From Chitinispirillum alkaliphilum (GTDB lineage: Bacteria; Fibrobacterota; Chitinivibrionia; Chitinivibrionales; Chitinispirillaceae), in assembly GCA_001045525.1 (NCBI GenBank), contig LDWW01000004.1, forward strand, positions 1-64,000: a stretch of DNA of 64,000 nt, written 5' to 3'. The translations under genes and the position numbers were made by a program. How positions within the stretch are numbered: the stretch's first letter is position 1; every line of letters starts with the position of its first letter. Positions 1 through 64,000 of this stretch are shown piece by piece. The notes below the pieces were generated by a model. The model searched no databases. It was not told where the DNA came from and saw only the letters and a program-made list of their open reading frames with translations.

Positions 1-86
1 ACCTTTTGATCTGCAGAAATCCCCTATAGCTCTGGCCACTTAAAGCGGAGACTGAAAGTACCTGTTCCACTTCTGTTCTGCAGTGG

Positions 87-128
87 ATTATCTCCTGTAT
101 ATGTAGTGTAAAGTATACAGGAGATAAT
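87..128. repeat. Perfect 15-bp inverted repeat with a 12-nt spacer
   Basis: The arms at 87-101 (ATTATCTCCTGTATA) and 114-128 are exact reverse complements around a 12-nt spacer. The repeat lies about 60 nt beyond the stop of the minus-strand repeat lipoprotein, so it could act as a transcript-end hairpin, but no T-run follows on either strand. It could equally be a protein-binding site or the end of a mobile element. I see no gene in the rest of 1-189. Confidence 0.6.
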
Positions 129-189
129 ATCACTTAAAGGCTTAACGGTACACGGAGTGGATTACCAAAGTTTTATTCCTGTTCTTTGT

Positions 190-3100
190 TTAATTATCCC
201 TAACAAGACGGATGGAATAACCTGTTGACTTCCTCATTAATCCACCTTGCAACAACCCCATTTCATTAGCAAAATGTAAACTTACCGTTGTTCGGTCCTC
301 TGAAGCGCACCACCAAATCCCTGTCATAGACATTGCATGATAAAACCCATTACGCCAATCTCGGTAGCCTCCTGGAAGCCCTGTGAAACCAGAGCGATTG
401 TTATAGTTTTGATAATGGCCAACCTTACCATTTGTTCCATGAAACGCCCACTCTTGACCATTTGATGCAAGGGCTTTACCGATCTTATTATTTTCTTTAG
501 TTCTGTCCCAGTTGTACTCATTTGCTATGAGATAATCTCTGAGTTGTTTCCAATCTGCATCAGAAGGAACTCTCCATCCTTCTGGAGCGATATTGTAAGG
601 ATTGGCAGGATCTACCACATACCAATTATATAGTGCACCAAACTTCTCCCGAAAACCCGAATCTGCAGTATTATCATACCAACAGTACGCAGCTTCTGCT
701 ATGTTAGTCCATTCTTGATCGTTTATAATATGTAGTATAGAGGTTCCATCAGCATATTTTGTTGACCTTAGGTTTTCTACTGTCCATTCTTGGTTACCGA
801 TCATTACTGTAGTATAAACATTACCATCAGCATCAACAACGCGTCCCCATTTTGCATATATTATTGTATCAGATGTGATTACGTCGGAAGGAAATACCCA
901 TCTGATTGTAAGGTCCTCATCTCTATACCATCCTGCAAACATCGAGTCGGCTTTTGTGGGATCACTCGGTATGTTTAACATTCCACCGTGCTCAATATAC
1001 TGATTATCAACATATGTCCCCCCCCTGGTATCGAATGTAATGGTGTACTGGTTAATCCTCCATTTTGCATATATCTCTTTGTCTCCTATGCTTCCTTTTA
1101 TTATGCCATCAACAATTTTTTCACTAAAACGATTGTCAGCATACCAACCTTCAAATGTATAATGTTCCTTTTCAGGATCGTTTAATATGAACGTGTCTTT
1201 TACTGTGTATTCTACCGGATTCCCATCATGGATTCCTCCACCTAATTCATACGTAATCGAATAACGCCTCAGTTTCCATTTGGCATAGAGAGTGGTATCC
1301 CGAACAATCTCATCCTCATCAAAATCCCACCTGACAGAACTTTCCAAATTCCTGTACCAGCCATCAAAATCATACCCCAATCTCGATGGGTCGGAAGGCC
1401 GTGAAACAATACTACCATGATTTACAGAAACTTGTGAGGCCTCTTCACCATTCTGGGCATCAAAGGTCACTGTGTAACTGTTTATACTCCACTTCGCATA
1501 AATTTTTACATCTCCGGTCGACCCTGAAACTATCTCCTTTATTTCATTCTCAAACTCCTTCTCTAAAAACCAGCCCTGAAACGAATAACCCGTCCTCGAT
1601 GGATTCCTCAGGATTATTGTCTCTGATTCTATCGTATATGTTTCAAGATTTTGGCTGTGATTACCCCCTCCATACAATTCATAAGAAATCGAATAATCCC
1701 TCACATTCCATTTCGCATAGAGAGTAGTATCTCCAAAAATCTGATTCTCGTTGAAATCCCACCTGACAGAACTTTCCAAATTCCTGTACCAGCCATCAAA
1801 ATCATACCCTAATCTCGATGGGTTGGAAGGCCGTGAAACAATACTACCATGATTTACAGAAACTTGTGAAACTTCCTCACCATCCTGGGTATCAAAAGTG
1901 ACAGTATAGCTGTTTATGTCCCACTTTGCATAAACCTTAACTTCACCGCTCGATCCTGAAACGATCTCCGTTACTTCATTTTCAAACACATCCTCCAAAA
2001 ACCAGCCCTGAAACGAATACCCAGTCCTGGATGGATTGCTCAGGTTTATTGTCTCTGATTCTATTGTATATGATAGAGGATTGAGGCTGTCATTATTCCC
2101 TCCATACAATTCATAAGAAATCGAATAATCCCTCACATTCCAGTTCGCATAGAGAGTAGTATCTCCAAAAATCTGATTTTCATTAAAATCCCACTTGACT
2201 GAACTTTCCAAATTCCTGTACCAGCCATCAAATTCATATCCCAATCTCGATGGGTCTGAAGGCCGTGGAACAATACCACCATGATTCACAGAAACTTGTG
2301 AAGCATCCTCACCATCCCGGGTGTCAAAAGTGATAGTATAGCTGTTTATGCCCCACTTTGCATAAACCTTAACTTCACCGGTCGATCCTGAAACGATCTC
2401 CGTTACTTCATTTTCAAACACATCCTCCAAAAACCACCCCTGAAACGAATACCCGGTCCTCGATGCATCCTTCAGAGTTATTGTCTCTCTTTCAATTGTA
2501 TATGATAGAGGATTGAGGCTGTCATTATTCCCTCCATACAATTCATAAGAAATCGAATAGCTTTTCACATTCCACTTCGCATAGAGAGTAATATCTTCCA
2601 ATACTTCATCCGACGAGTCCCACCTGTTTTCATGGGTATCATCAATATACCACCCATCAAATTTATACCCATTTTTCACAGGCTCTTCAATTTCACCCAT
2701 TGAGTTTCCATGCAGTATCACAATAGGCTCTATTTCATTTCCACCTTTAGTATTAAACGTTACTGTTTTATACGGATTTGCAACCACTACCGTCTTGGAT
2801 GTGTCGGACCTTATTCCCCTGGCATCTTTCACGACAGATTTGATTCTAACAGTATCAATTTCTTCAATGCCAATTCTTAATGTGTCTGAGTTTTTTCCGC
2901 TAAGCTGCTTTGTGGAATACAAAGTATCATTTATGATGTATATAACCGAATCCAACTGTGCAGTTTTTACATCTGATTTGAATTCAAAGCGTATTTTTGC
3001 ACTACTCTCAGCTATTTGCAAAGTATCTGGAACGAAGATTCGCGGTTTTGTGGTTTTGGAAAGGACAGTTTTTAACAATATATCAGACTGATTTCCATTC

Positions 3101-3678
3101 ATGTCTGATATGATAACCGTAATTTCTTTATCTTCAGTTTTCATTGTATCAGCTAAAAACAGAACGTTACCCTTATTTTCCTGGACCTTATCTGGCAATG
3201 ACCACTTTATTGTATAGGTGCTGTCTATGTCTGTATCTGTTTCCAGCGTGAGCGTGTATTCAGACATATATTCTACCTGGTCAGGTGCAACCAAAGAAAA
3301 CGGGTTTTTCACCTCCAGTGTACAAATTACGGTATATACTCTGTTATTTGGAGTAACCCCTTTAATGGTAAACTCTCCGACCAAACTGTTTTCACCAGTT
3401 CCCTTAACCAAGACTGTAATAAATGTATCTCCCTGAGCCCAGAACACAGATGTATCAATTATCTCTTTCAAAGAGGAATCTGGTTTGATAATAGCGAACT
3501 CGTCTTTTCCCGTCAGGATTGGTAGTTCAATCGCCTCAAGATGATAAATAGTGAACCTGTTTTCTTCCAGTGCTAAATGATACTCACCCTCAAAATCCCG
3601 ATCATAGGGATTTGTTATTTGAAGTTCATCAATGCAGTTCATACCTAAGATCAAAAAAGTAAGCAGCAATATTTTCAT
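190..3678 (-). CDS. Giant cell-surface repeat lipoprotein: Listeria-Bacteroides repeats plus FISUMP domain
   Basis: This 1162-residue protein starts with a very short signal ending at Cys15. The residue before the Cys is Asn, so the lipobox is not canonical. Residues about 16-300 are beta-rich, Ig-like and of no family I recognise. Residues about 303-946 hold nine repeats of about 72 residues of the Listeria-Bacteroides (InlB B-repeat) type, each with a GY.FDGWY or GYSFQGWF core and ending in YAKW. Two sub-types alternate, so the true period is 144 residues. Residues about 947-1162 match the Fibrobacter 'major paralogous' (FISUMP) domain, with VMIGNQEWTVENL, GWRVPSDADW and GYSIRLVRDN. These domains are typical of surface-exposed proteins; a role in adhesion is inference. 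It stands alone among decayed DNA. Confidence 0.85.
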   Translation of the reverse strand: MKILLLTFLILGMNCIDELQITNPYDRDFEGEYHLALEENRFTIYHLEAIELPILTGKDEFAIIKPDSSLKEIIDTSVFWAQGDTFITVLVKGTGENSLVGEFTIKGVTPNNRVYTVICTLEVKNPFSLVAPDQVEYMSEYTLTLETDTDIDSTYTIKWSLPDKVQENKGNVLFLADTMKTEDKEITVIISDMNGNQSDILLKTVLSKTTKPRIFVPDTLQIAESSAKIRFEFKSDVKTAQLDSVIYIINDTLYSTKQLSGKNSDTLRIGIEEIDTVRIKSVVKDARGIRSDTSKTVVVANPYKTVTFNTKGGNEIEPIVILHGNSMGEIEEPVKNGYKFDGWYIDDTHENRWDSSDEVLEDITLYAKWNVKSYSISYELYGGNNDSLNPLSYTIERETITLKDASRTGYSFQGWFLEDVFENEVTEIVSGSTGEVKVYAKWGINSYTITFDTRDGEDASQVSVNHGGIVPRPSDPSRLGYEFDGWYRNLESSVKWDFNENQIFGDTTLYANWNVRDYSISYELYGGNNDSLNPLSYTIESETINLSNPSRTGYSFQGWFLEDVFENEVTEIVSGSSGEVKVYAKWDINSYTVTFDTQDGEEVSQVSVNHGSIVSRPSNPSRLGYDFDGWYRNLESSVRWDFNENQIFGDTTLYAKWNVRDYSISYELYGGGNHSQNLETYTIESETIILRNPSRTGYSFQGWFLEKEFENEIKEIVSGSTGDVKIYAKWSINSYTVTFDAQNGEEASQVSVNHGSIVSRPSDPSRLGYDFDGWYRNLESSVRWDFDEDEIVRDTTLYAKWKLRRYSITYELGGGIHDGNPVEYTVKDTFILNDPEKEHYTFEGWYADNRFSEKIVDGIIKGSIGDKEIYAKWRINQYTITFDTRGGTYVDNQYIEHGGMLNIPSDPTKADSMFAGWYRDEDLTIRWVFPSDVITSDTIIYAKWGRVVDADGNVYTTVMIGNQEWTVENLRSTKYADGTSILHIINDQEWTNIAEAAYCWYDNTADSGFREKFGALYNWYVVDPANPYNIAPEGWRVPSDADWKQLRDYLIANEYNWDRTKENNKIGKALASNGQEWAFHGTNGKVGHYQNYNNRSGFTGLPGGYRDWRNGFYHAMSMTGIWWCASEDRTTVSLHFANEMGLLQGGLMRKSTGYSIRLVRDN
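841..2772 (-). repeat. 432-bp tandem repeat array inside the surface lipoprotein gene
   Basis: Nine coding repeats of about 215 bp alternate between two sub-types. Units starting at codons 372, 516, 660 and 804 are exactly 144 codons apart, giving 432-bp dimers at 2134-2565, 1702-2133, 1270-1701 and a diverged 841-1269. The three inner dimers are near identical over long stretches of DNA, for example around 1310-1380, 1740-1830 and 2190-2260. This points to recent duplication or ongoing homogenisation. All units are in frame, so recombination would change protein length without breaking the gene. Confidence 0.85.
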
Positions 3679-3853
3679 CTGTCTTCACTCCTGCTAAAAA
3701 ACCTGCCATCAATTGTTTTGATATTGCAAACAGCGGTAACGCACCCATGGCGCTTCCGATGTAAGAACGTCGCTGTGATTTCTTATACATTTTTCTGTAC
3801 TCATCATGGTTTTCCTGCGCATAGTTAACCTGAATCGAAAGATAAATTGACAT
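3629..3853 (-). CDS. Doubtful small ORF or gene remnant upstream of the repeat lipoprotein
   Basis: An open frame of 74 codons overlaps the first 50 nt of the repeat lipoprotein gene. The predicted peptide has a basic stretch (MYKKSQRRSYIGSAMG) followed by a hydrophobic segment, which looks like part of a membrane or envelope protein. There is no ribosome-binding site ahead of the ATG, and the last codons run into the neighbouring gene in another frame. It is either a remnant of a broken gene or chance; I could not assign a family. Confidence 0.2.
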   Translation of the reverse strand: MSIYLSIQVNYAQENHDEYRKMYKKSQRRSYIGSAMGALPLFAISKQLMAGFLAGVKTDENIAAYFFDLRYELH

Positions 3854-3933
3854 AGAAAACCATCTTATGAGGCTTTAATGCAGTAAATTATAGGTGATAA
3901 ACAATAAATTACCGACATTAAGCAGACACTCAA

Positions 3934-4456
3934 ATGTGTGATGAAATGAAGATATGTTCCGACAGAAAAGAATGCAAGATAAGTGATGTTGAAATTACTA
4001 ACGATACCCTTTCAGCCCGGAGTGGATTGAGTCTTATGTTGCGGTACATTGACAAAACCGGTCTTTTTACAATGATAAAACAAAAATTCGGTCATCTGCG
4101 CAAATCCAGCAAGGGAGATTTAATCGGTGAATGTGTCTGTCAATTCATGGCTTTTTGTATGGATGGTACCAAACATTCGATTGCACGGTTCGATGAACTT
4201 AAAAAAGATCCGGGTGTATTATTTCCTGATGGTGATAAGCCACTTCCTTATGGAATCGTTTCGTAAAGATATTGCAAGCGATATCCTTCCATATGGTTGT
4301 TATCCGGCACGGATTTGTCGTAAGATAATTGATGTTGCGGTAAAGATAATTCATACTGGTCGCCGGGTCATTTTGAAGACAACCCGTGCTGTTTGGAATG
4401 CCTTGAGTTTTGATGTGCTATGGAGTCGCTGTAACAATCAACTGGCGATAATCTGA
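3934..4456 (+). pseudogene. IS1380-like transposase, internally deleted and frameshifted
   Basis: The first about 100 codons (from 3934) resemble the N-terminus of IS1380-family DDE transposases, with LSARSGLSLMLRYIDKTGLF and FGHLRKSSKGD. At about 4235 that frame ends, and a second frame carries on to the stop at 4456 with a typical C-terminal tail (ILPYGCYPARICRKIID, RRVILKTTRAVWNALSFD). A complete member is over 400 residues long; here only the two ends, about 175 residues in total, remain, so the catalytic core has been deleted. No terminal inverted repeats could be delimited by eye. It is a dead relic that marks past transposition in this region. Confidence 0.7.
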
Positions 4457-5003
4457 ACGAGTAACTGCCGGAACCTGATGTACATAGGGGGAGGTGTATA
4501 CCTGCTTCCTCTTTCGTCAACTCTATGGTGTTTGATTTCAAATATCCGGAATAAGAAATGTTATCCTTTAGGTATTTCTGTAAGTTTCGCCAAATCATGG
4601 ACAATTGTATTTTACATTTTTAAATATTTGGACGGATTGCAGGAAAACTGGAGGGTTGTTTTTAACCAATAATCGTACGATTTAGGTAAAAATTGTGAGC
4701 AAAATCCAGTTTGAATTGCACTTCACTTCAAATTAATAAATCTGTATATGGAATTATAATGTTTTTCCCACCTGGTTAAACACCCTGGACATCTACATGC
4801 ACCCATGTTATTGCTAAAAACTCACCAGGCACATTTTACTCACTTGATTCTAAAACGAAAAACTATTACCATGTTCACACATCAATTGTGTATTTATCTC
4901 ATCTTTTAAAATCGAGAACTTGTTACATTTTTCTTTCCGCCATCAACCTTGATATACCGAGTACTTTCTTCGATACACACACCAAACCAAAGGATCACAA
5001 GAG
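4457..5003. other. Gene-free stretch after the transposase relic
   Basis: About 550 bp of AT-rich DNA lie between the transposase relic and the 3' end of the small lipoprotein gene. The first 200 bp probably belong to the insertion element's right end. I see no convincing ORF, RNA gene or terminator here. Confidence 0.5.
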
Positions 5004-5552
5004 CTATTCATCATTGCCAATTCGATATTTTATGAGTTTCATGAATATCTCCGATCCACCCCAAGCTGTCAGTCCTATTCCTTTTCTAAATTCTTTGAAC
5101 TGCCATTGTAATTGCTTTTCGTATTCGAGTTCTTTATAAGATCCGGTTGTCATAAGAACAGTATTGGTACTTTCATCCCTTGTATTATAGGTATACCTAC
5201 CAATGCTTACCCCATCTTCAGGAATGAGCAAACAAAATGGTTCGTATTGGGAACCTTCAATCAAGGATAAGTATACAAGACCTGAATTTTTGATTTTATA
5301 TAACAATTTACTCTTATGGCCAGCTTCAAAGGTTCTGATCTTTTTTCCCATAAGAACAGAATCTTTTTCAATCAGCTCAACTAATGAGTCTTGGAAAGAT
5401 GAATTCTCAATTACCTCTCCATCCATCATTTGAACATATTCCCACACGCTGCCAACCACTAAAGGGAAGTAAGTTGAAGTATCTGCAGTTAATTGACCGG
5501 TACAGCTCTTCAACAATAAAAACGACATAATTATGACAATTTTCTTTAGCAT
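5004..5552 (-). CDS. Small lipoprotein of unknown function
   Basis: The gene encodes 182 residues. The chosen ATG (5552) follows an AGGGA ribosome-binding site and begins a clear lipoprotein signal, MLKKIVIIMSFLLLKSC, with Cys17 as the lipidated residue. The frame stays open for 33 codons upstream, but that extension would bury the signal peptide. The mature part includes STYFPLVVGSVWEYVQM, an arrangement common at the start of bacterial lipoproteins that read 'FPL..G..W.Y', followed by mixed beta-strand sequence ending in LTAWGGSEIFMKLIKY. I do not recognise a named family. It is an isolated gene with non-coding DNA on both sides; an envelope location is likely. Confidence 0.7.
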   Translation of the reverse strand: MLKKIVIIMSFLLLKSCTGQLTADTSTYFPLVVGSVWEYVQMMDGEVIENSSFQDSLVELIEKDSVLMGKKIRTFEAGHKSKLLYKIKNSGLVYLSLIEGSQYEPFCLLIPEDGVSIGRYTYNTRDESTNTVLMTTGSYKELEYEKQLQWQFKEFRKGIGLTAWGGSEIFMKLIKYRIGNDE

Positions 5553-6182
5553 AATTCCCTCTGCATGTTTGCTCTGAGCCTTTGCTTTCTGCGGTTCCTT
5601 GTCCTTACTCCATACGGCAAGTTCAAGATGTCGATATCCGGCAGTCTCCATTTAGTTCCCTTTTGATTCATGCCAGTTCCTCAATTTTCCTGAACTAAAC
5701 AGAGTGGTCGAATCCTGAATCTTTAAATATTCCCACCACCCATTTGGGTTTAATATTTTTCAGGGCTAAAGAATATTGAACATTTACTCTCAACAACAAC
5801 ATTATTCCCCGCCACACATAGACCCTACCCATTATTCTTATTCGAGATAACGGTAAGCCCTTACAGGTATTTCGAGAATTTAGCTGGGATAATCACCGAA
5901 AAAAAAGCCGGCAGAAATATGGTTCAACAGTGCAATACGATTTGACAACTTCTTTAATTATACCAAAGGTTCAAAACAAGCACTATTTCATACCACAAAT
6001 CGACGTCCATACAAAATGGGTACAGGATGGAGACTCACAATACGTATGTCAATATATTTTTTAAAGAAAGTGTTATGGCCGCATCATAAGACACTTCAGA
6101 TAAACTCATGTACCACACGAACAGAGCCTACCCCGAAACGGCCACAAATATGAAAAACCGATGTGTAAAGAAGACCCAAATT
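5553..6182. other. 630-bp stretch without an intact gene
   Basis: This AT-rich spacer separates the accessory left end from lpxA. It holds one open frame without a start codon (5822-6064, listed separately). I found no terminator with a T-run for the lpx operon, which ends at 6183, and no RNA gene. Confidence 0.5.
5822..6064 (+). pseudogene. Possible 3' remnant of a lost gene
   Basis: Between the stop at 5819 and the TAA at 6062-6064 there are 80 open codons with no ATG near the front. The translation looks protein-like (for example VFREFSWDNHRKKSRQKYGS and VDVHTKW-type alternating segments such as PQIDVHTKWVQDGDSQYV), as in the last strands of a beta-barrel. No family was recognised, and the reading may be chance. 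Its setting next to a dead transposase makes a truncated gene plausible. Confidence 0.2.
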
Positions 6183-7028
6183 TCAATCAAGCGACATGCG
6201 CATTATACCACGCTGTGATTTTTTTACAAAATCGGTGATAAGCCTGACATGTCCATTGTCCTGAAATTCCCTGTCCAGTTTGGTGAGAGCATCTTCCAGT
6301 GATAGCCCTTCACGGAAAAGAATTTTATAGGCAGTTTTTATGTCTCTGAGCTGCTCGGGAGTGAAACCCCTGCGCTCAAGACCAACTTTATTTATACCCG
6401 AAATTCTGGTAGGATCAGCACCAACCAGTGCGTAAGGAACCACATCCCTGAAAGGGCGCGCAACCGAAGCCACCATCGCATAATCGCCAATCCTGGTAAA
6501 CTGATGTATTGGGACAATTCCTCCAATGGTAACATGACTTCCCACCTCAACATGCCCAGCCATAGCCAGACCATTGGAGACAGTAACATCATCACCAAGA
6601 ATACAATCATGAGCAACATGGCAATAAGCCATAATCCAGCAATCAGAACCTATTCTGGTTTCGCCGTTTGCTTCTGTACCTCTGTTTATAGTGACAAATT
6701 CCCGGATAACCGTGTTATCCCCAATAATGGTGTATGTTTTTTCACCACTGAACTTCTTATCCTGAGGTTCAAGACCTATACTTGCACTCTTGAAAATTTT
6801 GCAGTTCTTTCCTATGCGGGTACCGGTACCGATCATAACGTGAGGACCAATAGAACAGCCTTCATCAATAATGACATCGTTTTCGATAACTGTATAGGGA
6901 CCGATTTTCACATCAGCCCCAATCTGTACTCCCGGCTCAATTATAGCAGTAGGATGTATGAGTTGATGTGATTCTGCTCCGGCCTTTCCACATCCTCTGC
7001 ATCCATGTACTTCACTGATATTACTCAT
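6183..7028 (-). CDS. lpxA: LpxA, acyl-ACP:UDP-GlcNAc 3-O-acyltransferase
   Basis: LpxA catalyses the first step of lipid A synthesis, moving a 3-hydroxyacyl chain from ACP to the 3-OH of UDP-GlcNAc in the cytoplasm. The 281 residues form a left-handed beta-helix of hexapeptide repeats from about residue 24 (LIHPTAIIEPGVQIG) to about 205, then the helical C-terminal domain (NKVGLERRGFTPEQLRDIKTA). The catalytic His lies in AYCHVAHDCILG. It is the last gene of the lpxD, lpxC-fabZ, lpxA run, 47 nt after lpxC-fabZ. One oddity is an extra N-terminal segment of about 22 residues carrying a C-R-G-C pair, which usual LpxA proteins of about 260 residues lack. The start is not certain, because the Shine-Dalgarno signal is weak. 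Confidence 0.95.
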   Translation of the reverse strand: MSNISEVHGCRGCGKAGAESHQLIHPTAIIEPGVQIGADVKIGPYTVIENDVIIDEGCSIGPHVMIGTGTRIGKNCKIFKSASIGLEPQDKKFSGEKTYTIIGDNTVIREFVTINRGTEANGETRIGSDCWIMAYCHVAHDCILGDDVTVSNGLAMAGHVEVGSHVTIGGIVPIHQFTRIGDYAMVASVARPFRDVVPYALVGADPTRISGINKVGLERRGFTPEQLRDIKTAYKILFREGLSLEDALTKLDREFQDNGHVRLITDFVKKSQRGIMRMSLD

Positions 7029-7075
7029 ATATTTTCACTTTTCCCTGTAAATCGATTGTAAAACAGGACAAACTA

Positions 7076-8446
7076 TCATCCGAACATAGCCATTCCTTCA
7101 GCTTCACAAACAAGTTTATCCTCCACATAACACTTCCCTTCAAACTTACCGGTTCCTCGCCTGAAACGCAGCATTTTAACTTCAATCCTCAACACATCCC
7201 CGGGACGTACTATCCCTCTGAATCTGGTTTTATCAACTCCCATAAACAATACCTGTGCATCAGGATTGGGTTCAGCCCCCGGTTTGTAAAGCCCCATCAC
7301 ACCGGCAGCCTGTGCGATAGCTTCAACCTGAAGAACACCAGGCATTATCGGGTTACCAGGGAAATGTCCCTGAAAAAACGGTTCGTTGAAGGAGACATTT
7401 TTAACCGCAACTATACTCTTACCAGGATCAATATCCAAAACTTTATCAACCATAAGGAATGGATACCTGTGGGGAAGAATCTTGAGGATATCCTCGTAAT
7501 CTATTTCGCCTGGTTTTTTTGAAACTGCAGCAGAAGCTTTTTTCTTTATATGCTCCCTTATCTTTTTGGCCATTTCTATGTTCGCAGCATGTCCCGTACG
7601 GGCTGCAAGGATATGTGCATTAAGCGGTTTACCCAAAAGATAAAGATCACCAACCAGATCGAGCGCTTTGTGACGACATGGTTCATTGTAGAAACGAAGT
7701 TCTGTATTGTTTAAAAACCCGTTCTCCCCAGCTTCAATCGGGCCTTTATAATCGAAAAGCTTGCGCATATAAGCCACATGCTCTTCTGTCAAATCAACAT
7801 CCTGCACCACAAGTGCACTGTCAAGAGAACCCCCTTTAATCAGATCCAGTTCCCTGAGCTTTTCTATTTCGGAAAGAAAGCAAAATGTCCGTGCAGGAGC
7901 AAAATCCTTAACGTAATCGTCAAGGGTAAAAAGAGTGGTGTACTGAGCCCCAAGAGCTGGATAGTTATAATCTATTTCGAGAGTAACCCTGAAGTGATCA
8001 AGAGGAAAAACTCCCAAAGCAACATCCCCGTTAACATACATAACAGGCTCATCAATACTGAGATATTCTCTTTTGACGTTCTGCTCAACCAACCCGGCCT
8101 CATTCACCAGCTCCACGTAAGGCATGGCACTTCCGTCCATCAAAGGAATTTCCTGAGCATTTATCTCCACCCGACAGTTATCAACGCCAAGTCCGGCGAA
8201 ACACGACATCACATGCTCAATCGAATAAACCTTTACACCATTGAGCCCAATGGTTGTTCCCCTGGCAAGATCAACAACATTATCTATATCCGCAGGAATT
8301 TCCACCTCTTTCTCAAGATCCGTACGCACAAAGCGGATTCCGTAATTTTCCGGAGCAGGATTAAGTGTAACCTTAGCTTCTATACCAGTATGTAAACCGG
8401 TCCCTGTCAACGAAACACTTTTTCCTATAGTATGCTGCTGAGCCAT
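7076..8446 (-). CDS. lpxC/fabZ: LpxC-FabZ fusion: UDP-3-O-acyl-GlcNAc deacetylase / 3-hydroxyacyl-ACP dehydratase
   Basis: One polypeptide of 456 residues joins two enzymes. Residues 1 to about 300 are LpxC, the zinc deacetylase committing lipid A synthesis: zinc ligands sit in SIEHVMSCFAG and HKALDLVGD, and the catalytic His in RTGHAAN. Residues about 315-456 are FabZ, which dehydrates 3-hydroxyacyl-ACP in fatty acid elongation: LPHRYPFLMVDKV supplies the His and GHFPGNPIMPGVLQVEA the acid. Both halves look catalytically complete. The fusion is known from Bacteroidota, Fibrobacterota and relatives. It places two enzymes competing for the same 3-hydroxyacyl-ACP pool at a fixed ratio. The neighbours are lpxD (34 nt upstream) and lpxA. 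Confidence 0.96.
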   Translation of the reverse strand: MAQQHTIGKSVSLTGTGLHTGIEAKVTLNPAPENYGIRFVRTDLEKEVEIPADIDNVVDLARGTTIGLNGVKVYSIEHVMSCFAGLGVDNCRVEINAQEIPLMDGSAMPYVELVNEAGLVEQNVKREYLSIDEPVMYVNGDVALGVFPLDHFRVTLEIDYNYPALGAQYTTLFTLDDYVKDFAPARTFCFLSEIEKLRELDLIKGGSLDSALVVQDVDLTEEHVAYMRKLFDYKGPIEAGENGFLNNTELRFYNEPCRHKALDLVGDLYLLGKPLNAHILAARTGHAANIEMAKKIREHIKKKASAAVSKKPGEIDYEDILKILPHRYPFLMVDKVLDIDPGKSIVAVKNVSFNEPFFQGHFPGNPIMPGVLQVEAIAQAAGVMGLYKPGAEPNPDAQVLFMGVDKTRFRGIVRPGDVLRIEVKMLRFRRGTGKFEGKCYVEDKLVCEAEGMAMFG

Positions 8447-8480
8447 ATCACATGAAAATCCTTTCTTGTCTGACGATAAC

Positions 8481-9524
8481 CTAAGCAGATTCAGGAGAAA
8501 TCTTCTCTTTTATCTCTTCTATTTCTTTCTGTAACCTTCTGAAATCTTTTATCAATGATGGAAGCTTGGCCTGAGCAGCTTCAACACGCCGCATTGTCAT
8601 AAGGTCACGTGCAGGATAGCCTGTTATAGCCGAGCCCGGTTCGGTTCCCTTACTTACACCCGCTTTAGCCCCAATAAAAGTATCATCTCCAACTTCAATA
8701 TGCCCCACAAACCCTGCCTGACCACCAACAATTACCCTTTTCCCAATGCAGGTACTGCCTGAGATACCGGTCTGAGCAGCAATGGCAGAATTCTCGCCAA
8801 TAACCACATTGTGAGCAACATGGATCAGATTATCAAGCTTTACACCTTTATGAATGACTGTAGGTTCGAAATTACCCCTGTCAATGACAGTGCCAGCCCC
8901 TATATCTGCCCCGTCTTCTATTATAACAACACCAAAGCAGGGTATACGGATAAACTCCCCGTTTTCACGTGCATTGCCAAAACCGTCACTTCCTATCACC
9001 GCCCCGGACTGAATGGTAACATGACTGCCGATCCTGCAACCCCACTTGATTACAACCCCTGAATCTATTCGCACTTCAGCACCAATGACAGCACCTCTCT
9101 CAATAACACAATTAGCCCCAATCCTGCACCCTGCTCCAATCACAACATCAGAGCCGATAACAGTACCGGGGCCAACAGAAGATGAAGAATCTATGACCGC
9201 TGTGCTATCGATAAAGGCGTGTTCTGAGATCCCTTCGCAAAAAAGAGGAGATCTGTCCTCGAATAGCTGTGCTGTTTTGGCATATCCGGCATACGCATCA
9301 CTAACCTTCAGATTGATTTTCCCATCAACAGCGGGTTCTTTCTGACTGATGATGACAGCTGCAGCACTACACTTCTCAACCTTGTCTCTGAAAGAAGAAT
9401 TTGAAAGAAATGTAATACTGTTTGGGCCGGCCTGTTCGGGTGATGAAATGTCCTGGATATCTAATTCCGAATCACCATCTTCCACTACTGCACCAATTGC
9501 ATCAGCTATAATCGAGAGCTTCAA
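8481..9524 (-). CDS. lpxD: LpxD, UDP-3-O-acylglucosamine N-acyltransferase
   Basis: LpxD adds the N-linked 3-hydroxyacyl chain to UDP-3-O-acyl-glucosamine, the third lipid A step. The 347 residues comprise the N-terminal uridine-binding domain (about 1-100, with [17 protein letters not shown]), a hexapeptide beta-helix (about 105-300, with the catalytic His in [11 protein letters not shown]) and a C-terminal helix ending in [10 protein letters not shown]. The start codon is TTG at 9524, supported by GAGGA 8 nt upstream inside the end of skp. The skp stop is only 2 nt away, so the two are probably translationally coupled. The full length matches the family. Confidence 0.95.
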
Positions 9525-9526
9525 TT

Positions 9527-10048
9527 TTATTGTCCTCTATTAAGAATCTCCAAAACACGATCGCTTAGGTCATACTGTGATTTTGCGTGCACTATTCCTC
9601 CGGCACGGGCATCAAAAATGAAATCATAGTTTTCGTCTCTTGCTATATCTGAAATAATCACATTGATTCTTTCAATAATCGGTTTTGTAAGCTCTTCATT
9701 TTTTACCAACGCTTCACCTTCCTGACCAAATTTCTGCTGGATAAACTCCTGATATCTGATCATCTTCTGACGAAGCTGGTTTTCGATTTCTCTCTTGCGT
9801 GAATCTGAAAGCAGCAGACTCTGTTTCTCAAGCTGTTCCTGCAGCTCTCTTATTTCCCTTTGCATCTGTGAGGCTTCCTGTTCCCATCTGGCCACTTCTG
9901 CATTAAACATCTCCTGAGCTGTTTTTGTGCCCTCATACTGAGCGAATATCTTCTCAGAGTTGATAAACCCAATTTTCATCTGAGCAACTGAAACAGATGC
10001 TGCAGCTATAACAATCATTAATCCTTTTGTAATGAGATTCCTACCCAT
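9527..10048 (-). CDS. skp: Skp/OmpH-type periplasmic chaperone
   Basis: This periplasmic chaperone keeps unfolded outer-membrane proteins soluble on their way to BamA. The start at 10048 gives 173 residues and follows a perfect AGGAGG box; a longer reading to 10084 has no support. A signal peptide ([23 protein letters not shown]) is followed by the conserved [16 protein letters not shown], then a long charged helical hairpin (about 45-115), as in Skp tentacles, and a closing beta segment [15 protein letters not shown]. It sits between bamA and lpxD, the classic order in many diderms. Confidence 0.92.
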
Positions 10049-10175
10049 AAAACTAATTCCTCCTTTAGACTTGCACGAAAGCATTTTACAATATAAAAAA
10101 TGCTTTCGCTTCTACGTTAAGATTCTGAGAATAAAAATAACTTTGGGGTTATAGTAATTTCAGATTTTGATCAGA

Positions 10176-12494
10176 TTAAAACCCTGTATTCATAAGAAAG
10201 TGGAGCTGAAAGCCGTTAGGTTCCTGTCTGAAATAATCACGGTTGAGATCATCCAATCCCCAGGCAAAATCAAAGCCCATAATACCAAGCATTGGAACAT
10301 TGACCCTTATACCAAAACCAACACCCTTGTAAAGATCTGTGAGATCAACATCCGAAAGCCCTGCCCAGGTATTACCTATATCTGCAAACAGTGCAAGATA
10401 CACCTGCTGATCAACTAACGGATAGCGCAGCTGCAATGAAGAAGTAAACATCGCCATTCCGTCTCCGTCTCTGCTGTACCGACCTCCGAAAGCGAAATCA
10501 GGGTATCCACGAATTGTTCCGTCGCTGTACACACCGCCAGCGGAAAAAAGGTCGAGACGCGAAATTCTCACATCATTGCCAAGCCCTGAAATCAGACCAA
10601 TTTTAGATTCGGAGCCAAGTACGAAATTCCAGGGGAGCTGAAAATACTGTTCATATCCGACTGTACCCTTGAAATACTGAAAATTCCTGTTTCTGTCCTC
10701 CCCGGAAGCAAAACGGGAGAAATCAAAAGCGATCTGTGGCCGTATTGTTAAACGCGATCCCTGGTTGGGGAAAAGCGGCATGTCAAAATCGTATCTTTCG
10801 ATATTGACAGTGAGACGGTTCAAAATCCCGGATTCCAGCACCTGAAGACCAGGAAGTGAAATCGTATCGTAGTTGGTGCGCTCACGGCTGAGCTGATACA
10901 CCGCATTGATACGGAATTTATCATCTGGCCAACTGAGCCTGGAGCGCCCAACACCGGCACGAAATCCATAACTCTGTGACTCTTCATCTACGTTTTTATT
11001 CTCGCTTGAAGATAAACGGCTGTAAACTGACCTGTCATAGAAAACATCACCTCTAAGTAGCCAGGGAGTGTCAAATGCCCAAGGCTCTGTAAATCCCAGA
11101 TTGACAGTCTGTCGCCTCTGTCCATATTGAAGATCGACTTTGAGCTCCTGCCCTGCACCTCTGAAATTTGGTATCGCAGTTGAAAATGTTCCTGTAAGCC
11201 TGTCAACTTCACTGTAAGCAGCCCCGATAGTGAGCTGACCGATATTGTCCCGTTCTTCAATATTGAATATGAGGTCAATCGTACCATCTTCGTTGGGTCT
11301 GAGATCAGGCATCACATTGTTGAAGTAATTCAGACGAAAGATATTCTGCTGACTTCGCACCATCTGAGACTGACGGTACCTCTGACCGGGAACCAACTCT
11401 ATCTCCCTGCGGATTACCTTTTCCATTGTTTTTGAGTTGCCCTTGACATCGATTCTGTTTATAATTGCAGGCCTGCCTTCAAAAACCTCCATTACAAGAT
11501 TGATAGTATCCCCGTCAAAGGAGCGGTTGTCATTAACATTGACCCAGAGATGCCCCTCTTCCCTGTAGGCATCCTCAATAAGCATTCTTGTTTGCTCAAA
11601 CCTGCTCATCCTGAAAGGCTCACCCTTGTTGAGCGCAACTCTTGATGCAAGTTTTTCGTCATCGAGAACAGTATTTCCTCTGAAATACAGGTCCCCTACA
11701 TAGTAACGCCGCCCTTCATCGATTGTTATCTCAAGATAAAGCTCTGTTTTGCACTCAGAATATGAGATTTGGTCATCTAAAATGGCTGCATCAAGAAAGC
11801 CCTGCTCATTGTAGTACATAACCAGCGAGTCAAGGTGAGATCGGTAGAGCTGCTCGTCAAAACGACCGGCACGATACCAGCGGTTCTCTTTTGTTTTAAA
11901 CCTGCGGGCAAGAGTTCTGTCCCTTATATGCTCATTTCCCTTGAAAGTAATCCCCTCGACCCTTACTCTGGGCCCCTCATCTATATCGTACTTTAAAATC
12001 ACATAACCGGGCACCTTGGTGTCGATAGCCTCGACTTCAATCTGGGCAAGGTGATACCCCTTTTCACGGTATAAATAGGCAAGTTTTCTGCGACTCTCAT
12101 GTATGAGTTCATCAGTGACTACCTGCATTCTGCCAAAATCAAGTTCCTCAAGTAATTCATCATCCTTGATTCTTCTGTTTCCCACAAACTCGATGTTCTC
12201 ACACACCGGATACTCTTCCACCTCAAGCAGAAGTGAAGCACTCTCTTGACTCTCTTCCAGAACCAAAAACCTCACAGAACGAAACAGTCCTGTGGCATAC
12301 AGCCTGCGCACCGACTCCTGAACATCATTTGGTCTGAAGGACTCTCCATCCCGCAGTACGATACTGTTTCTTACATAATTCGGTCTGGCATTTGTAAGAC
12401 CTTCAATCACCAGGGAGTCAAGCACTTTGCCATGGGCTACACCCAGTGACATAAGGATTAACAGTGCAGGGAAAATCAGAAAGGTTTTTTTCAT
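10176..12494 (-). CDS. bamA: BamA, outer-membrane beta-barrel assembly factor
   Basis: BamA is the central pore protein that folds beta-barrels into the outer membrane. The chosen ATG (12494) begins a signal peptide, MKKTFLIFPALLILMSLGVAHG, giving 772 residues; the frame extends 8 codons further upstream. Five POTRA domains span about 25-425, with recurring G-N-R/E motifs such as IEFVGNRRIKDDEL, ITFKGNEHIRDRTL and LYFRGNTVLDDEKL. The C-terminal part (about 430-772) is the 16-strand barrel, including the lid-loop region DGTIRGYPDFAFGG, close to the family's VRGY/F motif, and a terminal aromatic residue. Its neighbours are skp downstream and clpC upstream. Confidence 0.95.
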   Translation of the reverse strand: MKKTFLIFPALLILMSLGVAHGKVLDSLVIEGLTNARPNYVRNSIVLRDGESFRPNDVQESVRRLYATGLFRSVRFLVLEESQESASLLLEVEEYPVCENIEFVGNRRIKDDELLEELDFGRMQVVTDELIHESRRKLAYLYREKGYHLAQIEVEAIDTKVPGYVILKYDIDEGPRVRVEGITFKGNEHIRDRTLARRFKTKENRWYRAGRFDEQLYRSHLDSLVMYYNEQGFLDAAILDDQISYSECKTELYLEITIDEGRRYYVGDLYFRGNTVLDDEKLASRVALNKGEPFRMSRFEQTRMLIEDAYREEGHLWVNVNDNRSFDGDTINLVMEVFEGRPAIINRIDVKGNSKTMEKVIRREIELVPGQRYRQSQMVRSQQNIFRLNYFNNVMPDLRPNEDGTIDLIFNIEERDNIGQLTIGAAYSEVDRLTGTFSTAIPNFRGAGQELKVDLQYGQRRQTVNLGFTEPWAFDTPWLLRGDVFYDRSVYSRLSSSENKNVDEESQSYGFRAGVGRSRLSWPDDKFRINAVYQLSRERTNYDTISLPGLQVLESGILNRLTVNIERYDFDMPLFPNQGSRLTIRPQIAFDFSRFASGEDRNRNFQYFKGTVGYEQYFQLPWNFVLGSESKIGLISGLGNDVRISRLDLFSAGGVYSDGTIRGYPDFAFGGRYSRDGDGMAMFTSSLQLRYPLVDQQVYLALFADIGNTWAGLSDVDLTDLYKGVGFGIRVNVPMLGIMGFDFAWGLDDLNRDYFRQEPNGFQLHFLMNTGF

Positions 12495-12626
12495 ATAAAA
12501 CAAGCCTTTAGTAAACATGAAGGATTTCCAATTAAAAAGAAACCGGTAGACACAATGCAGTACACATGTTTTCGCACTGGCAAAAACAATATTGAACCCA
12601 TTCTGAAAATTACTGCTGAATAGTGA

Positions 12627-15056
12627 TTATCCAGCAGTATCCGCTTTCTGAAAAACTATATGATTATCCTCAAGCTCCAGACGAATCACATCCCCGTCAT
12701 TAAAACGGTTCTGTAAAAATTCTTCTGCAAGAGGATCTTCCACAAGACGCTGAATAGAACGACGTAAAGGGCGAGCTCCCAGCACAGGGTCAAACCCATT
12801 GTCCACAAGATACTTCTTTACCGGCGGAGTCACATCGATATGAATATTTCTGTCTATCATGCGACTCTGGAGCTCGTTTAGCTGGATATCGATAATCTCA
12901 GAGATCTGCTCTTTACCCAAAGGATTAAAGACGATAGTTTCATCAAGCCTGTTAAGGAACTCAGGATTAAAAAGCCGCTTCATCTCTTCCATAACCTTTG
13001 ATTTCATGGCATCATAATCACCGCTTGTGGTAGTTTTCCCAAATCCCACAGTTCCCTGTTTTTTGACATCCCTTGTACCCACATTTGATGTCATAATGAT
13101 AATGGTATTCTTAAAATTGACATGTCTTCCGTATGCATCGGTCAAAACACCATCGTCAAGGATCTGCAGAAGTATGTTGAACACATCGGGGTGAGCCTTC
13201 TCAACCTCATCGAGAAGAATAACCGAATAGGGTTTTTTTCTGATCTTCTCTGTGAGCTGTCCACCCTCTTCATAGCCAACATACCCCGGAGGAGCACCGA
13301 CCAGTCTGGAAACTGCAAATTTCTCCATATATTCAGACATATCGACACGCACCAGCGCATCTTCTGAATCAAAAAGAGACTCTGCCAGTGCTTTGGCAAG
13401 CTCAGTTTTACCAACTCCGGTTGGGCCAAGGAAAATAAAGGAAGCGATTGGGCGACGGATATCATGAAGTCCGGCTCTGGAACGGCGAATACTTCTGGCA
13501 ACAGCCTCAAGAGCCGTTTCCTGCCCGATAACCCTTCGGCGAAGCTCGTCTTCGAGATGAAGGATCTTTTTGGTTTCCTCTTCTGCAAGCCTTGAGAGAG
13601 GTATGCCGGTCATGGTGGCAATAACCTCTGTAATGGTGCTTTCATCAACAAGCAGCCGCTCTTCGGCCTTGCTCTTTCGCCACAGAGCCTTCTTTTCAAG
13701 AAGTGTACCTTTTAATTTTTCCTGTTTATCCCTTAATTTTGCAGCCCTTTCAAACTCCTGCTGCTCCACGGCCATCTCTTTTTCACGTACAACATCTGCA
13801 ATCTCTTTCTCCATATCCCTTATTTCTGTTGGGATCTCCATGCTGGAGAGACGCTTGCGGGCACCGGCCTCATCGATAACATCGATTGCCTTATCGGGCA
13901 AGAAGCGGTCTGAGATGTAGCGGTCGGAAAGTTTAACCGCAGACTCTATCGCTTTTTCGGTGAAAGTGACCTTGTGGTGCTCTTCATAGTTGTGACGTAG
14001 TCCTGAGAGGATCTGTGTGGTTTCGGCTGCACTTGGCGGATCAACCATTATGGTCTGGAAACGGCGGGCCAGTGCACCATCCTTCTCTATGTATTTGCGG
14101 TACTCATCCAGGGTTGTGGCTCCGACACACTGAATATCTCCTCTGGACAGGGCGGGTTTGAAGATGTTGGAAGCATCGAGACTTCCCTCAGAGCCACCAG
14201 CCCCCACGATTGTGTGTAATTCATCGATAAAGATGATAATATTTTCGTTTTTCTGCAACTCGACCATCAAAGCCTTGAGTCTTTCCTCGAACTGCCCCCT
14301 GTATTTGGTTCCTGCGACCATGGAAGCCATATCCAGGTTTATCACCCTTTTGTTTTCCAGCACCTGAGGGATATTTTTCTCGATTATTTTTTGGGCCAGC
14401 CCTTCGACAATTGCCGTTTTTCCGATTCCCGGCTCTCCGATAAGAACCGGATTGTTCTTTTTTCTCCTGCTGAGAATCTGAACGACTCTCTCAATCTCCT
14501 TTTCCCTTCCAATAACGGGATCGAGCTTGTTTTCCCTTGCCATTGCAGTGAGATCGCGTCCAAAGTGGTCTAGAAAAGGAGTTTTACTTTTTTCCTTTGA
14601 TCCGCTCACCGATTCACCCCCTCTGAGGACCCGGTTAATTTCCTCTTTTACGCGCTCATATTCCAGCCCTGCTGAAGCAAGCGCATTGGCAGCAGCAGAC
14701 TCGGTATCTTTCATCAGAGCCAAAAGGAGGTGCTCAGTGCCGATATATTTGTGAGACATTGAGCGGGCTTCATTTGCGGCGATTTCAAGTACCTTTTTGG
14801 CTCTTGGAGTAAATGGCAGCATCTGCCCTATGGTCATCATTCCACCGGTAGAAGTTATTGTTTTTTCTATATTGGTTGTAAGATCATCAAGATCCACTCC
14901 CATGGTGCGCATTACAGCCACAGCCACCCCATCGCCCTCCTTAACCAGACCTAAAAGGAGATGCTCTGTGCCAACATAGTCATTACCCAACCGGACTGAT
15001 TCTTCTCTGGCAATCTGCATTACTTTCTTTACCCGGTCTGTAAACATACCATTCAT
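12627..15056 (-). CDS. clpC: ClpC-type AAA+ unfoldase
   Basis: ClpC is the ATP-driven unfoldase partner of ClpP. Its 809 residues run: two Clp_N repeats (about 1-145, [15 protein letters not shown] and [16 protein letters not shown]), which in Bacillus bind phosphoarginine; AAA-1 with Walker [10 protein letters not shown] and Walker B IIFIDELH; a short middle domain with a UVR motif ([17 protein letters not shown]), the hallmark of ClpC rather than ClpB; and AAA-2 with GPTGVGKTE. It follows mcsB by 40 nt. With mcsA and mcsB it forms the module that marks proteins with phosphoarginine and delivers them to ClpCP. No CtsR repressor gene and no clpP are present in the window. Confidence 0.95.
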
Positions 15057-15096
15057 AATCTATTCTTTCCTTCCGTATTTAGCCATGAATGAATAA

Positions 15097-16182
15097 TTAT
15101 TTAGACTGTGAAGTCTTCCTGCGCCTTCTTCTCTTGGCAAGCAAATCTCTTACCAAATCCGCCCTGACCACACTCAGCTCCCTCTCCTCCATCTCTTTTT
15201 TCTCCTGGATCTGAATATGAGCAGGCATACTCATGCATATAATACGATTAAGCTCTTCAATAGTAATGTCCTCTAAAACCGAACACTCGATCCCAAGCCT
15301 CAGTGCAGAACAGAGATTGAGAAGCTCCGACATGCTCAGGGTCCGGGCGTGAGTTAATAGCCCGTAGGATCTGTGCACCTTATCACTTAACTCAACCTCC
15401 GCCTCATCCATAACCCTCTCTCTTGAAAGACGCTCATGCAAAATGATCTCCGAGATAACCTTCTGGGTAGAATCCAGAAATTCCTGCTCATGAGAACCCA
15501 TGGTCGCCTGGTTTGAGAGCTGAAAAAAGTTACCCAGAACATCGGAATGCTCTCCAAGAAACCCACGGGTGGCTATCCCCATCTGGCTTGCACCCTGGAG
15601 AACCTGATCGATCGTTTTGGTCAGAACAAGCCCCGGCAGATGAAGCAGATAAGAGACTCTAAGCCCTGTTCCGGAATTGGTCGGACAACAGGTAAGAAAG
15701 CCCCTGAGTTTATCGTATGCATAGGGAAGCTTCTGCCCCAGAGAATCATCCAGCGCATCAAGCACCCCCCAGAGCTCCTGTGCCCTGAAACCTGAATCCA
15801 TGCACTGAAGTCGTAAATGGTCCTCTTCGTTTATCATTACATTGACTCTGCGCAGAGGATCACACACCACCCCCCTGTCTCCGTCAACATTGAGAATCTC
15901 CCTGCTGACAACACGCTGCTCTGCCAGAAAATACTGCTCCAGCTTTTCCAGTCCTGTCAGGTTTATGACATCAAAACTCCCTCCCTGACAATTGGGGAAA
16001 ACCTCTGTAGCCTTCTTAAACACCTCTTTTTTCTCTCTTGGCAGGGCACTGTGGGGGAAATTGTAACCGGCGATATTGCGGGCCAGGCGAACACGGGTGG
16101 AGATAACTACATCCGACTCCGGCCCCTTATTGTCAAACCAGACTGGAAGTGCAATCTTCTGAGAGGTTTTCTGTGTTTTCAT
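15097..16182 (-). CDS. mcsB: McsB protein-arginine kinase
   Basis: McsB belongs to the phosphagen-kinase fold and phosphorylates arginine side chains on proteins, tagging them for ClpC. The 361 residues carry STRVRLARNIAGYNFP near the start, CCPTNSGTGLRVSYLLHLPG around the nucleotide pocket, and EHSDVLGNFFQLSNQATMG, all matching McsB signatures. The C-terminal allosteric phosphoarginine-sensing motif of Bacillus McsB (RDxxRA) is not exact: the corresponding stretch reads RELSVVRA. An arginine- and lysine-rich tail (KRRRRRKTSQSK) ends the protein. Its ATG overlaps the mcsA stop by 4 nt (ATGA), so McsA and McsB are probably made in fixed proportion. Confidence 0.93.
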   Translation of the reverse strand: MKTQKTSQKIALPVWFDNKGPESDVVISTRVRLARNIAGYNFPHSALPREKKEVFKKATEVFPNCQGGSFDVINLTGLEKLEQYFLAEQRVVSREILNVDGDRGVVCDPLRRVNVMINEEDHLRLQCMDSGFRAQELWGVLDALDDSLGQKLPYAYDKLRGFLTCCPTNSGTGLRVSYLLHLPGLVLTKTIDQVLQGASQMGIATRGFLGEHSDVLGNFFQLSNQATMGSHEQEFLDSTQKVISEIILHERLSRERVMDEAEVELSDKVHRSYGLLTHARTLSMSELLNLCSALRLGIECSVLEDITIEELNRIICMSMPAHIQIQEKKEMEERELSVVRADLVRDLLAKRRRRRKTSQSK

Positions 16183-16649
16183 TCCACACCCATCTCTTTA
16201 AGATTGTGAATTACATCCCTGATTGCAGCCGCCTGCTCGAAATCCTCATTTTTTATGGCTATATCCATCTCATTTCGCAACCTCTCCAGGTCACAGGTTC
16301 TCTCTTCCCTGACCGCATCCCCCAAGTATTTTTTTCCCCTGTGTATAGAAGATCCATGGACCTGAATCAGCAGTTCATCAATTTCCTTTTCAAAGGAGTT
16401 ATAGCAACCGGAACACCCCAGCCACCCCTTGGAACGAAACACTGAAAGCTTCATACCACAGTTTTCACATGTCTTCTCTTCTTCTATTACACAATTCTCA
16501 TCGGAGGCTTGCTGATTGTCTATAGAGATTGAAATCCCCTTTTTCCTGGCACACTCCTCACAGAGATGAAACACCTCAGTCTCATTTTGCATGACCTGAG
16601 TAAGGTGAATATTTGCCGGCTTTATTCCGCATTCATCACATATTTTCAT
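16179..16649 (-). CDS. mcsA: McsA, zinc-binding activator of McsB
   Basis: McsA is the small activator of the McsB arginine kinase. The 156 residues have four C-x-x-C pairs for zinc (CDEC near residue 4, CEEC near 31, CENC near 60, CSGC near 78) and a C-terminal UVR motif (NEDFEQAAAIRDVIHNLKE). That UVR element is shared with ClpC and UvrB/UvrC. The start is set by AAAGGA about 9 nt upstream. It is first in the mcsA-mcsB-clpC run and overlaps mcsB. It lies 102 nt after lolD, and an inverted repeat occupies part of that gap. Confidence 0.93.
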   Translation of the reverse strand: MKICDECGIKPANIHLTQVMQNETEVFHLCEECARKKGISISIDNQQASDENCVIEEEKTCENCGMKLSVFRSKGWLGCSGCYNSFEKEIDELLIQVHGSSIHRGKKYLGDAVREERTCDLERLRNEMDIAIKNEDFEQAAAIRDVIHNLKEMGVE

Positions 16650-16725
16650 TTTACCAATCCTTTAATCAGGCAGGGAAAAATGTATTACCAATAATTAATA
16701 AAACTACTAAATGGATAAGCAAAGA

Positions 16726-16756
16726 GGTAGTGTTTACAAAATTCCTCAACACTACC
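16726..16756 (-). promoter_or_regulatory. 9-bp inverted repeat at the lolD stop, ahead of mcsA
   Basis: GGTAGTGTT (16726-16734) and AACACTACC (16748-16756) are perfect complements around a 13-nt loop and overlap the lolD stop codon. On the minus strand no long T-run follows, only TCTTTGCTT. It could be a weak terminator or an operator that sets mcsAB-clpC expression apart from lolCD. It does not look like a CIRCE element. Confidence 0.4.
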
Positions 16757-17456
16757 CATCAAGAGTGGAGGCTTTCTGGGCATTGGAAATCAACCCATCT
16801 TCCAGATAAACTATCCTTCTCAACCCCTTGCATAAACGGCTGTCATGGGTAGCGATAACAAATGTCTGCCCAAGCTCCTTGTTTGCCTTTTCGATAAGTT
16901 CAATAAGAAGCTCCCCGTTTGCCCGGTCAAGATTGCCCGTAGGCTCATCGGCCAGCACCAATGCCGGTTTATTAAACATGGCACGGGCCAAAGCCACTCT
17001 CTGGCGCTCTCCTCCGGAAAGCTCTGAGGGGTAATGTCCCCTGCGGGCCTCAAGCCCAAACACATCCAGCAGCTCCCCAGCACGGATACTGCACTCCTTT
17101 TTACTTTTGCCGTTTATAAGACCCGGGATAAATACATTTTCAAGAGCGGTAAAATCGGGCATCAGATGATGAAACTGGAACACAAAACCGATCTTTTGAT
17201 TTCTGAAAAGAGCCAGCTGCCTGGGGGAAAACGTCCCAAGCTCCTCACCCCCGACTTCAACCCACCCTTCAGTAGCCTTGTCAAGCCCCCCCACGATCTG
17301 AAGCAGGGTGGTTTTTCCGCTGCCCGAGACCCCGACCAGCGCTACCATTTCCCCCCGCTGAATCGTAAGGGAGATTCCCTTGAGAACATCAAGGACTCCG
17401 CTGTCATCACGGAACTGCTTGCGTAAATTTCGTATGTTTACCATTACCTCTGACAT
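16752..17456 (-). CDS. lolD: LolD-type ABC ATPase for lipoprotein release
   Basis: LolD powers extraction of mature lipoproteins from the inner membrane. Its 234 residues contain Walker A (GVSGSGKTT), the Q-loop stretch IGFVFQFHHLMPDFTALENV, the signature LSGGERQRVALARA and Walker B (LVLADEPTGNLD). The FQFHHLMPDFTALENV segment is characteristic of the LolD/MacB group. Gene context with the LolC/E permease just upstream (53 nt) supports the Lol assignment rather than MacB or FtsE. A second in-frame ATG lies four codons inside, so the start is uncertain by a few residues. Confidence 0.93.
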   Translation of the reverse strand: MSEVMVNIRNLRKQFRDDSGVLDVLKGISLTIQRGEMVALVGVSGSGKTTLLQIVGGLDKATEGWVEVGGEELGTFSPRQLALFRNQKIGFVFQFHHLMPDFTALENVFIPGLINGKSKKECSIRAGELLDVFGLEARRGHYPSELSGGERQRVALARAMFNKPALVLADEPTGNLDRANGELLIELIEKANKELGQTFVIATHDSRLCKGLRRIVYLEDGLISNAQKASTLDG

Positions 17457-17509
17457 ATATTCTTTTCTTATTTACAGGTGACCAAAAGCACACCCCGAAC
17501 AGCGGGGCT

Positions 17510-18751
17510 TTATTCATAACGGATCGACTCAGCTGGCAACATCTTCGAGGCCCTCCATGCAGGATAGAGCGTTGCGAGCCAGCAAACCACATTTGCCGCC
17601 AGATACACCGCTATCACATCAAAGGTCCTCACCAGCACAGGGACCTTGTCGATAAAGTAGATATCCCCCGGCAGCTCGATTATCTGAAAGCGATACTGTA
17701 CATAACAGAGTGCACCGCCTAACATTACCCCAAGTGTCGAGCCCAAAAATCCTACCACCACCCCGTTGAGCATAAAAAGCCTCATAATGGAACCGGATGT
17801 TGCCCCCATTCCCATCAAGACACCAATTTCCCTGCGTTTCTCGAGAATCATCATTATAAGTGAGGAAATAATATTGAAGGCAGCAACCACCATGATAAGC
17901 GAGATCACAATAAAAATTATAAGTCTCTCAAGTTTCATCCACTGGAAGAGAGTTTTGTGCTGTGTCTGCCAGTCAACAACCCTGTAGGGGTAACGGCCGA
18001 GTTTTTCATGCAGACTCTCTGCTATTCTGTCGGCCCTGAACAGATCGACTGTTTTGACATTTATCCCCTCCACCCCCGTCATGTTGAGAAGGTGTTGTGC
18101 AGAGGGGATCGAAACGTAGACAAGATTGAGATCATGCTCATGCATACCGGTTTCAAAAATACCCGAAACTGTGAATCTGGCCATTTTTGGAACAGGATCC
18201 ATCTGACCCTCTTCGGGTGCAAGGCTCATCAGCACCACCTCAGATCCATCACTCACACCCAGTTTAGCAGCAAGCGTTCTGCCTATAACGATACCGGGAA
18301 ACTTGCGGCCCCGGTTTGACTCCACGGTGTCCAGGTCGAAGGAACCCCGCGTTACGACAGATGAGATCTCGGTAACCGTATGTTCGGTCTCAGGAGATAC
18401 ACCGGTAAACATAACTCCCTCCTGAGCCTGCTCATGTTCTATGCCCGCTTTGCCGGTTATATAAGGGGATGCCCCGATAACCTGAGGGTGCTCAAGGATA
18501 CGCTCTATGAGCGATTCGTGATTGTGTATCGACCTTGACATGTGCTGGTCAACCCTGACATGAGCAAAAGTGCCCACGATCCTGTCGCGAACCTCTTTTT
18601 CAAAACCATTTGCAATGGAAAGAGCCACCACCAGCACAAAACTGCCAAGACACACCCCGACTGCCGATATATATGTTATCCAGGAGATAAAACCAATCTT
18701 ACGTTTTCCCCGCAAATATCTCAGCGCAACAAACCATTCCATACGACTCAA
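17510..18751 (-). CDS. lolC: LolC/LolE family lipoprotein-releasing permease
   Basis: This inner-membrane subunit of the Lol exporter has 413 residues. A first transmembrane helix (about 20-45, WITYISAVGVCLGSFVLVVA) is followed by a large periplasmic domain (about 50-270) and three C-terminal helices (about 275-400) with the FtsX-type core KRREIGVLMGMGATSGSIMRL. Only one permease gene is present, so the complex is probably a homodimer with LolD, as in diderms that lack separate LolC and LolE. The likely start is TTG at 18751 with AAGGA about 9 nt upstream; an ATG three codons inside is the alternative. Confidence 0.92.
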   Translation of the reverse strand: MSRMEWFVALRYLRGKRKIGFISWITYISAVGVCLGSFVLVVALSIANGFEKEVRDRIVGTFAHVRVDQHMSRSIHNHESLIERILEHPQVIGASPYITGKAGIEHEQAQEGVMFTGVSPETEHTVTEISSVVTRGSFDLDTVESNRGRKFPGIVIGRTLAAKLGVSDGSEVVLMSLAPEEGQMDPVPKMARFTVSGIFETGMHEHDLNLVYVSIPSAQHLLNMTGVEGINVKTVDLFRADRIAESLHEKLGRYPYRVVDWQTQHKTLFQWMKLERLIIFIVISLIMVVAAFNIISSLIMMILEKRREIGVLMGMGATSGSIMRLFMLNGVVVGFLGSTLGVMLGGALCYVQYRFQIIELPGDIYFIDKVPVLVRTFDVIAVYLAANVVCWLATLYPAWRASKMLPAESIRYE

Positions 18752-18788
18752 AACTTATTTCCTTCGAAAAGATTACAATCGGCAAAAC

Positions 18789-18807
18789 GGGCCGGCATTT
18801 CCGGCCC
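18789..18807 (-). terminator. Short GC hairpin between lysS and lolC
   Basis: GGGCCGG and CCGGCCC form a 7-bp stem with a 5-nt loop in the 75-nt gap between the lolC start and the lysS stop. Reading the minus strand, only GTTTTG follows, so termination would be partial at best. lysS and the lol genes may still be co-transcribed. Confidence 0.4.
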
Positions 18808-18826
18808 TGAAATGTAAAAAGAGAAA

Positions 18827-20317
18827 CTACTTTTCCGGCCTGAGCAGTGGAAAGAGCACCACATCCCTTAAAGTACCTGCATTGGTAAGCAATGCCACGA
18901 TACGGTCAATCCCCATTCCCCACCCGCTGATAGGGGGCATGCCGTATTCCATGCACAGCAGAAAATCGTTGTCAACATCCATGGTTTCGGTGTCCCCCTG
19001 AGCTTTGGCCTCAGCCTGTGCCTGAAAGCGTTGAGCCTGATCAACAGGATCAACAAGCTCAGAGTATGCATTTACCACCTCCCAGCCATTTATCACCAGC
19101 TGAAAGCGATCCACCACCGCGGGATTTTCATCATTTTTTCTGGCAAGAGGAGAAAGATCAAGCGGGTGATGAGTTATAAAGACTGGATTGATAAGTTTCG
19201 GACGTGAAACTTTTTTGTAAAGCAGATCAATAAGAGTACCCCGGCCGGCCTTTGAGATATTGACATCTGTATCAAACCTTATACCCTTGCTGTCAATCTC
19301 CCTGATCAACTCATCCCTGGTTTGAAACTTATCGATATCTATTCCGCAATCCCTGAGCAGAAGATCCCTGAATGACACCCTCGGCCACTCCCCCTCAAAG
19401 GAAATACTGGTTTCCTCATAGGTAATCTCAAGGCTGCCCTGAACTTTTTGAAGCAGATGTTTCATGAGCCGCTCGGTGAAATCCATATTGTCAATATAAT
19501 TCCAGTAAGCACAGTAATATTCAAGAAGTGTAAAATCGGGAAGATGAGATGCATCGACTCCCTCATTTCTGAAAGAGCGGGCGAACTCATATACTCTGTC
19601 AAAGCCACCGGCAATGGCGCGTTTGAGATAGGTTTCAGGGGCGATACGCAGAAACACATCGATGTCCAGAGCGTTGTTGTGTGTGACAAAAGGCCTGGCA
19701 AGTGCACCACTGGCCTTATTGGTCAGAACCGGAGTGTCAATTTCTGTGAACTCATTTTCATCCAGAAAGTTTCTTATCGTGCGTATGATCTCAGTACGCT
19801 TTTTAAAACGCTCACGGGACTCCTCAGACATGATAAGGTCAAGGTAACGTCTGCGCAGGCGCAGCTCCGGATCAGTCAGCCCATGGAACTTCTCCGGTAA
19901 AGGCCGGAGTGTTTTGGATAGAAATGTAAAATCCTGAACATCTATGGTTTTCTCACCCGTTTTGGTCACAATCATCTTACCTTCAACACCAATAAAGTCA
20001 CCCACATCCACTACATCCCTGAACCGGGCAAACTTTTCACCGAGTGCATTTTTCTGCAGAGCAAACTGAAGTTTGCCGTTTATATCAAAAAGGTGTCCAA
20101 AAGCAAGTTTCCCGAAATAGCGAAGTGACAAAACTCTTCCTGCAACACGGACTGCTTCGGTGTCAACCGACAACTCAAGAGCCTCCTCAAGAGAATGAGT
20201 TCTTTTGTAACTGTCCGCATAAGGTTCATGCCCAGCATCGCGGATCTGGGGAATCTTTGCTAAACGCACCTGCATCTGCTCATTGTGCTCTGCCTGTAAC
20301 TCCACTTTGTTCTCCAT
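18827..20317 (-). CDS. lysS: Class II lysyl-tRNA synthetase
   Basis: LysS charges tRNA-Lys. The chosen ATG at 20317 (496 residues) has GAGGGG 9 nt upstream; a longer frame to 20338 lacks one. An N-terminal OB-fold anticodon-binding domain (about 60-170, VRVAGRVLSLRYFGKLAF) is followed by the class II catalytic core with motif 1 (RTEIIRTIRNFLDENEFTEIDTP region), motif 2 (YEFARSFRNEGVDASHLPDFT) and motif 3 (PPISGWGMGIDRIVALL). The product is full length. It is the first gene of the minus-strand envelope cluster. lysS next to lolC-lolD is a recurrent order in diderm bacteria. Confidence 0.96.
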   Translation of the reverse strand: MENKVELQAEHNEQMQVRLAKIPQIRDAGHEPYADSYKRTHSLEEALELSVDTEAVRVAGRVLSLRYFGKLAFGHLFDINGKLQFALQKNALGEKFARFRDVVDVGDFIGVEGKMIVTKTGEKTIDVQDFTFLSKTLRPLPEKFHGLTDPELRLRRRYLDLIMSEESRERFKKRTEIIRTIRNFLDENEFTEIDTPVLTNKASGALARPFVTHNNALDIDVFLRIAPETYLKRAIAGGFDRVYEFARSFRNEGVDASHLPDFTLLEYYCAYWNYIDNMDFTERLMKHLLQKVQGSLEITYEETSISFEGEWPRVSFRDLLLRDCGIDIDKFQTRDELIREIDSKGIRFDTDVNISKAGRGTLIDLLYKKVSRPKLINPVFITHHPLDLSPLARKNDENPAVVDRFQLVINGWEVVNAYSELVDPVDQAQRFQAQAEAKAQGDTETMDVDNDFLLCMEYGMPPISGWGMGIDRIVALLTNAGTLRDVVLFPLLRPEK

Positions 20318-20616
20318 TTCTAACCCCTCACACTCCATCGGCTGCAGACCGATTTTGCTGAAAAAATCATTACGAACCAGTTCCCCCCTTATTTAAAGCA
20401 TCAAAACACAAGAGAAGGAAACAGTGTAAAATAGTTTGAGCGGGGAATCTTTTCCATCAATTATGTTAACAGAAACTGTTCTTTTGCCAAAACCCATTTG
20501 ACACACAACCTCTCAGCACTCACAAATTGGCATCTCGTATATTCCAATCCGGCAAACACTTTATTTTTCCCTCAGACGTATTTCAAAAGAAAAATCCTCA
20601 GGAGACAGAAACAGCT
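20318..20616. promoter_or_regulatory. Divergent intergenic region between lysS and the site-2 protease gene
   Basis: About 300 bp separate the two divergently read genes and must carry the promoter for the minus-strand cluster starting at lysS. A TTGACA-like hexamer lies at 20498-20503 on the plus strand, but no good -10 box sits at the right distance. No RNA gene was seen. Confidence 0.4.
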
Positions 20617-21273
20617 ATGACAGAATTTGAGAAAATTTTATACCGGCTCCCGGCCATACTGATAGCCCTCACTATCCACGAGCTCGCTCACGGATGGGTC
20701 GCGTATAAGCTGGGCGACTCAACCGCAAAAGATTCGGGCCGGCTCACACTCAACCCCCTCAGCCATTTAGACCCACTTGGAACAATCATGCTGATTTTCA
20801 GTCCCTTCGGATGGGCAAAACCGGTCCCGGTAAACGGCTACAACCTCAAAAACCCCAAGCGGGACTTGCTGTACATAAGTGCTGCCGGTCCGGTATCAAA
20901 TATTATCTTAGCTGTAACTTTCGGAGTTATACTTCATCTGATAAGCAGCAATGCGCCGCAGCTGCTCAACTATCCAATAATAAGCATTTCTCTGCATCTG
21001 GGCGTTATGATTAATTTAGGACTGGCTTTTTTCAATCTGTTGCCGATGCCCCCTCTGGATGGGTCAAAAATCATGATGGGCATATTGCCAAACCGCTATC
21101 TGCCCGGATATATCAACATTTCAAAACATGTACCGGCTGTTTTTATAACGCTGATCGTGGCAGAATGGGCAATTCCGGGAATAAACATATTCTCCAGAAT
21201 AATCAATCCGCTCTTCATACCTTTTTATTACTTCTGGATGGAAGTAATAACCACCATCACAAAACTGTTATAA
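20617..21273 (+). CDS. Site-2 protease family (M50) intramembrane metalloprotease
   Basis: This polytopic membrane zinc protease of the short M50 class cuts substrates within the membrane. The start at 20617 is chosen for its AGGAGA box; the frame stays open 30 codons upstream. The 218 residues carry the zinc motif HELAH (in ALTIHELAHGW), a second membrane segment with SAAGPVSNIILAV, and the third zinc ligand motif LPMPPLDGSKI. There is no PDZ domain, unlike RseP. The substrate is unknown; relatives occur widely as housekeeping single genes. It stands alone and converges on pyrE. Confidence 0.9.
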   Translation: MTEFEKILYRLPAILIALTIHELAHGWVAYKLGDSTAKDSGRLTLNPLSHLDPLGTIMLIFSPFGWAKPVPVNGYNLKNPKRDLLYISAAGPVSNIILAVTFGVILHLISSNAPQLLNYPIISISLHLGVMINLGLAFFNLLPMPPLDGSKIMMGILPNRYLPGYINISKHVPAVFITLIVAEWAIPGINIFSRIINPLFIPFYYFWMEVITTITKLL

Positions 21274-21479
21274 CCCCTTAAGATCAGGTGGAGGGGGGGG
21301 CTCCCTCAAACGAGAGGAAATCCCCGATCTCCAAACGGGGCTCCAGACCTCTTCGCACGAAGACAAACTAAAGGTTGGCAAGATTCCCCGCTTATTAGAA
21401 GGCCCCCGAAATCCCACAGTTGTAACAGGGTGCCCTCCAAAGCCAATTAAGTTTAACCAGTGAGGTCTCTTCGGGAATT

Positions 21480-22157
21480 TCAGCCGGTTGCCCCATATTG
21501 CTTTCTGTATTCTTCAATTCTCTTAAGCATCGAATCATCGAGAATGACCTCACCGTTGATCTCTCTGTTATGCAGATAGGAGACAATCTCATCGAGAGTG
21601 ACGATTGCAAAGGTCTTGAGGCCAAACTCATCCTGAAGCTCAGAGAGTGCGCTTTTTTCTGTTGAACCCCTCTCCATTCTGTCCACAGAGACAACAAGAC
21701 CGACGACCTTAAGATCTGCGCAGGCTTTGAGAAGAGGGATCGATTCCCGCACCGATGTTCCTGCGGTGGTGACATCTTCTATTATCACAACCCTGTCGCT
21801 TGCCTGTGGAGGATGTCCCACAATCGAGCCCCCTTCACCATGGTCCTTTATTTCTTTGCGGTTGAAACAGAATGACACATTATGTGAATAGGAGCTGAAC
21901 AGCGCAGTTGAAGCAGTAACTCCAAGTGGAATACCCTTATATGCAGGCCCGAAAAGCACATCAAAGTCCCTGTCCATATGCTCATTGAGTGCAGCAGCAT
22001 AAAACTGCCCCAGCTTTAACAGCTGCTCTCCGGTACTGTAGTTACCTGTGTTTATGAAAAAGGGAGTTTTGCGGCCGCTTTTCGTTACAAAATCACCAAA
22101 TTTTAACACCTTTGATTCAATCATAAACTCGATGAACTCTTTTTTGTACTGTTCCAT
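21480..22157 (-). CDS. pyrE: Orotate phosphoribosyltransferase
   Basis: PyrE makes OMP from orotate and PRPP in pyrimidine synthesis. The start at 22157 follows AAGGAG; the frame extends 20 codons upstream without support. The 225 residues contain GDFVTKSGRKTPFFINTG near the start, the FGPAYKGIPLGV stretch and the PRPP-binding motif RVVIIEDVTTAGTSVRES. The length fits the family. The neighbouring minus-strand genes are a metallo-hydrolase 46 nt upstream and a GGDEF protein. No other pyr gene is present nearby. Confidence 0.95.
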   Translation of the reverse strand: MEQYKKEFIEFMIESKVLKFGDFVTKSGRKTPFFINTGNYSTGEQLLKLGQFYAAALNEHMDRDFDVLFGPAYKGIPLGVTASTALFSSYSHNVSFCFNRKEIKDHGEGGSIVGHPPQASDRVVIIEDVTTAGTSVRESIPLLKACADLKVVGLVVSVDRMERGSTEKSALSELQDEFGLKTFAIVTLDEIVSYLHNREINGEVILDDSMLKRIEEYRKQYGATG

Positions 22158-22203
22158 TCCGCTCCTTCGAGAAAAATTTATGGACTTTAAAAACTTGACT
22201 GCG

Positions 22204-22995
22204 TTAAACCTCCACACTCAACCCGTCGCAGGCAAACTCCATCCATGGGTCAAGCGAGGCAGAGTCTGCCTCATAATCAATGAGATGACTCATGTGTATA
22301 AAATAACATTTTTCAGGAGAAAGATCTCTGGCCAATGCGACACTTTCCCCAAGGGTGAGGTGAGTTGAGTGTTCTTTTCCATCGTGAAGACAGTCGAGGA
22401 TAAGAATATCCAGTCCGCTCAACAGCTCCATGGCTTTTGGGGTAATTGCTTTTATATCAGGAACATACCCCACATTTGCCACCCTGTACCCCAGACAACC
22501 GCTCAGAAGACCATGGGTAACAGGAACCGGGGTGATATCGAGTTCATGAATTTTGATGGGCGATTTAATTTCAATAGTATTGAGCTCCGGAACACCTCCC
22601 CCGGGGTATGAGATGTCGCTGAAGGCGTAGGAGAAAGTCTGGCGAACGGATTGCAGTGTTTCGGCTGATCCGTACATGTTGAGAGGAGCACTCCTGGTGT
22701 ATGATCTGATATCGGGAATGCCGCTTATGTGGTCAGCATGAGCATGTGTCAGCAACACAGAATGGATTGATTTTATCCTCTCTCTCAGTGCCTGTTCCCT
22801 GAAATCACTTGAAACGTCGATGAGTATATTGCCCTTCTCATGTTCGATAAACAGAGAAGAGCGTGTACGGGAGTGTTTTTTATCGTAAAGGGAGCGTCTG
22901 CACACATCTTTGCGGCAGGATTTATGGTCATTGATCATACAGTCGAGAGAGGGCACACCGTGAGAAGTCCCTGTGCCCAGGAATATCAGTTTCAT
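22204..22995 (-). CDS. PhnP-like metallo-beta-lactamase-fold hydrolase
   Basis: This 263-residue protein has the metallo-beta-lactamase fold. MKLIFLGTGTSHGVPSLDC begins the first strands, and the metal-binding motif is THAHADHISGIPDIR. A Cys cluster (C-x8-C-x4-C near residues 19-35) resembles the structural zinc site of PhnP, a phosphodiesterase of phosphonate breakdown. No other phn gene is present, so the substrate is probably a cyclic or nucleotide phosphodiester but is not known. A GGGAG box sits just ahead of the ATG. It lies 43 nt downstream of the GGDEF gene and may share its transcript. Confidence 0.85.
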   Translation of the reverse strand: MKLIFLGTGTSHGVPSLDCMINDHKSCRKDVCRRSLYDKKHSRTRSSLFIEHEKGNILIDVSSDFREQALRERIKSIHSVLLTHAHADHISGIPDIRSYTRSAPLNMYGSAETLQSVRQTFSYAFSDISYPGGGVPELNTIEIKSPIKIHELDITPVPVTHGLLSGCLGYRVANVGYVPDIKAITPKAMELLSGLDILILDCLHDGKEHSTHLTLGESVALARDLSPEKCYFIHMSHLIDYEADSASLDPWMEFACDGLSVEV

Positions 22996-23038
22996 CTTTT
23001 CTCCCGTATTGGATGCAGGGGAATTGAGGTCGATAACT

Positions 23039-25147
23039 TCAGATGCTCATGTCAGCACTGAAAGGAGTGATTCTGTTCCGCCCGTTTTGTTTTGAGAAGT
23101 AGAGTGCCTTATCGGCGCCATCTATCAGCTGCTTTTGATTTGAGCAATTTTCATGCAGATGTGCACATCCGATACTTACCGTCACTTTCAGCTTATCTTC
23201 ACCTGAAACTATTACTTTCTGCTCTATGGATTTTCTTATTCTCTCAGCGGTAACCAGAGCCCCTTTTTTATCGGTCTCTGTGATAATCACAGCAAACTCC
23301 TCACCTCCGTAGCGGGCAGGGAAATCATTAACCCTTATGGAGGCTTTTATTGTTTTTGAGATCTCTTTTAACACCAGGTCCCCTACAGGATGCCCGTAGG
23401 TATCGTTGAATGATTTGAAATGGTCGATATCCATCAGAAGCAAAGAGATATTATGGCCATTTCGGTTTGATCTCTCAATTTCTCTGGAGAGGATATCCTG
23501 AAAGTTTCTGTGATTGTTCAACCCTGTTAAGCCGTCAGTGGTGGCAAGCATCTCCATTTTCTTGTATAAAACAGCCCTAATGTAGGCAACTGAAGCATTC
23601 TCGACAATTGTTGAAAGTACCTGCTCCAGTTCATCAGTGAACAATCCGGGCTTGTCACTTTCTACCGAGAAGAGCCCCACACAATCTTTTTTGTCATCGA
23701 CAACGGGGATCACAATAAGCGAGCGTAGTCTGTTGTCAACAGGTTCATCGGGAGAGAAGCGATAGTATCTGTCTTTATACAGTAACATGTCTGAGATCTT
23801 TACATTTTTCTTCTTAAGGGCTGCAAAAGAGAAAAGTCCGGCATTGAGAGGATATTCCACTCCTTGGGACAACCCCACACTTTCCCCAACCACCCTGTCG
23901 ATGACGATTTTCCCCCGCGGCTCATCATACAACGCAAGTGTGAGCCTGCTGCTTTGAGCGACCTGAGGTATTACTTTGAAAAGCACATCAAATACATCGT
24001 CGGTTTTCAGTGCATTTATAAACTGATGACTCGCCTCATAGAAAACCTGAAAAGTTGAAGCTGCCTGCTGCTGGAAGAATCTCATCCGAACATTGGTGAT
24101 CAGAGCGGCTGCGATGTTTGAGAATCGTTTTAAAAGTTCTTTATCATGGTCCTTAAATGCGTTGCTGTCGACACTGTCAAGAAGAATAAATCCAAGCAGT
24201 TCGCCCTCCTGCGACATAATAGAAACTGCCAAAACAGATTTAACCATTTCGTATTGTGAGTAGTAGAAAAGATCAGAGCGGTAGAGAGTCATATCACCAC
24301 TCATGAATACATGTTTTGTCGTACCCAAAGCCCCAAACACACCATCACCAAGACTCAGCTTTGCGTTGGGATTGATCGCGATGCTCTTTGCCTGAAAGGT
24401 GCTCAGCTTGAAAACACGTTCAGCCGAATCATAAATAAACAGCAGTGTGTTGTAAGCCTTAAAATTTCTGCTGATGAAAAACACCACACTTGACAACTGT
24501 TCATTCATGGCATTGTCTTTGTTGCCAGGGCCCTCGGTGTTGCCAAAAGCGCCTTTTCCTGACGGTTCTTCAGTTTTGCTCGCCTCGGGTGGTTTTTTAT
24601 TCTCTTCCCGCCATTTCAGTCGTCTCTCTTTCATTTCCAGCGCTGCAGTTTTTCTCTTTTGCAACTCAGGAATTAACCCTGCAGCAGAGAGAGCAGCCAG
24701 AACCGGCACCCCGGACAGAAGAGAGGTAAGACTTACCGATGTCGCTGCGGAAATCTGCAGATACATTTCCCAGGCCTCAGCCATAACAAACACCATTGTT
24801 ACCTGAAACCATGCACCATTTTTATTCAGCAGTGACGCACTGGCCACAAGGGCAAAGAGCATAGGAATATATGCTGCATCAACTATTTCGTTTCCTGAAG
24901 AGGCCTGTGCAGCCAGAAAAACCAGGGCAAACAGGGTAACAAACCACTGTGAGCCCACATTTTGCAGCGGTTTCCTTGTTGAAGTGACAAAAAGGGAAAC
25001 AAGCCCCAAAAAAGAAGTGGCGAGCAGAGCAGCTGAAAAAAGTATTGTATCCGGCAGTAAATAATCAAATTGCCCCAACGAAGAAATAGCAACTATTGCC
25101 AGAGCTGCGATGTAATGTATCAAAAAGAGTGTCGGTTTGATTTTCAT
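23039..25147 (-). CDS. Membrane-bound diguanylate cyclase with two GAF domains
   Basis: The product of 702 residues should make cyclic di-GMP from GTP. Several hydrophobic segments in about 1-165 anchor it in the inner membrane. A charged linker (about 165-215) leads to two GAF sensor domains (about 215-355 and 365-525), then a GGDEF domain (about 540-702). The active-site motif is GGEEF (in RYGGEEFAVII), with an RVND inhibitory-site motif (RxxD) five residues before it, so product feedback is expected. DGLTGLNNHRNF and MDIDHFKSFNDTYGH are textbook cyclase segments. No EAL or HD-GYP phosphodiesterase lies in the window. The start has only a tight AAAGGG box. Confidence 0.92.
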   Translation of the reverse strand: MKIKPTLFLIHYIAALAIVAISSLGQFDYLLPDTILFSAALLATSFLGLVSLFVTSTRKPLQNVGSQWFVTLFALVFLAAQASSGNEIVDAAYIPMLFALVASASLLNKNGAWFQVTMVFVMAEAWEMYLQISAATSVSLTSLLSGVPVLAALSAAGLIPELQKRKTAALEMKERRLKWREENKKPPEASKTEEPSGKGAFGNTEGPGNKDNAMNEQLSSVVFFISRNFKAYNTLLFIYDSAERVFKLSTFQAKSIAINPNAKLSLGDGVFGALGTTKHVFMSGDMTLYRSDLFYYSQYEMVKSVLAVSIMSQEGELLGFILLDSVDSNAFKDHDKELLKRFSNIAAALITNVRMRFFQQQAASTFQVFYEASHQFINALKTDDVFDVLFKVIPQVAQSSRLTLALYDEPRGKIVIDRVVGESVGLSQGVEYPLNAGLFSFAALKKKNVKISDMLLYKDRYYRFSPDEPVDNRLRSLIVIPVVDDKKDCVGLFSVESDKPGLFTDELEQVLSTIVENASVAYIRAVLYKKMEMLATTDGLTGLNNHRNFQDILSREIERSNRNGHNISLLLMDIDHFKSFNDTYGHPVGDLVLKEISKTIKASIRVNDFPARYGGEEFAVIITETDKKGALVTAERIRKSIEQKVIVSGEDKLKVTVSIGCAHLHENCSNQKQLIDGADKALYFSKQNGRNRITPFSADMSI

Positions 25148-25240
25148 CCCTTTACCACTTATGTATTATTGCAAATAAACGAAAATGGAGCTATTTTACT
25201 ACTATCAACATATCCAAGAAAACTTAATGAATTACCCTAA

Positions 25241-26389
25241 ATGGCTTACAAAACAAATTATATAATAAGATTTAAAAAATATCTGCTAAAAACTCTGGGA
25301 GATGACAGGTCAAAAAAGCTTCTGTCCAGATATTTTACAAATATACATAAATTGCCAGATATTTCGCTCCCCTCAGATTTGGAAAATGTAAAATCACTAC
25401 TTATCATTCTTCCACTGGACATGATGGAGCTGACCCTGCAGATGAAAAATCTGTCCATGCTTATGTCGCGTTTCGGGGATTGTAAAACAGTTTTTCTGTG
25501 CGAGGAAAACCTCGCGCCCTTTGTTTCCGGATTCCAAAACAGTGAAACTATAACATTTCAACCGGAAGAAAAAGACCTCTTCAGTCCGGAGTGGAAAAAA
25601 TTATACTCCGAGGTTTCAGATCTCTTTGATCTGTGTGTAATGCTGGAGAAAAACCCTGACCTTTCACTTCTGATGCTTGCGGCAAAAACAAATGCCCCGA
25701 TACGGGTGGGATACAAAAAAGGAAACTGCTCCCCGTTTCTGAATGTGTGCTTTAATCAGAATGAGACAGAAAAGACTATCTCTGAAAGGAACTGTTTTTT
25801 AGCCTCAACTCTTGGTGCAAAAAACAAAAAAGCAAACTGGTCCATTTCAAAGACCACCACAGAAGCATTAAAACAGGTGCTTAAAGAACATTCTCTGCCG
25901 GTGTCTTCTTCCTCATCATTGATTGGGATCGATCTGTATTTTCTGTCCCAAAATTTTGAAAAGGGCTGGGTAGAGGACCTCATTAAGGAGATTAAAAAAA
26001 TTCCGGATATCCATCTTTACTCTTTCGGTGGCATAAACAGCCAAGCCCCCTTACCATCCTGGGCGCGGGAGAGCGGTATAAAAATTCTGCCTCCGCTGTC
26101 GGTGCCCCGCACCACAGCACTTATAGCCCTGTCCAGGACCATTATTACAGGGAAAACAACACTGTTTGGGATGTGTTCATTGTTATCGGCCACAGCTATA
26201 GGTATTTTTGAAGAGGAAGAGTTGCGATTTTACTGCAAGGGGACGACATCTAAACTGAAAGGGATCGGTTATTGCAACTCACCGGACCATAGCACTATTG
26301 AGAAGATTATCTTATTTCTGAATAATCCCGTAAGCAAAAAGAAGACGTCCGGGAAGGCCGCGGCTCCAAAATTGAAAAAAAAACAATAA
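25241..26389 (+). CDS. Glycosyltransferase family 9-like protein, probably degenerate
   Basis: The 382-residue product has the layout of heptosyltransferase-type GT9 proteins: KSLLIILPLDMMELTLQM near residue 50, VSDLFDLCVML and APIRVGYKKG in the first half, and SLIGIDLYFL, IHLYSFGG and LIALSRTIITGKTTLFGM in the second. The usual strong GT9 signatures are blurred, so either a distant member or a non-catalytic relative is possible. A lysine-rich tail (KKKTSGKAAAPKLKKKQ) ends it. It has no signal peptide and would be cytoplasmic. It is read away from the GGDEF gene and in the same direction as the L,D-transpeptidase. I am not sure of the function. Confidence 0.5.
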   Translation: MAYKTNYIIRFKKYLLKTLGDDRSKKLLSRYFTNIHKLPDISLPSDLENVKSLLIILPLDMMELTLQMKNLSMLMSRFGDCKTVFLCEENLAPFVSGFQNSETITFQPEEKDLFSPEWKKLYSEVSDLFDLCVMLEKNPDLSLLMLAAKTNAPIRVGYKKGNCSPFLNVCFNQNETEKTISERNCFLASTLGAKNKKANWSISKTTTEALKQVLKEHSLPVSSSSSLIGIDLYFLSQNFEKGWVEDLIKEIKKIPDIHLYSFGGINSQAPLPSWARESGIKILPPLSVPRTTALIALSRTIITGKTTLFGMCSLLSATAIGIFEEEELRFYCKGTTSKLKGIGYCNSPDHSTIEKIILFLNNPVSKKKTSGKAAAPKLKKKQ

Positions 26390-26487
26390 TTCCTTTATAA
26401 TATATTGATAATACAGTAAATTTGAATAATACAGATTTACGCTTATAGAGGCGCGCTCGGTTCAATATTTTAAAACCATTTATAATC

Positions 26488-27849
26488 ATGCTTGAAAAAA
26501 TAAAAACAACCATTGCTTTCAAAATAAAAGAGCTGGAATTCAGGTATAACACCTGGAAAAAAGCCCGTGATATCCGCAAGGCATATGCTCATAAAGCAAA
26601 ATTCAAACTGCCCGATTTTAAGCCATACCTCAGAAAGGCTTTATATCCGGTTTCTGTTACGATTATCGTTTTGCTTATAGGCCTGGGCTTGTGGAAGTGG
26701 GTTCCGATGATCCCCTTCGCTCAAATTCACCAATCTGTACAATCCGGCACTGAGAAGGTTTTCAGCAGTATCGGCTCACTGGCAGATGGGGCAAGGGAGT
26801 CGATCAGAAGATCAAGGGAGCGGGAAGTCAGGATTTCTCAAAACGAGCCCAATATTGCAGACGATCAAAACGTAGAGGATTACGGGGTTGTTGAGGTATA
26901 TGATAATACCGAGCTAACTGAACAAGAGAGCATAGCTGAAGAGGCCACCGCCTTTGAGAGATTCTTCTCCTCCCTTCCCCGGGAAAACATAAGTGATCAG
27001 ATTCTCTTTGCCGATAAGGAAAAACAGACTCTGTATGTAATAGAACACAACAGCGGCAACTGGGATATTGTTAGAGATTACCATATCACATCCGGAGAAG
27101 TTGAAGGTCCCAAGCAGATTGAACATGACAGAAAAACTCCCCAGGGACTCTACTTTTTAGTTGGACGCAAAGACAGAAGTGATCTCACAGAAATATACGG
27201 CCCGGTTGCATTTGTACTGAACTATCCCAACAGCGAAGACAGGGAGGCTGGCAGAACCGGAAGCGGGATATGGATTCACGGCACCGAACGTGATAACAGC
27301 CCACCGGAACCAACCAGAGGGTGTATATCACTGGCAAATCATGATGTCGCAGAACTGGGGACCATTCTAAGGATCGGATACGGAATCCCCATAGTTATAT
27401 CCTGCGGAACTGAGGAGGCCACCTTTGAAGAAGATCTGTTCAGTCAAATGGCCGAAAAAAGGGAATACCACGCGGAAAAGTACAGAACCCATTCTCAGTA
27501 TTTCGAGAATTTTGTCTTACAGTGGAGAGATGCATGGCAGTCAAAAGACATTGACCATTACACCACGTTCTATGCAACCGGGATATTCCGCAGCGGCCGC
27601 TCTGACTGGAATGCTTTCAGGAATACAAAGATACGAACATTTAATATGTACGATACGATTAAAATCAGCATTGACCATTTTATGCTCACCGAATTGTCAG
27701 AAACAGAAGCCGTAGTCAAATTTTTTCAGGATTACGAAACCAACCTCAACCGATTTCTTAACGGAAAAAGGTTGATTCTTGTAAAAGATGGAGACCGGTG
27801 GCTAATCAGCAGGGAAAGTACCTTCCCACAACAGGAGCTCTTTTTATGA
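26488..27849 (+). CDS. L,D-transpeptidase (YkuD) with transmembrane anchor and C-terminal NTF2-like domain
   Basis: This 453-residue protein probably forms or edits peptidoglycan cross-links in the periplasm. One transmembrane helix (about 53-75, VSVTIIVLLIGLGLWKW) follows a basic cytoplasmic start. The YkuD domain spans about 170-295: SDQILFADKEKQTLYVIE opens it, and the catalytic motif has His264 in WIHGT and Cys279 in TRGCISL. The S-H-G-C form common in the family is T-R-G-C here, a variant also seen in working members. Residues about 330-450 resemble an NTF2/SnoaL-like domain (FVLQWRDAWQSKDIDHYTTF, ending VKDGDRWLISRESTF) often found after YkuD domains. Its stop overlaps the start of the coiled-coil gene by 4 nt. 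Confidence 0.88.
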   Translation: MLEKIKTTIAFKIKELEFRYNTWKKARDIRKAYAHKAKFKLPDFKPYLRKALYPVSVTIIVLLIGLGLWKWVPMIPFAQIHQSVQSGTEKVFSSIGSLADGARESIRRSREREVRISQNEPNIADDQNVEDYGVVEVYDNTELTEQESIAEEATAFERFFSSLPRENISDQILFADKEKQTLYVIEHNSGNWDIVRDYHITSGEVEGPKQIEHDRKTPQGLYFLVGRKDRSDLTEIYGPVAFVLNYPNSEDREAGRTGSGIWIHGTERDNSPPEPTRGCISLANHDVAELGTILRIGYGIPIVISCGTEEATFEEDLFSQMAEKREYHAEKYRTHSQYFENFVLQWRDAWQSKDIDHYTTFYATGIFRSGRSDWNAFRNTKIRTFNMYDTIKISIDHFMLTELSETEAVVKFFQDYETNLNRFLNGKRLILVKDGDRWLISRESTFPQQELFL

Positions 27850-30455
27850 TTTTTTCAAAGAAAAAAGAGATTAAGGACCCTCAGGAGCTGGCAAACATCC
27901 TTGAGGACCATATATCTGAAATACAGGATCTTCTCAGAAGCAGCCGCAATGAGAAAGCGGATATGCACTCTATGCTTGCCTCGGTTGAAAACGAGCGTTT
28001 TCAAATCCAGAACACCCGCAATCATATGGATGAGATGAAAAGCAGCATGGAGGAGATGACTGCCCAGTATGATCTGTTGAAGGAGCGGATGGAAAATGCA
28101 CTTACACTCTCCGATAGACTTGAAAACTTCCAGAACACCGCCTCAGCTCTTGACAGCAGAATCTCCAAAATGGAAGAGGTTGTGCAGAGAATTACCGGAC
28201 AGGAAAATTACATCGAAACCGTTGGTTCCAAAATGGATACCATTCTTAGCAAATTTGACTCTGAAGAGGGAACCATTCTTAAGAAAAGCCTCGACTCGCT
28301 TGAAGCTATCGAAGAGCGCCAGAGCAAATCCTTTGAAAACATGGAAAAACTGGAAAAACAGTTTAACTCCTGGACTGAAGAGTTTACCGGAAGCAGGGAA
28401 AAACTATCTGAAGTTAATTCCGAAACCGGTGCCATTCAGGAAAAACTTCAGGAGATTGAACAAGACATGACCAAGTTCAGACTGATGAAAGAGAAAATCG
28501 ACAATCTTAACACCCTTTCCGAGTACGTCAAGACAAAGATTGCCTCTCTTGAGAAACAGCACCTGGTTGTGGAGAGAGCAAACGAGGAAGCTGGGCGCCT
28601 GAACGCTTTGACATGGAGCATAGATTCCAAACTAAAACATCTCCAGGGCAAACTCAATTCCATGGAGAAAACAGAAAAAAACATTCAGCGTATCGACTCC
28701 ATGCTCCAGCAATCCCAAAACTCAATCAATGAGATCAGAAAGTTCCACCAGTTCATGGAGCAGATGAATCATAAGATCGAGGAGATACAGGTACTGGATG
28801 AATCTTTCAACACCAAGCTCAGCCAGTTCCAGCGCCACAGCAATGAAATCACTGAAGCAAATGAAAAGATGCATGATATTCAAACCATTGCCAAGAACAC
28901 CGAAGCGATTCTCAACACGCTCAACAAACACAAACAGATGGTTGAAGACAGCAGAAGCAAGGTAATGGAGTATGAGAAAAATCTCGATAAGGTAAGTGCC
29001 AAAATCGAAGAAGTCAGCAGGGAATGGCAGGCAATTGATGCAATAGATCAGAGAATTGTAGCCTCCGAGTCCCACATAAATGAGCTTGATTCAAGACTGA
29101 ATACCATCATACAAAACAGTAAGGAAATCGAAGATTTTGAATCAAAACTCATGGACATAAGAACCCTGATTGATGATACCTGTCAGAGAGAAGAGATGGT
29201 TCACTCTCATCGTCATGAAATCGATGAAACAAACGAACGAATCGATAAGTTTTTCGCCAATGCAGAGGCTGTTGATCTGAAAATGCAGGACCTCAAGCAA
29301 CACGAAAACGAAATTGAATCTGTTACACAGATGATCGACGAGCTCAAAATCCTCTCTGACAGCGCACAGGAGAGAATTAAACAGACAGAAGAGAAATCCC
29401 ATATCATTGACGAAGTGCAGAAGAAAATCGAAAACCTTGGAATGATGGTAACAGAGGTAGACGAGAGAATCAATACCCAGCTGCAGCGGAAATCGATGGT
29501 GGAGAAAACTGAAAAAAGGCTTGACCAGTTAAACTACCTCCTTGGGGATATAAACATGAAGATCCAAAGCCTGAGCAAGGAACAGGTCAAAGTTGAGGAA
29601 GTCCTTGAACAACTCTCTGCTATTTCTGTTCAGTCACTTGAGGCCAAGAACATGATGGGCAGACTTACAGAAGAGAAACAGGCTCTGCTGCAGGAAGAGA
29701 ACCATATCCGCAGCATGCGCAAGGAGCTCCAGGAACTGGTAAGTGATTCCAACACCAGACTTAAGGAGTTTCAGGCTGAAATCACTGATATCAACGAACA
29801 GGTCGATCAGAACAAGGCTCAGTTTACAGAAATAATTAAGGCAAGTGATGGTCAGATTGTCACAATCGAAACCCATTTTGAGTCAATCAGGCAAGCTGAA
29901 AGTGAATTGAGCAATGTTGAAAAGCTGCTTGAGAATCTCAAAACAGAAATGGATCAGATCAACAGGAGAACATCAAAGCTTGAGGCAATCGATGCCCGAA
30001 TCGGAAATGTGGACACTGTTGTATCAGACATGGAGATCAGAATCGACTACATTGACAAGGGTAGAGAGCTTGTTAACGCTACCCAGAAGAAAGTCGACAG
30101 CCTTACAAACATAATCGATACTGCATCTGAACAGATCGAAACGATCAACAGTAAAGCTAAAGAGATCAAGGAAGTCGGGCACCACGTTGAAGATATCAAC
30201 AACACCATGAACAATGTGGAAAAGCGGATGAAAGATCTGGCAAAGGAAAAAAAGATCATAAAAGAGGCCGAAAACCGTATTGCAAGTCTGAACATACTCA
30301 TGGAAGATATCAAGGCTGCAATGTCAAACCTTTCATCAGAAGAACAGCGTATTCTCGCTGCGGTAGAGAAAACTTCTGAACTCCGCTTTCTGCTTGGGGA
30401 AGTGGAATCAAAACTGAATCTGTTCAGACAAGAAAAAGAACAGCTTTCAGATTGA
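27846..30455 (+). CDS. Very long coiled-coil protein, translationally coupled to the L,D-transpeptidase
   Basis: The 869-residue product begins MIFSKKKEIKDPQELANILE and is predicted by eye to be alpha-helical coiled coil almost throughout. It has no signal peptide, no transmembrane helix, no Walker motif and no globular domain, so it is not an SMC or Rad50 ATPase. Recurrent blocks of the form 'L-N-x-L-x-x-x-I-x-x-K-I-x-x-L-x-K' (for example near residues 220, 255, 570 and 820) suggest an internal repeat of about 40 residues. The ATG overlaps the transpeptidase stop (ATGA), and a terminator follows. I infer a cytoskeletal or scaffold role tied to cell-wall work. No named family was recognised. 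Confidence 0.8.
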   Translation: MIFSKKKEIKDPQELANILEDHISEIQDLLRSSRNEKADMHSMLASVENERFQIQNTRNHMDEMKSSMEEMTAQYDLLKERMENALTLSDRLENFQNTASALDSRISKMEEVVQRITGQENYIETVGSKMDTILSKFDSEEGTILKKSLDSLEAIEERQSKSFENMEKLEKQFNSWTEEFTGSREKLSEVNSETGAIQEKLQEIEQDMTKFRLMKEKIDNLNTLSEYVKTKIASLEKQHLVVERANEEAGRLNALTWSIDSKLKHLQGKLNSMEKTEKNIQRIDSMLQQSQNSINEIRKFHQFMEQMNHKIEEIQVLDESFNTKLSQFQRHSNEITEANEKMHDIQTIAKNTEAILNTLNKHKQMVEDSRSKVMEYEKNLDKVSAKIEEVSREWQAIDAIDQRIVASESHINELDSRLNTIIQNSKEIEDFESKLMDIRTLIDDTCQREEMVHSHRHEIDETNERIDKFFANAEAVDLKMQDLKQHENEIESVTQMIDELKILSDSAQERIKQTEEKSHIIDEVQKKIENLGMMVTEVDERINTQLQRKSMVEKTEKRLDQLNYLLGDINMKIQSLSKEQVKVEEVLEQLSAISVQSLEAKNMMGRLTEEKQALLQEENHIRSMRKELQELVSDSNTRLKEFQAEITDINEQVDQNKAQFTEIIKASDGQIVTIETHFESIRQAESELSNVEKLLENLKTEMDQINRRTSKLEAIDARIGNVDTVVSDMEIRIDYIDKGRELVNATQKKVDSLTNIIDTASEQIETINSKAKEIKEVGHHVEDINNTMNNVEKRMKDLAKEKKIIKEAENRIASLNILMEDIKAAMSNLSSEEQRILAAVEKTSELRFLLGEVESKLNLFRQEKEQLSD

Positions 30456-30470
30456 GGGACAGGTCTTACC

Positions 30471-30498
30471 AGCGGGATAATACTATCCCGCTTTTTTT
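30471..30498 (+). terminator. Rho-independent terminator after the coiled-coil gene
   Basis: AGCGGGATA (30471-30479) pairs perfectly with TATCCCGCT (30484-30492) around a 4-nt loop, followed by seven T. It closes the transpeptidase-coiled-coil operon 15 nt after the stop and insulates the rel gene downstream. Confidence 0.92.
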
Positions 30499-30569
30499 CA
30501 CATCAAAAAAACTGATCCGATAATAACTCATTTGCCGCTTCGGCAATCAATAAGAATCTGAAAAAAATT

Positions 30570-32777
30570 ATGGATACAACCCTGTTTTTACCATCGGCTC
30601 CAATTGAACATACCAGACAGCAATTTCTGGAGAAAATTCTGGAAGTTAACCCCAAGGTACAAACAGCTCTGATAGAAAAGGCTTTTCATTTTTCATGGGT
30701 TGCACATAAGCACCAGATTCGCAAATCCGGTGAACCCTTTATGGCTCATCCTGCAGCTGTTGCACTTATCCTTGCCGAACAACACCTCGATGAGGTCACT
30801 ATCGCAGCGGGCCTTCTCCATGATGTGCTTGAAGACACTACCATGGAGCGCAAAGATCTGGTTGAGGAGTTCGGGGAAGAGGTAACAATACTTGTGGATG
30901 GTGTGACCAAGATAAAAACCTTCCATATGAAATCCCGCCAGGAGCGCCAGGCTGAAACATACCGCAAGATGCTGCTCTCAATGGCAAAGGATCTCAGGGT
31001 CATAATAATCAAATTCGCCGACCGCCTTCACAATCTGCGCACGCTCAAATACCTTGAGCCCGACAGAATCCGGGCCATAGCAACAGAGACCCTTGACATA
31101 TATGCGCCACTGGCTCACCGCCTCGGAATGGCAAAAATCAAGTGGGAACTGGAGGATCTTGCATTCAAACACCTCTACCCCGAAGAATACAAGGATATTG
31201 TGGCGAAAGTAGTTGCCAACCGAATCGAGCGGGAAGCAATTATCGACAACTTTACATTGCCGCTTCGCACAAGGCTTGAAGAGGATAATATTACGGCTAC
31301 TATTGTGGGACGACCAAAGCATTTCTACAGCATTTACCGCAAGATGGTGCAAAGAAACAAGCCTTTGGATGAGATCTATGATCTGCTTGCTCTGAGGGTG
31401 ATAACCGATTCTGTAAGGGACTGCTATCATGTGCTTGGAATAATCCACTCACTCTGGACACCGATTCAGGATCGCTTTAAGGATTATATAAGCACCCCCA
31501 AAAGTAACGGATATCAGTCGATTCACACGACTGTTGTTGGAGAACAGGGTAACATCGTCGAGATGCAGATCCGTACTTGGGAGATGAATCTTACAGCCGA
31601 AGATGGTATTGCAGCACACTGGCTCTACAAGAGCAATAAAACAGAGATGAGCAGTGAAGACAAAGCGCTTATCTGGCTTAAGAATCTGATCGAATGGCAA
31701 AAGGATCTGACTGACTCGACGGAATTCTTTGAATTTTTCAAAATTGATCTCTTCCATGCTGAAATCTTTATTTTCACCCCAAGGGGAGATCTAATCTCTT
31801 TGCCCAAAGGAGCCACAGTTCTCGATTTTGCATTCTCTGTTCACACACAGCTTGGGATCCATTGTATAGGAGCCAAGGTGGATGGAAAAATAGAACCTAT
31901 TCACAAAAAGCTCAAAAGCGGGCAAACAGTTGAAATCCTTCACCTGAAGACCAAAACCCCCTCCATAAACTGGCTCAGAGAGGTTAAAACACCCAAGGCC
32001 AGAAGCGCCATAAGGCGTTGGCTGAAAAATACAGGCAGACAGGAAAGTATCGATCTTGGGAAGAAAATCATTCAGACCTCCTATAAGAAGCTGCACACAT
32101 CAAGCTCCTTTAAAGACCACATCCCCGGACTGCTTCAGTTTCTTGGTCTCAACAACCTGGACCGTCTTTATGAGCTTGTGGGCAATGGAGAGCTTCCAAT
32201 AAGCAGGGTAATGCAGTTTTTCCAGGTACGAAAAGTCAAAAAGTCGGCCCCCTCCACTATGGTTTCCCGGATAATGGGGACTTTCAGCAACAGGGATCAG
32301 GGTATTGTGGTAGGGGGGAATGATAACCTGATGATTCGTTTTGCCAAATGCTGCAATCCGATCCCCGGTGATCCAATCATTGGCTTTGTCACACGCGGCA
32401 GAGGTATTTCCGTTCACAGAAAAGACTGTCCCAATGTTTCCTTTTTCTCCTCAGACCAGGAAAGAAAAATTGAAGTTCAGTGGGATCAGGGCAATAAGAA
32501 AAAATACGTAGTGTCCATGGAGATAACCGGTTCAGACCGTGCAGGGCTTCTCCATGAGATAAGTGAGGTCTACTCAGAGTTTGGTGCCAATATCACAGAC
32601 GGATTCATAAATACGCTTAACCATCAGGCCAAACTCAACTTTAAAATTGAGATCAGAAATCTCAATCAGCTCAAGCAGATATTCAGAAGATTGCAAAAAA
32701 TCAAAGGAATTGAAAACGTGAGTCGTGTAAAAGATTATATTAACTATCCTCAGAAAGGCTCACAGCAGGAGGATTAA
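30570..32777 (+). CDS. rel: Bifunctional (p)ppGpp synthetase/hydrolase, Rel/SpoT family
   Basis: The 735-residue long RSH enzyme makes and degrades the alarmone (p)ppGpp. Order of domains: HD hydrolase (about 45-190) with intact metal motif LLHDVLEDT; synthetase (about 235-350) with RFKDYISTPKSNGYQSIHTT; TGS (about 395-455, IFTPRGDLISLPKGATVLDF); a conserved-cysteine region (KCCNPIPGDPIIGF); and a C-terminal ACT domain (about 660-735, SMEITGSDRAGLLHEISEV). Both active sites look functional, so this may be the cell's main RSH. It is followed at 6 nt by a DUF4388 gene and then prs, in one apparent operon. Confidence 0.96.
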   Translation: MDTTLFLPSAPIEHTRQQFLEKILEVNPKVQTALIEKAFHFSWVAHKHQIRKSGEPFMAHPAAVALILAEQHLDEVTIAAGLLHDVLEDTTMERKDLVEEFGEEVTILVDGVTKIKTFHMKSRQERQAETYRKMLLSMAKDLRVIIIKFADRLHNLRTLKYLEPDRIRAIATETLDIYAPLAHRLGMAKIKWELEDLAFKHLYPEEYKDIVAKVVANRIEREAIIDNFTLPLRTRLEEDNITATIVGRPKHFYSIYRKMVQRNKPLDEIYDLLALRVITDSVRDCYHVLGIIHSLWTPIQDRFKDYISTPKSNGYQSIHTTVVGEQGNIVEMQIRTWEMNLTAEDGIAAHWLYKSNKTEMSSEDKALIWLKNLIEWQKDLTDSTEFFEFFKIDLFHAEIFIFTPRGDLISLPKGATVLDFAFSVHTQLGIHCIGAKVDGKIEPIHKKLKSGQTVEILHLKTKTPSINWLREVKTPKARSAIRRWLKNTGRQESIDLGKKIIQTSYKKLHTSSSFKDHIPGLLQFLGLNNLDRLYELVGNGELPISRVMQFFQVRKVKKSAPSTMVSRIMGTFSNRDQGIVVGGNDNLMIRFAKCCNPIPGDPIIGFVTRGRGISVHRKDCPNVSFFSSDQERKIEVQWDQGNKKKYVVSMEITGSDRAGLLHEISEVYSEFGANITDGFINTLNHQAKLNFKIEIRNLNQLKQIFRRLQKIKGIENVSRVKDYINYPQKGSQQED

Positions 32778-32783
32778 AGAAAA

Positions 32784-33236
32784 ATGTATCTGTTTAATAC
32801 TCCAATATGGCTACTGATTAGTGGTTTTGTTTGCGGTATTATCGCTTTTATTGTTATCTACCAGCTCACGAGAAGAAAACCATCACAGCTGTACACCCCC
32901 GCCAGTACCAGCTTTGTTTTCAAAGGCAATCTTAAGCAAACCAGTTTGCTCGATGCCATGCAGTTTCTTGAGATTGGAAGACGGGAAGGTATTCTTCATG
33001 TATACTCAGGCAGAAGAAAAGGGTACCTTACTTTTCATAAAGGGAAAGCAATCGATGCCTCATACAGGGACCTCTCAGCAAGAGAAGCTGTTTTTCAGAT
33101 GCTCGATCTTGAGGAGGGGGATTTTTATTTTGAGCCAAAAGAAATAACTCAACCTAAACTTATCACCGATTCACTTATGGATCTCGCGTTCGAGTGGGAT
33201 GAGAAGAAGAATGGAGTAGATGTAAATGATAGGTAA
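32784..33236 (+). CDS. Membrane-anchored DUF4388 (PATAN) protein
   Basis: The product has 150 residues. An N-terminal membrane helix (about 5-25, IWLLISGFVCGIIAFIVIYQ) is followed by a DUF4388 domain (about 43-120): FKGNLKQTSLLDAMQFLEI, REGILHVYSGRRKGYLTFHKG and ALDLEEGDFYF-type spacing (MLDLEEGDFYFEPK). DUF4388 domains are found in signalling proteins, often with response regulators or gliding and polarity functions, but the biochemical role is not settled. A strong AGGAGG box lies at the end of rel, and the gene overlaps the start of prs by 11 nt. This links it physically to alarmone and PRPP metabolism. Confidence 0.85.
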   Translation: MYLFNTPIWLLISGFVCGIIAFIVIYQLTRRKPSQLYTPASTSFVFKGNLKQTSLLDAMQFLEIGRREGILHVYSGRRKGYLTFHKGKAIDASYRDLSAREAVFQMLDLEEGDFYFEPKEITQPKLITDSLMDLAFEWDEKKNGVDVNDR

Positions 33237-34173
33237 GCTGAAGATTTTCTCCGGAAATGCTAATTTACCACTGGCAAATTCGATCTGTAATTATGCCGGT
33301 ATTGAACTTGGGGGTTGTGAAATAATCAAGTTCAGCAACGAAAACATCAAGGTCAGAATTTGTGAAACCGTTCGGGGGCATGATGTTTTCATCATTCAGC
33401 CATCATGTGTTCCAGTCAATGAAGGTATAATGGAACTGCTGATAATGATCGATGCGGTTAAACATGCCAGTGCCGGAAGAATCACAGCTGTCGTACCATA
33501 CTTCCCCTATGTTCGTTCCGATAAAAAAGATGAACCCAGAATATCCATTACAGCCCGCCTGATGGCTGATCTTCTTGAAACTGCAGGTGCGGATCGTGTG
33601 ATGACCATGAACCTTCACTCTCCACAGATTCAGGGCTTCTTCAGAGTCCCCGTGGACCACCTTCTCGCAGGCAGGCTACTCTGTGACCACTTCAGAGATT
33701 GTGGAACTGATAACTGCGTAGTGGTGGCGCCAGATGCGGGAAGTGCCAAAAGAGCCGGAACCTATGCCATAAGTCTTGGGCTCCCACTTGCGATTCTGGA
33801 CAAAAGACGCTCTGATGATAAGGAAAATCCACAAATCCATCACGTAATCGGGGATGTCAAAGGGAAACGCGCCATTATCTTTGATGACGAAATTGCTTCC
33901 GGTGGGTCGATTATCGAAGTGGTTAATGCACTTGAACGCCTCGGAGTCACAGAGATCCAGGCATGTTGTGTTCATGCGGTACTCTCTGGTCACGCAGTTG
34001 AAAGATTGCAGAACTCTTCACTTTCAAAACTGGTGGTAACCGATACAATTCACATACCGGAAGAGAAGAAATTTCCAAAACTTGAAATTATCTCGGTTGC
34101 AGAAATGTTTTCAAAAGCAATTAAATTCACCAATGAGGGGCAGTCAATCAGCGGCCTTTACGACGGATATTAA
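33226..34173 (+). CDS. prs: Ribose-phosphate pyrophosphokinase
   Basis: Prs makes PRPP from ribose-5-phosphate and ATP, feeding purine, pyrimidine, His and Trp synthesis. The 315 residues contain KIFSGNANLPLANSI at the start, the Mg/ATP region VPYFPYVRSDKKDEPRIS, the signature MTMNLHSPQIQGFFRVPVDH and the PRPP-binding loop AIIFDDEIASGGSI. Length and motifs are those of class I enzymes. It overlaps the DUF4388 gene by 11 nt and is followed after 2 nt by the pseudouridine synthase gene. Linkage with rel is notable because (p)ppGpp is known to inhibit several PRPP-using enzymes. Confidence 0.96.
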   Translation: MIGKLKIFSGNANLPLANSICNYAGIELGGCEIIKFSNENIKVRICETVRGHDVFIIQPSCVPVNEGIMELLIMIDAVKHASAGRITAVVPYFPYVRSDKKDEPRISITARLMADLLETAGADRVMTMNLHSPQIQGFFRVPVDHLLAGRLLCDHFRDCGTDNCVVVAPDAGSAKRAGTYAISLGLPLAILDKRRSDDKENPQIHHVIGDVKGKRAIIFDDEIASGGSIIEVVNALERLGVTEIQACCVHAVLSGHAVERLQNSSLSKLVVTDTIHIPEEKKFPKLEIISVAEMFSKAIKFTNEGQSISGLYDGY

Positions 34174-34175
34174 TA

Positions 34176-35123
34176 GTGATAGAATACAAAGCCGGCCCTG
34201 ATGAGACCGGTTCAAGACTGGACAGATTTCTGAGAAAAAAAATGCCCCTCATGGGACTTTCAGACATCTATGCTCTTATCAGAAAAGGGCGGGTGCTGGT
34301 CGACAGTAATAAAGCAAAAGCAAACCACAGACTTAAAGAGGGGGAGCTCCTTCAAATCAGAGCAAACCCCTCTGAATTCTCCACAGATGAAAAAAATTCC
34401 TCTTTAGCAGATCTTGTCAACACAGAGTTTTTTAAGCATAATTTCAAAATTCTTTTTGAAGACTCTGCGATTCTTGTCTGTAATAAACCCTGTGGGCTGG
34501 TTGTTCATCCGGGAAGCGGACACCTCAAACATGACAATCTCATAGATCTGGCTTCAGCCTACATGCTCTCAAAAAACCATGAGCAAGCCCCTGTTCTGAC
34601 ACACAGGCTCGACAGGGATACTTCTGGAATTATCCTTCTTGCCAAAAATAAGGGCATCGTAAGAAAGCTGCACCAGTCAATGATTAGCGGTAAATTTACA
34701 AAGCAGTACCTGGCAATTTCTCACAATAGGCCTCCCAAAACGGAGGGCAGGGTCAGTTTAGGAATGAAAAGAACTCACGACAGCTCTGGAATGAAAATGA
34801 AGATAGCTGAAAAGGGGGATCACTCCGAGAGCAGTTACAGGTTAACAGAGTACAGAAACGAACTGTCCAGCCTTGAAATTATTCTCCACACAGGAAAAAC
34901 TCATCAGATCAGGGTACATATGGCCCATTTATTGGCCCCTATTGTTGGTGATGTCCGTTACGGAAGAAAAGATCTGGATCAGAAACTTTTCTCCTCAAGG
35001 AAAAATCTCCCTCCCAGGTTATACCTCCATGCCCATAAGCTCAGTTTTCCCCACCCTCTAAACTCCAAAAAAATAACACTTAAAGCAGATATCCCTGCTG
35101 AATTCAGGAAGATTATGAACTAA
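34176..35123 (+). CDS. rluD: RluA/RluD-family 23S rRNA pseudouridine synthase
   Basis: The enzyme converts specific uridines in large-subunit rRNA to pseudouridine. The 315 residues carry an N-terminal S4 RNA-binding domain (about 12-65, GSRLDRFLRKKMPLMGLSDI) and the RluA-type catalytic domain (about 95-300), with the catalytic Asp in HRLDRDTSGIILLAKN and the KTHQIRVHMAHLLAPIVGD segment. The start is GTG, 2 nt after the prs stop. The exact target (RluD-like positions or others) cannot be decided from sequence alone. It ends the rel-DUF4388-prs-rluD run. Confidence 0.92.
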   Translation: MIEYKAGPDETGSRLDRFLRKKMPLMGLSDIYALIRKGRVLVDSNKAKANHRLKEGELLQIRANPSEFSTDEKNSSLADLVNTEFFKHNFKILFEDSAILVCNKPCGLVVHPGSGHLKHDNLIDLASAYMLSKNHEQAPVLTHRLDRDTSGIILLAKNKGIVRKLHQSMISGKFTKQYLAISHNRPPKTEGRVSLGMKRTHDSSGMKMKIAEKGDHSESSYRLTEYRNELSSLEIILHTGKTHQIRVHMAHLLAPIVGDVRYGRKDLDQKLFSSRKNLPPRLYLHAHKLSFPHPLNSKKITLKADIPAEFRKIMN

Positions 35124-35289
35124 GAAGATCCAATCTCCAAGGTCTCGATATCCAGGCTCTATCCCTCAGGATCTCTAATACAATTTACAGCTGTAATATT
35201 CGGGAAAAAAGCATTATAACCTTATATTACAATAGCATGGACAGTCACCGTCAGATTCAGCAGTTAACAGTGATTTCGAAATCAAAAAC

Positions 35290-35913
35290 ATGGTTCCCTC
35301 AATTAAGAGGAACTATCTGCCAATTGACTCTGTTGTGGGCAAGTACAAAATCATCGAAGAGATCGACCACGGCCGAATGGCCGTTGTGTATAAGGCTCTA
35401 CAGCTTGATCTTAAACGTGATGTTGCCCTGAAGGTAATGCATGCAATTCTCACAATAAAATGAATTTGTAGAACTTTTTCTATCTGTTGCTCCCTTGGGA
35501 TCATGCTCTACAAAATGCTCAGCTTCAAAAAACCTTACCTTGACCAGCGGAATGTACACCAGACAGCCAATAACATCTTGGAGAGCAACCCTATTCCTTC
35601 CAAAAACCGCACCCCTGGCTCCCCGCAGAGATTGAAGCCATACTCTGAAGAGAAGTGGCAAAGGAGAGCTCACAGCGTTACCAGTCAATGCTTGAATTTA
35701 AAGAGGATTTAAACCGGTCAGCGTGGCGAATCGGGGCTCACAGTTTCACCTTCAGCTCCGCAGTATCTTTACTATTTGGCCATCAGGGCCCGTGAGGAAG
35801 GCCAGGAATGCAAATCACGTTCATATCTGAAGCAATTAAGAGGTAAGACACCACCCAACTCCTGGCTTCACTTCAGAATGGTGCAAATTCTGGGCAACTA
35901 CAACCGCTTGTGA
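35290..35913 (+). pseudogene. Decayed Ser/Thr protein kinase (Hanks type)
   Basis: The first 57 codons (35290-35463) read as a kinase N-lobe: VVGKYKIIEEIDHGRMAVVY then ALQLDLKRDVALKVM, with the ATP-binding Lys in VALKVM. The glycine-rich loop has lost most of its glycines. The frame then stops. From about 35503 a different frame resumes in the C-lobe (MLYKMLSFKKPYLDQRNV, then ILESNPIPS). A third frame (about 35660-35750) gives QRYQSMLEFKEDLNRSAW, which matches the kinase domain end. The catalytic HRD and DFG loops are absent. A possible tail (about 35760-35913) may be TPR-like. Several frameshifts plus an internal deletion show that the gene is dead. Confidence 0.72.
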
Positions 35914-35919
35914 CACAAC

Positions 35920-36153
35920 TCAGCGCCCTACAATCTGCGACACAAACATCATCAGAAAAAAAAGCACTGCGAACAGGGATAATACCCGCAAAACAGACAA
36001 AACTCTCAGAGCCGTTTTGCTCTGAGGTTTATGTTCAAAGGGCTGTTTTTGTTCCGTATCCCGGGAATCTTTATTTCTTTTCAGTGAAGATTCACCAGCA
36101 GAAAGGATCTCCCTGAGTCCTTCTTCGAATTCGCTTTCTTTTTTTTCATCCAT
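35920..36153 (-). CDS. Small single-pass membrane protein of unknown function
   Basis: The product has 77 residues. A highly charged N-terminal half (DEKKESEFEEGLREILSAGE) and a basic linker lead to one C-terminal transmembrane helix (about 52-75, VLSLFAVLFFLMMFVSQIV), as in tail-anchored proteins. An AAGGGA box lies 8 nt before the ATG. The gene is divergent from the PHP phosphoesterase and abuts the end of the kinase pseudogene. No family was recognised. It is probably real, since ribosome-binding site, charge pattern and membrane segment agree. Confidence 0.55.
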   Translation of the reverse strand: MDEKKESEFEEGLREILSAGESSLKRNKDSRDTEQKQPFEHKPQSKTALRVLSVLRVLSLFAVLFFLMMFVSQIVGR

Positions 36154-36281
36154 TTGAGCTTCCCTTATAAGGTATTATACATATATTTCATCTTTGCAAG
36201 CAATTTCTTGACCATGAAAAACTATTAGGTTATTTTACTTTGTCTGACCTATTCTAAAAACTTTAATTGACTAACACAGGA

Positions 36282-37133
36282 ATGTTTGAAAATAACAACG
36301 ATCATAAAAAAAAACATGTAGATCTCCATATCCATACTACTTTTTCCGACGGCAGCTGCAGTGTGGAAGAAGTGATGAACATTGCCTCAGAGAAAAAGCT
36401 TGAGGCGATATCGATCACCGACCATGATTGTACCGATGCTTATCCGCTTGCATCAAAAATAGGTGATTCCATGGGTATTGAGGTAATCCCGGGTGTAGAA
36501 CTATCAAGTGAGATACAGGGAACTGATATTCACATCCTCGGTTACTATATCGACATTACAAACCAGGCCCTGCAGAAAAAATTAAAAGAGATGAAACAGG
36601 CCCGTTTTATCCGTGCTAAAAAAATGGTGGCCAATCTCAACAAACAGGGAATAGACCTTCGTTTCGATACTGTTCTGGGAATCGCCGGGGTCGGGGCAAT
36701 CGGCAGACCACACATCGCCGCAGCAATGCTAAAAGAGGAGCTTGTGTATTCATTCAGAGAAGCTTTTGATAAATACATTGGTTACGGATTACCGGCATAT
36801 GTGGAAAAGCTCAAGATGCATCCCAAAGAAGTGTTCAGTCTCATAAAACACGCCGGGGGGATACCTGTACTTGCGCATCCCGGTGTAACCAAAGTTGATG
36901 AACGGATACCGGAATTTATCCGTGATGGTCTGATGGGCATAGAGGTGTACCATAGCGAACATCCCGGATCGGTTCAGCGACATTACCTTAAAATATGTAA
37001 AAAACAAAACCTCGCCTACACAGGTGGTTCCGATTTCCACAGCAGCAATCATAACAAATCGGAAATCGGCTCACAGCAGATTCCCTTCAGCACTGTTGAA
37101 AGTCTCAAAACCAAACTGATTCCTGCAAACTGA
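36282..37133 (+). CDS. PHP-domain phosphoesterase (TrpH/RNase AM-like)
   Basis: This is a metal-dependent phosphoesterase of the PHP superfamily, whose characterised members act as 5'-3' exonucleases or nucleotidases on RNA ends and 3',5'-bisphosphates. From the ATG it has 283 residues. The first metal motif is HVDLHIHTTFSDGS, the second SITDHDCTDAYPLA, with GIEVIPGVELSSE, GIPVLAHPGV and a closing GGSDFHSS. A TTG five codons upstream (36267) is an alternative start; neither start has a well-spaced ribosome-binding site. It is followed 20 nt later by manC. Confidence 0.9.
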   Translation: MFENNNDHKKKHVDLHIHTTFSDGSCSVEEVMNIASEKKLEAISITDHDCTDAYPLASKIGDSMGIEVIPGVELSSEIQGTDIHILGYYIDITNQALQKKLKEMKQARFIRAKKMVANLNKQGIDLRFDTVLGIAGVGAIGRPHIAAAMLKEELVYSFREAFDKYIGYGLPAYVEKLKMHPKEVFSLIKHAGGIPVLAHPGVTKVDERIPEFIRDGLMGIEVYHSEHPGSVQRHYLKICKKQNLAYTGGSDFHSSNHNKSEIGSQQIPFSTVESLKTKLIPAN

Positions 37134-37153
37134 AAACAGATCGGAAGAGAACT

Positions 37154-38236
37154 ATGAATGTAATCCCTGTCGTTTTAGCTGGCGGTATAGGAGAGCGGTT
37201 CTGGCCTCTTAGCAGATCCGGTATGCCAAAACAGCTCCATTCCATTATAAGCAATAAAACCATGCTTGAAGATACACTCAGGAGGGTGTCCCCCCTCTGC
37301 TCAGAAAACCAAAAGCCACTGGTAGTTACAAATCAGGCTATTGCAGAAAAGATTGAAAATGTCATATCTCCTGAGATCAAAATCGACATCATTGCAGAGC
37401 CACAGGGGAAAAATACCGCTCCCGCTGTTGCCCTTGCTGCTGCCTGGGTCCAAAAGAACTATGGTGATGCGGTTATGCTGATTGTTTCAGCAGATCATGC
37501 GATATCACCGCAGGAAGACTTTATCAAAACAGCCTCCTACGCCGTTGAGCGCGCAAATGAGTCCGACCAGCTTGTTGTGTTTGGAATCAAACCAAACCGT
37601 CCGGAGACCGGCTATGGCTATATAGAAACAGCGGAACTGTTAAATGAAGATAATGGTAATCAGCTTTTCAAAGTGAAAAGATTTGTTGAGAAACCCGACT
37701 CTGAAAAAGCAGAAAGATTTATGAAATCGGGTAATTTCCTCTGGAACAGCGGTATGTTTGTGTGGCGCACCTCTGTTATCCTCGAAGAATTTAAAAAATA
37801 TATGCCCCAGCTCTTCGCTCAAACTGAAAAACTAAGCAGTAAAAATTTCAGTCTTTCTGCCATCGAGACATTCTACTCCGAATGCGAAAAGGAGTCAATT
37901 GATTTTGGAATTATGGAACACTCTCTGAAAACGGCGGTTGTTGCAGGGGTGTTTAACTGGGATGATATAGGATCCTGGGAGTCTCTTTCACGTGTACACG
38001 GGAAAAATGAAAACCAGAGCACAACCCTTGGAAAAGGGATCTTTGAGAAAGACTGTCAAGACTCACTTATAGTGAACAAGTCGGGGAAACCTCTCGCCAC
38101 CATTGGTTTGAAAAACACAGCCGTAATTGCAGTAGAAGATACGTTTCTTGTGATTGAAAGATCCAGGCTTCCTGAACTTAAAACCTATCTGGAAGAATTG
38201 AAAAAGAATGGAGAATTTCCTAAGGATCTCTTTTAA
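37154..38236 (+). CDS. manC: Mannose-1-phosphate guanylyltransferase
   Basis: The enzyme makes GDP-mannose from mannose-1-phosphate and GTP for polysaccharide or glycoprotein synthesis. The 360 residues open with the nucleotidyltransferase signature VVLAGGIGERFWPLSRSGMP then KQL, and carry IIAEPQGKNTAPAVALAA, FVEKPDSEKAERFM and NWDDIGSWESL. The C-terminal phosphomannose isomerase (cupin) domain of bifunctional enzymes is absent. The neighbour lpxB starts 29 nt downstream, and a GT4 enzyme of the mannosyltransferase type begins at the far right end of the window. Together these suggest mannose-containing surface glycans. Confidence 0.93.
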   Translation: MNVIPVVLAGGIGERFWPLSRSGMPKQLHSIISNKTMLEDTLRRVSPLCSENQKPLVVTNQAIAEKIENVISPEIKIDIIAEPQGKNTAPAVALAAAWVQKNYGDAVMLIVSADHAISPQEDFIKTASYAVERANESDQLVVFGIKPNRPETGYGYIETAELLNEDNGNQLFKVKRFVEKPDSEKAERFMKSGNFLWNSGMFVWRTSVILEEFKKYMPQLFAQTEKLSSKNFSLSAIETFYSECEKESIDFGIMEHSLKTAVVAGVFNWDDIGSWESLSRVHGKNENQSTTLGKGIFEKDCQDSLIVNKSGKPLATIGLKNTAVIAVEDTFLVIERSRLPELKTYLEELKKNGEFPKDLF

Positions 38237-38264
38237 CAAGAGACCCAATGGATTAATAAATACT

Positions 38265-39407
38265 ATGGAAAGACCATTTTCAGTAGCATTCTGTGCAGGT
38301 GATCCCTCCGGGGACCAGCATGCCGCAGGCATACTAAAAGAGCTGCACAACATCCACCCGAATCTCAGATGCTGGGGTATCGGTGGACCCGAAATGCAAA
38401 AAGAGGGTTTTCAGCCGATTCTGCCCTTTGCCCAGTTCAACCGTATGGGTTTTGCAGAAGTAATTACCCATTTGCCGTTTTTTCTGAAGGCAAAGAAAAC
38501 ATTTGTCAAACAACTCAGCAGAACACCTCCCGAAGTTCTGGTGTGTGTTGATTATCCTGGCTTTAATATGGAGCTTCTTAAAGAGGCACACAAACTCAAA
38601 ATTCCCGTTGTTTGGTATATTGCCCCTATGGTCTGGGCATGGAAAAAAAAGAGAGCCCAAACACTGGGAAATCTCGCCTCTCATATAGCTGTTATATTCC
38701 CTTTTGAAGTTCAGTATTTTGATAAATTCAGGGCACCGGTAAGTTTCGTCGGAAACCCATTATCTGAATCTATCATTAAAGAGGAGAAATCAAACCAAAA
38801 GCGCAGAAGCCTTCCTCAACAAGGTTCCCCTATAAGACTTGCAGTGGTTCCAGGCAGCAGAAAACAGGAAATCGATAAAATGCTACCCCCAATGCTCTCT
38901 GCGGCCAAAATCCTGAAAAAAGAATACCCTAACCTCCAGATCACTGTATCAAAATATCAGGGCTTCAACAACTCTTATTTCAAACGCAGAATAGATCTCG
39001 ATTGCATCAACATCTTCCCGGGCTCACTCAGAAATCTACTGGAAAGCTCCGATATCGCCATGGTTACAAGCGGTACAGCTTCCCTTGAAACAGCCCTTAT
39101 GGGTGTGCCCCATGTTATCGCGTACCGCACATCCACTATAAACTATGAAATCATGAAAAGATTGGTCAAAATTCCACATATCGGATTACCCAATGTGATA
39201 GCACGGGAAAAGATTGTACCAGAGCTAATTCAAAGGGATGTAAATCCACAGAGATTAGCCTCTGAAATCAAATCTATTTTGAATTACGAAGAAAAATACA
39301 ACACTATGGCTCAGAAACTTTATGAACTGAGAACTCTTCTCGGGGAGAGAAATTCATCGCTAAGTTTGGCGCAAATAATCTTCTCATTCTATAAAACTGA
39401 AAGTTAA
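38265..39407 (+). CDS. lpxB: LpxB, lipid-A-disaccharide synthase
   Basis: LpxB joins UDP-2,3-diacylglucosamine and lipid X to form the lipid A disaccharide. I start at ATG 38265 (380 residues) because the first conserved segment, FSVAFCAGDPSGDQHAAGIL, follows at once; an upstream frame into manC has no support. Other GT19 hallmarks are WGIGGPEMQKEGFQPI, MGFAEVITHLPF, WYIAPMVWAWKKKR, VVPGSRKQEI and VTSGTASLETALMGVPHV. This gene is 29 kb from lpxA, lpxC and lpxD in the window, so lipid A genes are split. Later enzymes (lpxH/lpxI, lpxK) were not found here. Confidence 0.95.
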   Translation: MERPFSVAFCAGDPSGDQHAAGILKELHNIHPNLRCWGIGGPEMQKEGFQPILPFAQFNRMGFAEVITHLPFFLKAKKTFVKQLSRTPPEVLVCVDYPGFNMELLKEAHKLKIPVVWYIAPMVWAWKKKRAQTLGNLASHIAVIFPFEVQYFDKFRAPVSFVGNPLSESIIKEEKSNQKRRSLPQQGSPIRLAVVPGSRKQEIDKMLPPMLSAAKILKKEYPNLQITVSKYQGFNNSYFKRRIDLDCINIFPGSLRNLLESSDIAMVTSGTASLETALMGVPHVIAYRTSTINYEIMKRLVKIPHIGLPNVIAREKIVPELIQRDVNPQRLASEIKSILNYEEKYNTMAQKLYELRTLLGERNSSLSLAQIIFSFYKTES

Positions 39408-39436
39408 TCTGCTTAAATGGACATTATTTTGCCGTA

Positions 39437-39461
39437 AAATTTGTACTGTCAAATTTTTTTT
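39437..39461 (+). terminator. Weak AT-rich terminator after lpxB
   Basis: AAATTTG (39437-39443) and CAAATTT (39450-39456) can pair around a 6-nt loop, and T residues follow. The stem is short and AT-only apart from one G-C pair, so it may be partial. It lies 30 nt after the lpxB stop. Confidence 0.4.
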
Positions 39462-39545
39462 CTACTTTTCACCAAAAAAATGCAGTAGGTTACTATAAGA
39501 GTCGTCGCCGGCTTAGAAAAGGTTACACAATCAGGGCAGGGCACA

Positions 39546-41456
39546 ATGCTAAAAGCAGTACACATGCTTTTATTTCTGATCATCTTCAACGTTGTTTCAA
39601 AGCCAGAACACCTGTTCCGAGTAAACAGTTTTTCATTACCCCAGGACTCAGATTCTACTTCTCATAGTTTACTCATAACAAGCACCCCACACCCCCCGAC
39701 TCGAACAGATCAGATACCAAACAGTCTCAACCCCGGAGAAATCCTTAAAAGAAAAAAGGAAAACGGCACATACACTCTCAAAACCGGGAAAATCGACACC
39801 TCCGCCTTTTCCCTCAGCCCAACTATCTACCACTTTGAAATTCCCCGGTGGAGCAGCCTGGCAGAGATAGCCAGGTTTCGGTTTTACCGCTCACCCACCG
39901 ACAACCAAAACCTCGATACAGAGGTTATCTATTTTGATAATGAACACATATATTCAGTTGATATTTCAACCCTGTATTTTATGAGACGCGGGGAGTGGGA
40001 AAGTATCAATGGGACACGGAAGAGTCCAACCGGTTCACTTCACCTCCACTCTACCCCAGCCGGAGCAGATGTTTATTTTTTCGGAGAATTTACCGGATTT
40101 CAAACCCCCTGCACCATTGACGGACTCATTGCTGGAAACTATGAAATTGAACTGTTTCTTCCAAACTACCGTTTCATTGGCAGAAATGTTAAAGTCCTCA
40201 GAGACACACTAATTAGAACTTCTTTTGAGCTTTTATCAGATTTCGACCCGATACACATAATCGGAGAGAAAACCCATGGTAAGCTCATACTACCTCACCC
40301 TCCGGTTAATTCCCCATTTAAGGTAAATGACTCAGTTCTCCACCAACCCGAAATTCTGCTGATGGAAGGTGAACACAGCCTCAAATGGAACGGAGGTAAT
40401 CTGTACAGGGAAATCGATACGACACTCTTTATTAAGGCAGGTGAACTGCACTATTTTAATGTTCCCTACGAGAGGCTCCATGGCACGATAAACATCAATG
40501 CACATCCGGAAGAAATGCTGATTTGTATAGATGGCCGGGATTGCCATACCGGCAACTCTTCTTTTACCCTCCCTACCGGCTTTTATACATTAAGAGCAAG
40601 CAAAAGCGGATATCTTGAGGAAAAACGGAAAATTCTTATCAGCCCTGATGTACAAAGCAGGATCTCAGTTATCCTGCAGCCTAACCTTGACAGGGATGGT
40701 GACGGGTTCCCTGATTCTATCGACAGATGTCCTGATGTGTACGGGCTTTTTATGGGATGCCCCAGAATGCGTTTTACCGATGCTTTTGCCATAAAACTTG
40801 ATGAGGTCAGAGAGTATGTACAGAGCGATTCTCTCACCTTTGGAATATCTGTTCTTGGTACGGTTTCCAGATTTCCTGGACAAAAAGAGTTCGCCGATTT
40901 CCTCACCTCATTTTCCAGCGGAAGATTTGGTGGAATAAATAACTACAGAGGTCTGAGCTCTCTTAACAAATATCAACTCTCCTGGCGGGGACTTCAGGCT
41001 CAACTGGAACTTGGACAATGGGCTTCAGGGCTTCGCTTTAAACGATCAGATACCCTTACTCTTCAAACCAAAAACGATACCTATTACGTTTATCACGATT
41101 CACTGAATAACATCGAGCCGGCAATTTATATCCCAAGCACAGCTGTCTCTCTTGGTATGAGATATAAATTTGATAATTTCTCCATCGCCTATTCCCTTGG
41201 ATATCAGTGGGAAAATATAATTGTCGACCAGCTCATTTCATCATCTGATGGCTCACTTCACGAAGTCCGGTTCAGCAACAACTGGTGGTTCCACCAACTC
41301 ACACTTACACGTGATCTGGTATCGACTGCAACGATTACCCCCTCTGTTTACTGCCAGATTAAATTTCCGTTTGGCCCTGTTGCCCGAACCCGGTGGTATT
41401 CATTACAAACAGGTCTTCAGATAAACTACTCACCCTCATGGTGGAGAGAAAAATGA
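39546..41456 (+). CDS. Secreted envelope protein with PEGA domains and a thrombospondin type 3-like repeat
   Basis: The 636-residue product begins with a hydrophobic export signal (MLKAVHMLLFLIIFNVVS). Two PEGA-type beta-sandwich segments are visible: residues about 158-222 (GSLHLHSTPAGADVYFFGEF, then IAGNYEIELFLPNY) and about 315-378 (HGTININAHPEEMLICIDG). A calcium-binding thrombospondin type 3-like element follows (DRDGDGFPDSIDRCPDVYG, closing at GCP). In many envelope proteins this element precedes an OmpA peptidoglycan-binding domain. Here about 230 residues of alternating beta-strand sequence follow instead, ending in a Trp-rich tail, like a small outer-membrane barrel. The stop overlaps the next gene's ATG. 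Function unknown. Confidence 0.75.
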   Translation: MLKAVHMLLFLIIFNVVSKPEHLFRVNSFSLPQDSDSTSHSLLITSTPHPPTRTDQIPNSLNPGEILKRKKENGTYTLKTGKIDTSAFSLSPTIYHFEIPRWSSLAEIARFRFYRSPTDNQNLDTEVIYFDNEHIYSVDISTLYFMRRGEWESINGTRKSPTGSLHLHSTPAGADVYFFGEFTGFQTPCTIDGLIAGNYEIELFLPNYRFIGRNVKVLRDTLIRTSFELLSDFDPIHIIGEKTHGKLILPHPPVNSPFKVNDSVLHQPEILLMEGEHSLKWNGGNLYREIDTTLFIKAGELHYFNVPYERLHGTININAHPEEMLICIDGRDCHTGNSSFTLPTGFYTLRASKSGYLEEKRKILISPDVQSRISVILQPNLDRDGDGFPDSIDRCPDVYGLFMGCPRMRFTDAFAIKLDEVREYVQSDSLTFGISVLGTVSRFPGQKEFADFLTSFSSGRFGGINNYRGLSSLNKYQLSWRGLQAQLELGQWASGLRFKRSDTLTLQTKNDTYYVYHDSLNNIEPAIYIPSTAVSLGMRYKFDNFSIAYSLGYQWENIIVDQLISSSDGSLHEVRFSNNWWFHQLTLTRDLVSTATITPSVYCQIKFPFGPVARTRWYSLQTGLQINYSPSWWREK

Positions 41457-41620
41457 ACAGCAGCAAAACGAGATTCAGAAAATATTTTCTGATTGCCCTG
41501 GTTTTATTATTTGTAGGCATCATTAACAGTTGTGGTGGGGGTTTTGGTACTGATTCCCATAACTCGGAAGAATTTTCAGAACCAATATTTGGCACAGACA
41601 CGTTAAGGTTCCACTATTAA
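41453..41620 (+). CDS. Tiny lipoprotein coupled to the PEGA-domain protein
   Basis: The product has 55 residues. The signal RFRKYFLIALVLLFVGIINSC ends at Cys27, leaving a mature peptide of only about 29 residues that starts CGGGFGTD and is acidic. A GGAGAG box lies 5 nt before the ATG, and the ATG overlaps the previous stop (ATGA), which argues for a real, coupled gene. It may be an accessory lipoprotein of the PEGA protein. No homologous family was recognised. Confidence 0.6.
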   Translation: MNSSKTRFRKYFLIALVLLFVGIINSCGGGFGTDSHNSEEFSEPIFGTDTLRFHY

Positions 41621-41687
41621 ACACTTCTCAGATTATTTCTTTCATCCTGAGCATTACTTATTTTAGACATCTCAGGAGAACGTTACA

Positions 41688-42539
41688 TTGAAAAAAAATA
41701 TCGATTACTTAAAAGAAAAAAAACGCAAAAATATACCTGTCACTATGCTGACAGCCTACGATTACCCCACTGCGGTATTCGAGGAAGAGGCCGGTGTGGA
41801 TTGCATTCTTGTGGGTGACAGTGTGGGTACAAATGTTCTTGGCTATTCAAGCGAGCGCGATGTCACTCTCAGTGATATGGTTCACCATCTCAGAGCGGTT
41901 TCCCGTGGAGTTAAAGATTCTTTTCTCATTGCAGACCTGCCTTTTGGAACAGCCGACACACTGGATCAGGCCCTGGGCAACTCCAGGCATTTGCTTGACA
42001 ACGGAGCTGACTGTGTAAAGCTTGAAGGGTGGGCAGAGAAAAAAGCGATCGTGAAGGGCCTTGTGAACGCGGGTGTAAATGTATGTGCCCATATAGGATA
42101 TAATCCCCAGATTCACGAAGGAAAGCCACGCACCTTTGGTAGAACACCCGACCAGGCTCTTATGCTGCTCAGGAGTTCAATTGAACTTGAACAGGCGGGA
42201 GCGAGTCTCATAGTCCTGGAGAAAATTCCTGCAGAAGTGGCGAGAATAATATCGACCACAATCAGTATTCCCACAATCGGCATTGGAAGCGGGGCGGATT
42301 GCGATGGTCAGGTCCTGGTAATAGGTGATCTTCTTGGTATGACCCAGCGGGTTTTCAAGCACGCAAAGCCTTATGCCAGCGTGAGAAACGACACCATTAC
42401 AGGGATAAAAAACTACATCACAGAAACAAAACAGCGTCAGTTTCCCGGAAATGAAAACTGTACCCACCTAACCGCTACAGAGCTTGAAGAGGTCAGGAAA
42501 TTACTGAAAGAGCACATTCCGGAAGTTCCTTTTGAGTAA
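41688..42539 (+). CDS. panB: Ketopantoate hydroxymethyltransferase
   Basis: PanB makes ketopantoate from 2-ketoisovalerate and methylenetetrahydrofolate, the first step of pantothenate and CoA synthesis. The 283 residues show MLTAYDYPTAVFEEEAGVD, the metal-binding LVGDSVGTNVLGY, DLPFGTADTLDQA, the C-terminal IGIGSGADCDGQVLVIGD and FKHAKPYA. The start is TTG at 41688, with AGGAGA 8 nt upstream. No panC or panD lies adjacent. A shared terminator follows between this gene and the convergent ABC operon. Confidence 0.95.
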   Translation: MKKNIDYLKEKKRKNIPVTMLTAYDYPTAVFEEEAGVDCILVGDSVGTNVLGYSSERDVTLSDMVHHLRAVSRGVKDSFLIADLPFGTADTLDQALGNSRHLLDNGADCVKLEGWAEKKAIVKGLVNAGVNVCAHIGYNPQIHEGKPRTFGRTPDQALMLLRSSIELEQAGASLIVLEKIPAEVARIISTTISIPTIGIGSGADCDGQVLVIGDLLGMTQRVFKHAKPYASVRNDTITGIKNYITETKQRQFPGNENCTHLTATELEEVRKLLKEHIPEVPFE

Positions 42540-42565
42540 ATTGCAGCTTTAACACAAAAAAAGGA

Positions 42566-42597
42566 AAGGCCGGATCTGCTTGAGCATTTCCGGCCTT
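42566..42597. terminator. Terminator shared by panB and the ABC importer operon
   Basis: AAGGCCGGA (42566-42574) pairs with TCCGGCCTT (42589-42597) around a 14-nt loop. On the minus strand a T-rich tract follows (TTTCCTTTTTTT), so it best serves the importer operon ending at 42620. It may also stop panB transcripts. Confidence 0.8.
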
Positions 42598-42619
42598 CAT
42601 TTTACAAAAGACAAACCCT

Positions 42620-43471
42620 CTATTTAATCCACTGCTTATTGACATCGGGAATATCATCCAATAATTGTATGGTATGTCTGTTTTTTGGTCTGAGTGTAAC
42701 ATCATCGGGTGAACCCTGTTCCACAATTCTACCATCATGCATAATGAATAATCTGTCACTTACGTAATAAGCCAGTCCTATATCGTGAGTGACAAATACG
42801 ATTGTCATTTTTAGTTCTTCCTTGAGTTTCATCAGGTAATCAAGGATATTTGCGCGCACACATGCGTCAACCATACTGGTTGGTTCGTCGGCAATAAGCA
42901 CTTTGGGTTTCAGGGCAAATATTCTGGCCAGAAGCATACGCTGCATCTGTCCACCGGACAATTCAAAGGGGTATTTTCCTTCTATTTCCTTGGGCTTTAT
43001 GTTTACAGCCAAAAGAGCCTCATCAACCCTGTCCTCTTTTTCCGTATTGGAGATCTTTTCTTTAAAGATACCAAAAGAACTCTTAAGCTGTGAACGGATT
43101 GTAAAAAACTGGTTAAAGCAGCTGAATGGGTCCTGATATACAGCCTGTACTTCCCTCCAGTGTCTCTTAAGATCAGCGATCATTCTATTATTGTAAAGAA
43201 TTTTTCCTTTTGATGGCTTGATGAGGCCAAGCATTGTTTTTGCAAGAACACTCTTACCACAGCCAGATCCTCCCACTATCGAAACAATCTCCTCCTCTTT
43301 AATATCGAAAGAGAGATTTTTTATCGCAGTGATCTGTTTTTTCCCATGTCCGAATGTACAAGTGATATTGCTGCCAAGAAAAATATCGGCTTTACCTTTT
43401 TTAGTTTTCCCGGTCTCTTCGGCGGTAGCGGCCACAGTAGCAGAAGAGTTGACAATGTTATCATTGGGCAT
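42620..43471 (-). CDS. ABC importer ATPase, OppF-type
   Basis: This is the second nucleotide-binding subunit of a family-5 (oligopeptide/oligosaccharide type) importer. It has 283 residues with an unusual N-terminal lead of about 30 residues, Walker A GGSGCGKSV, the signature LSGGQMQRMLLARI and Walker B KVLIADEPTSMVD. The cysteine-bearing C-terminal oligo-HPY extension of many OppF proteins is missing; the protein ends shortly after the H-loop region (FVTHDIGLAYYVSD). It overlaps the OppD-like gene by 11 nt and is last in the operon. The gene symbol is left open because the substrate is unknown. Confidence 0.9.
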   Translation of the reverse strand: MPNDNIVNSSATVAATAEETGKTKKGKADIFLGSNITCTFGHGKKQITAIKNLSFDIKEEEIVSIVGGSGCGKSVLAKTMLGLIKPSKGKILYNNRMIADLKRHWREVQAVYQDPFSCFNQFFTIRSQLKSSFGIFKEKISNTEKEDRVDEALLAVNIKPKEIEGKYPFELSGGQMQRMLLARIFALKPKVLIADEPTSMVDACVRANILDYLMKLKEELKMTIVFVTHDIGLAYYVSDRLFIMHDGRIVEQGSPDDVTLRPKNRHTIQLLDDIPDVNKQWIK

Positions 43472-44432
43472 ATTGACACCTCACTTGTCTGTCTCCGACA
43501 ATTCGGATCTCTTGTTTGTTCTTTTTACAGTCATCTTTTGCGACAGGACACCTCTCAGCGAATCTGCACCCGCTGATTGGATTTGCCAGATTGGGCGGAG
43601 CACCTTCAATCACCGTGGGTTTTTGTTCCTTCTGTCCTGGTTCAGCACTCAGCGTTGAACTCATCAAAGCCTTGGTGTAAGGATGCCTTCCATCGAAAAC
43701 GATCTGTTCCGTTGTCCCGAGTTCAACAATCTCACCTGCATACATGATTGCGATCCTGTGAGCGACATGACGAAGCAGAGGAAGTTCATGAGTGATAAAC
43801 ATCATGGTAGAGAAGATCTTTTTATCCAACAGATCAAAGATCATTTTTATTATTCTCTTCTGAGTAGAGACATCGAGTGCAGATGTAGGTTCATCAGCGA
43901 TAACCATCTTTGGGTTAAGAAGAGTTGAGATGCCGATAACGCACCTCTGCCTCTCTCCTGCTGTTATCTGTATAGGAAAAGAGTTAAGAATGCGTTTAGT
44001 ATCGAGGCCAATAAGTTCAAACCTTTCAAATACTTTATCATGCAACTCTTTTTTACTTCCCTTAATTCCATGACTCTGAAGAAGATCGAAGGCCAGATTT
44101 CTAATTTTACGTGTAGGGTTAAGCGCATTGAATGCACCCTGAGGGATCATGGCAACCTTTTTAGCAAGAACATTCTGCCGCACATCATCAGGAGTTCTGT
44201 TCATCAAAGACTCCCCTCCTACCAGCACATCACCCGATGTGGGATAAAGAGGAGGGATAAAAAGTCCCATACATCCACTTACAAGAGTGGTTTTTCCGCA
44301 GCCTGATTCTCCTGCAATACCTAATATCTCTCCCTCTTCCATTGAAAAGGAAACCCCTGAAACGGCGTGAATTTTTTTGCCGAATCTGGTTAGATAGTGA
44401 AGATGCAGGTCTTTAACTTCAAATACCGACAT
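43461..44432 (-). CDS. ABC importer ATPase, OppD-type
   Basis: This is the first ATPase subunit of the importer, 323 residues. It has Walker A (GESGCGKTT), the Q-loop VAMIPQGAFNALNPTRKI, a signature written ITAGERQRCVIGI rather than the classical LSGGQ, and Walker B (KMVIADEPTSALD). The C-terminal oligo-HPY region is present, with the Cys motif GCRFAERCPVAKDDCKK that in relatives holds an iron-sulfur cluster. The degenerate ABC signature (TAGE) is notable because the partner has a normal one; asymmetric sites are common in this transporter class. An AGGAG box precedes the ATG. Confidence 0.92.
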   Translation of the reverse strand: MSVFEVKDLHLHYLTRFGKKIHAVSGVSFSMEEGEILGIAGESGCGKTTLVSGCMGLFIPPLYPTSGDVLVGGESLMNRTPDDVRQNVLAKKVAMIPQGAFNALNPTRKIRNLAFDLLQSHGIKGSKKELHDKVFERFELIGLDTKRILNSFPIQITAGERQRCVIGISTLLNPKMVIADEPTSALDVSTQKRIIKMIFDLLDKKIFSTMMFITHELPLLRHVAHRIAIMYAGEIVELGTTEQIVFDGRHPYTKALMSSTLSAEPGQKEQKPTVIEGAPPNLANPISGCRFAERCPVAKDDCKKNKQEIRIVGDRQVRCQYAQ

Positions 44433-44440
44433 ATTGGCTC

Positions 44441-45280
44441 CTATTTACGAAGGCGGGGGTTGAAAACACCTTCCATCGAAGTGTTTAATGTGTATAGTGC
44501 GAAAACGATTACAGTTATAAGAACTGCTGCTGGCATAAATGCCCACCACGCACCATCAAGCAAAGCATTGTTTGAATTTGCTTCATTTAAGATTATCCCT
44601 AAGGAAGTCCCATCAACTGGACCCAAACCTATCATACTGATACTTGCTTCCATTAGTATACCGGTTGCAAGCTGAATAATAAACACCATAAAAACATATG
44701 AGAGCAGATATGGTAAGATGTGAACCATCAGGATTTTAAATGTGCCTGCTCCGTTGATTCTGGCCAAAGCTATATGGTCCCTGCTTTTAAGACTTGCAGA
44801 CTGAGCTCTGACCGATCTGGCCGTCCAGGTCCAGGCTGTTAATCCAATAATAATAGCGATCAGATTGAGTGATCTGCCATCTTCAAGAGCAGAACTAATA
44901 AGAAGCAGCACAACAAAAATCGGTATCACTAAAAACAGATTTGTAATCATGTTTATTAAATCATCGATCCATCCGCCGGTAAACCCTGCGTAAACCCCCA
45001 GAAGTGTACCTAAGGTGGTGGCAATGATACCAGCAAGAAATCCCACATAAAGAGAAGATCCCAGACCAGAAATGAGCATAGGCAGGACACTTCGGCCAAG
45101 GTGGTCGGTTCCCAGTAATGCTTCTGAAGAAGGAGGATTGTACATTCCTCCAACGGTATCATTTATAGCAACTGCATCAATGACCAAATTTCCGATAACG
45201 GCAACGAGTATGGTCAGAAGAAACAGACCCGCTCCGAAAACAAATGCTGGTTGTTTAAGTAAATTGCGCAACAGTTTCAT
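44441..45280 (-). CDS. ABC importer permease, OppC/DppC-type
   Basis: This inner-membrane permease has 279 residues with about six transmembrane helices. The start MKLLRNLLKQPAFVFGAGLF is followed by LLGTDHLGRSVLPMLISGL, the usual DppC-type motif, and the EAA-like loop VRAQSASLKSRDHIALARI. It follows the partner permease by 3 nt and precedes the first ATPase gene by 8 nt. All five genes are tightly packed and surely co-transcribed. Confidence 0.92.
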   Translation of the reverse strand: MKLLRNLLKQPAFVFGAGLFLLTILVAVIGNLVIDAVAINDTVGGMYNPPSSEALLGTDHLGRSVLPMLISGLGSSLYVGFLAGIIATTLGTLLGVYAGFTGGWIDDLINMITNLFLVIPIFVVLLLISSALEDGRSLNLIAIIIGLTAWTWTARSVRAQSASLKSRDHIALARINGAGTFKILMVHILPYLLSYVFMVFIIQLATGILMEASISMIGLGPVDGTSLGIILNEANSNNALLDGAWWAFMPAAVLITVIVFALYTLNTSMEGVFNPRLRK

Positions 45281-45283
45281 AGT

Positions 45284-46363
45284 TTATGCCCCTGTTCGTC
45301 CCGCTTTGACGCGAGGATCGAAAAAACCGATTAATATATCAACAGTGAAGTTTGCAATCAGAACAGTAGTTGCCACAAGAAGAGCTCCACCCTGAATAAC
45401 GAAAAAATCATTATTCTGCACAGCCTCAAGCAGTGTTGTACCAAGTCCCGGATAGGAGAAAATCATCTCTGTAATGAGTGCACCACCAATCATAACACCA
45501 AGATTCAGAGCAAGTCCTGCCAGCTGAGGCAGCATTGCATTTCTGAATATATACATCATGATTTTGCTCTCTTTTATTCCAAGTGATTTGGCATATTTTA
45601 CATAATCTGTACCAAGCTCATATATACCCATAGAACGCATTCCAATGGCCTGTCCCCCTACAAGAACCGGAAAAATAGACATAAAGGGAAGTATATAATG
45701 ATAAGCAGCACTTCTTATGAAAGGCCAGTTGAATCCGGGAGTTACCGCCCAGGCATATCCCCCATAAGCAGGGAAGAAATTGAAAACTACAGCAAGCACA
45801 AAAACCAGAAGCATACCAAACACAAAAAACGGTGTTGAGGTAGTGAACAGAGAGAGGGGGAAAAACACTTTGTCGAAAATCCCTCTTTTGTACGCAGCCA
45901 GAGCTCCCAACATGTTCCCAAGAAACCACCCTATCACTATGGTTGGAAACTGAAGGGCAAGTGTCCAGACAATAGATTCTCTTAATATTTCACTAACAGC
46001 TCTGGCCTGACTGATCGAGGTACCTAAATCACCCCTAAACACCATCCCTAAATAGTTGATGTATTGTTCAAACAGGGATTTTCTTACAGGCCTTCCGAAT
46101 CTCTCACCTTCCCTTGGCTCCTCACGCACCACATTGCCAAGCAGATCAACCTCGACCATCCCAAAATCTTTGAGCAAGTTAGCTTCTCTGTTTGCCACGT
46201 CTTCCGGAGATAGTCCACGAGTTGTCTGACTCAATATTATTTCAAATGGATCCTGTCCCAGGCGGGGCAGGAGAAACGTAATTGAGACAGCTACAAAGAA
46301 GGTAAGTAAATACCAAAATCCTCTTTGAAGGATATATTTGATAGTAGGAAATTTGTTTAGCAT
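45284..46363 (-). CDS. ABC importer permease, OppB/DppB-type with a long periplasmic insert
   Basis: This permease has 359 residues, longer than the roughly 310 of OppB. The extra length sits after the first helix (about residues 35-95, including GLSPEDVANREANLLKDF and VREEPREGERFGRPVRK). The loop MRSMGIYELGTDYVKYAKSL then SLGIKESK is the cytoplasmic EAA-like coupling motif. I recall similar long inserts from family-5 importers of oligosaccharides in thermophiles, which would support a sugar rather than a peptide substrate, but this is inference. A GAGGAG box precedes the ATG, which lies 9 nt after the stop of the binding-protein gene. Confidence 0.9.
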   Translation of the reverse strand: MLNKFPTIKYILQRGFWYLLTFFVAVSITFLLPRLGQDPFEIILSQTTRGLSPEDVANREANLLKDFGMVEVDLLGNVVREEPREGERFGRPVRKSLFEQYINYLGMVFRGDLGTSISQARAVSEILRESIVWTLALQFPTIVIGWFLGNMLGALAAYKRGIFDKVFFPLSLFTTSTPFFVFGMLLVFVLAVVFNFFPAYGGYAWAVTPGFNWPFIRSAAYHYILPFMSIFPVLVGGQAIGMRSMGIYELGTDYVKYAKSLGIKESKIMMYIFRNAMLPQLAGLALNLGVMIGGALITEMIFSYPGLGTTLLEAVQNNDFFVIQGGALLVATTVLIANFTVDILIGFFDPRVKAGRTGA

Positions 46364-46372
46364 CTACTCTCC

Positions 46373-48166
46373 TCAGTTAATTGATTGCAATTCCCAAAGC
46401 ATATCTCTGGCAGCACCAACCGTAGGAGTCTGCGGCGGAGCGTATGGATTTTCGTTTGAAGGAAAATTTTCCCAGTTTGATATGCTAAACTGATAATACT
46501 GTTCGGGGCGATAGACAAGTGTAAGCGCTGGCAAGTCATTCATGTAATGTCTGTTGAGCGCTCTGTAAGCTTCTTTTACTTCCTCTTCATCTGTTAAAAT
46601 CGGTATTAGCTGAATAAGGCTGTCCACAGCTGAGTTGTAATCCTCGGAGTTTGGATTATTATATCTCCCGTAGTTTTCATTCATTCTGGTTCCGATAGGT
46701 GCCCAGTCCCTTGAGGACATAACCGCTTCAAAACGTGCCAGAGGATGAGCCGGAGTAAGATCAGCTGCTGGTGTATGCATCACCATATCGAAATCTCCAT
46801 TGGGCTGAGAAGTCCAGTACGTTGAAGCGTCGATAAACCTTTCACGCACATCGATTCCAACTGCCCTCATATCTCTGACCACCAGCCTCACAATCGCTTC
46901 CCAGTCAGACCACCCGGCTGGCGACATGATCTCTACTGTAGGCACACGCTCTCCATCGGCATTTAGCATGTAACTGAGCCTTCCCCTGCTGTCGATTACA
47001 GAAGAATACCCTGCATCCTTAAGTATCTGACGAGCCTTATCGGGATCAAACAGACGTCCATATTTCTGAGCATCTTCGGCACAATAATAACGCCCCTCAT
47101 TTCCAAAAGGCAAAATCAAACCTGGTTGAAGATCTTCACTGTAGCCTGAAACCGCCAGTTCAGCAATATCAGCATAATTGATCGCATGAGCCATGGCTCT
47201 CCTGATATTTACATCCGATAGCGGCTCCTTTGTTACATTTAGTACGATCGTAGGAATAGAACCAGCCACATAGTATGGCTCCTCAGGATACCAGGTACGA
47301 ACACCGTGACGCTCCCTGATCCAGATCCTTGGAATATATGTAGATGTCACATCCATTGTCCCCTGCTGCAAAGCAAGAGCGAAATGTGAATTCCCCTTCA
47401 GAATAGGATGAATAATGTATTTTGGGTTAGGTTTTCTTCCATCATACAATGCATCTATACCCCAGTAATCATCACGACGCCTAAGCACAATTCTCTCATT
47501 TGTAAAATTGTCAAGAGTATATGGCCCGGAAACAACCGGATCATCACTCATTCTTTCACCCTGCAAGGCTGAAATATCGCCATCCAGCTCCTCCAATCGG
47601 GCCTGGATTACATGCTTGGGCACAATCCATACAGACTGCATCATACTCAACACAGCCAAAGGACTAAGCCTTTTGGCATCAGTCATTACAAATTTTACCA
47701 GTTCAAAAGAATCACCCTCTTCCTCTATAGTCTCAACCTTTATGTCGGATATATAATCCCAAACGTAAGATGTTGGCAGACCGGCATTTTCCTGACTCAG
47801 ACCAAATGTAAAAACAACATCTTCAGCGGTTAGCGGCTCTCCGTCACTCCATCTTGCAGCAGGATTCATAATCACAGAGATATGTTCATTTGTCCGCTCA
47901 TGCAGTGTGGCAAGAAGGGGTTCAAGCTCCCCGGTGAGGATATTATACTTAAGCAAATGTTCATACATGATGTTATTGTTTCCACCAGACAGGATAGGAA
48001 ACGCAGACCACCACGCAAGAGGATTAAATGTACAGGGGCTCCCCCATTGGGCTCCTCCCACATAAAGTGTCTCATCCCTTTGGTACAAACTGGTTTCTCC
48101 ACAAGAATTGAGACTGCAAACTATGGCGATAAAAACCAATAACTTAGCCAGTCCTTTCCCCTTCAT
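46373..48166 (-). CDS. Family-5 extracellular solute-binding lipoprotein
   Basis: The substrate-binding component of the importer has 597 residues. A lipoprotein signal ends at Cys22 (IAIVCSLNSC), anchoring it to a membrane. The SBP_bac_5 fold shows in TFNPLAWWSAFPILSGG near the start, MYEHLLKYNILTGELEPLLA, ARWSDGEPLTAEDVVFTFGL, DVNIRRAMAHAINYADIAEL and LTLVYRPEQYYQFS near the end. The NPLAWW...YEHLLKYNILTGEL pattern reads like cello- or beta-oligosaccharide binding members rather than classical OppA, though substrate specificity cannot be fixed by eye. A GGGGAG box precedes the ATG. It is first in the importer operon. Confidence 0.9.
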   Translation of the reverse strand: MKGKGLAKLLVFIAIVCSLNSCGETSLYQRDETLYVGGAQWGSPCTFNPLAWWSAFPILSGGNNNIMYEHLLKYNILTGELEPLLATLHERTNEHISVIMNPAARWSDGEPLTAEDVVFTFGLSQENAGLPTSYVWDYISDIKVETIEEEGDSFELVKFVMTDAKRLSPLAVLSMMQSVWIVPKHVIQARLEELDGDISALQGERMSDDPVVSGPYTLDNFTNERIVLRRRDDYWGIDALYDGRKPNPKYIIHPILKGNSHFALALQQGTMDVTSTYIPRIWIRERHGVRTWYPEEPYYVAGSIPTIVLNVTKEPLSDVNIRRAMAHAINYADIAELAVSGYSEDLQPGLILPFGNEGRYYCAEDAQKYGRLFDPDKARQILKDAGYSSVIDSRGRLSYMLNADGERVPTVEIMSPAGWSDWEAIVRLVVRDMRAVGIDVRERFIDASTYWTSQPNGDFDMVMHTPAADLTPAHPLARFEAVMSSRDWAPIGTRMNENYGRYNNPNSEDYNSAVDSLIQLIPILTDEEEVKEAYRALNRHYMNDLPALTLVYRPEQYYQFSISNWENFPSNENPYAPPQTPTVGAARDMLWELQSIN

Positions 48167-48445
48167 CTTTTCTCCCCTTTTTTACGATCAAAAACTTTTA
48201 TCAAAATTACAAAATATTACATGGATTCACCCATGGCAATCAGATAAAGCGGTTAATTTTTACACCATTTTAAATTGAAACAATTTGCACTTTCAAAAGC
48301 ATACCTCATCAGTCCTAAAAAACTGCTCACTCATTTTATTTAAATATCTTTAGCCAATTTCATCAATTTTTATTTATACTTATCCCTGAGTGATATCACT
48401 TTAAAACAATATAAAGGCGGATCATAAATGCAAGGAGAGTTCTCC
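48167..48445. promoter_or_regulatory. Divergent promoter region between the importer operon and the secreted-protein gene
   Basis: About 280 bp of AT-rich DNA must hold promoters for both directions. I could not fix -35/-10 pairs with confidence and saw no clear operator palindrome. The shared region makes coordinated control of importer and secreted proteins plausible. Confidence 0.4.
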
Positions 48446-49849
48446 ATGGGTGTAAAAAAACTACTTCACAGTCAATTTCTGTCTATGGTTTTTATAATAA
48501 TATCAATTTGTTTGAGTTTCGCAAACGCCCACAACCCAGACCCCTCAGACAACAACCTCATATTCACCGCCAATGAGTGGAGAGCCTCAACTGACCCCTA
48601 TGGATCATCACACCAATATACCGGATCAGATCTAAAGACAGATGGAGTTGTCGGGGTAACTTTCATTATGGCTCCACGGGGAGAACATTGGCCATATGTG
48701 GAACTAATCTGTGATGTAGGAAGTAATATACCCGGTACCCGTTCTATAGAGATTGAATATCGCTCAACACACCCTCTGATAACGAAGCTAAGACAATCTG
48801 ACCTTACCTCCCTGGGCAACGCTCATTATGAATACACTATGCCCAAGTCTGAAAGCTGGAAATCCACAACTGTAGACATTTCCCTGTTCGAGCAGCCTCC
48901 GTGGGCCTCGAAGGAAGCCTCTGCTGTTGACCTCAATCTTGAAAAAGTATATCATCTGCATCTTGTTCCCCGGCTAAATACCACAGATGGGGACACCGGG
49001 ACAATTGAGATTCGAAAGCTCGTTCTTCATGGCCACGAGCCCGATGAACCGGAGCAGATAGACACAACCGGTGCAAGCAGGAATATGCTTTTTTATTCAG
49101 AAGGATGGAGAGTTCAGGTGGACAGAGTTGGTTCCGCTTATGATTTCAATCAGATTCTCGAGGACAGTACTGCAAATGTCACTTTCTATATCGCACAGCG
49201 AGAACAGGGTGGCTCCAGACCCTACGGAGACCTTATTTGCCAGATTGGCAGAAACCTTGAAGGCGTACGCGGAATGCAGATAACCTATAAATGTCAAAAA
49301 CCCCTCGAGATTGTGCTGATTCAAACTGATTTTGGTTACTCGGGTGACCAATCCTACGCATATTACAGAACCACCCTGCCCTCGGCCTCAGACTGGAGCA
49401 CACGACAGATAAACATCTCCAGGTTCAAACAACCAAACTGGGCAAGCCCAACTGCATCTCAGACCCCGCTAAAACTTGAAAACGTGTCTGAAATTGCATT
49501 TTCACCGGAAGTAAACGTCACTGCCGGAGATACTGTCACACTCGAAGTGAAGAGCCTGATACTTTTCGGCTACGAAAATACTGGCGTAATTACCCCCCGA
49601 CACTCCAATGTTTATGAAACAATAAGAACACATTACAACAACACCATTTCCATACGCGCAGAAAATAACAACCCTGTAAATCTGCAACTTTACTCTTTAG
49701 ACGGCAAAATTATAATGTATAGAAGATTCAGCCCAACACCGGAAGGTTATATACATGTTCCACTGACAGGCATTCCAGCAGGAACGTACCTGTACCAGAC
49801 AAAATCGGGTAAAGATTCCCGTAGAGGGAAGTTTGTGATTACACCTTAA
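48446..49849 (+). CDS. Secreted protein with two copies of an unrecognised beta-rich domain and a C-terminal sorting-like tail
   Basis: The product has 467 residues from the ATG at 48446, which has AAGGAG 7 nt upstream. A signal peptide (about 1-28, ending ISICLSFANA) precedes two homologous domains, about 38-205 and 222-385. Each reads: a W-R-A/V opening with a small D-x-x-G-S-x turn, a V-T-F-I/Y-x-A strand, a Y-x-[ED]-L-I-C block, a Q-[ST]-D turn, a W-x-[ST] then I-x-I/L-x-x-F/L-x-Q-P-x-W-A-S segment, and a final strand L-x-L-x-G. About residues 395-467 form a tail with VNLQLYSLDGKIIMYRRF and GIPAGTYLYQTKSGK, resembling type IX-type C-terminal sorting domains. Carbohydrate binding is possible but unproven. 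Confidence 0.75.
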   Translation: MGVKKLLHSQFLSMVFIIISICLSFANAHNPDPSDNNLIFTANEWRASTDPYGSSHQYTGSDLKTDGVVGVTFIMAPRGEHWPYVELICDVGSNIPGTRSIEIEYRSTHPLITKLRQSDLTSLGNAHYEYTMPKSESWKSTTVDISLFEQPPWASKEASAVDLNLEKVYHLHLVPRLNTTDGDTGTIEIRKLVLHGHEPDEPEQIDTTGASRNMLFYSEGWRVQVDRVGSAYDFNQILEDSTANVTFYIAQREQGGSRPYGDLICQIGRNLEGVRGMQITYKCQKPLEIVLIQTDFGYSGDQSYAYYRTTLPSASDWSTRQINISRFKQPNWASPTASQTPLKLENVSEIAFSPEVNVTAGDTVTLEVKSLILFGYENTGVITPRHSNVYETIRTHYNNTISIRAENNNPVNLQLYSLDGKIIMYRRFSPTPEGYIHVPLTGIPAGTYLYQTKSGKDSRRGKFVITP

Positions 49850-49990
49850 CCAGAAGTCTTTTCCGATCTGTTTGCAAGCACAATTTGCCACATTTCCTAA
49901 GAGACTATCACTTTTCTGTGCAATTGAGCTGTAAAAAACATAAATTATCCTAAAGGTTATTATTTCCACTACTTGAAAGGGGTTATTTTC

Positions 49991-50590
49991 ATGTCCATTT
50001 TAAGAAATATTGCATTTGCTACCATATTCAGTGCAATTTCATTTGGTCCAACATTCGCCGCAGAGATCGCAAATCCAGAGAGTGCAAGCGACAATCTTAT
50101 CCGGACTGCTCTATGGAGAGCCACTACAGATGATCTTGGTTCATCCTTCCAAACAGGTGAAGAACTCATTGAGGAAGGTATAGCTAAAGTAACATTTACC
50201 ATCGCGGTCAAGGAGGAAGAGGACGAGTGGCCCTATGTTGAGCTGATCTGTGAAACCGGAATGGATCTTTCAGAAGTTCAGGGCATGGAAATTGTATATC
50301 GCTGCACCAGCCCGCTTATCATCAAACTGTCCCAATCAGATTTCGGCTATGAAGGTAATCAAACATACTCTCACTACGAATACACCGCACCTGCTTCAGA
50401 AGAGTGGAATACTGTTCAGATAAGCATTTCTGATTTTACACAGCCAGACTGGGCACCTGAAGACTCAAGAGCAATCCCCCTCAAGATGGAAAATGTACCC
50501 GACATCTATCTGGTACCTGCACTTGATTACACAACCGGAGAATCCGGAACAGTGGAAGTTAAAAGCCTGTTGCTTTACGGAGCAAAATAA
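49991..50590 (+). CDS. Secreted single-domain paralogue of the preceding protein
   Basis: The product has 199 residues; the start at 49991 follows AAAGGGG, and an upstream in-frame ATG has no such signal. A signal peptide (ends FGPTFAAE) is followed by one copy of the same domain as in the gene before: ALWRATTDDLGSSFQTGEEL, AKVTFTIAV, WPYVELICETG, IIKLSQSDFGYEGNQTYSHY, VQISISDFTQPDWAPED and VEVKSLLLYG. It lacks the C-terminal sorting-like tail, so it may stay periplasmic or be freely secreted. The 141-nt gap between the genes has no clear terminator, so co-transcription is possible. No named family was recognised. Confidence 0.75.
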   Translation: MSILRNIAFATIFSAISFGPTFAAEIANPESASDNLIRTALWRATTDDLGSSFQTGEELIEEGIAKVTFTIAVKEEEDEWPYVELICETGMDLSEVQGMEIVYRCTSPLIIKLSQSDFGYEGNQTYSHYEYTAPASEEWNTVQISISDFTQPDWAPEDSRAIPLKMENVPDIYLVPALDYTTGESGTVEVKSLLLYGAK

Positions 50591-50623
50591 GTCTGACCCA
50601 AACGAGAGATCAGACCCGAACAG

Positions 50624-50667
50624 AGGCCGGCAGAGCAGGGATCACCCCCAAATCACTCTGCCGGCCT
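50624..50667. terminator. Convergent terminator with a 12-bp GC-rich stem
   Basis: AGGCCGGCAGAG (50624-50635) pairs perfectly with CTCTGCCGGCCT (50656-50667) around a 20-nt loop, followed by ATCTTTT on the plus strand. The right arm overlaps the last codons of the convergent phosphatase gene. It ends the secreted-protein transcript and may work in both directions. Confidence 0.85.
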
Positions 50668-53211
50668 ATCTTTTCTGCGGATTGCCAGCATGGTAATATC
50701 ATCGTAGGGCACCGCATTGGAACCATGTTCTTCAAGTGCATCCCTGACAAGTTCGATGATTTGCTGTGAGGAATCAAAGCGCCTGCAGAGCAAATCTGAC
50801 AGTTTTTCCCTTGTAAAAAACTCCCCGTCAGTATTCCTTGCTTCGGTTACACCATCAGTATACAGCAAAACAGTTTCACCCGGTTTAAGGGTGAATCTCT
50901 CCTGTATAAATTCCAATCCCTCACCTATCCCTACAGCGGGCCCTGTTGGCTCAAGCCACTTTCTGACTCTTCCATCATTACTGAGCAGGGCTGCAGGATT
51001 ATGACCTGCATTAATATAGGTAAGCTCCCCGGTGCAGGGATCAACCAGCGCAAAAAACATGGTCGCATACATCAGACGGCTTTTTCTGCTGCGGTGATGA
51101 CTTATAATGTAGCGGTTCGCAAACTGAACAGCATAAAGAGGGTCAACAGATTTCTCCAGGGATTGCTCTGTGAATGCTCTTACCAATGTCCGTATGAGTG
51201 ACATAAACAATGCCGCGCCCACGTCCTTACCGGAGACATCGGCAATGATGTAGGCAACTCTGCCATCCTCAAGTGTGAAAGCATCGTAAAAATCCCCCGA
51301 GACCTCACGGGCAGGAAGAAAAAGCGCATTGGATTCCCACCCCTGATGAACCGGCAGGGTTTCGGGAAGAAAGCTTGACTGTATTTTTCTTCCAAGTTCA
51401 AGCTCCCGCTTTATGGCCTCAAGATATTTACGCTCCTGTTCCCGTAGTATGTTGAGCTGTTTATTTGTCTTCTCCAGTGCAATAGCCTGATCCTGTACTT
51501 TCTGCATGAGAAGAGCACCCTGAATCGCGCCACTTAGATGCTGACTGAGCAGATTGTACACATACGTCTTACACTTACCGGGCTTAAACAATATAAACCC
51601 AAGCTGTTCCTCTTTAAAATAGAGCGGTAAAACGATGAGCTGCCAATTGAGTTGAAGTGTTTCCACCCCTCCGGGAATAAGATCTTTGCTTTCAAACACA
51701 GCATCCCCGGGAAGTCGGTCTCTCTTTCCGTTCTTAAGATTGAGAATAAGCCTCGAGGTTTTATAATCCCCACTATCCGGTTGATATAATGATAAAAAGA
51801 TATCCTCTATACCTAAAGATGCAACCACCCGCTCAATGGTATCCAATAAAGAAGGTATATTGAATGAGTTTGCAATGGAGATTCCGACCGTGCGCAACAG
51901 CGCGGCCTGCTGCTCTTCAACAAGCCTTTTGTGCGCCTGAACACGAACAGTAGCTGCAGAAAAGAGACTGTACCCATCATGAAGCAACTTATCAGCAAGG
52001 TCCTGCGCCGGAAAAGGTATACCTGCAGCATAGTGGCTGATAAGGGTCAAAATCTTCTGCCATTGAAGAATATCCTCCCCGGAGAGAACAATACCTTTTA
52101 TCATCCAGTTTAACCAGGGCAGAAATACACTTTTCTGCCTGCCTTCAAGTTCATCAAAAAAAAGTTCCCCGAGCCTGATAACCTCCTCTTCAGTGACACT
52201 TCCGCTTATCTCTTCTTTTGATTCCCTTACAGCTTTGCAAAATGCCTCACACCGCTCTTTATAACTCTCCCACCCATCTTTTTTTGTGGCATCCCCGGAC
52301 ACATTTTCCACAGATGTGCTCAGTGCATGCTGAGGATTAATAAAACACCCGCAGGACTGTCTGATTACCGGCACCGCGTTAAGAACAGTTCTCATTGGAA
52401 CCTCTCTGCCCTTCATCATGGCAATAAGGATGCTCACTGCAGTACTTCCAATCTCGTAAAAAGGCTGCCGGACGGTTGTGAGTGGCGGGGTAGTCAGTTC
52501 GCTCTCCTCAATACCATCAAAACCTGACACCGCAACATCCTCTGGTATACTGAGCCCCTGTTCTCTGAGTGCTTTTATGGCACCTATCGCAGTTTCATCA
52601 TCAGCGGCAATTATCGCATCAAAGGAAAGGCCAATATCAAGAAACTCCTTTGTGGCGAGATACCCTCCTTCCCTGGAGTAGTTGCCATATTTTATTCTCT
52701 CATCCCCATATTCCAACCCATACTTTTTCATAAATTTCCTGAAACCGGCCAGCCTCTGATCAGCATCGATGTTTCCCTCTGTGCCTCCGATGAAAACATA
52801 TTTTCTGAATCCGTGTACATCATGGAAATGGGATAGAATACTGCGAACACCAGATTCGTTATCCAGAATAACAGAAGGTATGTCATCGATTGCGGGAGTA
52901 AGGGTAACGATGGGAATGTCTCTGAATTGGTGCAGAAATTCCAAGAAAACTTCATCAGAGATGTAATCCCGGATAGTCCCGGACATGATCAGCCCATCGA
53001 TTTTTGAGATATCCACATGCTGGTATATCAAATTTACCTGATGTTCATAGGGATTTTCCGGCGATACAGAAAGACTCCCCCCTTCGTAGCACACCAGATT
53101 ATATCCATTTTGTCTGACTGAATCAGAGATACCTGGCCAGATGCGTGAATAGTATGACTCCGCCAACCCTTCAAGGAACAGGCAGATAGTCTTTTGTGAA
53201 TCTCGGTTCAT
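50653..53211 (-). CDS. LacI-type sugar-binding domain fused to GAF and SpoIIE-type PP2C phosphatase
   Basis: This cytoplasmic regulator has 852 residues, no signal peptide and no membrane helix. Residues about 8-290 are a periplasmic-binding-protein fold of the LacI/GalR effector type (KTICLFLEGLAESYYSRIWP, VDISKIDGLIMSGTI, AADDETAIGAIKALREQGLS then IPEDVAVSGFDG, TTVRQPFYEIGSTA), but the DNA-binding helix-turn-helix is absent. About 300-425 is helical linker, about 425-580 a GAF domain, then coiled coil, and about 620-852 the PP2C phosphatase (VSGDFYDAF, IIADVSGKDVGAALFMS, NAGHNPAALL, LLYTDGVTEARN). The metal-binding Asp residues appear intact. I infer that a sugar controls phosphatase activity, probably on a STAS-type anti-sigma antagonist, none of which is in the window. 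A GGAGA box sets the start. Confidence 0.9.
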   Translation of the reverse strand: MNRDSQKTICLFLEGLAESYYSRIWPGISDSVRQNGYNLVCYEGGSLSVSPENPYEHQVNLIYQHVDISKIDGLIMSGTIRDYISDEVFLEFLHQFRDIPIVTLTPAIDDIPSVILDNESGVRSILSHFHDVHGFRKYVFIGGTEGNIDADQRLAGFRKFMKKYGLEYGDERIKYGNYSREGGYLATKEFLDIGLSFDAIIAADDETAIGAIKALREQGLSIPEDVAVSGFDGIEESELTTPPLTTVRQPFYEIGSTAVSILIAMMKGREVPMRTVLNAVPVIRQSCGCFINPQHALSTSVENVSGDATKKDGWESYKERCEAFCKAVRESKEEISGSVTEEEVIRLGELFFDELEGRQKSVFLPWLNWMIKGIVLSGEDILQWQKILTLISHYAAGIPFPAQDLADKLLHDGYSLFSAATVRVQAHKRLVEEQQAALLRTVGISIANSFNIPSLLDTIERVVASLGIEDIFLSLYQPDSGDYKTSRLILNLKNGKRDRLPGDAVFESKDLIPGGVETLQLNWQLIVLPLYFKEEQLGFILFKPGKCKTYVYNLLSQHLSGAIQGALLMQKVQDQAIALEKTNKQLNILREQERKYLEAIKRELELGRKIQSSFLPETLPVHQGWESNALFLPAREVSGDFYDAFTLEDGRVAYIIADVSGKDVGAALFMSLIRTLVRAFTEQSLEKSVDPLYAVQFANRYIISHHRSRKSRLMYATMFFALVDPCTGELTYINAGHNPAALLSNDGRVRKWLEPTGPAVGIGEGLEFIQERFTLKPGETVLLYTDGVTEARNTDGEFFTREKLSDLLCRRFDSSQQIIELVRDALEEHGSNAVPYDDITMLAIRRKDRPAE

Positions 53212-53784
53212 TTTTTCTCCGGGAACAAGTCTGTTTTGCTGACAGGAAGTAAAACGTTTAAAACCTCAGGGTTATTGTGGTTAAGAATAAGGGTGTTCCG
53301 ACAGCAGTATACCATTACATATTAGATAATAAACGATATTTATTGTAAGAAGGTTACCGTTTTTTTTAATTATTATAAACAGGTGTAAAATATAGATTTA
53401 GAACAGGGAGATCAGAAAAATAGTTATGTCTGATATGGAAAAAAAATGTCCAAAGTGGTTTGAGGCGAATATATATATTATACTTTTATAAGCGATTAAA
53501 CGCTTTTATACTGAATAAGCATTTTAGTAAGAATATTTGAGATGTACTATCTTATCAAAATTGAGTCATTATCTTATCTAAATCAGGTTCTCTCAAAGGT
53601 ATTTCTGGTTTTTTGTAGAAATACACATATATTTAGAACAAACGATTCCAAACAAAAAATTTTCACCGTGATGAATCAGAGAGGAGGGTAGAAGCTGCAT
53701 TAAAACTACTTTTCTTAAGGTAATTAAACTGAAGCGGAAAAACTAAACCATAAAACATGAACGGTTTTTAATATGGAGGTCCGT
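53212..53784. promoter_or_regulatory. Long divergent control region ahead of the porin-like operon
   Basis: About 570 bp without an ORF separate the phosphatase gene from the outer-membrane operon. It is AT-rich. At 53483-53510 CTTTTATA occurs twice in direct orientation 20 bp apart, and between them AAGCG and CGCTT form a short inverted repeat around 53490-53505. This is a candidate operator or activator site. No RNA gene was seen. Confidence 0.45.
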
Positions 53785-56220
53785 TTGATTAAACATTTTC
53801 ATCGCTTAACAGGCATAAAATCTGTTGCGATTGCACTGGGAACCGCAGTATTGTTCTCTGCCTCCGCGCAGAACCAATACGACTCAGAGCGAATCGACTC
53901 ACTTGAAAGATCAATGGAGAGGCTGGAGCCCAAAGTGCTTTCCACGCTCATGTCCCGTGCATCCAGCCCCATACAGTTCAGCGGGGAACTGCGGTCAATA
54001 ATGCAATTCCACAATTTCACCGTCACCCCCGATTTCCTTGAGCAGGACAGAAGTTACCTTGCATCCAACTGGGGAAGCAGTGACAATCTCATTCGGCTTA
54101 CAATGCAGGTGAACCCCAATCGCCACACAGAACTATACTCTACACTTGCCTTCAATCACTCCCTTACGGGAAATAGCTTTGGGCAAAGAAGCGGAGATGG
54201 GTTCCGTCCAGCGCATTCAGGAGCGATTCAGGGTCTCGACCTTTACGAAGGTCTAAACGCAGGCATGAATGTGAGCACACCGTGGGCAAACTTTGAACTG
54301 GAAATGGGTGCCGTCCACTGGACAGAGGCTTCACCACTGACGATCTGGAAAATCCCATCCCGCCCGTCAGCATGGGACTGGCTCATTTATGAGCAAGAGA
54401 TGCCGATCTCCAGATACTATGAATACACAATGGCAACCGGGCAGGGTGAAGGGCGTACTGCCTGGAACAAAAAGGCATTCAGCGGAATCAATTTCAGCAG
54501 CAATAACCTTCCGGGGAATTTTGATTTCAATTTTGTTTATGGAGCATTTGAATCATTTGACAACATTGAACCTGAGAAACTGGATCTGACAGGTGCCCTC
54601 GGCTATTCAGGGGATTTCCCGGAAGAGACAAAAGGTAAAGGTATAGGGGACAGCTACAGAAGAGTACTCCACACCCGCTTGGCAGCACAGAGACTGGTTG
54701 GTGATTTTACTCCCGCTTTTAACTTCTACAGACTTCGCGTCAGGGATGATATTATCCACGCCTATACTCACTATGAAGATCCTGAATGGGGAGGCGATCC
54801 GGCCAATGTGTTAAAAAGCCATTTTGGCGTTGGCCAGTCAAAACGAGACGGATCAGTTATAGACAGAGGTTTTTACAAAGAAACCAACGTTTTTTCCGTT
54901 GATGTGAGACGCCAGAGAGGCGATAATATCGATATCCATATGGATTTGGGCCTGAGTATGGTCGATACAAACTGGATGATTTTTGACGTTGAGGGTGATG
55001 GAGAATTCTCAAAGAAGGAAGTAAGCTCTTCATCTCCGGGTTTTGCATTGTATGCGATGATAGACAATGACAGATTTCTTCCACTTGTTGCTGAGCTGAT
55101 CTTTGTAACTGAAGACTTCTACTCACCACACTCATTTGCAAACCCGATCGATGGATTTTTTCCGTTCGGAGCAAATTTTGCAGATCCCGGTAAATTTATT
55201 TCTGACGGATACGCACGCAACATGGCTGGTGCACAGCTTACATATGCACCGGAACTGCGTGGATTTGGTCATCTGAGATTTAAGTACGGCCAGCATTTCC
55301 AGCTCCAGCCCGGACGAGATCTTATCTATTTTCCCTACAGACTCAACGGTAGAGATTTCAACTCAATCAACAGAACTTCCTATAATCTGTATGGGGACGG
55401 ACTGCTTGATTTCTCTTTGAGTAACAACTACACCAGCCGCCTTGGAGACCAGAGTTTTCAGGAAATGTCTTACAGCAAAAATAACGGAGAGGGAGCGTTA
55501 CATCCTGCCGGACCTTTTGCCGGTGGTATCAGAGCCGATTACCTCTCTGCTTTTGAAGCATTTGCCGCTTACGATAATGAGCTGCAGGCAAGAGCCAATA
55601 ATCATGACCACAACCAAAGGGAATATCTCTGCCTTGAAGAAGAGGTTACGGTAACAATTCCTGTATTCGCAGAAGATGGAAGTGTTACAGGAGATGACAC
55701 CACACTGACAAGTTCTTCAAGCTTTATTCCAGTAAACCGAAAATTCACTTTCAATTTTGAAACTGAATTTGGTTACGATATCAGCCAGATTGTTGGTTAC
55801 AACAATGCACTCTATATCAACGGCCATGCTGCGATTAACGGTGTATCTCGCTCATTCATGCCCCTGGCTTTCAGCGATGAGGCAGAGGATATGCTGCTTT
55901 GGGGACTTTATCTGAGATTTGAACCAGCTATTGCACTGAGAGACAATTTCTACGTGGTTGGTATTGCAGGCTATGAAAACTGGCGTTCTCAGAAAGCATG
56001 GATGGAATTGGGAGGCAGGGCAATACAGGTTCCCATCAACAAAACAGATATTGCTTTCGGTGCTGGTTTTGACTGGGATATTGTGCCAAGAGTTGGTCTG
56101 CACTGCCGCTTCAAATGGATGAGGCACACAGACAAACTCACCGATGAGGCAAAAATTCTCCACTCAAGCAATTCATGGCAGACTCCGATCTTAACTGCAG
56201 AGGTAAAAGCATGGTTCTAA
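53785..56220 (+). CDS. Large porin-like outer-membrane protein with an EF-hand-like loop
   Basis: The product has 811 residues. I choose the TTG at 53785, because a perfect GGAGGT lies 5 nt upstream; an ATG at 53773 overlaps that box. A signal peptide (ends VLFSASAQ) is followed by a short coiled coil (RIDSLERSMERLEPKVLSTL), then FSGELRSIMQFHNF and hundreds of residues of alternating, aromatic-rich beta-strand sequence that ends in Trp-Phe, as outer-membrane barrels do. Residues 401-412 (DVEGDGEFSKKE) match a calcium-binding EF-hand loop. The coiled coil plus barrel layout resembles trimeric porins. Specificity is unknown; context suggests oligosaccharides. Confidence 0.75.
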   Translation: MIKHFHRLTGIKSVAIALGTAVLFSASAQNQYDSERIDSLERSMERLEPKVLSTLMSRASSPIQFSGELRSIMQFHNFTVTPDFLEQDRSYLASNWGSSDNLIRLTMQVNPNRHTELYSTLAFNHSLTGNSFGQRSGDGFRPAHSGAIQGLDLYEGLNAGMNVSTPWANFELEMGAVHWTEASPLTIWKIPSRPSAWDWLIYEQEMPISRYYEYTMATGQGEGRTAWNKKAFSGINFSSNNLPGNFDFNFVYGAFESFDNIEPEKLDLTGALGYSGDFPEETKGKGIGDSYRRVLHTRLAAQRLVGDFTPAFNFYRLRVRDDIIHAYTHYEDPEWGGDPANVLKSHFGVGQSKRDGSVIDRGFYKETNVFSVDVRRQRGDNIDIHMDLGLSMVDTNWMIFDVEGDGEFSKKEVSSSSPGFALYAMIDNDRFLPLVAELIFVTEDFYSPHSFANPIDGFFPFGANFADPGKFISDGYARNMAGAQLTYAPELRGFGHLRFKYGQHFQLQPGRDLIYFPYRLNGRDFNSINRTSYNLYGDGLLDFSLSNNYTSRLGDQSFQEMSYSKNNGEGALHPAGPFAGGIRADYLSAFEAFAAYDNELQARANNHDHNQREYLCLEEEVTVTIPVFAEDGSVTGDDTTLTSSSSFIPVNRKFTFNFETEFGYDISQIVGYNNALYINGHAAINGVSRSFMPLAFSDEAEDMLLWGLYLRFEPAIALRDNFYVVGIAGYENWRSQKAWMELGGRAIQVPINKTDIAFGAGFDWDIVPRVGLHCRFKWMRHTDKLTDEAKILHSSNSWQTPILTAEVKAWF

Positions 56221-56282
56221 AAAACAACATCAGAAAAAAACTATACAAATATCATAAACCCGGGAAAGAAAGGCTTAACATT

Positions 56283-58193
56283 ATGAGAAAATCTCTCATT
56301 ACCGCTCTGGCCCTCTGTTTGAGTGCAAACACATGGGCAGCGAACGATGATCTTACCGCACGCGTGGACGAGCTTGAAAGCGGGTTCAATCAGATCCTGT
56401 CTAAAGCTGGAATCCACTTCGGCGGAGAATTCCGCTCCCAAATGCTTGGCTCAAGAGCAGGTGGGGATATTTTTTCTGAAAACAAAAAATCCCATGAATC
56501 AGTGGAATTTACCTCCGTTGACATTGATATCAATGCAAGACCAAACGAAGCTTTTGGTGCAAGAGCAATGTTTCGCATGCATTATGACTGGAGAAACCTC
56601 TTCACCGGTTTCTACAACCCGCTCTATACCCGTTGGCTTAGCCTCGATGGTACCATAAGCGACATATACAACTACAGCCTCGGTGATTACAGCAAAAGAA
56701 TAAGCCCCCTCACCGTGTGGAACCCGGAAATTGAGATTATGTTTGAGCCGGAAATATTCGCCAGACAGCGCAGAACCGCTATGGGTGAAAAATTCCTCAG
56801 CAACAACAACAGAATCCTTCAGGGTGGGGATCTCACCATGGATGCGGCTCTCAGACCAATTGTCGATCAGTTCCATTTCAGTCTATACGGGGCACGTCTG
56901 CGTTCTTCCGGAACCGGCGACGAACCCGGTGGTGTGCTTCCGGAAGGAACAGTTGCTGATATGGATGCATTTTTCGTAGGTACCAATCTGGATTTAGAGG
57001 TTATGCCCGGTGCAAGAGCAGCCCTGACTTACCAGAGAATTTTTGACAATGAATACAGCTATAACGGAGACCTTGACCCTCAGATCACACCTGTACAGGA
57101 TACACGGCTTCTTTCAGGAAGACTGATGCTTGACAACAACCTGTTCATGCCAACCGATCTGATAAACATAGGTCTGGATGCTGAAATGGCACTCTCTTTT
57201 GATGAAAGATATGACGAGACTGTCAATGGTTTAGCATTCAACAGTGATATTTTCGCCAGATACAATATCGATAACGCCAACAGAGTCAGACTCACCGCCG
57301 GGTTCATGCATAATGACCGGTACTTCCGTAATGAGCTTGCCCAGAGTCCAAGCTATATCGGCGGTGACCGTATCATGAATACTGAAAATGACGGTACCAC
57401 ACCCGATGGCATCTCTGTACACAATGTGTTTGACAGAATGTACAGAAACGTATTTCGTTTTGCTCCCTCAGGCCAGGCGACCGGATGGTCCCGTGCACCA
57501 CAGCAGAAACTTGCCTACACAAATGCAACCCTTTCAATGGATGATTCACGGGTTGATGGTTTTATCGATGAGAGATTGCAGCTTGTACTTCCTTTCGGAC
57601 TTGCAACTCCAAACCGTTCAGGGCTGACTGCATCTGTCGATGGCTCACTTCTTAACCGCGGCATTCAGATTGGAGCAAATCTCTATGCGCTTAAAGAAGC
57701 CAACCATCTGCCAGCTATCGACAATGAAGGTAACGCTATTGATATGCCTCTTGCAGATTTCTTCCAGATCGGTTTCGGTGCACGCACTGACCTCTCCAGA
57801 ATGGTTGATTTTTTAAGCAACTCACTTGTCCTGAGCTTCTCGGGTGAAATGTCCAGCTACTCAAGAGAAGGTATCAGAAACTACTCGGCTCAAAACCGTG
57901 ACAATATGCTTATGAGCATGGGAGGTGAGTGGAATTTCTACAGAAGATACTCTGTACTTGGAGGATTCCAGTATCTTTCCTCTGAATATGACTACTCTGC
58001 TCATGGGAATATGACCGAATTACATTCTCAGCTTTCATTCGGTCTGAGCTATGGCATAAATGAAGGCTCTGCAGTTTACCTGCTGTTTTCAAGACTCTCA
58101 ACTGAGTATGAATACACATCAGCAAACAATGTTTACCAGAATCCTAAAGCTACAATGACTCAGCCAGAACTTTTCCTTACAGTTACATTCTAA
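56283..58193 (+). CDS. Second porin-like outer-membrane protein
   Basis: The product has 636 residues from the ATG at 56283, where the signal peptide begins (MRKSLITALALCLSANTWA); a GAAAGG box lies about 10 nt upstream. As in the first porin-like protein, a short coiled coil (LTARVDELESGFNQILSKAG) precedes IHFGGEFRSQMLGSR and then a long beta-strand-rich region ending ELFLTVTF with a terminal Phe, the usual barrel signature. The two proteins share architecture but little sequence apart from the F-x-G-E-x-R-S start of the barrel. It lies 62 nt after the first and 19 nt before the lipoprotein gene, so one operon is clear. Confidence 0.75.
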   Translation: MRKSLITALALCLSANTWAANDDLTARVDELESGFNQILSKAGIHFGGEFRSQMLGSRAGGDIFSENKKSHESVEFTSVDIDINARPNEAFGARAMFRMHYDWRNLFTGFYNPLYTRWLSLDGTISDIYNYSLGDYSKRISPLTVWNPEIEIMFEPEIFARQRRTAMGEKFLSNNNRILQGGDLTMDAALRPIVDQFHFSLYGARLRSSGTGDEPGGVLPEGTVADMDAFFVGTNLDLEVMPGARAALTYQRIFDNEYSYNGDLDPQITPVQDTRLLSGRLMLDNNLFMPTDLINIGLDAEMALSFDERYDETVNGLAFNSDIFARYNIDNANRVRLTAGFMHNDRYFRNELAQSPSYIGGDRIMNTENDGTTPDGISVHNVFDRMYRNVFRFAPSGQATGWSRAPQQKLAYTNATLSMDDSRVDGFIDERLQLVLPFGLATPNRSGLTASVDGSLLNRGIQIGANLYALKEANHLPAIDNEGNAIDMPLADFFQIGFGARTDLSRMVDFLSNSLVLSFSGEMSSYSREGIRNYSAQNRDNMLMSMGGEWNFYRRYSVLGGFQYLSSEYDYSAHGNMTELHSQLSFGLSYGINEGSAVYLLFSRLSTEYEYTSANNVYQNPKATMTQPELFLTVTF

Positions 58194-58212
58194 AGAAAGG
58201 ACTATAATAGAC

Positions 58213-59544
58213 ATGAACAAAATTTTGACTTATTCAGTAACTTTAGTCGCATCCGCACTCATAGCAGGGTGCGGAGTTCAGCTTCAGTCTGTTTCATCCG
58301 GAGCAGCCGAAGGCAGCAGTACCCGTGAAACCAGTGAATCCGCCGCTTCTGCTCAGAGCAACGTTGTATACCGTTTTTTCGATGACGACTATGTAGCCGG
58401 CGGATACTCATACGCCTATCCTGAGGGTCAGTCAAATGCGTGGATTACTGAAGATCAGTTTAAACTGGGTGAAGTATCAGTTCAGATGGACCTTGTGCCT
58501 ACAGACTGGTCCGGTGGAGCCATCTGTCTGTGGAACATGTCATACAACCTGACACCCTACTACGAAACCGGTGCACTTCAGTTCTGGATCAAGGGTAAAA
58601 ATGGTGGTGAAGTGTTTAACATCCAGCTCCTTGATGCAGAAAGCCCAACTGGAAACAACACCGCAGTAGCTGTTCCATCTACAAATTATGGCGAGCTCGC
58701 CACCGAATGGCAACAGTTCACAATACCTCTGAGAGATTTCGGCCCCCGCGGCTCATACTGGGACGCAAGAAAAGGTGTAGAAGTGAATGAAGCATTCAAG
58801 TGGGATGAGGTCATGGGCTTCCGTATCACTATCGACCAAAACGCAAACCGCGAATTCACTATCTGGGTTGATGACATCAACATCGTAAGCAATGCAGTGG
58901 AAGCCGTCGCACAGGAAGAATCAACTACACCGGAATTCTGGGATGAGATTGAAGAAACCCTCCCTGTTATTCCTGTTGAATCAAAGCCTGCTGTTAATGT
59001 GCTTGCTGAGATTATTCCAGGCGATGTACCTGCCGGTGGCTGGGCTTATGAATATGGTGGAATGTCAGCATACGCTGTTCAGAATACAGAAGATTACAAA
59101 TCTGTTTTTGCCAGCTACCTTGACAACAGCGACTTCTCTGGGGTTACCGTTTCACTGGGAATGGGAACAAATCTTGATCTCACTGAAGCACGTTCAATTG
59201 AGAACAGTGCCATTGCTTTCTGGGGTAAGGCTGCCGAAGGCTTAAGAAACGTGCATTTTGGTATCGGTGATGATGAATCAAACGGACAGAAAGTAATGAC
59301 AAGGGTTAACCTTGCAAATTACGGTATCAGTTCTGAATGGACTTACTTTGTCATTCCATTGAGTGATTTTCCTGAAACAGGAACCTATTGGGATGCTGAC
59401 AATGGAGTGGAAGTACCGGCTGATATGGATTGGGAAAATATGAACGAGTTCAGATTTTCTGTGAATGTAGGCGAAAACCGTATGCCAAGCGGAGATCCTG
59501 CTTCTTTTTACATTCACGACATGGCTGTAATCACGTTAGACTAA
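58213..59544 (+). CDS. Lipoprotein with two carbohydrate-binding-like domains
   Basis: The product has 443 residues. A canonical lipobox (ALIAGC, Cys20) is followed by a Ser/Thr/Ala/Glu-rich linker, then two repeats of a jelly-roll domain, about 48-228 and 262-443. Each has a G-G-x-[SA]-[YW] block (GGYSYAYPEG; GGWAYEYGGM), a W-x-[QY]-F-x-I-P-L-x-D-F block (EWQQFTIPLRDFG; EWTYFVIPLSDFP), a [GS]-[ST]-Y-W-D-A block (GSYWDARKGVEV; GTYWDADNGVEVP) and a closing F-R-[IF]-[TS] strand. The WxxFxIPLxDF pattern is typical of CBM11/CIA30-like carbohydrate-binding folds. It closes the porin-like operon and probably presents or collects a polysaccharide at the cell surface; that role is inference. Confidence 0.78.
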   Translation: MNKILTYSVTLVASALIAGCGVQLQSVSSGAAEGSSTRETSESAASAQSNVVYRFFDDDYVAGGYSYAYPEGQSNAWITEDQFKLGEVSVQMDLVPTDWSGGAICLWNMSYNLTPYYETGALQFWIKGKNGGEVFNIQLLDAESPTGNNTAVAVPSTNYGELATEWQQFTIPLRDFGPRGSYWDARKGVEVNEAFKWDEVMGFRITIDQNANREFTIWVDDINIVSNAVEAVAQEESTTPEFWDEIEETLPVIPVESKPAVNVLAEIIPGDVPAGGWAYEYGGMSAYAVQNTEDYKSVFASYLDNSDFSGVTVSLGMGTNLDLTEARSIENSAIAFWGKAAEGLRNVHFGIGDDESNGQKVMTRVNLANYGISSEWTYFVIPLSDFPETGTYWDADNGVEVPADMDWENMNEFRFSVNVGENRMPSGDPASFYIHDMAVITLD

Positions 59545-59570
59545 TTCCTGATTGGCGCCACAATTTCAAA

Positions 59571-59601
59571 AGGGCATCTCAACTGAGATGCCTTTTTTTT
59601 T
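59571..59601 (+). terminator. Strong terminator ending the porin-like operon
   Basis: GGCATCTCA (59573-59581) pairs with TGAGATGCC (59584-59592), flanked by AAAG before and nine T after. The hairpin lies 28 nt after the lipoprotein stop. The loop is short; in practice eight pairs with a four-base loop are likely. Confidence 0.95.
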
Positions 59602-60079
59602 GCTAAGCCTACTATACAGATTGTCTCCACAACAGCACTTGACCGGGATTGTTCTTCAGATTTAATCGTAAGTAATCCCGCTCAGATTAATCGTGTCGCA
59701 TCACCCCCTAATTTCATTGCAGTGGAGTTTTGAAGTAAAATCCACCCTGGAATGATGCACCCAACGATTTAGAGGCAATTCTGCCTTCACTCCAGCCCCT
59801 AATCCTCTGGAGCTTATGAGGTTATCAGCACGATAGCGAAGTTTCCCCCAATAAAGGAGCGTTTTCTCTTGCCTGATAGTGAAAGCAACCATTATTTTTA
59901 TCTGCGGATAAGTGTGTGCGGTTAAAAAAGTATATACGATTTACTGCTATGCCGGTAAAGCAATTGGCCGTATGCTTTACCGGTTTTTTTTGGGAAAAAT
60001 CAAGATATTTCACAGTAGAAAGGTTGATCTGTATGCTGGTTTCAACCTGGATTCTCATTAACAACTTTAAAGGGGTACT
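59602..60079. other. Leader region of the DUF4914 gene
   Basis: Nearly 480 bp lie between the operon terminator and the DUF4914 start. It holds no convincing ORF; a 63-codon frame on the minus strand (59701-59892) has no ribosome-binding site. A second terminator-type hairpin sits at 59952-59991 within this region, listed separately. Promoters for either an unannotated small RNA or the DUF4914 transcript must lie here. Confidence 0.5.
59952..59991 (+). terminator. Orphan strong terminator in the DUF4914 leader: attenuator or small-RNA end
   Basis: CCGGTAAAGCA (59952-59962) pairs perfectly with TGCTTTACCGG (59973-59983) around a 10-nt loop, followed by eight T. No annotated gene ends here: the upstream operon already has its own terminator 350 bp earlier, and the DUF4914 ATG is 88 nt downstream. 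It is therefore either the 3' end of a small RNA read from the preceding 350 bp or a leader attenuator. Confidence 0.88.
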
Positions 60080-61957
60080 ATGAATTCAATCAACATGAAA
60101 ACTGATTGGCAAAAATTGAACCTATCTGAACCCATCGTGGACATCCTCAGCAACTGTCGCAGCCTTACATTTCCATCATCCCGTACAGAACTGGTGGATA
60201 TGGCTTTGGGTGGCCCTGGCAATAAAACATTTGATGTAGTTTACGATGTCAAAGATAAGGGTGAAGTGTGTGAAGCCAGCATTGCAAAGTGTAAAAACGG
60301 AGTAGCGGTAAATTACAAGGAACCATACATGCGACGCAGAGATCCGGAATGTATGGTGGTTGGTGACGCCAACCCTTCAGACAAGGAACGTTTCGAGAAA
60401 AGATTCGGATATAGCTTTGACCCTCTGCGCGAGGAAACTTTCGAATGGCTCAAATCACAGGACCTTTCAGTTACAGCCTTTTATCTTGGCCATGGCGAAC
60501 ATTACGGCGCAATTATGATTGCCCCCAAAAATGCGGGCTTTTTCATTGCAGGCCTTGCGGATCTTCAGGGTATGATCAATCCCGAAGAGATCCCGGCGGA
60601 TTTCAACCTGCGCTGCACCCTTTATATCGCTCCTCCTTACCGTCACACTCACTTCTCCGGTAAGCAGGTTGTGGTACACAATCGTCTCGATGAAGTTCAT
60701 GAGATTTTCTCCTACAATCTCTATCCGGGTCCCAGTGCCAAAAAAGGTGTATACGGAGCGCTGCTCACTATCGGTGAAAGCGAAGAGTGGCTCACTCTTC
60801 ACGCCAGTACAGTGCAGGTAGTAACTCCTTACGACAATACTACAACAATTATGCACGAAGGAGCCAGTGGTAGCGGTAAAAGCGAAATGCTTGAGCATGC
60901 ACACCGCGAAGATGACGGCCGTCTTCTGCTTGGAGAAAATGTCATAAACAATGAAAAACTCCATATCACACTCAATCAGACCTGTTTACTCCAGCCAGTT
61001 ACCGATGATATGGCTATGTGTCCACAGGCTGCACAGAATGACAGCGGGTATATCGTTGCATGTGATGCTGAAGAGGCATGGTTTGTAAGACTGAACCATA
61101 TCACAAAATACGGAACAGATCCAAATCTGGAAAGAGTTACCCTGCATCCCAAAGAACCACTTATTTTCCTTAGCTTAAATGGTGTTCCTGACTCAAGTGT
61201 ACTTATCTGGGATCACATTCATGATTCACCAGGTGTACCTTGTCCTAACCCAAGAGTGATTCTTCCAAGAAGAGTAGTTCCTGACAGTGCAGAAGGAATG
61301 GTGGAGATCAACATAAGAAATTTTGGAATCCGCACTCCTCCCTGCACCAAAGAGAACCCCTCTTATGGTATTGTGGGAATGCTTCACGTGCTGCCTCCGG
61401 CACTTGCCTGGCTGTGGCGACTGGTTTCTCCCAGAGGTTTCGATAATCCAAGTATTACCGAAAATGCAGCCATGACCAGTGAGGGTGTGGGATCGTACTG
61501 GCCTTTCGCAACAGGAAGATATGTAAATCATGCGAATCTTCTGCTCAGACAAATCCAGAAATACCCTGCTGTTGGATATACTCTTACTCCAAACCAGCAT
61601 ATCGGAGCCTACAAGGTCTCTTTCATGCCTCAGTGGGTATCAAGAGAATATCTGGCCAGAAGAGGTATCGCCAAGTTCAGACCTGAACAGCTTATTGCTG
61701 CAAGAAGTTCTATTCTGGGTTACACTCTTCAGTCTATGCAGGTTGAAGGTGTTCCAATTCCTCACGATTTCCTCAGAGTCAATGAGCAGCCAGAAGTAGG
61801 ACCGGAAGGTTATGATCAGGGAGCTGAAATTCTGAGAAATTTCTTTATTGCAGAGCTGAAGAAATTCCAGAAGGATGACCTTGATGACCTTGGCAAAAAG
61901 ATCATTGAGTGCTGCATGGACAATGGAACCATTGCAGATTACGAAAACCTGATGTAA
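60080..61957 (+). CDS. DUF4914 protein with P-loop, PEPCK/HprK-like predicted kinase
   Basis: The 625-residue protein matches, from memory, the uncharacterised DUF4914 family. It is soluble, with no signal or membrane helix. A glycine-rich P-loop, EGASGSGKSE (G261 to S268, Lys267), resembles those of HPr kinase and phosphoenolpyruvate carboxykinase. The downstream segments HVLPPALAWLWRLVSPRG and TSEGVGSYWPFATGRYVNHA recall the conserved W-P-F region of the PEPCK fold. The N-terminal half (about 1-240) is less familiar. The substrate is unknown. AAAGGGG sets the start. The gene is monocistronic, with terminator hairpins both upstream and downstream. Confidence 0.82.
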   Translation: MNSINMKTDWQKLNLSEPIVDILSNCRSLTFPSSRTELVDMALGGPGNKTFDVVYDVKDKGEVCEASIAKCKNGVAVNYKEPYMRRRDPECMVVGDANPSDKERFEKRFGYSFDPLREETFEWLKSQDLSVTAFYLGHGEHYGAIMIAPKNAGFFIAGLADLQGMINPEEIPADFNLRCTLYIAPPYRHTHFSGKQVVVHNRLDEVHEIFSYNLYPGPSAKKGVYGALLTIGESEEWLTLHASTVQVVTPYDNTTTIMHEGASGSGKSEMLEHAHREDDGRLLLGENVINNEKLHITLNQTCLLQPVTDDMAMCPQAAQNDSGYIVACDAEEAWFVRLNHITKYGTDPNLERVTLHPKEPLIFLSLNGVPDSSVLIWDHIHDSPGVPCPNPRVILPRRVVPDSAEGMVEINIRNFGIRTPPCTKENPSYGIVGMLHVLPPALAWLWRLVSPRGFDNPSITENAAMTSEGVGSYWPFATGRYVNHANLLLRQIQKYPAVGYTLTPNQHIGAYKVSFMPQWVSREYLARRGIAKFRPEQLIAARSSILGYTLQSMQVEGVPIPHDFLRVNEQPEVGPEGYDQGAEILRNFFIAELKKFQKDDLDDLGKKIIECCMDNGTIADYENLM

Positions 61958-61984
61958 AAACAACTACAACGGGTATACCACTCA

Positions 61985-62014
61985 GGGCGGGGTTTATTTA
62001 ACCCCGCCCTTTTC
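61985..62014 (+). terminator. Terminator after the DUF4914 gene
   Basis: GGGCGGGGTT (61985-61994) pairs perfectly with AACCCCGCCC (62000-62009) around five bases, followed by TTTTC. It is a strong GC-rich intrinsic terminator 28 nt after the stop. Confidence 0.93.
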
Positions 62015-62164
62015 TTATCCCTGACTATCTTCTGCTCCGCTGATTAAATTACAGACTCTTGTTGTTACCACTTTCCCTCTATCGTCCACTCCGATCTGCA
62101 GCTCATAATAGAATTTTGGTGATCTTTTCTGGTTTATTTCAATAAAAAACCTATTAATACTCAC
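62015..62164 (-). CDS. Possible 49-residue small protein
   Basis: On the minus strand a GTG at 62164 opens 49 codons to a TAA at 62015-62017. The predicted peptide begins MSINRFFIEINQKRSPKFYY and continues with ELQIGVDDRGKVVTTRVC, which has a natural-looking mixture of charged, glycine and hydrophobic residues. There is no clear ribosome-binding site. The open frame runs about five codons further upstream to a TAG. It converges on the DUF4914 gene and ends right at that gene's terminator hairpin. It may also be the tail of a lost gene. Confidence 0.35.
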   Translation of the reverse strand: MSINRFFIEINQKRSPKFYYELQIGVDDRGKVVTTRVCNLISGAEDSQG

Positions 62165-62258
62165 AAATCGCAGAGGAATCTATTTATATTTATTAATCAG
62201 GTGTACATAACTTTTGTTCATCTCTTAGAAATATCGTTCTTCAGGATTGTTTTCATCG

Positions 62259-63434
62259 ATGAATAATTCTCACAAGCCTTCAGTTTATGACATAATCATT
62301 ATAGGTGCAGGACCGGCAGGACTGAAAGCCGGCTTAACCGTAACAGAAAATTCCGGATTAAAGGTTTTGGTAACCGATAAGATTGTGCCATGGGACAAAC
62401 CGATTCCATGTGCCGAAGGAGTTGGGAGGCTGGGCCTTGAAAGATCCCTCGAAGTGCGCCCGGCCTGGATAAGACAGGTCATAAGCAAAGCTTGTTTCCA
62501 TGCTCCCAATAACACCACTGTTACCTATCAGGATAAAAATAAGGGATACATAATCGACCGTGCACGGATGCAAAAAGACCTTTATGAGACGATCAGTTCA
62601 AGGGGCGGGGAGTTTATCTTTGGCAAAAAAGTCATCGGTGTGGAATCATCTCTAAACGGGCACCGTCTTATACACTTTGATGACACAACGAGTTTAAAAG
62701 CCCGGGTAGTTATTGATGCATCCGGCCCTGTGGGATTGCTGGGAAGAAAAGAGCAGATTTGCTGGAAACCATATGATCTTGAGTCTGCATGCTTTGTAGT
62801 TGCAGAAAATGTAGATATACCACAGGATACAGTACATATTCAGGCCGGCAGCTCAATTGCCCCCGGAGGTTATGCCTGGATTTTTCCAAGGGGTGAAAAC
62901 AGAGCTAATATTGGGGTTGTGGTTGGAGGGAAATTCAGAAATGGTGTGAATATCAGAGATCTGCTGGACCAACATCTAAAGACCAATTTTCCTGATGCCA
63001 AAGTGATTACAACCTTTGCAGGGTCAATCTCCTGTGGATACCAAAGGAAAACAATCGCTCTGCCCGGTTTTATTAAAGCGGGAGATGCTGCAAGTGCAGT
63101 CAATCCGATCTCAAGGGCGGGTATTTCCGAGGCACTTCTTTCCGGTGACCTGGCTGGTACCAGCGCGATAGAGATGCTTAAAACCTCTCAAGAAAATAAG
63201 CAGAGGCAAATCTGTAGAAAATATGAGAAAATGTGGTACAAAGAACTTGGCCGCAGACACCTTAAACTTGCCAAAGTAAAAGCTTCCCTCTACTCTGTTC
63301 CCGATGAGGATTACAACAAAGCAGCTGCCACACTGCAATCTCTCTCATTGGAGGAAATTACCATGTCAAAAATCTTCAAGGTAAGCCTTGGAAGATTCCC
63401 CAGACTGGTGTGGGCACTTCGACATTTGATGTAA
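62259..63434 (+). CDS. Geranylgeranyl-reductase-family flavoprotein
   Basis: This FAD-dependent oxidoreductase has 391 residues. The N-terminal dinucleotide fold has YDIIIIGAGPAGLKAGLTV; PIPCAEGVGRLGLE follows, as in geranylgeranyl reductases and related flavoproteins. VVIDASGPVGLLGRK, PGGYAWIFPRGENRANIGVV and the second FAD motif KAGDAASAVNPISRAGISEA are all family signatures. Relatives reduce isoprenoid chains, for example of menaquinone, chlorophyll or membrane lipids; the substrate here is unknown. The ATG at 62259 has AGGA 12 nt upstream; a TTG four codons earlier is an alternative. No isoprenoid gene is adjacent. Confidence 0.85.
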   Translation: MNNSHKPSVYDIIIIGAGPAGLKAGLTVTENSGLKVLVTDKIVPWDKPIPCAEGVGRLGLERSLEVRPAWIRQVISKACFHAPNNTTVTYQDKNKGYIIDRARMQKDLYETISSRGGEFIFGKKVIGVESSLNGHRLIHFDDTTSLKARVVIDASGPVGLLGRKEQICWKPYDLESACFVVAENVDIPQDTVHIQAGSSIAPGGYAWIFPRGENRANIGVVVGGKFRNGVNIRDLLDQHLKTNFPDAKVITTFAGSISCGYQRKTIALPGFIKAGDAASAVNPISRAGISEALLSGDLAGTSAIEMLKTSQENKQRQICRKYEKMWYKELGRRHLKLAKVKASLYSVPDEDYNKAAATLQSLSLEEITMSKIFKVSLGRFPRLVWALRHLM

Positions 63435-63530
63435 TAATTTTCTTTATTTAATGCGTATTAAGATCAATCATTGTAAACTAAAAGAGCACATAATTCACAG
63501 TAGTACCCCATTTTCACTGCAGGATAGCCC

Positions 63531-64000
63531 ATGTCGACAGCCCTGATACATGAATGGCTTGTTACATTAGCAGGTGCAGAGAGCGTTCTTCAATCGATTC
63601 ACTCCCTTTATCCCGGGAAGATTTATACTCTTTTCCACAACTCCAGGGAGTTGAAAGGATCGATTTTTGACGGGGTTCCGATTCAAACCTCTTTTTTACA
63701 GAAACTACCTTTCAGCCGTAAGCACCGCCTTTTTCTGCCTCTGTTCCCCATGGCTATTGAGCAGTTTGACCTAAGGGATCATAACCTCATTATATCCTCA
63801 TCCTATGCGGTAGCCAAAGGGGTTCTCAATTCTTCCGACCAGCTGCATATCTGTTATTGTCACTCCCCTATGAGATATATCTGGGATCTTACGTTCGAAT
63901 ATCTCGAAGCAGAGGGGCTGACCCGGGGGATGAAAAGTTTCATTATCAGAAGCATGATGCATTACATCCGGATCTGGGACCAGGTCTCATCCAACCGTGT
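63531..64000 (+). CDS. GT4-family glycosyltransferase, partial (runs off the window)
   Basis: The gene starts at ATG 63531 with CAGGA 7 nt upstream, and its first 156 codons are present. MSTALIHEWLVTLAGAESVL is a typical start for GT4 enzymes of the WbaZ-like mannosyltransferase group, and YCHSPMRYIWDL matches their conserved CHSPMRY(A/I)WD motif. The 3' end lies outside the window, so the nucleotide-sugar-binding domain is not visible. With manC at 37154 it hints at mannose-containing surface glycan synthesis. The donor and acceptor are inferred only. Confidence 0.85.
   Translation, partial: MSTALIHEWLVTLAGAESVLQSIHSLYPGKIYTLFHNSRELKGSIFDGVPIQTSFLQKLPFSRKHRLFLPLFPMAIEQFDLRDHNLIISSSYAVAKGVLNSSDQLHICYCHSPMRYIWDLTFEYLEAEGLTRGMKSFIIRSMMHYIRIWDQVSSNR

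Follow-up and report, generated by a model that had tools for sequence, protein, structure and literature searches.

Introduction

Bent bacterial cells are known to arise by two routes, one through wall-trimming LD-carboxypeptidases and the other through cytoskeletal scaffolds. The first is represented by Csd6, Pgp2 and Bd1075, LD-carboxypeptidases that give Helicobacter, Campylobacter and Bdellovibrio their helical or curved form. The available part of PMC8938487 reports that Bd1075 makes Bdellovibrio bacteriovorus cells vibrioid, that its NTF2 domain takes it to the convex face of the cell, and that catalytic and NTF2 residues are required for shape, as they are in C. jejuni according to the available part of PMC8038945; the former also states that no mechanistic basis is known for the asymmetry of the curvature-making carboxypeptidases. 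Among the scaffolds, crescentin is a long cytoplasmic coiled coil proposed as a cell shaper, while bactofilins, some of them combined with M23 peptidases, carry an N-terminal peptide resembling MFSKKKK, the consensus for their membrane targeting (PMC12448750).

Here we describe a locus of Chitinispirillum alkaliphilum, strain ACht6-1 of which forms loose spirilla (PMC4814513), in which parts of both routes appear to be combined within a single translational unit, a conserved tail of the enzyme being the predicted joint. The interpretation given in the initial annotation is partly supported: sequence evidence speaks for a wall enzyme of the shape type whose gene is coupled to that of a candidate coiled-coil scaffold, in the genome of a spirillum. 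With both parts in one unit and a joint predicted between them, the question of positioning becomes directly testable.

A translationally coupled gene pair

The window analysed is a stretch of 64,000 nucleotides (contig LDWW01000004.1, positions 1 to 64,000), and the gene pair and its flanks are laid out in it as follows.

25241..26389, + strand: upstream flank, a 382-aa gene without a Pfam match above cut-off, syntenic in many relatives
26488..27849, + strand: gene of the predicted Csd6/Pgp2/Bd1075-type enzyme P0001, 453 aa (open reading frame, Pfam domains, PDB sequence and structure matches)
27833..27837, + strand: AGGAG, a Shine-Dalgarno-like run for the second gene within the last codons of the first (sequence)
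27846..27849, + strand: ATGA overlap of the second gene's start with the first gene's stop (sequence)
27846..30455, + strand: gene of the coiled-coil protein P0002, 869 aa (open reading frame, period, self-similarity, conservation)
30570..32777, + strand: downstream flank, RelA/SpoT gene (Pfam match; synteny anchor)

The initial annotation had read the two genes as overlapping at ATGA, and the open reading frames (26488-27849 and 27846-30455) bear this out. A 4-base overlap is found in 25 of the 36 Fibrobacterota pairs, the remaining 11 being spaced by 0-18 bases, and GAGGAG or AGGAG is present at the same position before the coil gene in many relatives. RelA/SpoT likewise lies downstream of the pair in many of them.

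The enzyme

The features of P0001 are the following.

26488..26637, + strand: cytoplasmic N-terminal tail, residues 1-50 (sequence; AF2 helix 2-34)
26569..26586, + strand: tail motif DIRKAY, residues 28-33 (A32 nearly invariant)
26638..26694, + strand: transmembrane anchor, residues ~51-69 (hydrophobic stretch; AF2 helix 46-71)
26998..27378, + strand: YkuD-type catalytic domain, residues 171-297 (Pfam match above cut-off)
27277 and 27322, + strand: codons of H264 and C279, conserved catalytic residues in the alignment
27511..27816, + strand: NTF2-like Cds6_C domain, residues 342-443 (Pfam match above cut-off; structural matches)

The order of the two domains, both of which exceed their Pfam cut-offs, is that of Csd6, Pgp2 and Bd1075. 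H264, G265 and C279, invariant across 32 aligned rows, match the catalytic His, Gly (Ala in Bd1075) and Cys of these enzymes. By a hand count along the alignment, the NTF2-pocket residues on which shape depends in Pgp2 (Y233, F242, K257, K307 and E324) correspond to Y358, F367, K381, K427 and E443 of P0001, the K427 match needing a one-residue gap shift and E443 lying beyond the aligned stretch; K381, K427 and E443 are themselves invariant among the 32 aligned rows. A PDB sequence search returned four relatives below 1e-5, from three shape enzymes and all with an NTF2 domain, the best match being Bd1075 (7O21, 115 bits). Whole-length structural matches of the P0001 model gave Z 16.5-17.9 with an rmsd of 10.6-10.8 over 241-251 residues, which indicates that its domain arrangement differs from that of the structural relatives.

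By family, P0001 is thus probably a Csd6/Pgp2/Bd1075-type LD-carboxypeptidase. The initial annotation had called it a membrane-anchored L,D-transpeptidase; the anchor (residues ~51-69) stands, whereas the transpeptidase label is probably wrong in view of the Csd6/Pgp2/Bd1075-type build and residues. Bd1075 (PDB 7O21) likewise combines an LD-carboxypeptidase with an NTF2 domain, but in P0001 a conserved cytoplasmic tail precedes a membrane anchor and the gene is coupled to that of a coiled coil, and the Trp of the C-terminal extension of Bd1075 has no counterpart in the P0001 alignment. With Csd6 (H. pylori) and Pgp2 (C. jejuni) it has in common the two-domain build, the catalytic His, Gly and Cys and the NTF2-pocket residues, although a coupled coiled-coil gene, present here, is not mentioned for either of them in the available part of PMC8038945.

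The coiled-coil protein

The following features were recognised in P0002.

27846..27866, + strand: MIFSKKK, residues 1-7, putative bactofilin-like membrane-targeting peptide (resembles the consensus)
28386..29465, + strand: first part of the 31-residue repeat region, residues ~181-540 (lag analysis)
29502..29573, + strand: most conserved block, EKTEKRLDQLNYLLGDINMKIQSL, residues 553-576 (conservation among relatives)
29646..30290, + strand: second part of the 31-residue repeat region, residues ~601-815 (lag analysis)
30372..30413, + strand: conserved C-terminal block, TSELRFLLGEVESK, residues 843-856 (conservation among relatives)

P0002 contains a single proline among its 869 residues, its hydrophobic residues recur with a period of 3.43-3.46, and its self-similarity peaks at lags 31, 62, 93 and 124; it is the coiled coil with repeated blocks that had been suspected at the outset. 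When lags from 20 to 59 were compared, lag 31 came out best in 8 of the protein's 12 windows (within residues 181-635 and 601-815); neither the SMC of the host nor E. coli MukB shows a prominent lag 31, indicating that the 31-residue repeat is no generic coiled-coil property. As 31 residues in 9 turns give 3.44 per turn, the coil would probably be overwound. DNA-repeat and tandem-repeat searches were weak, with just short, chance-like families, and the repeat resides in the protein, not in the DNA. The MIFSKKK-type start is found in 24 of the 36 paired coils and missed by 12, three of them narrowly.

The AF2 model of P0002 is of low confidence (mean pLDDT 60.7), which made it unsuitable for fold comparison, and no PDB sequence match was found at 1e-3. 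Other Pfam and NCBIfam matches, such as those to BLOC1_2, NPV_P10, SMC and Rad50, were discarded as coiled-coil background; BLOC1_2 and NPV_P10 lie above their Pfam cut-offs, yet no single stretch alone passes the threshold. In the one fragment examined of the SpiroCoCo family (NCBIfam NF047515), a 31-residue repeat and a period of 3.45 are likewise seen. P0002 scores 161 bits against the SpiroCoCo_C cut-off of 125 as a sum of stretches, and 5 of 7 relatives lie above that cut-off; among the matches listed, those of P0002 end at model position 264 of 313, and when matches in the 167 genomes are scored singly, G006:C115 alone exceeds the cut-off.

The initial annotation had likened P0002 to bactofilin- or crescentin-type scaffolds. 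What survives is a scaffold candidate together with a wall enzyme, as in some bactofilin systems, but P0002 is an all-helical coiled coil of 31-residue repeats without a Pfam match to the bactofilin domain (PF04519), the only bactofilin match of the host genome being a separate gene (G000:C7), and P0001 belongs to a different enzyme family than M23. Similarly, P0002 is set apart from crescentin by its lag-31 repeat and its coupling to a wall enzyme, and no crescentin family match was found for it in Pfam or NCBIfam.

Co-occurrence and the cytoplasmic tail

Co-occurrence of the two genes in Fibrobacterota, raised in the initial annotation as a check, is complete on the side of the coil: the enzyme is present in 40 of 167 genomes and the coil in 36, all within the 40, with no genome carrying the coil without the enzyme. 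The pair is adjacent in 35 of the 36 and separated by contig ends in G038. Absence of the pair even from close relatives, named in the initial annotation as a refutation, is not what is seen: both genes are present in 16 of the 24 genomes belonging to the same family and, among the order's other families, in 14 of 16. Both are missing together, with the flanks retained, in G031, G002 and G003, and on the RelA tree (37 rows) the state with neither gene involves 4 changes, 3 of them forced. The enzyme is kept without the coil in G027, as well as in G164 and G165. Among relatives, the two genes tend to be retained and lost as a unit.

The tail motif tracks the presence of the coil gene. It is found in all 36 coil-paired Fibrobacterota enzymes (35 by script), in none of the four unpaired ones and in 1 of 29 enzyme relatives examined outside the phylum (L032), which belongs to the only one of those 29 genomes with a coil homologue; the pattern was defined after the sequences had been viewed, and the related genomes in these counts and in those of co-occurrence are not independent of each other. 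Fisher tests disregard this relatedness and are given no weight here.

No enzyme or coil match came from f9, presumably the Fibrobacteraceae, among the 167 Fibrobacterota genomes. In a table of PMC4814513, three taxa are listed as spirillum, vibrio and nonmotile rods, the third of which we read as Fibrobacter; very few of the genomes considered here have a known shape.

Outside Fibrobacterota, G513 has a second coupled pair in different surroundings, with the tail motif, an MMFSKKRE start and the ATGA overlap. In Nitrospinota, a coil homologue occurs in 46 of 77 genomes and a tail-bearing enzyme in four, with no coil seen in G265, one of these four; where wall enzymes were sought beside it, the coil lies mostly within a housekeeping gene order, so that it has a role there independent of this enzyme. 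Nitrospinota in culture include helical and slightly curved forms as well as long slender rods (PMC8026999), and carrying just the coil is thus not associated with curvature. This pattern speaks against a strict partnership of enzyme and coil. In the phylum of G177, the enzyme search covered selected regions.

Discussion

We lean towards the view that the gene pair acts as a module for cell shape, in which a membrane-bound coiled-coil scaffold positions an LD-carboxypeptidase and bends the cell. The enzyme, anchored in the inner membrane, would trim peptidoglycan stem peptides in the periplasm, while P0002 would attach to the inner face of the membrane via its MIFSKKK N-terminus and its 31-residue repeats would assemble into an elongated scaffold. 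By holding the cytoplasmic tail of the enzyme, this scaffold would restrict trimming to a single band or one side of the cylindrical cell, which would thereby curve into a spiral or vibrio form. The amounts of the two proteins would be kept matched by translational coupling. A more specific version, an undescribed inside-out system in which a membrane-bound filament of 31-residue repeats grips the tail of an enzyme acting across the inner membrane and fixes trimming to one helical track, is put forward tentatively and is somewhat doubtful. If true, it would offer a candidate explanation for the asymmetry of carboxypeptidases that make cells curve.

Other explanations share parts of this evidence. 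P0002 might be a general structural or organising protein (e.g. of the nucleoid, poles or membrane) that in Fibrobacterota is by chance co-expressed with an enzyme bending the cell alone through its NTF2 domain, with no contact between them; most Nitrospinota coil carriers lack the enzyme and have the coil in housekeeping order, G027, G164 and G165 have the enzyme without the coil, and Bd1075 finds the convex face by its own NTF2 domain (available part of PMC8938487). We nonetheless regard this as rather unlikely, given that none of the 167 Fibrobacterota genomes has the coil alone, that both genes are absent jointly, that the tail motif follows the coil gene and that a coupled pair recurs in different surroundings in G513.

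Much less probable still is that P0002 is distantly of the SpiroCoCo type and serves mainly some purpose other than shape (e.g. nucleic-acid binding), the coupling reflecting growth control beside RelA/SpoT. The summed SpiroCoCo_C score, also above cut-off in five of seven family members, the shared lag and period and the frequent downstream RelA/SpoT gene agree with it, but the matches are partial and repeat-like, none of those listed for P0002 extends to the model end, 7 of 14 control genomes also match (none above cut-off), and a start resembling that of bactofilins suggests a place at the membrane. The YkuD domain, being that of the L,D-transpeptidases, would suit an envelope module without a role in shape. 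Its enzyme would trim the wall or cross-link it, be it as a genuine L,D-transpeptidase or in an anchoring function, and would be clustered by the coil; against this stand the origin of all four close PDB relatives from NTF2-bearing shape enzymes and the retention of the pocket residues required for shape in Pgp2, and we consider it very unlikely.

A literature search of titles and the beginnings of abstracts found, among the papers listed, no Csd6, Pgp2, Bd1075 or LD-carboxypeptidase gene paired with a coiled coil, and for Chitinispirillum with coiled coils nothing beyond work on archaea; nor was any mention found of "SpiroCoCo" or, among the papers listed, of a "31-residue repeat". The P0002 family adds a coiled coil with this unusual repeat, which occurs in Fibrobacterota and Nitrospinota as well as in one other phylum.

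Gene pair and its distribution in Fibrobacterota

An ORF check of the window bore out the two open reading frames and protein lengths of the initial annotation and confirmed the ATGA overlap that joins them:

26488-27849, + strand: enzyme (P0001, 453 aa), with a tail, a membrane anchor, and YkuD and Cds6_C domains
27846-30455, + strand: coil (P0002, 869 aa), a coiled-coil protein
27846-27849: ATGA overlap
27833-27837: AGGAG run, inside the final codons of the enzyme gene
32784-33236: 150-aa DUF4388 protein, in many relatives flanked by RelA/SpoT and ribose-phosphate pyrophosphokinase

A Chitinispirillum MAG carries a homologue at 52 percent identity, and C. alkaliphilum ACht6-1 is described as loose spirilla (PMC4814513).

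The enzyme was found in 40 of 167 Fibrobacterota genomes (E 1e-10) and the coil, searched with a profile built from 16 coils (E 1e-15), in 36, all within those 40; none of the 167 had the coil without the enzyme. The enzyme occurred without the coil in G027, G153 (a contig-edge fragment), G164 and G165. The pair was present in 16/24 genomes of the host's family, in 14/16 of families f2-f7 combined and, among the matches listed, in five of six f11 genomes and the one f13 genome; the coil was not found in the remaining Fibrobacterota families, f8 and f9 among them. Enzyme and coil lie side by side in 35 of the 36 genomes; in the exception, G038, the contig stops 23 bases past the enzyme and the coil begins another contig. 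A 4-base overlap is found in 25 of the 36 pairs and gaps of 0-18 bases in the other 11, and the genes flanking the pair are syntenic in many relatives.

Both genes are gone together in G031, G002 and G003, with the upstream 382-aa gene and RelA still flanking the site. In G015, G016, G019, G021 and G022, RelA is present and the upstream flank was not found within the fetched stretch (two stretches reach the contig end), and G006, a genome 68 percent complete, is without both genes and has RelA near a contig edge. A 37-row RelA tree, which carries a long-branch warning, needs four changes to account for the state with neither gene, three of them forced by well-supported branches.

The enzyme and its tail

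Two Pfam domains score above their cut-offs in the first protein: YkuD with 50.6 bits (cut-off 23.4) and Cds6_C with 57 bits (cut-off 27). A sequence search of the PDB brings up four relatives below 1e-5, namely Bd1075, two Pgp2 sequences and Csd6. Among 50 structural matches listed, these four alone span both domains of the enzyme model, with Z 16.5-17.9 and an rmsd of 10.6-10.8 over 241-251 residues; the domains of the model are oriented differently. H264, G265 and C279, together with the pocket residues K381, K427 and E443, are invariant in an alignment of 32 of the 41 available rows; the matching residues of Pgp2 are needed for normal helical shape (PMC8038945). Bd1075 causes curvature and reaches the convex face via its NTF2 domain, which is required (PMC8938487). 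Because of these domains and relatives, the retention of residues needed in Pgp2 and the curvature role of Bd1075, we treat the protein as a putative LD-carboxypeptidase-type shape enzyme.

About 50 residues precede the membrane anchor, and a motif of the form E-I-x-R-A-Y is found in this tail in all 36 paired enzymes, 35 by script and the last (L092), whose called start is too late, by reading upstream as far as the contig edge. The pattern, written after reading the sequences, occurs in none of the four unpaired Fibrobacterota enzymes, of which one is a fragment lacking the N-terminus and another has an uncertain start. Outside the phylum it occurs in 1 of 29 loci, and shuffled tails match at 2.2 percent; duplicate loci (L003-L005, L007, L009, L031, L108) had been removed before these counts. 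The sole outside match (L032) is in G167, a MAG labelled Nitrospirae, and a later search found G167 to be the only one of the 29 outside genomes with a coil homologue (E 3e-87), on a different contig from the enzyme. In G027, the enzyme homologue (L106) lacks the motif and is followed directly by RelA with no coil gene, as if tail and coil had been lost jointly.

The coil

The 869 residues of the second protein include 1 Pro, 1 Cys and 15 Gly. Hydrophobic positions show a period of 3.43-3.46, and the protein's self-comparison peaks at lags of 31, 62, 93 and 124 residues. In 8 of 12 windows, each 155 residues long, lag 31 beats all other lags from 20 to 59; it does not do so near the N-terminus or in window 541-695. 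It ranks first in 33 of 34 coil rows of testable length (L107 and L108 being one protein twice, and truncated L094, L099 and L100 left out), with lag 62 first in L102. In the host SMC and E. coli MukB alike, lag 31 ranks 46th of 140. Elsewhere in the host, an open frame of 247 residues (L002, G000:C21:38586-39059), possibly no gene, has near-perfect heptad repeats.

P0002 passes the cut-off for SpiroCoCo_C (SpiroCoCo, NF047515) solely as summed stretches, and this search also gives below-cut-off matches in 7 of 14 control genomes. A SpiroCoCo fragment, L058, shares lag 31 and period 3.45 with P0002, a likeness that could reflect deep homology or shared design. L058 (G006:C115:2-742) is a SpiroCoCo_C end scoring 217 bits, above the cut-off, at a contig edge of the 68 percent complete Fibrobacterota bin G006, and its contig is perhaps spirochaetal.

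The N-terminus of P0002 is MIFSKKK, with MMFSSKKRE, MMFSKKKE and the like in close relatives, and resembles the MFSKKKK consensus of 14,337 bactofilins; M1, F2, K4 and K7 matter for membrane binding of BacA (PMC12448750). A pattern written for this peptide matches 24 of 36 paired coils; of 917 other ORFs, with starts assigned mechanically, it matches 4. The 12 without a match are L080, L081, L103, L104, five f11 proteins (L112, L114-L117) and the near misses L094, L107 and L109. P0002 itself is no bactofilin.

Model and wider coil family

The pair, its overlap, the enzyme family and conserved residues, the repeat and the co-occurrence are the established part of our best model, in which a membrane-bound coiled-coil scaffold would grip the carboxypeptidase by its tail and, because it holds it there, would localise wall trimming. 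Enzyme activity, coil polymerisation, tail-coil contact and an effect on shape are the parts that we infer, and only a handful of described species underlie the correlation with shape.

The wider coil family supplies the strongest argument against a coil that would work for this enzyme alone. In Nitrospinota, the phylum of G167, the coil is present in 46 of 77 genomes and a tail-bearing YkuD protein in just four. The motif is matched by three of these four tails, while the fourth carries a variant; the coil is present in three of the four genomes and absent from G265, and the one such protein scanned had no Cds6_C match. The Nitrospinota coils lack a MIFSKKK-type start, and most of 18 fetched regions (L148-L164 and L141), read by eye, have the order asd, coil, mtnP, hemL, eno, a conserved housekeeping order. 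The phylum of G177 has the coil in 10 of 297 genomes; 11 regions came from nine of these (G556 left out), and a script recovered the coil in nine regions, missing both from G299. Because of this distribution, the coil family is older than its pairing with the enzyme or independent of it. One genome of G177's phylum, G513, has a coupled enzyme-coil pair in different surroundings, with the tail motif, an MMFSKKRE start and an ATGA overlap, for which transfer or a misbinned contig is conceivable. In at least 4 of the 11 regions (L172, L175, L176 and L180, which the scan covered), M23 peptidase genes are found at a distance of 2-4 kb from the coil, hinting that the family also neighbours other wall hydrolases there.

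The host also has a bactofilin gene (L165, G000:C7:106853-107143), and nearby genes resemble, by eye, M23 peptidase and ParB; these surroundings would be a second neighbourhood of scaffold and wall enzyme.

Follow-up and report, generated by a model that had tools for sequence, protein, structure and literature searches.

Two adjoining genes and their modules

What might two adjoining genes do whose products share one beta-rich module and both begin with a signal-peptide-like N-terminus? We met this question in a stretch of 64,000 nucleotides from the soda-lake bacterium Chitinispirillum alkaliphilum (contig LDWW01000004.1, positions 1 to 64,000; hereafter, the window), in which open reading frames place the two genes on the same strand at 48446-49849 and 49991-50590. 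Their features are as follows.

48446..49849, + strand: gene 1, 467 aa; signal peptide, two modules, short linker and T9SS-type C-terminal tail
48545..49039, + strand: module copy 1, gene 1 aa 34-198 (hmmsearch)
49073..49576, + strand: module copy 2, gene 1 aa 210-377 (hmmsearch; Pfam CIA30 over aa 290-353)
49637..49840, + strand: T9SS type A sorting tail of gene 1 (TIGR04183; NCBIfam)
49991..50590, + strand: gene 2, 199 aa; signal peptide and one module, without a tail
50084..50587, + strand: module copy 3, gene 2 aa 32-199 (hmmsearch; predicted structure)

An earlier note, made from the sequence alone, had proposed that one domain occurs twice in the first protein and once in the second, and this was borne out. 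The module is about 165 residues long, the three copies in the window are 38-48% identical (62/163, 79/163 and 70/155; copy 1 and the gene 2 copy, 47%), and their pairwise local scores are 298-379, whereas 500 shuffles never exceeded 53. Among the sequence blocks that the note had listed as shared, Q-P-x-W-A is exact in all three copies, but the others were slightly idealised, the middle copy reading W-R-V, Y-G-D-L-I-C and Q-T-D. The note had also assigned a sorting-like tail to the first protein only, and here it was right: the gene 1 tail scored 29.3 bits with TIGR04183 (cut-off, 23), whereas the NCBIfam scan gave no match to this model in the gene 2 protein. The genome encodes an SprA-like T9SS translocon protein (446.9 bits in total; threshold, 200) and about 44 proteins with T9SS-type tails, and secreted deacetylases with Por tails have been described in Chitinispirillum alkaliphilum (PMC4814513). 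With a tail over the cut-off and a translocon in the genome, the gene 1 product is a predicted cargo of the type IX secretion system.

Pfam and NCBIfam scans detected no catalytic domain in the gene 1 product. Its full-length model is of low confidence (pLDDT 64), and we took from it the layout only: a helix near the N-terminus (3-24), then the two beta modules, a linker that is disordered (379-398) and, at the C-terminus, a domain of six strands (400-465).

Predicted fold and kinship to CBM11

From which family might the module have come? First, AlphaFold2 with 23 family members predicted the gene 2 module to be a jelly roll (pLDDT 93.7, pTM 0.89). Second, in a Foldseek comparison of this model with the PDB, CBM11 entries were the best matches (6r31, 1v0a, 2lro and 6r3m; TM 0.63-0.68; E 4e-7 to 1e-6 for 1v0a, 6r31 and 6r3m) and accounted for four of the top five; NDUFAF1/CIA30 (7zkq and 7zkp) also matched at a TM of 0.60, followed by CBM61, CBM29, SGBP-B and CBM4. 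Third, a family profile from alignment A1 retrieved 1v0a from the PDB by hmmsearch (E 1.3e-4), and hhalign of 43 family copies with 20 CBM11 copies of the same order gave a probability of 96.5% and a score of 61.3, compared with at most 19.1 in 40 column-shuffled controls. We relied on the A1 search and on hhalign because alignment A2, whose profile gave 2.7e-8 for CBM11 and was set aside, contains sequences that themselves resemble CBM11. CBM11 was reached by profiles only; phmmer found no match to gene 1 in the PDB, and neither window protein matched Pfam CBM_11 (PF03425) at E<=10.

Judged by profile comparison, the module is homologous to CBM11, and its predicted structure places it, as a divergent member, in the jelly-roll superfamily of CBM11 and CIA30 (galactose-binding-like). 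With the CBM11 of Clostridium thermocellum Lic26A-Cel5E (PDB 1v0a/6r31; PF03425) it has in common the jelly-roll fold, a size of about 170 aa, a remote but significant profile similarity and a place as an accessory part of exported glycoside hydrolases, whereas the identity in structural alignment is about 16-17%. The guess in the earlier note of a jelly-roll binding module thus anticipated the predicted CBM11/CIA30-type beta-sandwich, which accompanies the carbohydrate-active domains of exported enzymes.

Two other claims of that note held in part. The domain was said to be unrecognised; copy 2 of gene 1, however, scores 26.1 bits with Pfam CIA30 (PF08547; gathering score, 24), over positions 84-144 only of the 157 in the profile, but the gene 2 protein remains below this score (15.3 bits) and no CBM model, CBM30 (PF21582) included, matched either window protein in the Pfam scan. 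CIA30 is the sole Pfam domain family over threshold for the module in these proteins. The superfamily is already known, and none of the Pfam and NCBIfam models that we scanned is specific to the lineage of the module. The note had also likened the domain to a lipoprotein encoded farther along the window:

58213..59544, + strand: lipoprotein with two CBM30/CBM11-type modules (Pfam CBM30, 84.2 bits; CBM_11, 35.6 bits)

Both this lipoprotein and the window pair are non-catalytic and fall within one broad superfamily. The direct link between them is weak, hhalign giving a probability of 3.7% (from a shallow profile of two rows), and the likeness is not a close one; unlike the window proteins, the lipoprotein is a clear member of Pfam CBM30.

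Ligand site and CIA30

The residues of the CtCBM11 ligand cleft, which we take to be Y22, Y53, D99, R126, D128, Y129, D146 and Y152, were compared with those of the module. In the alignment with 1v0a, the module lacks five residues at the place of R126-D128-Y129 in CtCBM11, Y152 corresponds to a conserved Pro, the calcium-type Asp of CBM11 is missing, and the C-terminal VDNI motif is replaced by I-E-I-[RK], its Asp being mostly Arg or Lys; Y22 falls outside the alignment and is not mappable. The module has conserved positions of its own (gene 2 numbering): W42, D47-x-x-G50-S51, aromatics at 80 and 82, Y103, Q115, an invariant aromatic at 129 and Q151-P152-x-W154. Because the R126-D128-Y129 loop is deleted and Y152 has become Pro, the predicted ligand site of the module differs from that of CBM11, though the fold is common to both.

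The fold of CIA30/NDUFAF1 (PDB 7zkp and 7zkq) is also the same as that of the module. The CIA30 branch of the fold has a role in protein assembly, not in sugar binding. Most module copies, however, lie below the CIA30 threshold, and the module is secreted, modular and fused to hydrolases. Our search of the literature on CIA30 and carbohydrate binding yielded nothing on bacterial modules. A role of the module proteins in the assembly of complex I is unlikely, because they carry secretion signals and the available part of the genome description reports respiration genes to be absent in Chitinispirillum alkaliphilum (PMC4814513).

Bacteroides SGBP-B (PDB 7kwc/7kwb), one of the fold matches, is likewise a non-catalytic surface protein of beta-sandwich modules, but it has a lipid anchor where gene 1 has a T9SS tail. 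No SusC/SusD partner was seen beside genes 1 and 2.

The stand-alone clade

A tree built from 43 module copies unites the copy of protein 2 and the two of protein 1 with five proteins of other genomes that have one module each (support 95/90), and this grouping has a single origin in 96% of bootstrap trees. A profile of the clade gives its members 228-275 bits and everything else at most 115, one member that is cut by a contig end scoring 107. Clade members occur in 6 of the 168 genomes of the phylum, with one per genome outside the present one; some are secreted and others, such as that of L078, are lipoprotein-like. Because the branch of protein 2 is short and those of the protein 1 copies are long, protein 1 probably descends from a duplicated gene of the protein 2 type and gained a T9SS tail.

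We sought conserved gene neighbours of the stand-alone relatives in other genomes and found none apart from tyrS near two of them. In these two genomes, which belong to different families, the stand-alone module gene has a gene resembling that of tyrosyl-tRNA synthetase at a distance of no more than about 3 kb (tyrS-module gene loci L078 4526-5803 and L080 7692-8597); this proximity is possibly remnant synteny.

Might the stand-alone forms be CIA30-like factors that bind or assemble proteins in the periplasm or outer membrane, for example by holding exported enzymes together, and that bind no sugar? No domain family other than CIA30 exceeds its threshold, NDUFAF1 is the second-best fold match, and single-copy lipoprotein or secreted forms persist in several families that share no locus for them; all of this would agree with such a role. 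The missing ligand residues of CBM11 and the assembly function of the CIA30 branch likewise argue against glycan binding. Nevertheless, the closest structures are those of CBM11, by sequence profile and by fold, and sister copies are exported and fused to carbohydrate-active enzymes; we therefore regard this alternative as unlikely.

Spread through the genome and the phylum

Searches by tblastn and with profiles revealed at least 22 module copies in 16 proteins of the genome, at least 14 of these proteins lying beyond the window pair. The module is carried by four of the five GH8 enzymes, a gene count that agrees with the five reported for strain ACht6-1 (PMC4814513). It is also present on a GH5 cellulase, an M28 peptidase, two proteins with an HExGH M6-like motif, and polysaccharide deacetylase-like proteins, of which two are above the Pfam threshold, one is below it and one (L142) was judged by eye from its sequence. 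Large non-catalytic carriers occur as well, that of L032 having four copies, and in related genomes the module is found on GH9, GH18 and S8 proteins. It was absent from both GH18 chitinase genes that turned up in the present genome. No relatives were found in the plasmids or phages searched, nor in two scans of a wider set of genome contigs with single proteins as queries. The M6-like metalloprotease genes at L030 4109-7429 and L033 4271-7600, which lie on separate contigs, are near-identical, have two modules each and look like a recent duplication.

The module usually directly precedes the C-terminal tail, and its carriers have unrelated activities, proteases included. Both observations would suit a module that binds the envelope polysaccharide of the cell itself and so retains T9SS cargo at the surface, rather than binding substrate. 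However, in L031, L036, L091 and the gene 2 type the module is N-terminal or a tail is missing, and most of the 44 T9SS-tail proteins of the genome have no module; this explanation appears to us improbable, even more so than an assembly role.

Other genes of the window

The pair is preceded by a divergent operon:

42620..48166, - strand: oligopeptide/oligosaccharide-type ABC transporter (Pfam SBP_bac_5, two permeases and two ATPases)

On the other side, a gene at 50653-53211 (- strand) encodes a LacI-type periplasmic-binding domain fused to a SpoIIE/PP2C phosphatase, which may be a sugar-sensing regulator; it sits between gene 2 and two outer-membrane-like proteins followed by the CBM30-type lipoprotein. 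The two large proteins (53773-58193, + strand), directly upstream of this lipoprotein, have no clear Pfam family and one weak OmpA_membrane match, and are possibly outer-membrane barrels.

What the modules may bind

We infer, and consider it probable, that the window genes encode exported non-catalytic proteins that bind glycans through their modules of the CBM11/CIA30 superfamily. In this model, the module has multiplied in Chitinispirillum and its relatives as an accessory part of exported enzymes, probably one that binds glycans. By way of the type IX secretion system, the gene 1 product would bring its two modules to the cell surface, and that of gene 2 would be a single-module protein that is secreted or kept in the periplasm. 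The most likely ligand of both would be a beta-1,4-linked polysaccharide, and they would help to keep cells or enzymes on the insoluble substrate.

Which polysaccharide might this be? Strain ACht6-1 of Chitinispirillum alkaliphilum grows only on insoluble chitin, and its chitinolytic activity stays on the cells (PMC4814513). Because of this restricted growth, and because the module occurs on GH8 enzymes and polysaccharide deacetylases, our favoured guess is chitin or partly deacetylated chitin (chitosan). Against glycan binding stand, besides the points raised above on the CBM11 ligand residues and the CIA30 branch, the two GH18 genes of the genome, which have no module, the several carriers that are proteases, and the lack of conserved gene neighbours of the stand-alone relatives in other genomes.

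A more far-reaching proposal is that the module represents an undescribed CBM family with its own ligand site and is the chief means by which the chitin-degrading branch of the Fibrobacterota attaches to its substrate, the window genes being dedicated non-catalytic adhesins; we put this forward tentatively, as a possibility about which we are rather doubtful. According to the available part of the 2016 survey of Fibrobacteres attachment genes, C. alkaliphilus, a related specialist on chitin, has neither Fib_succ_major nor fibro-slime proteins, the adhesion families known from the phylum, and the module does not appear there by name (PMC4704652). Because more than 20 copies are on exported proteins and stand-alone secreted forms exist, the module is a direct candidate for the attachment of Chitinispirillum and its relatives to chitin.
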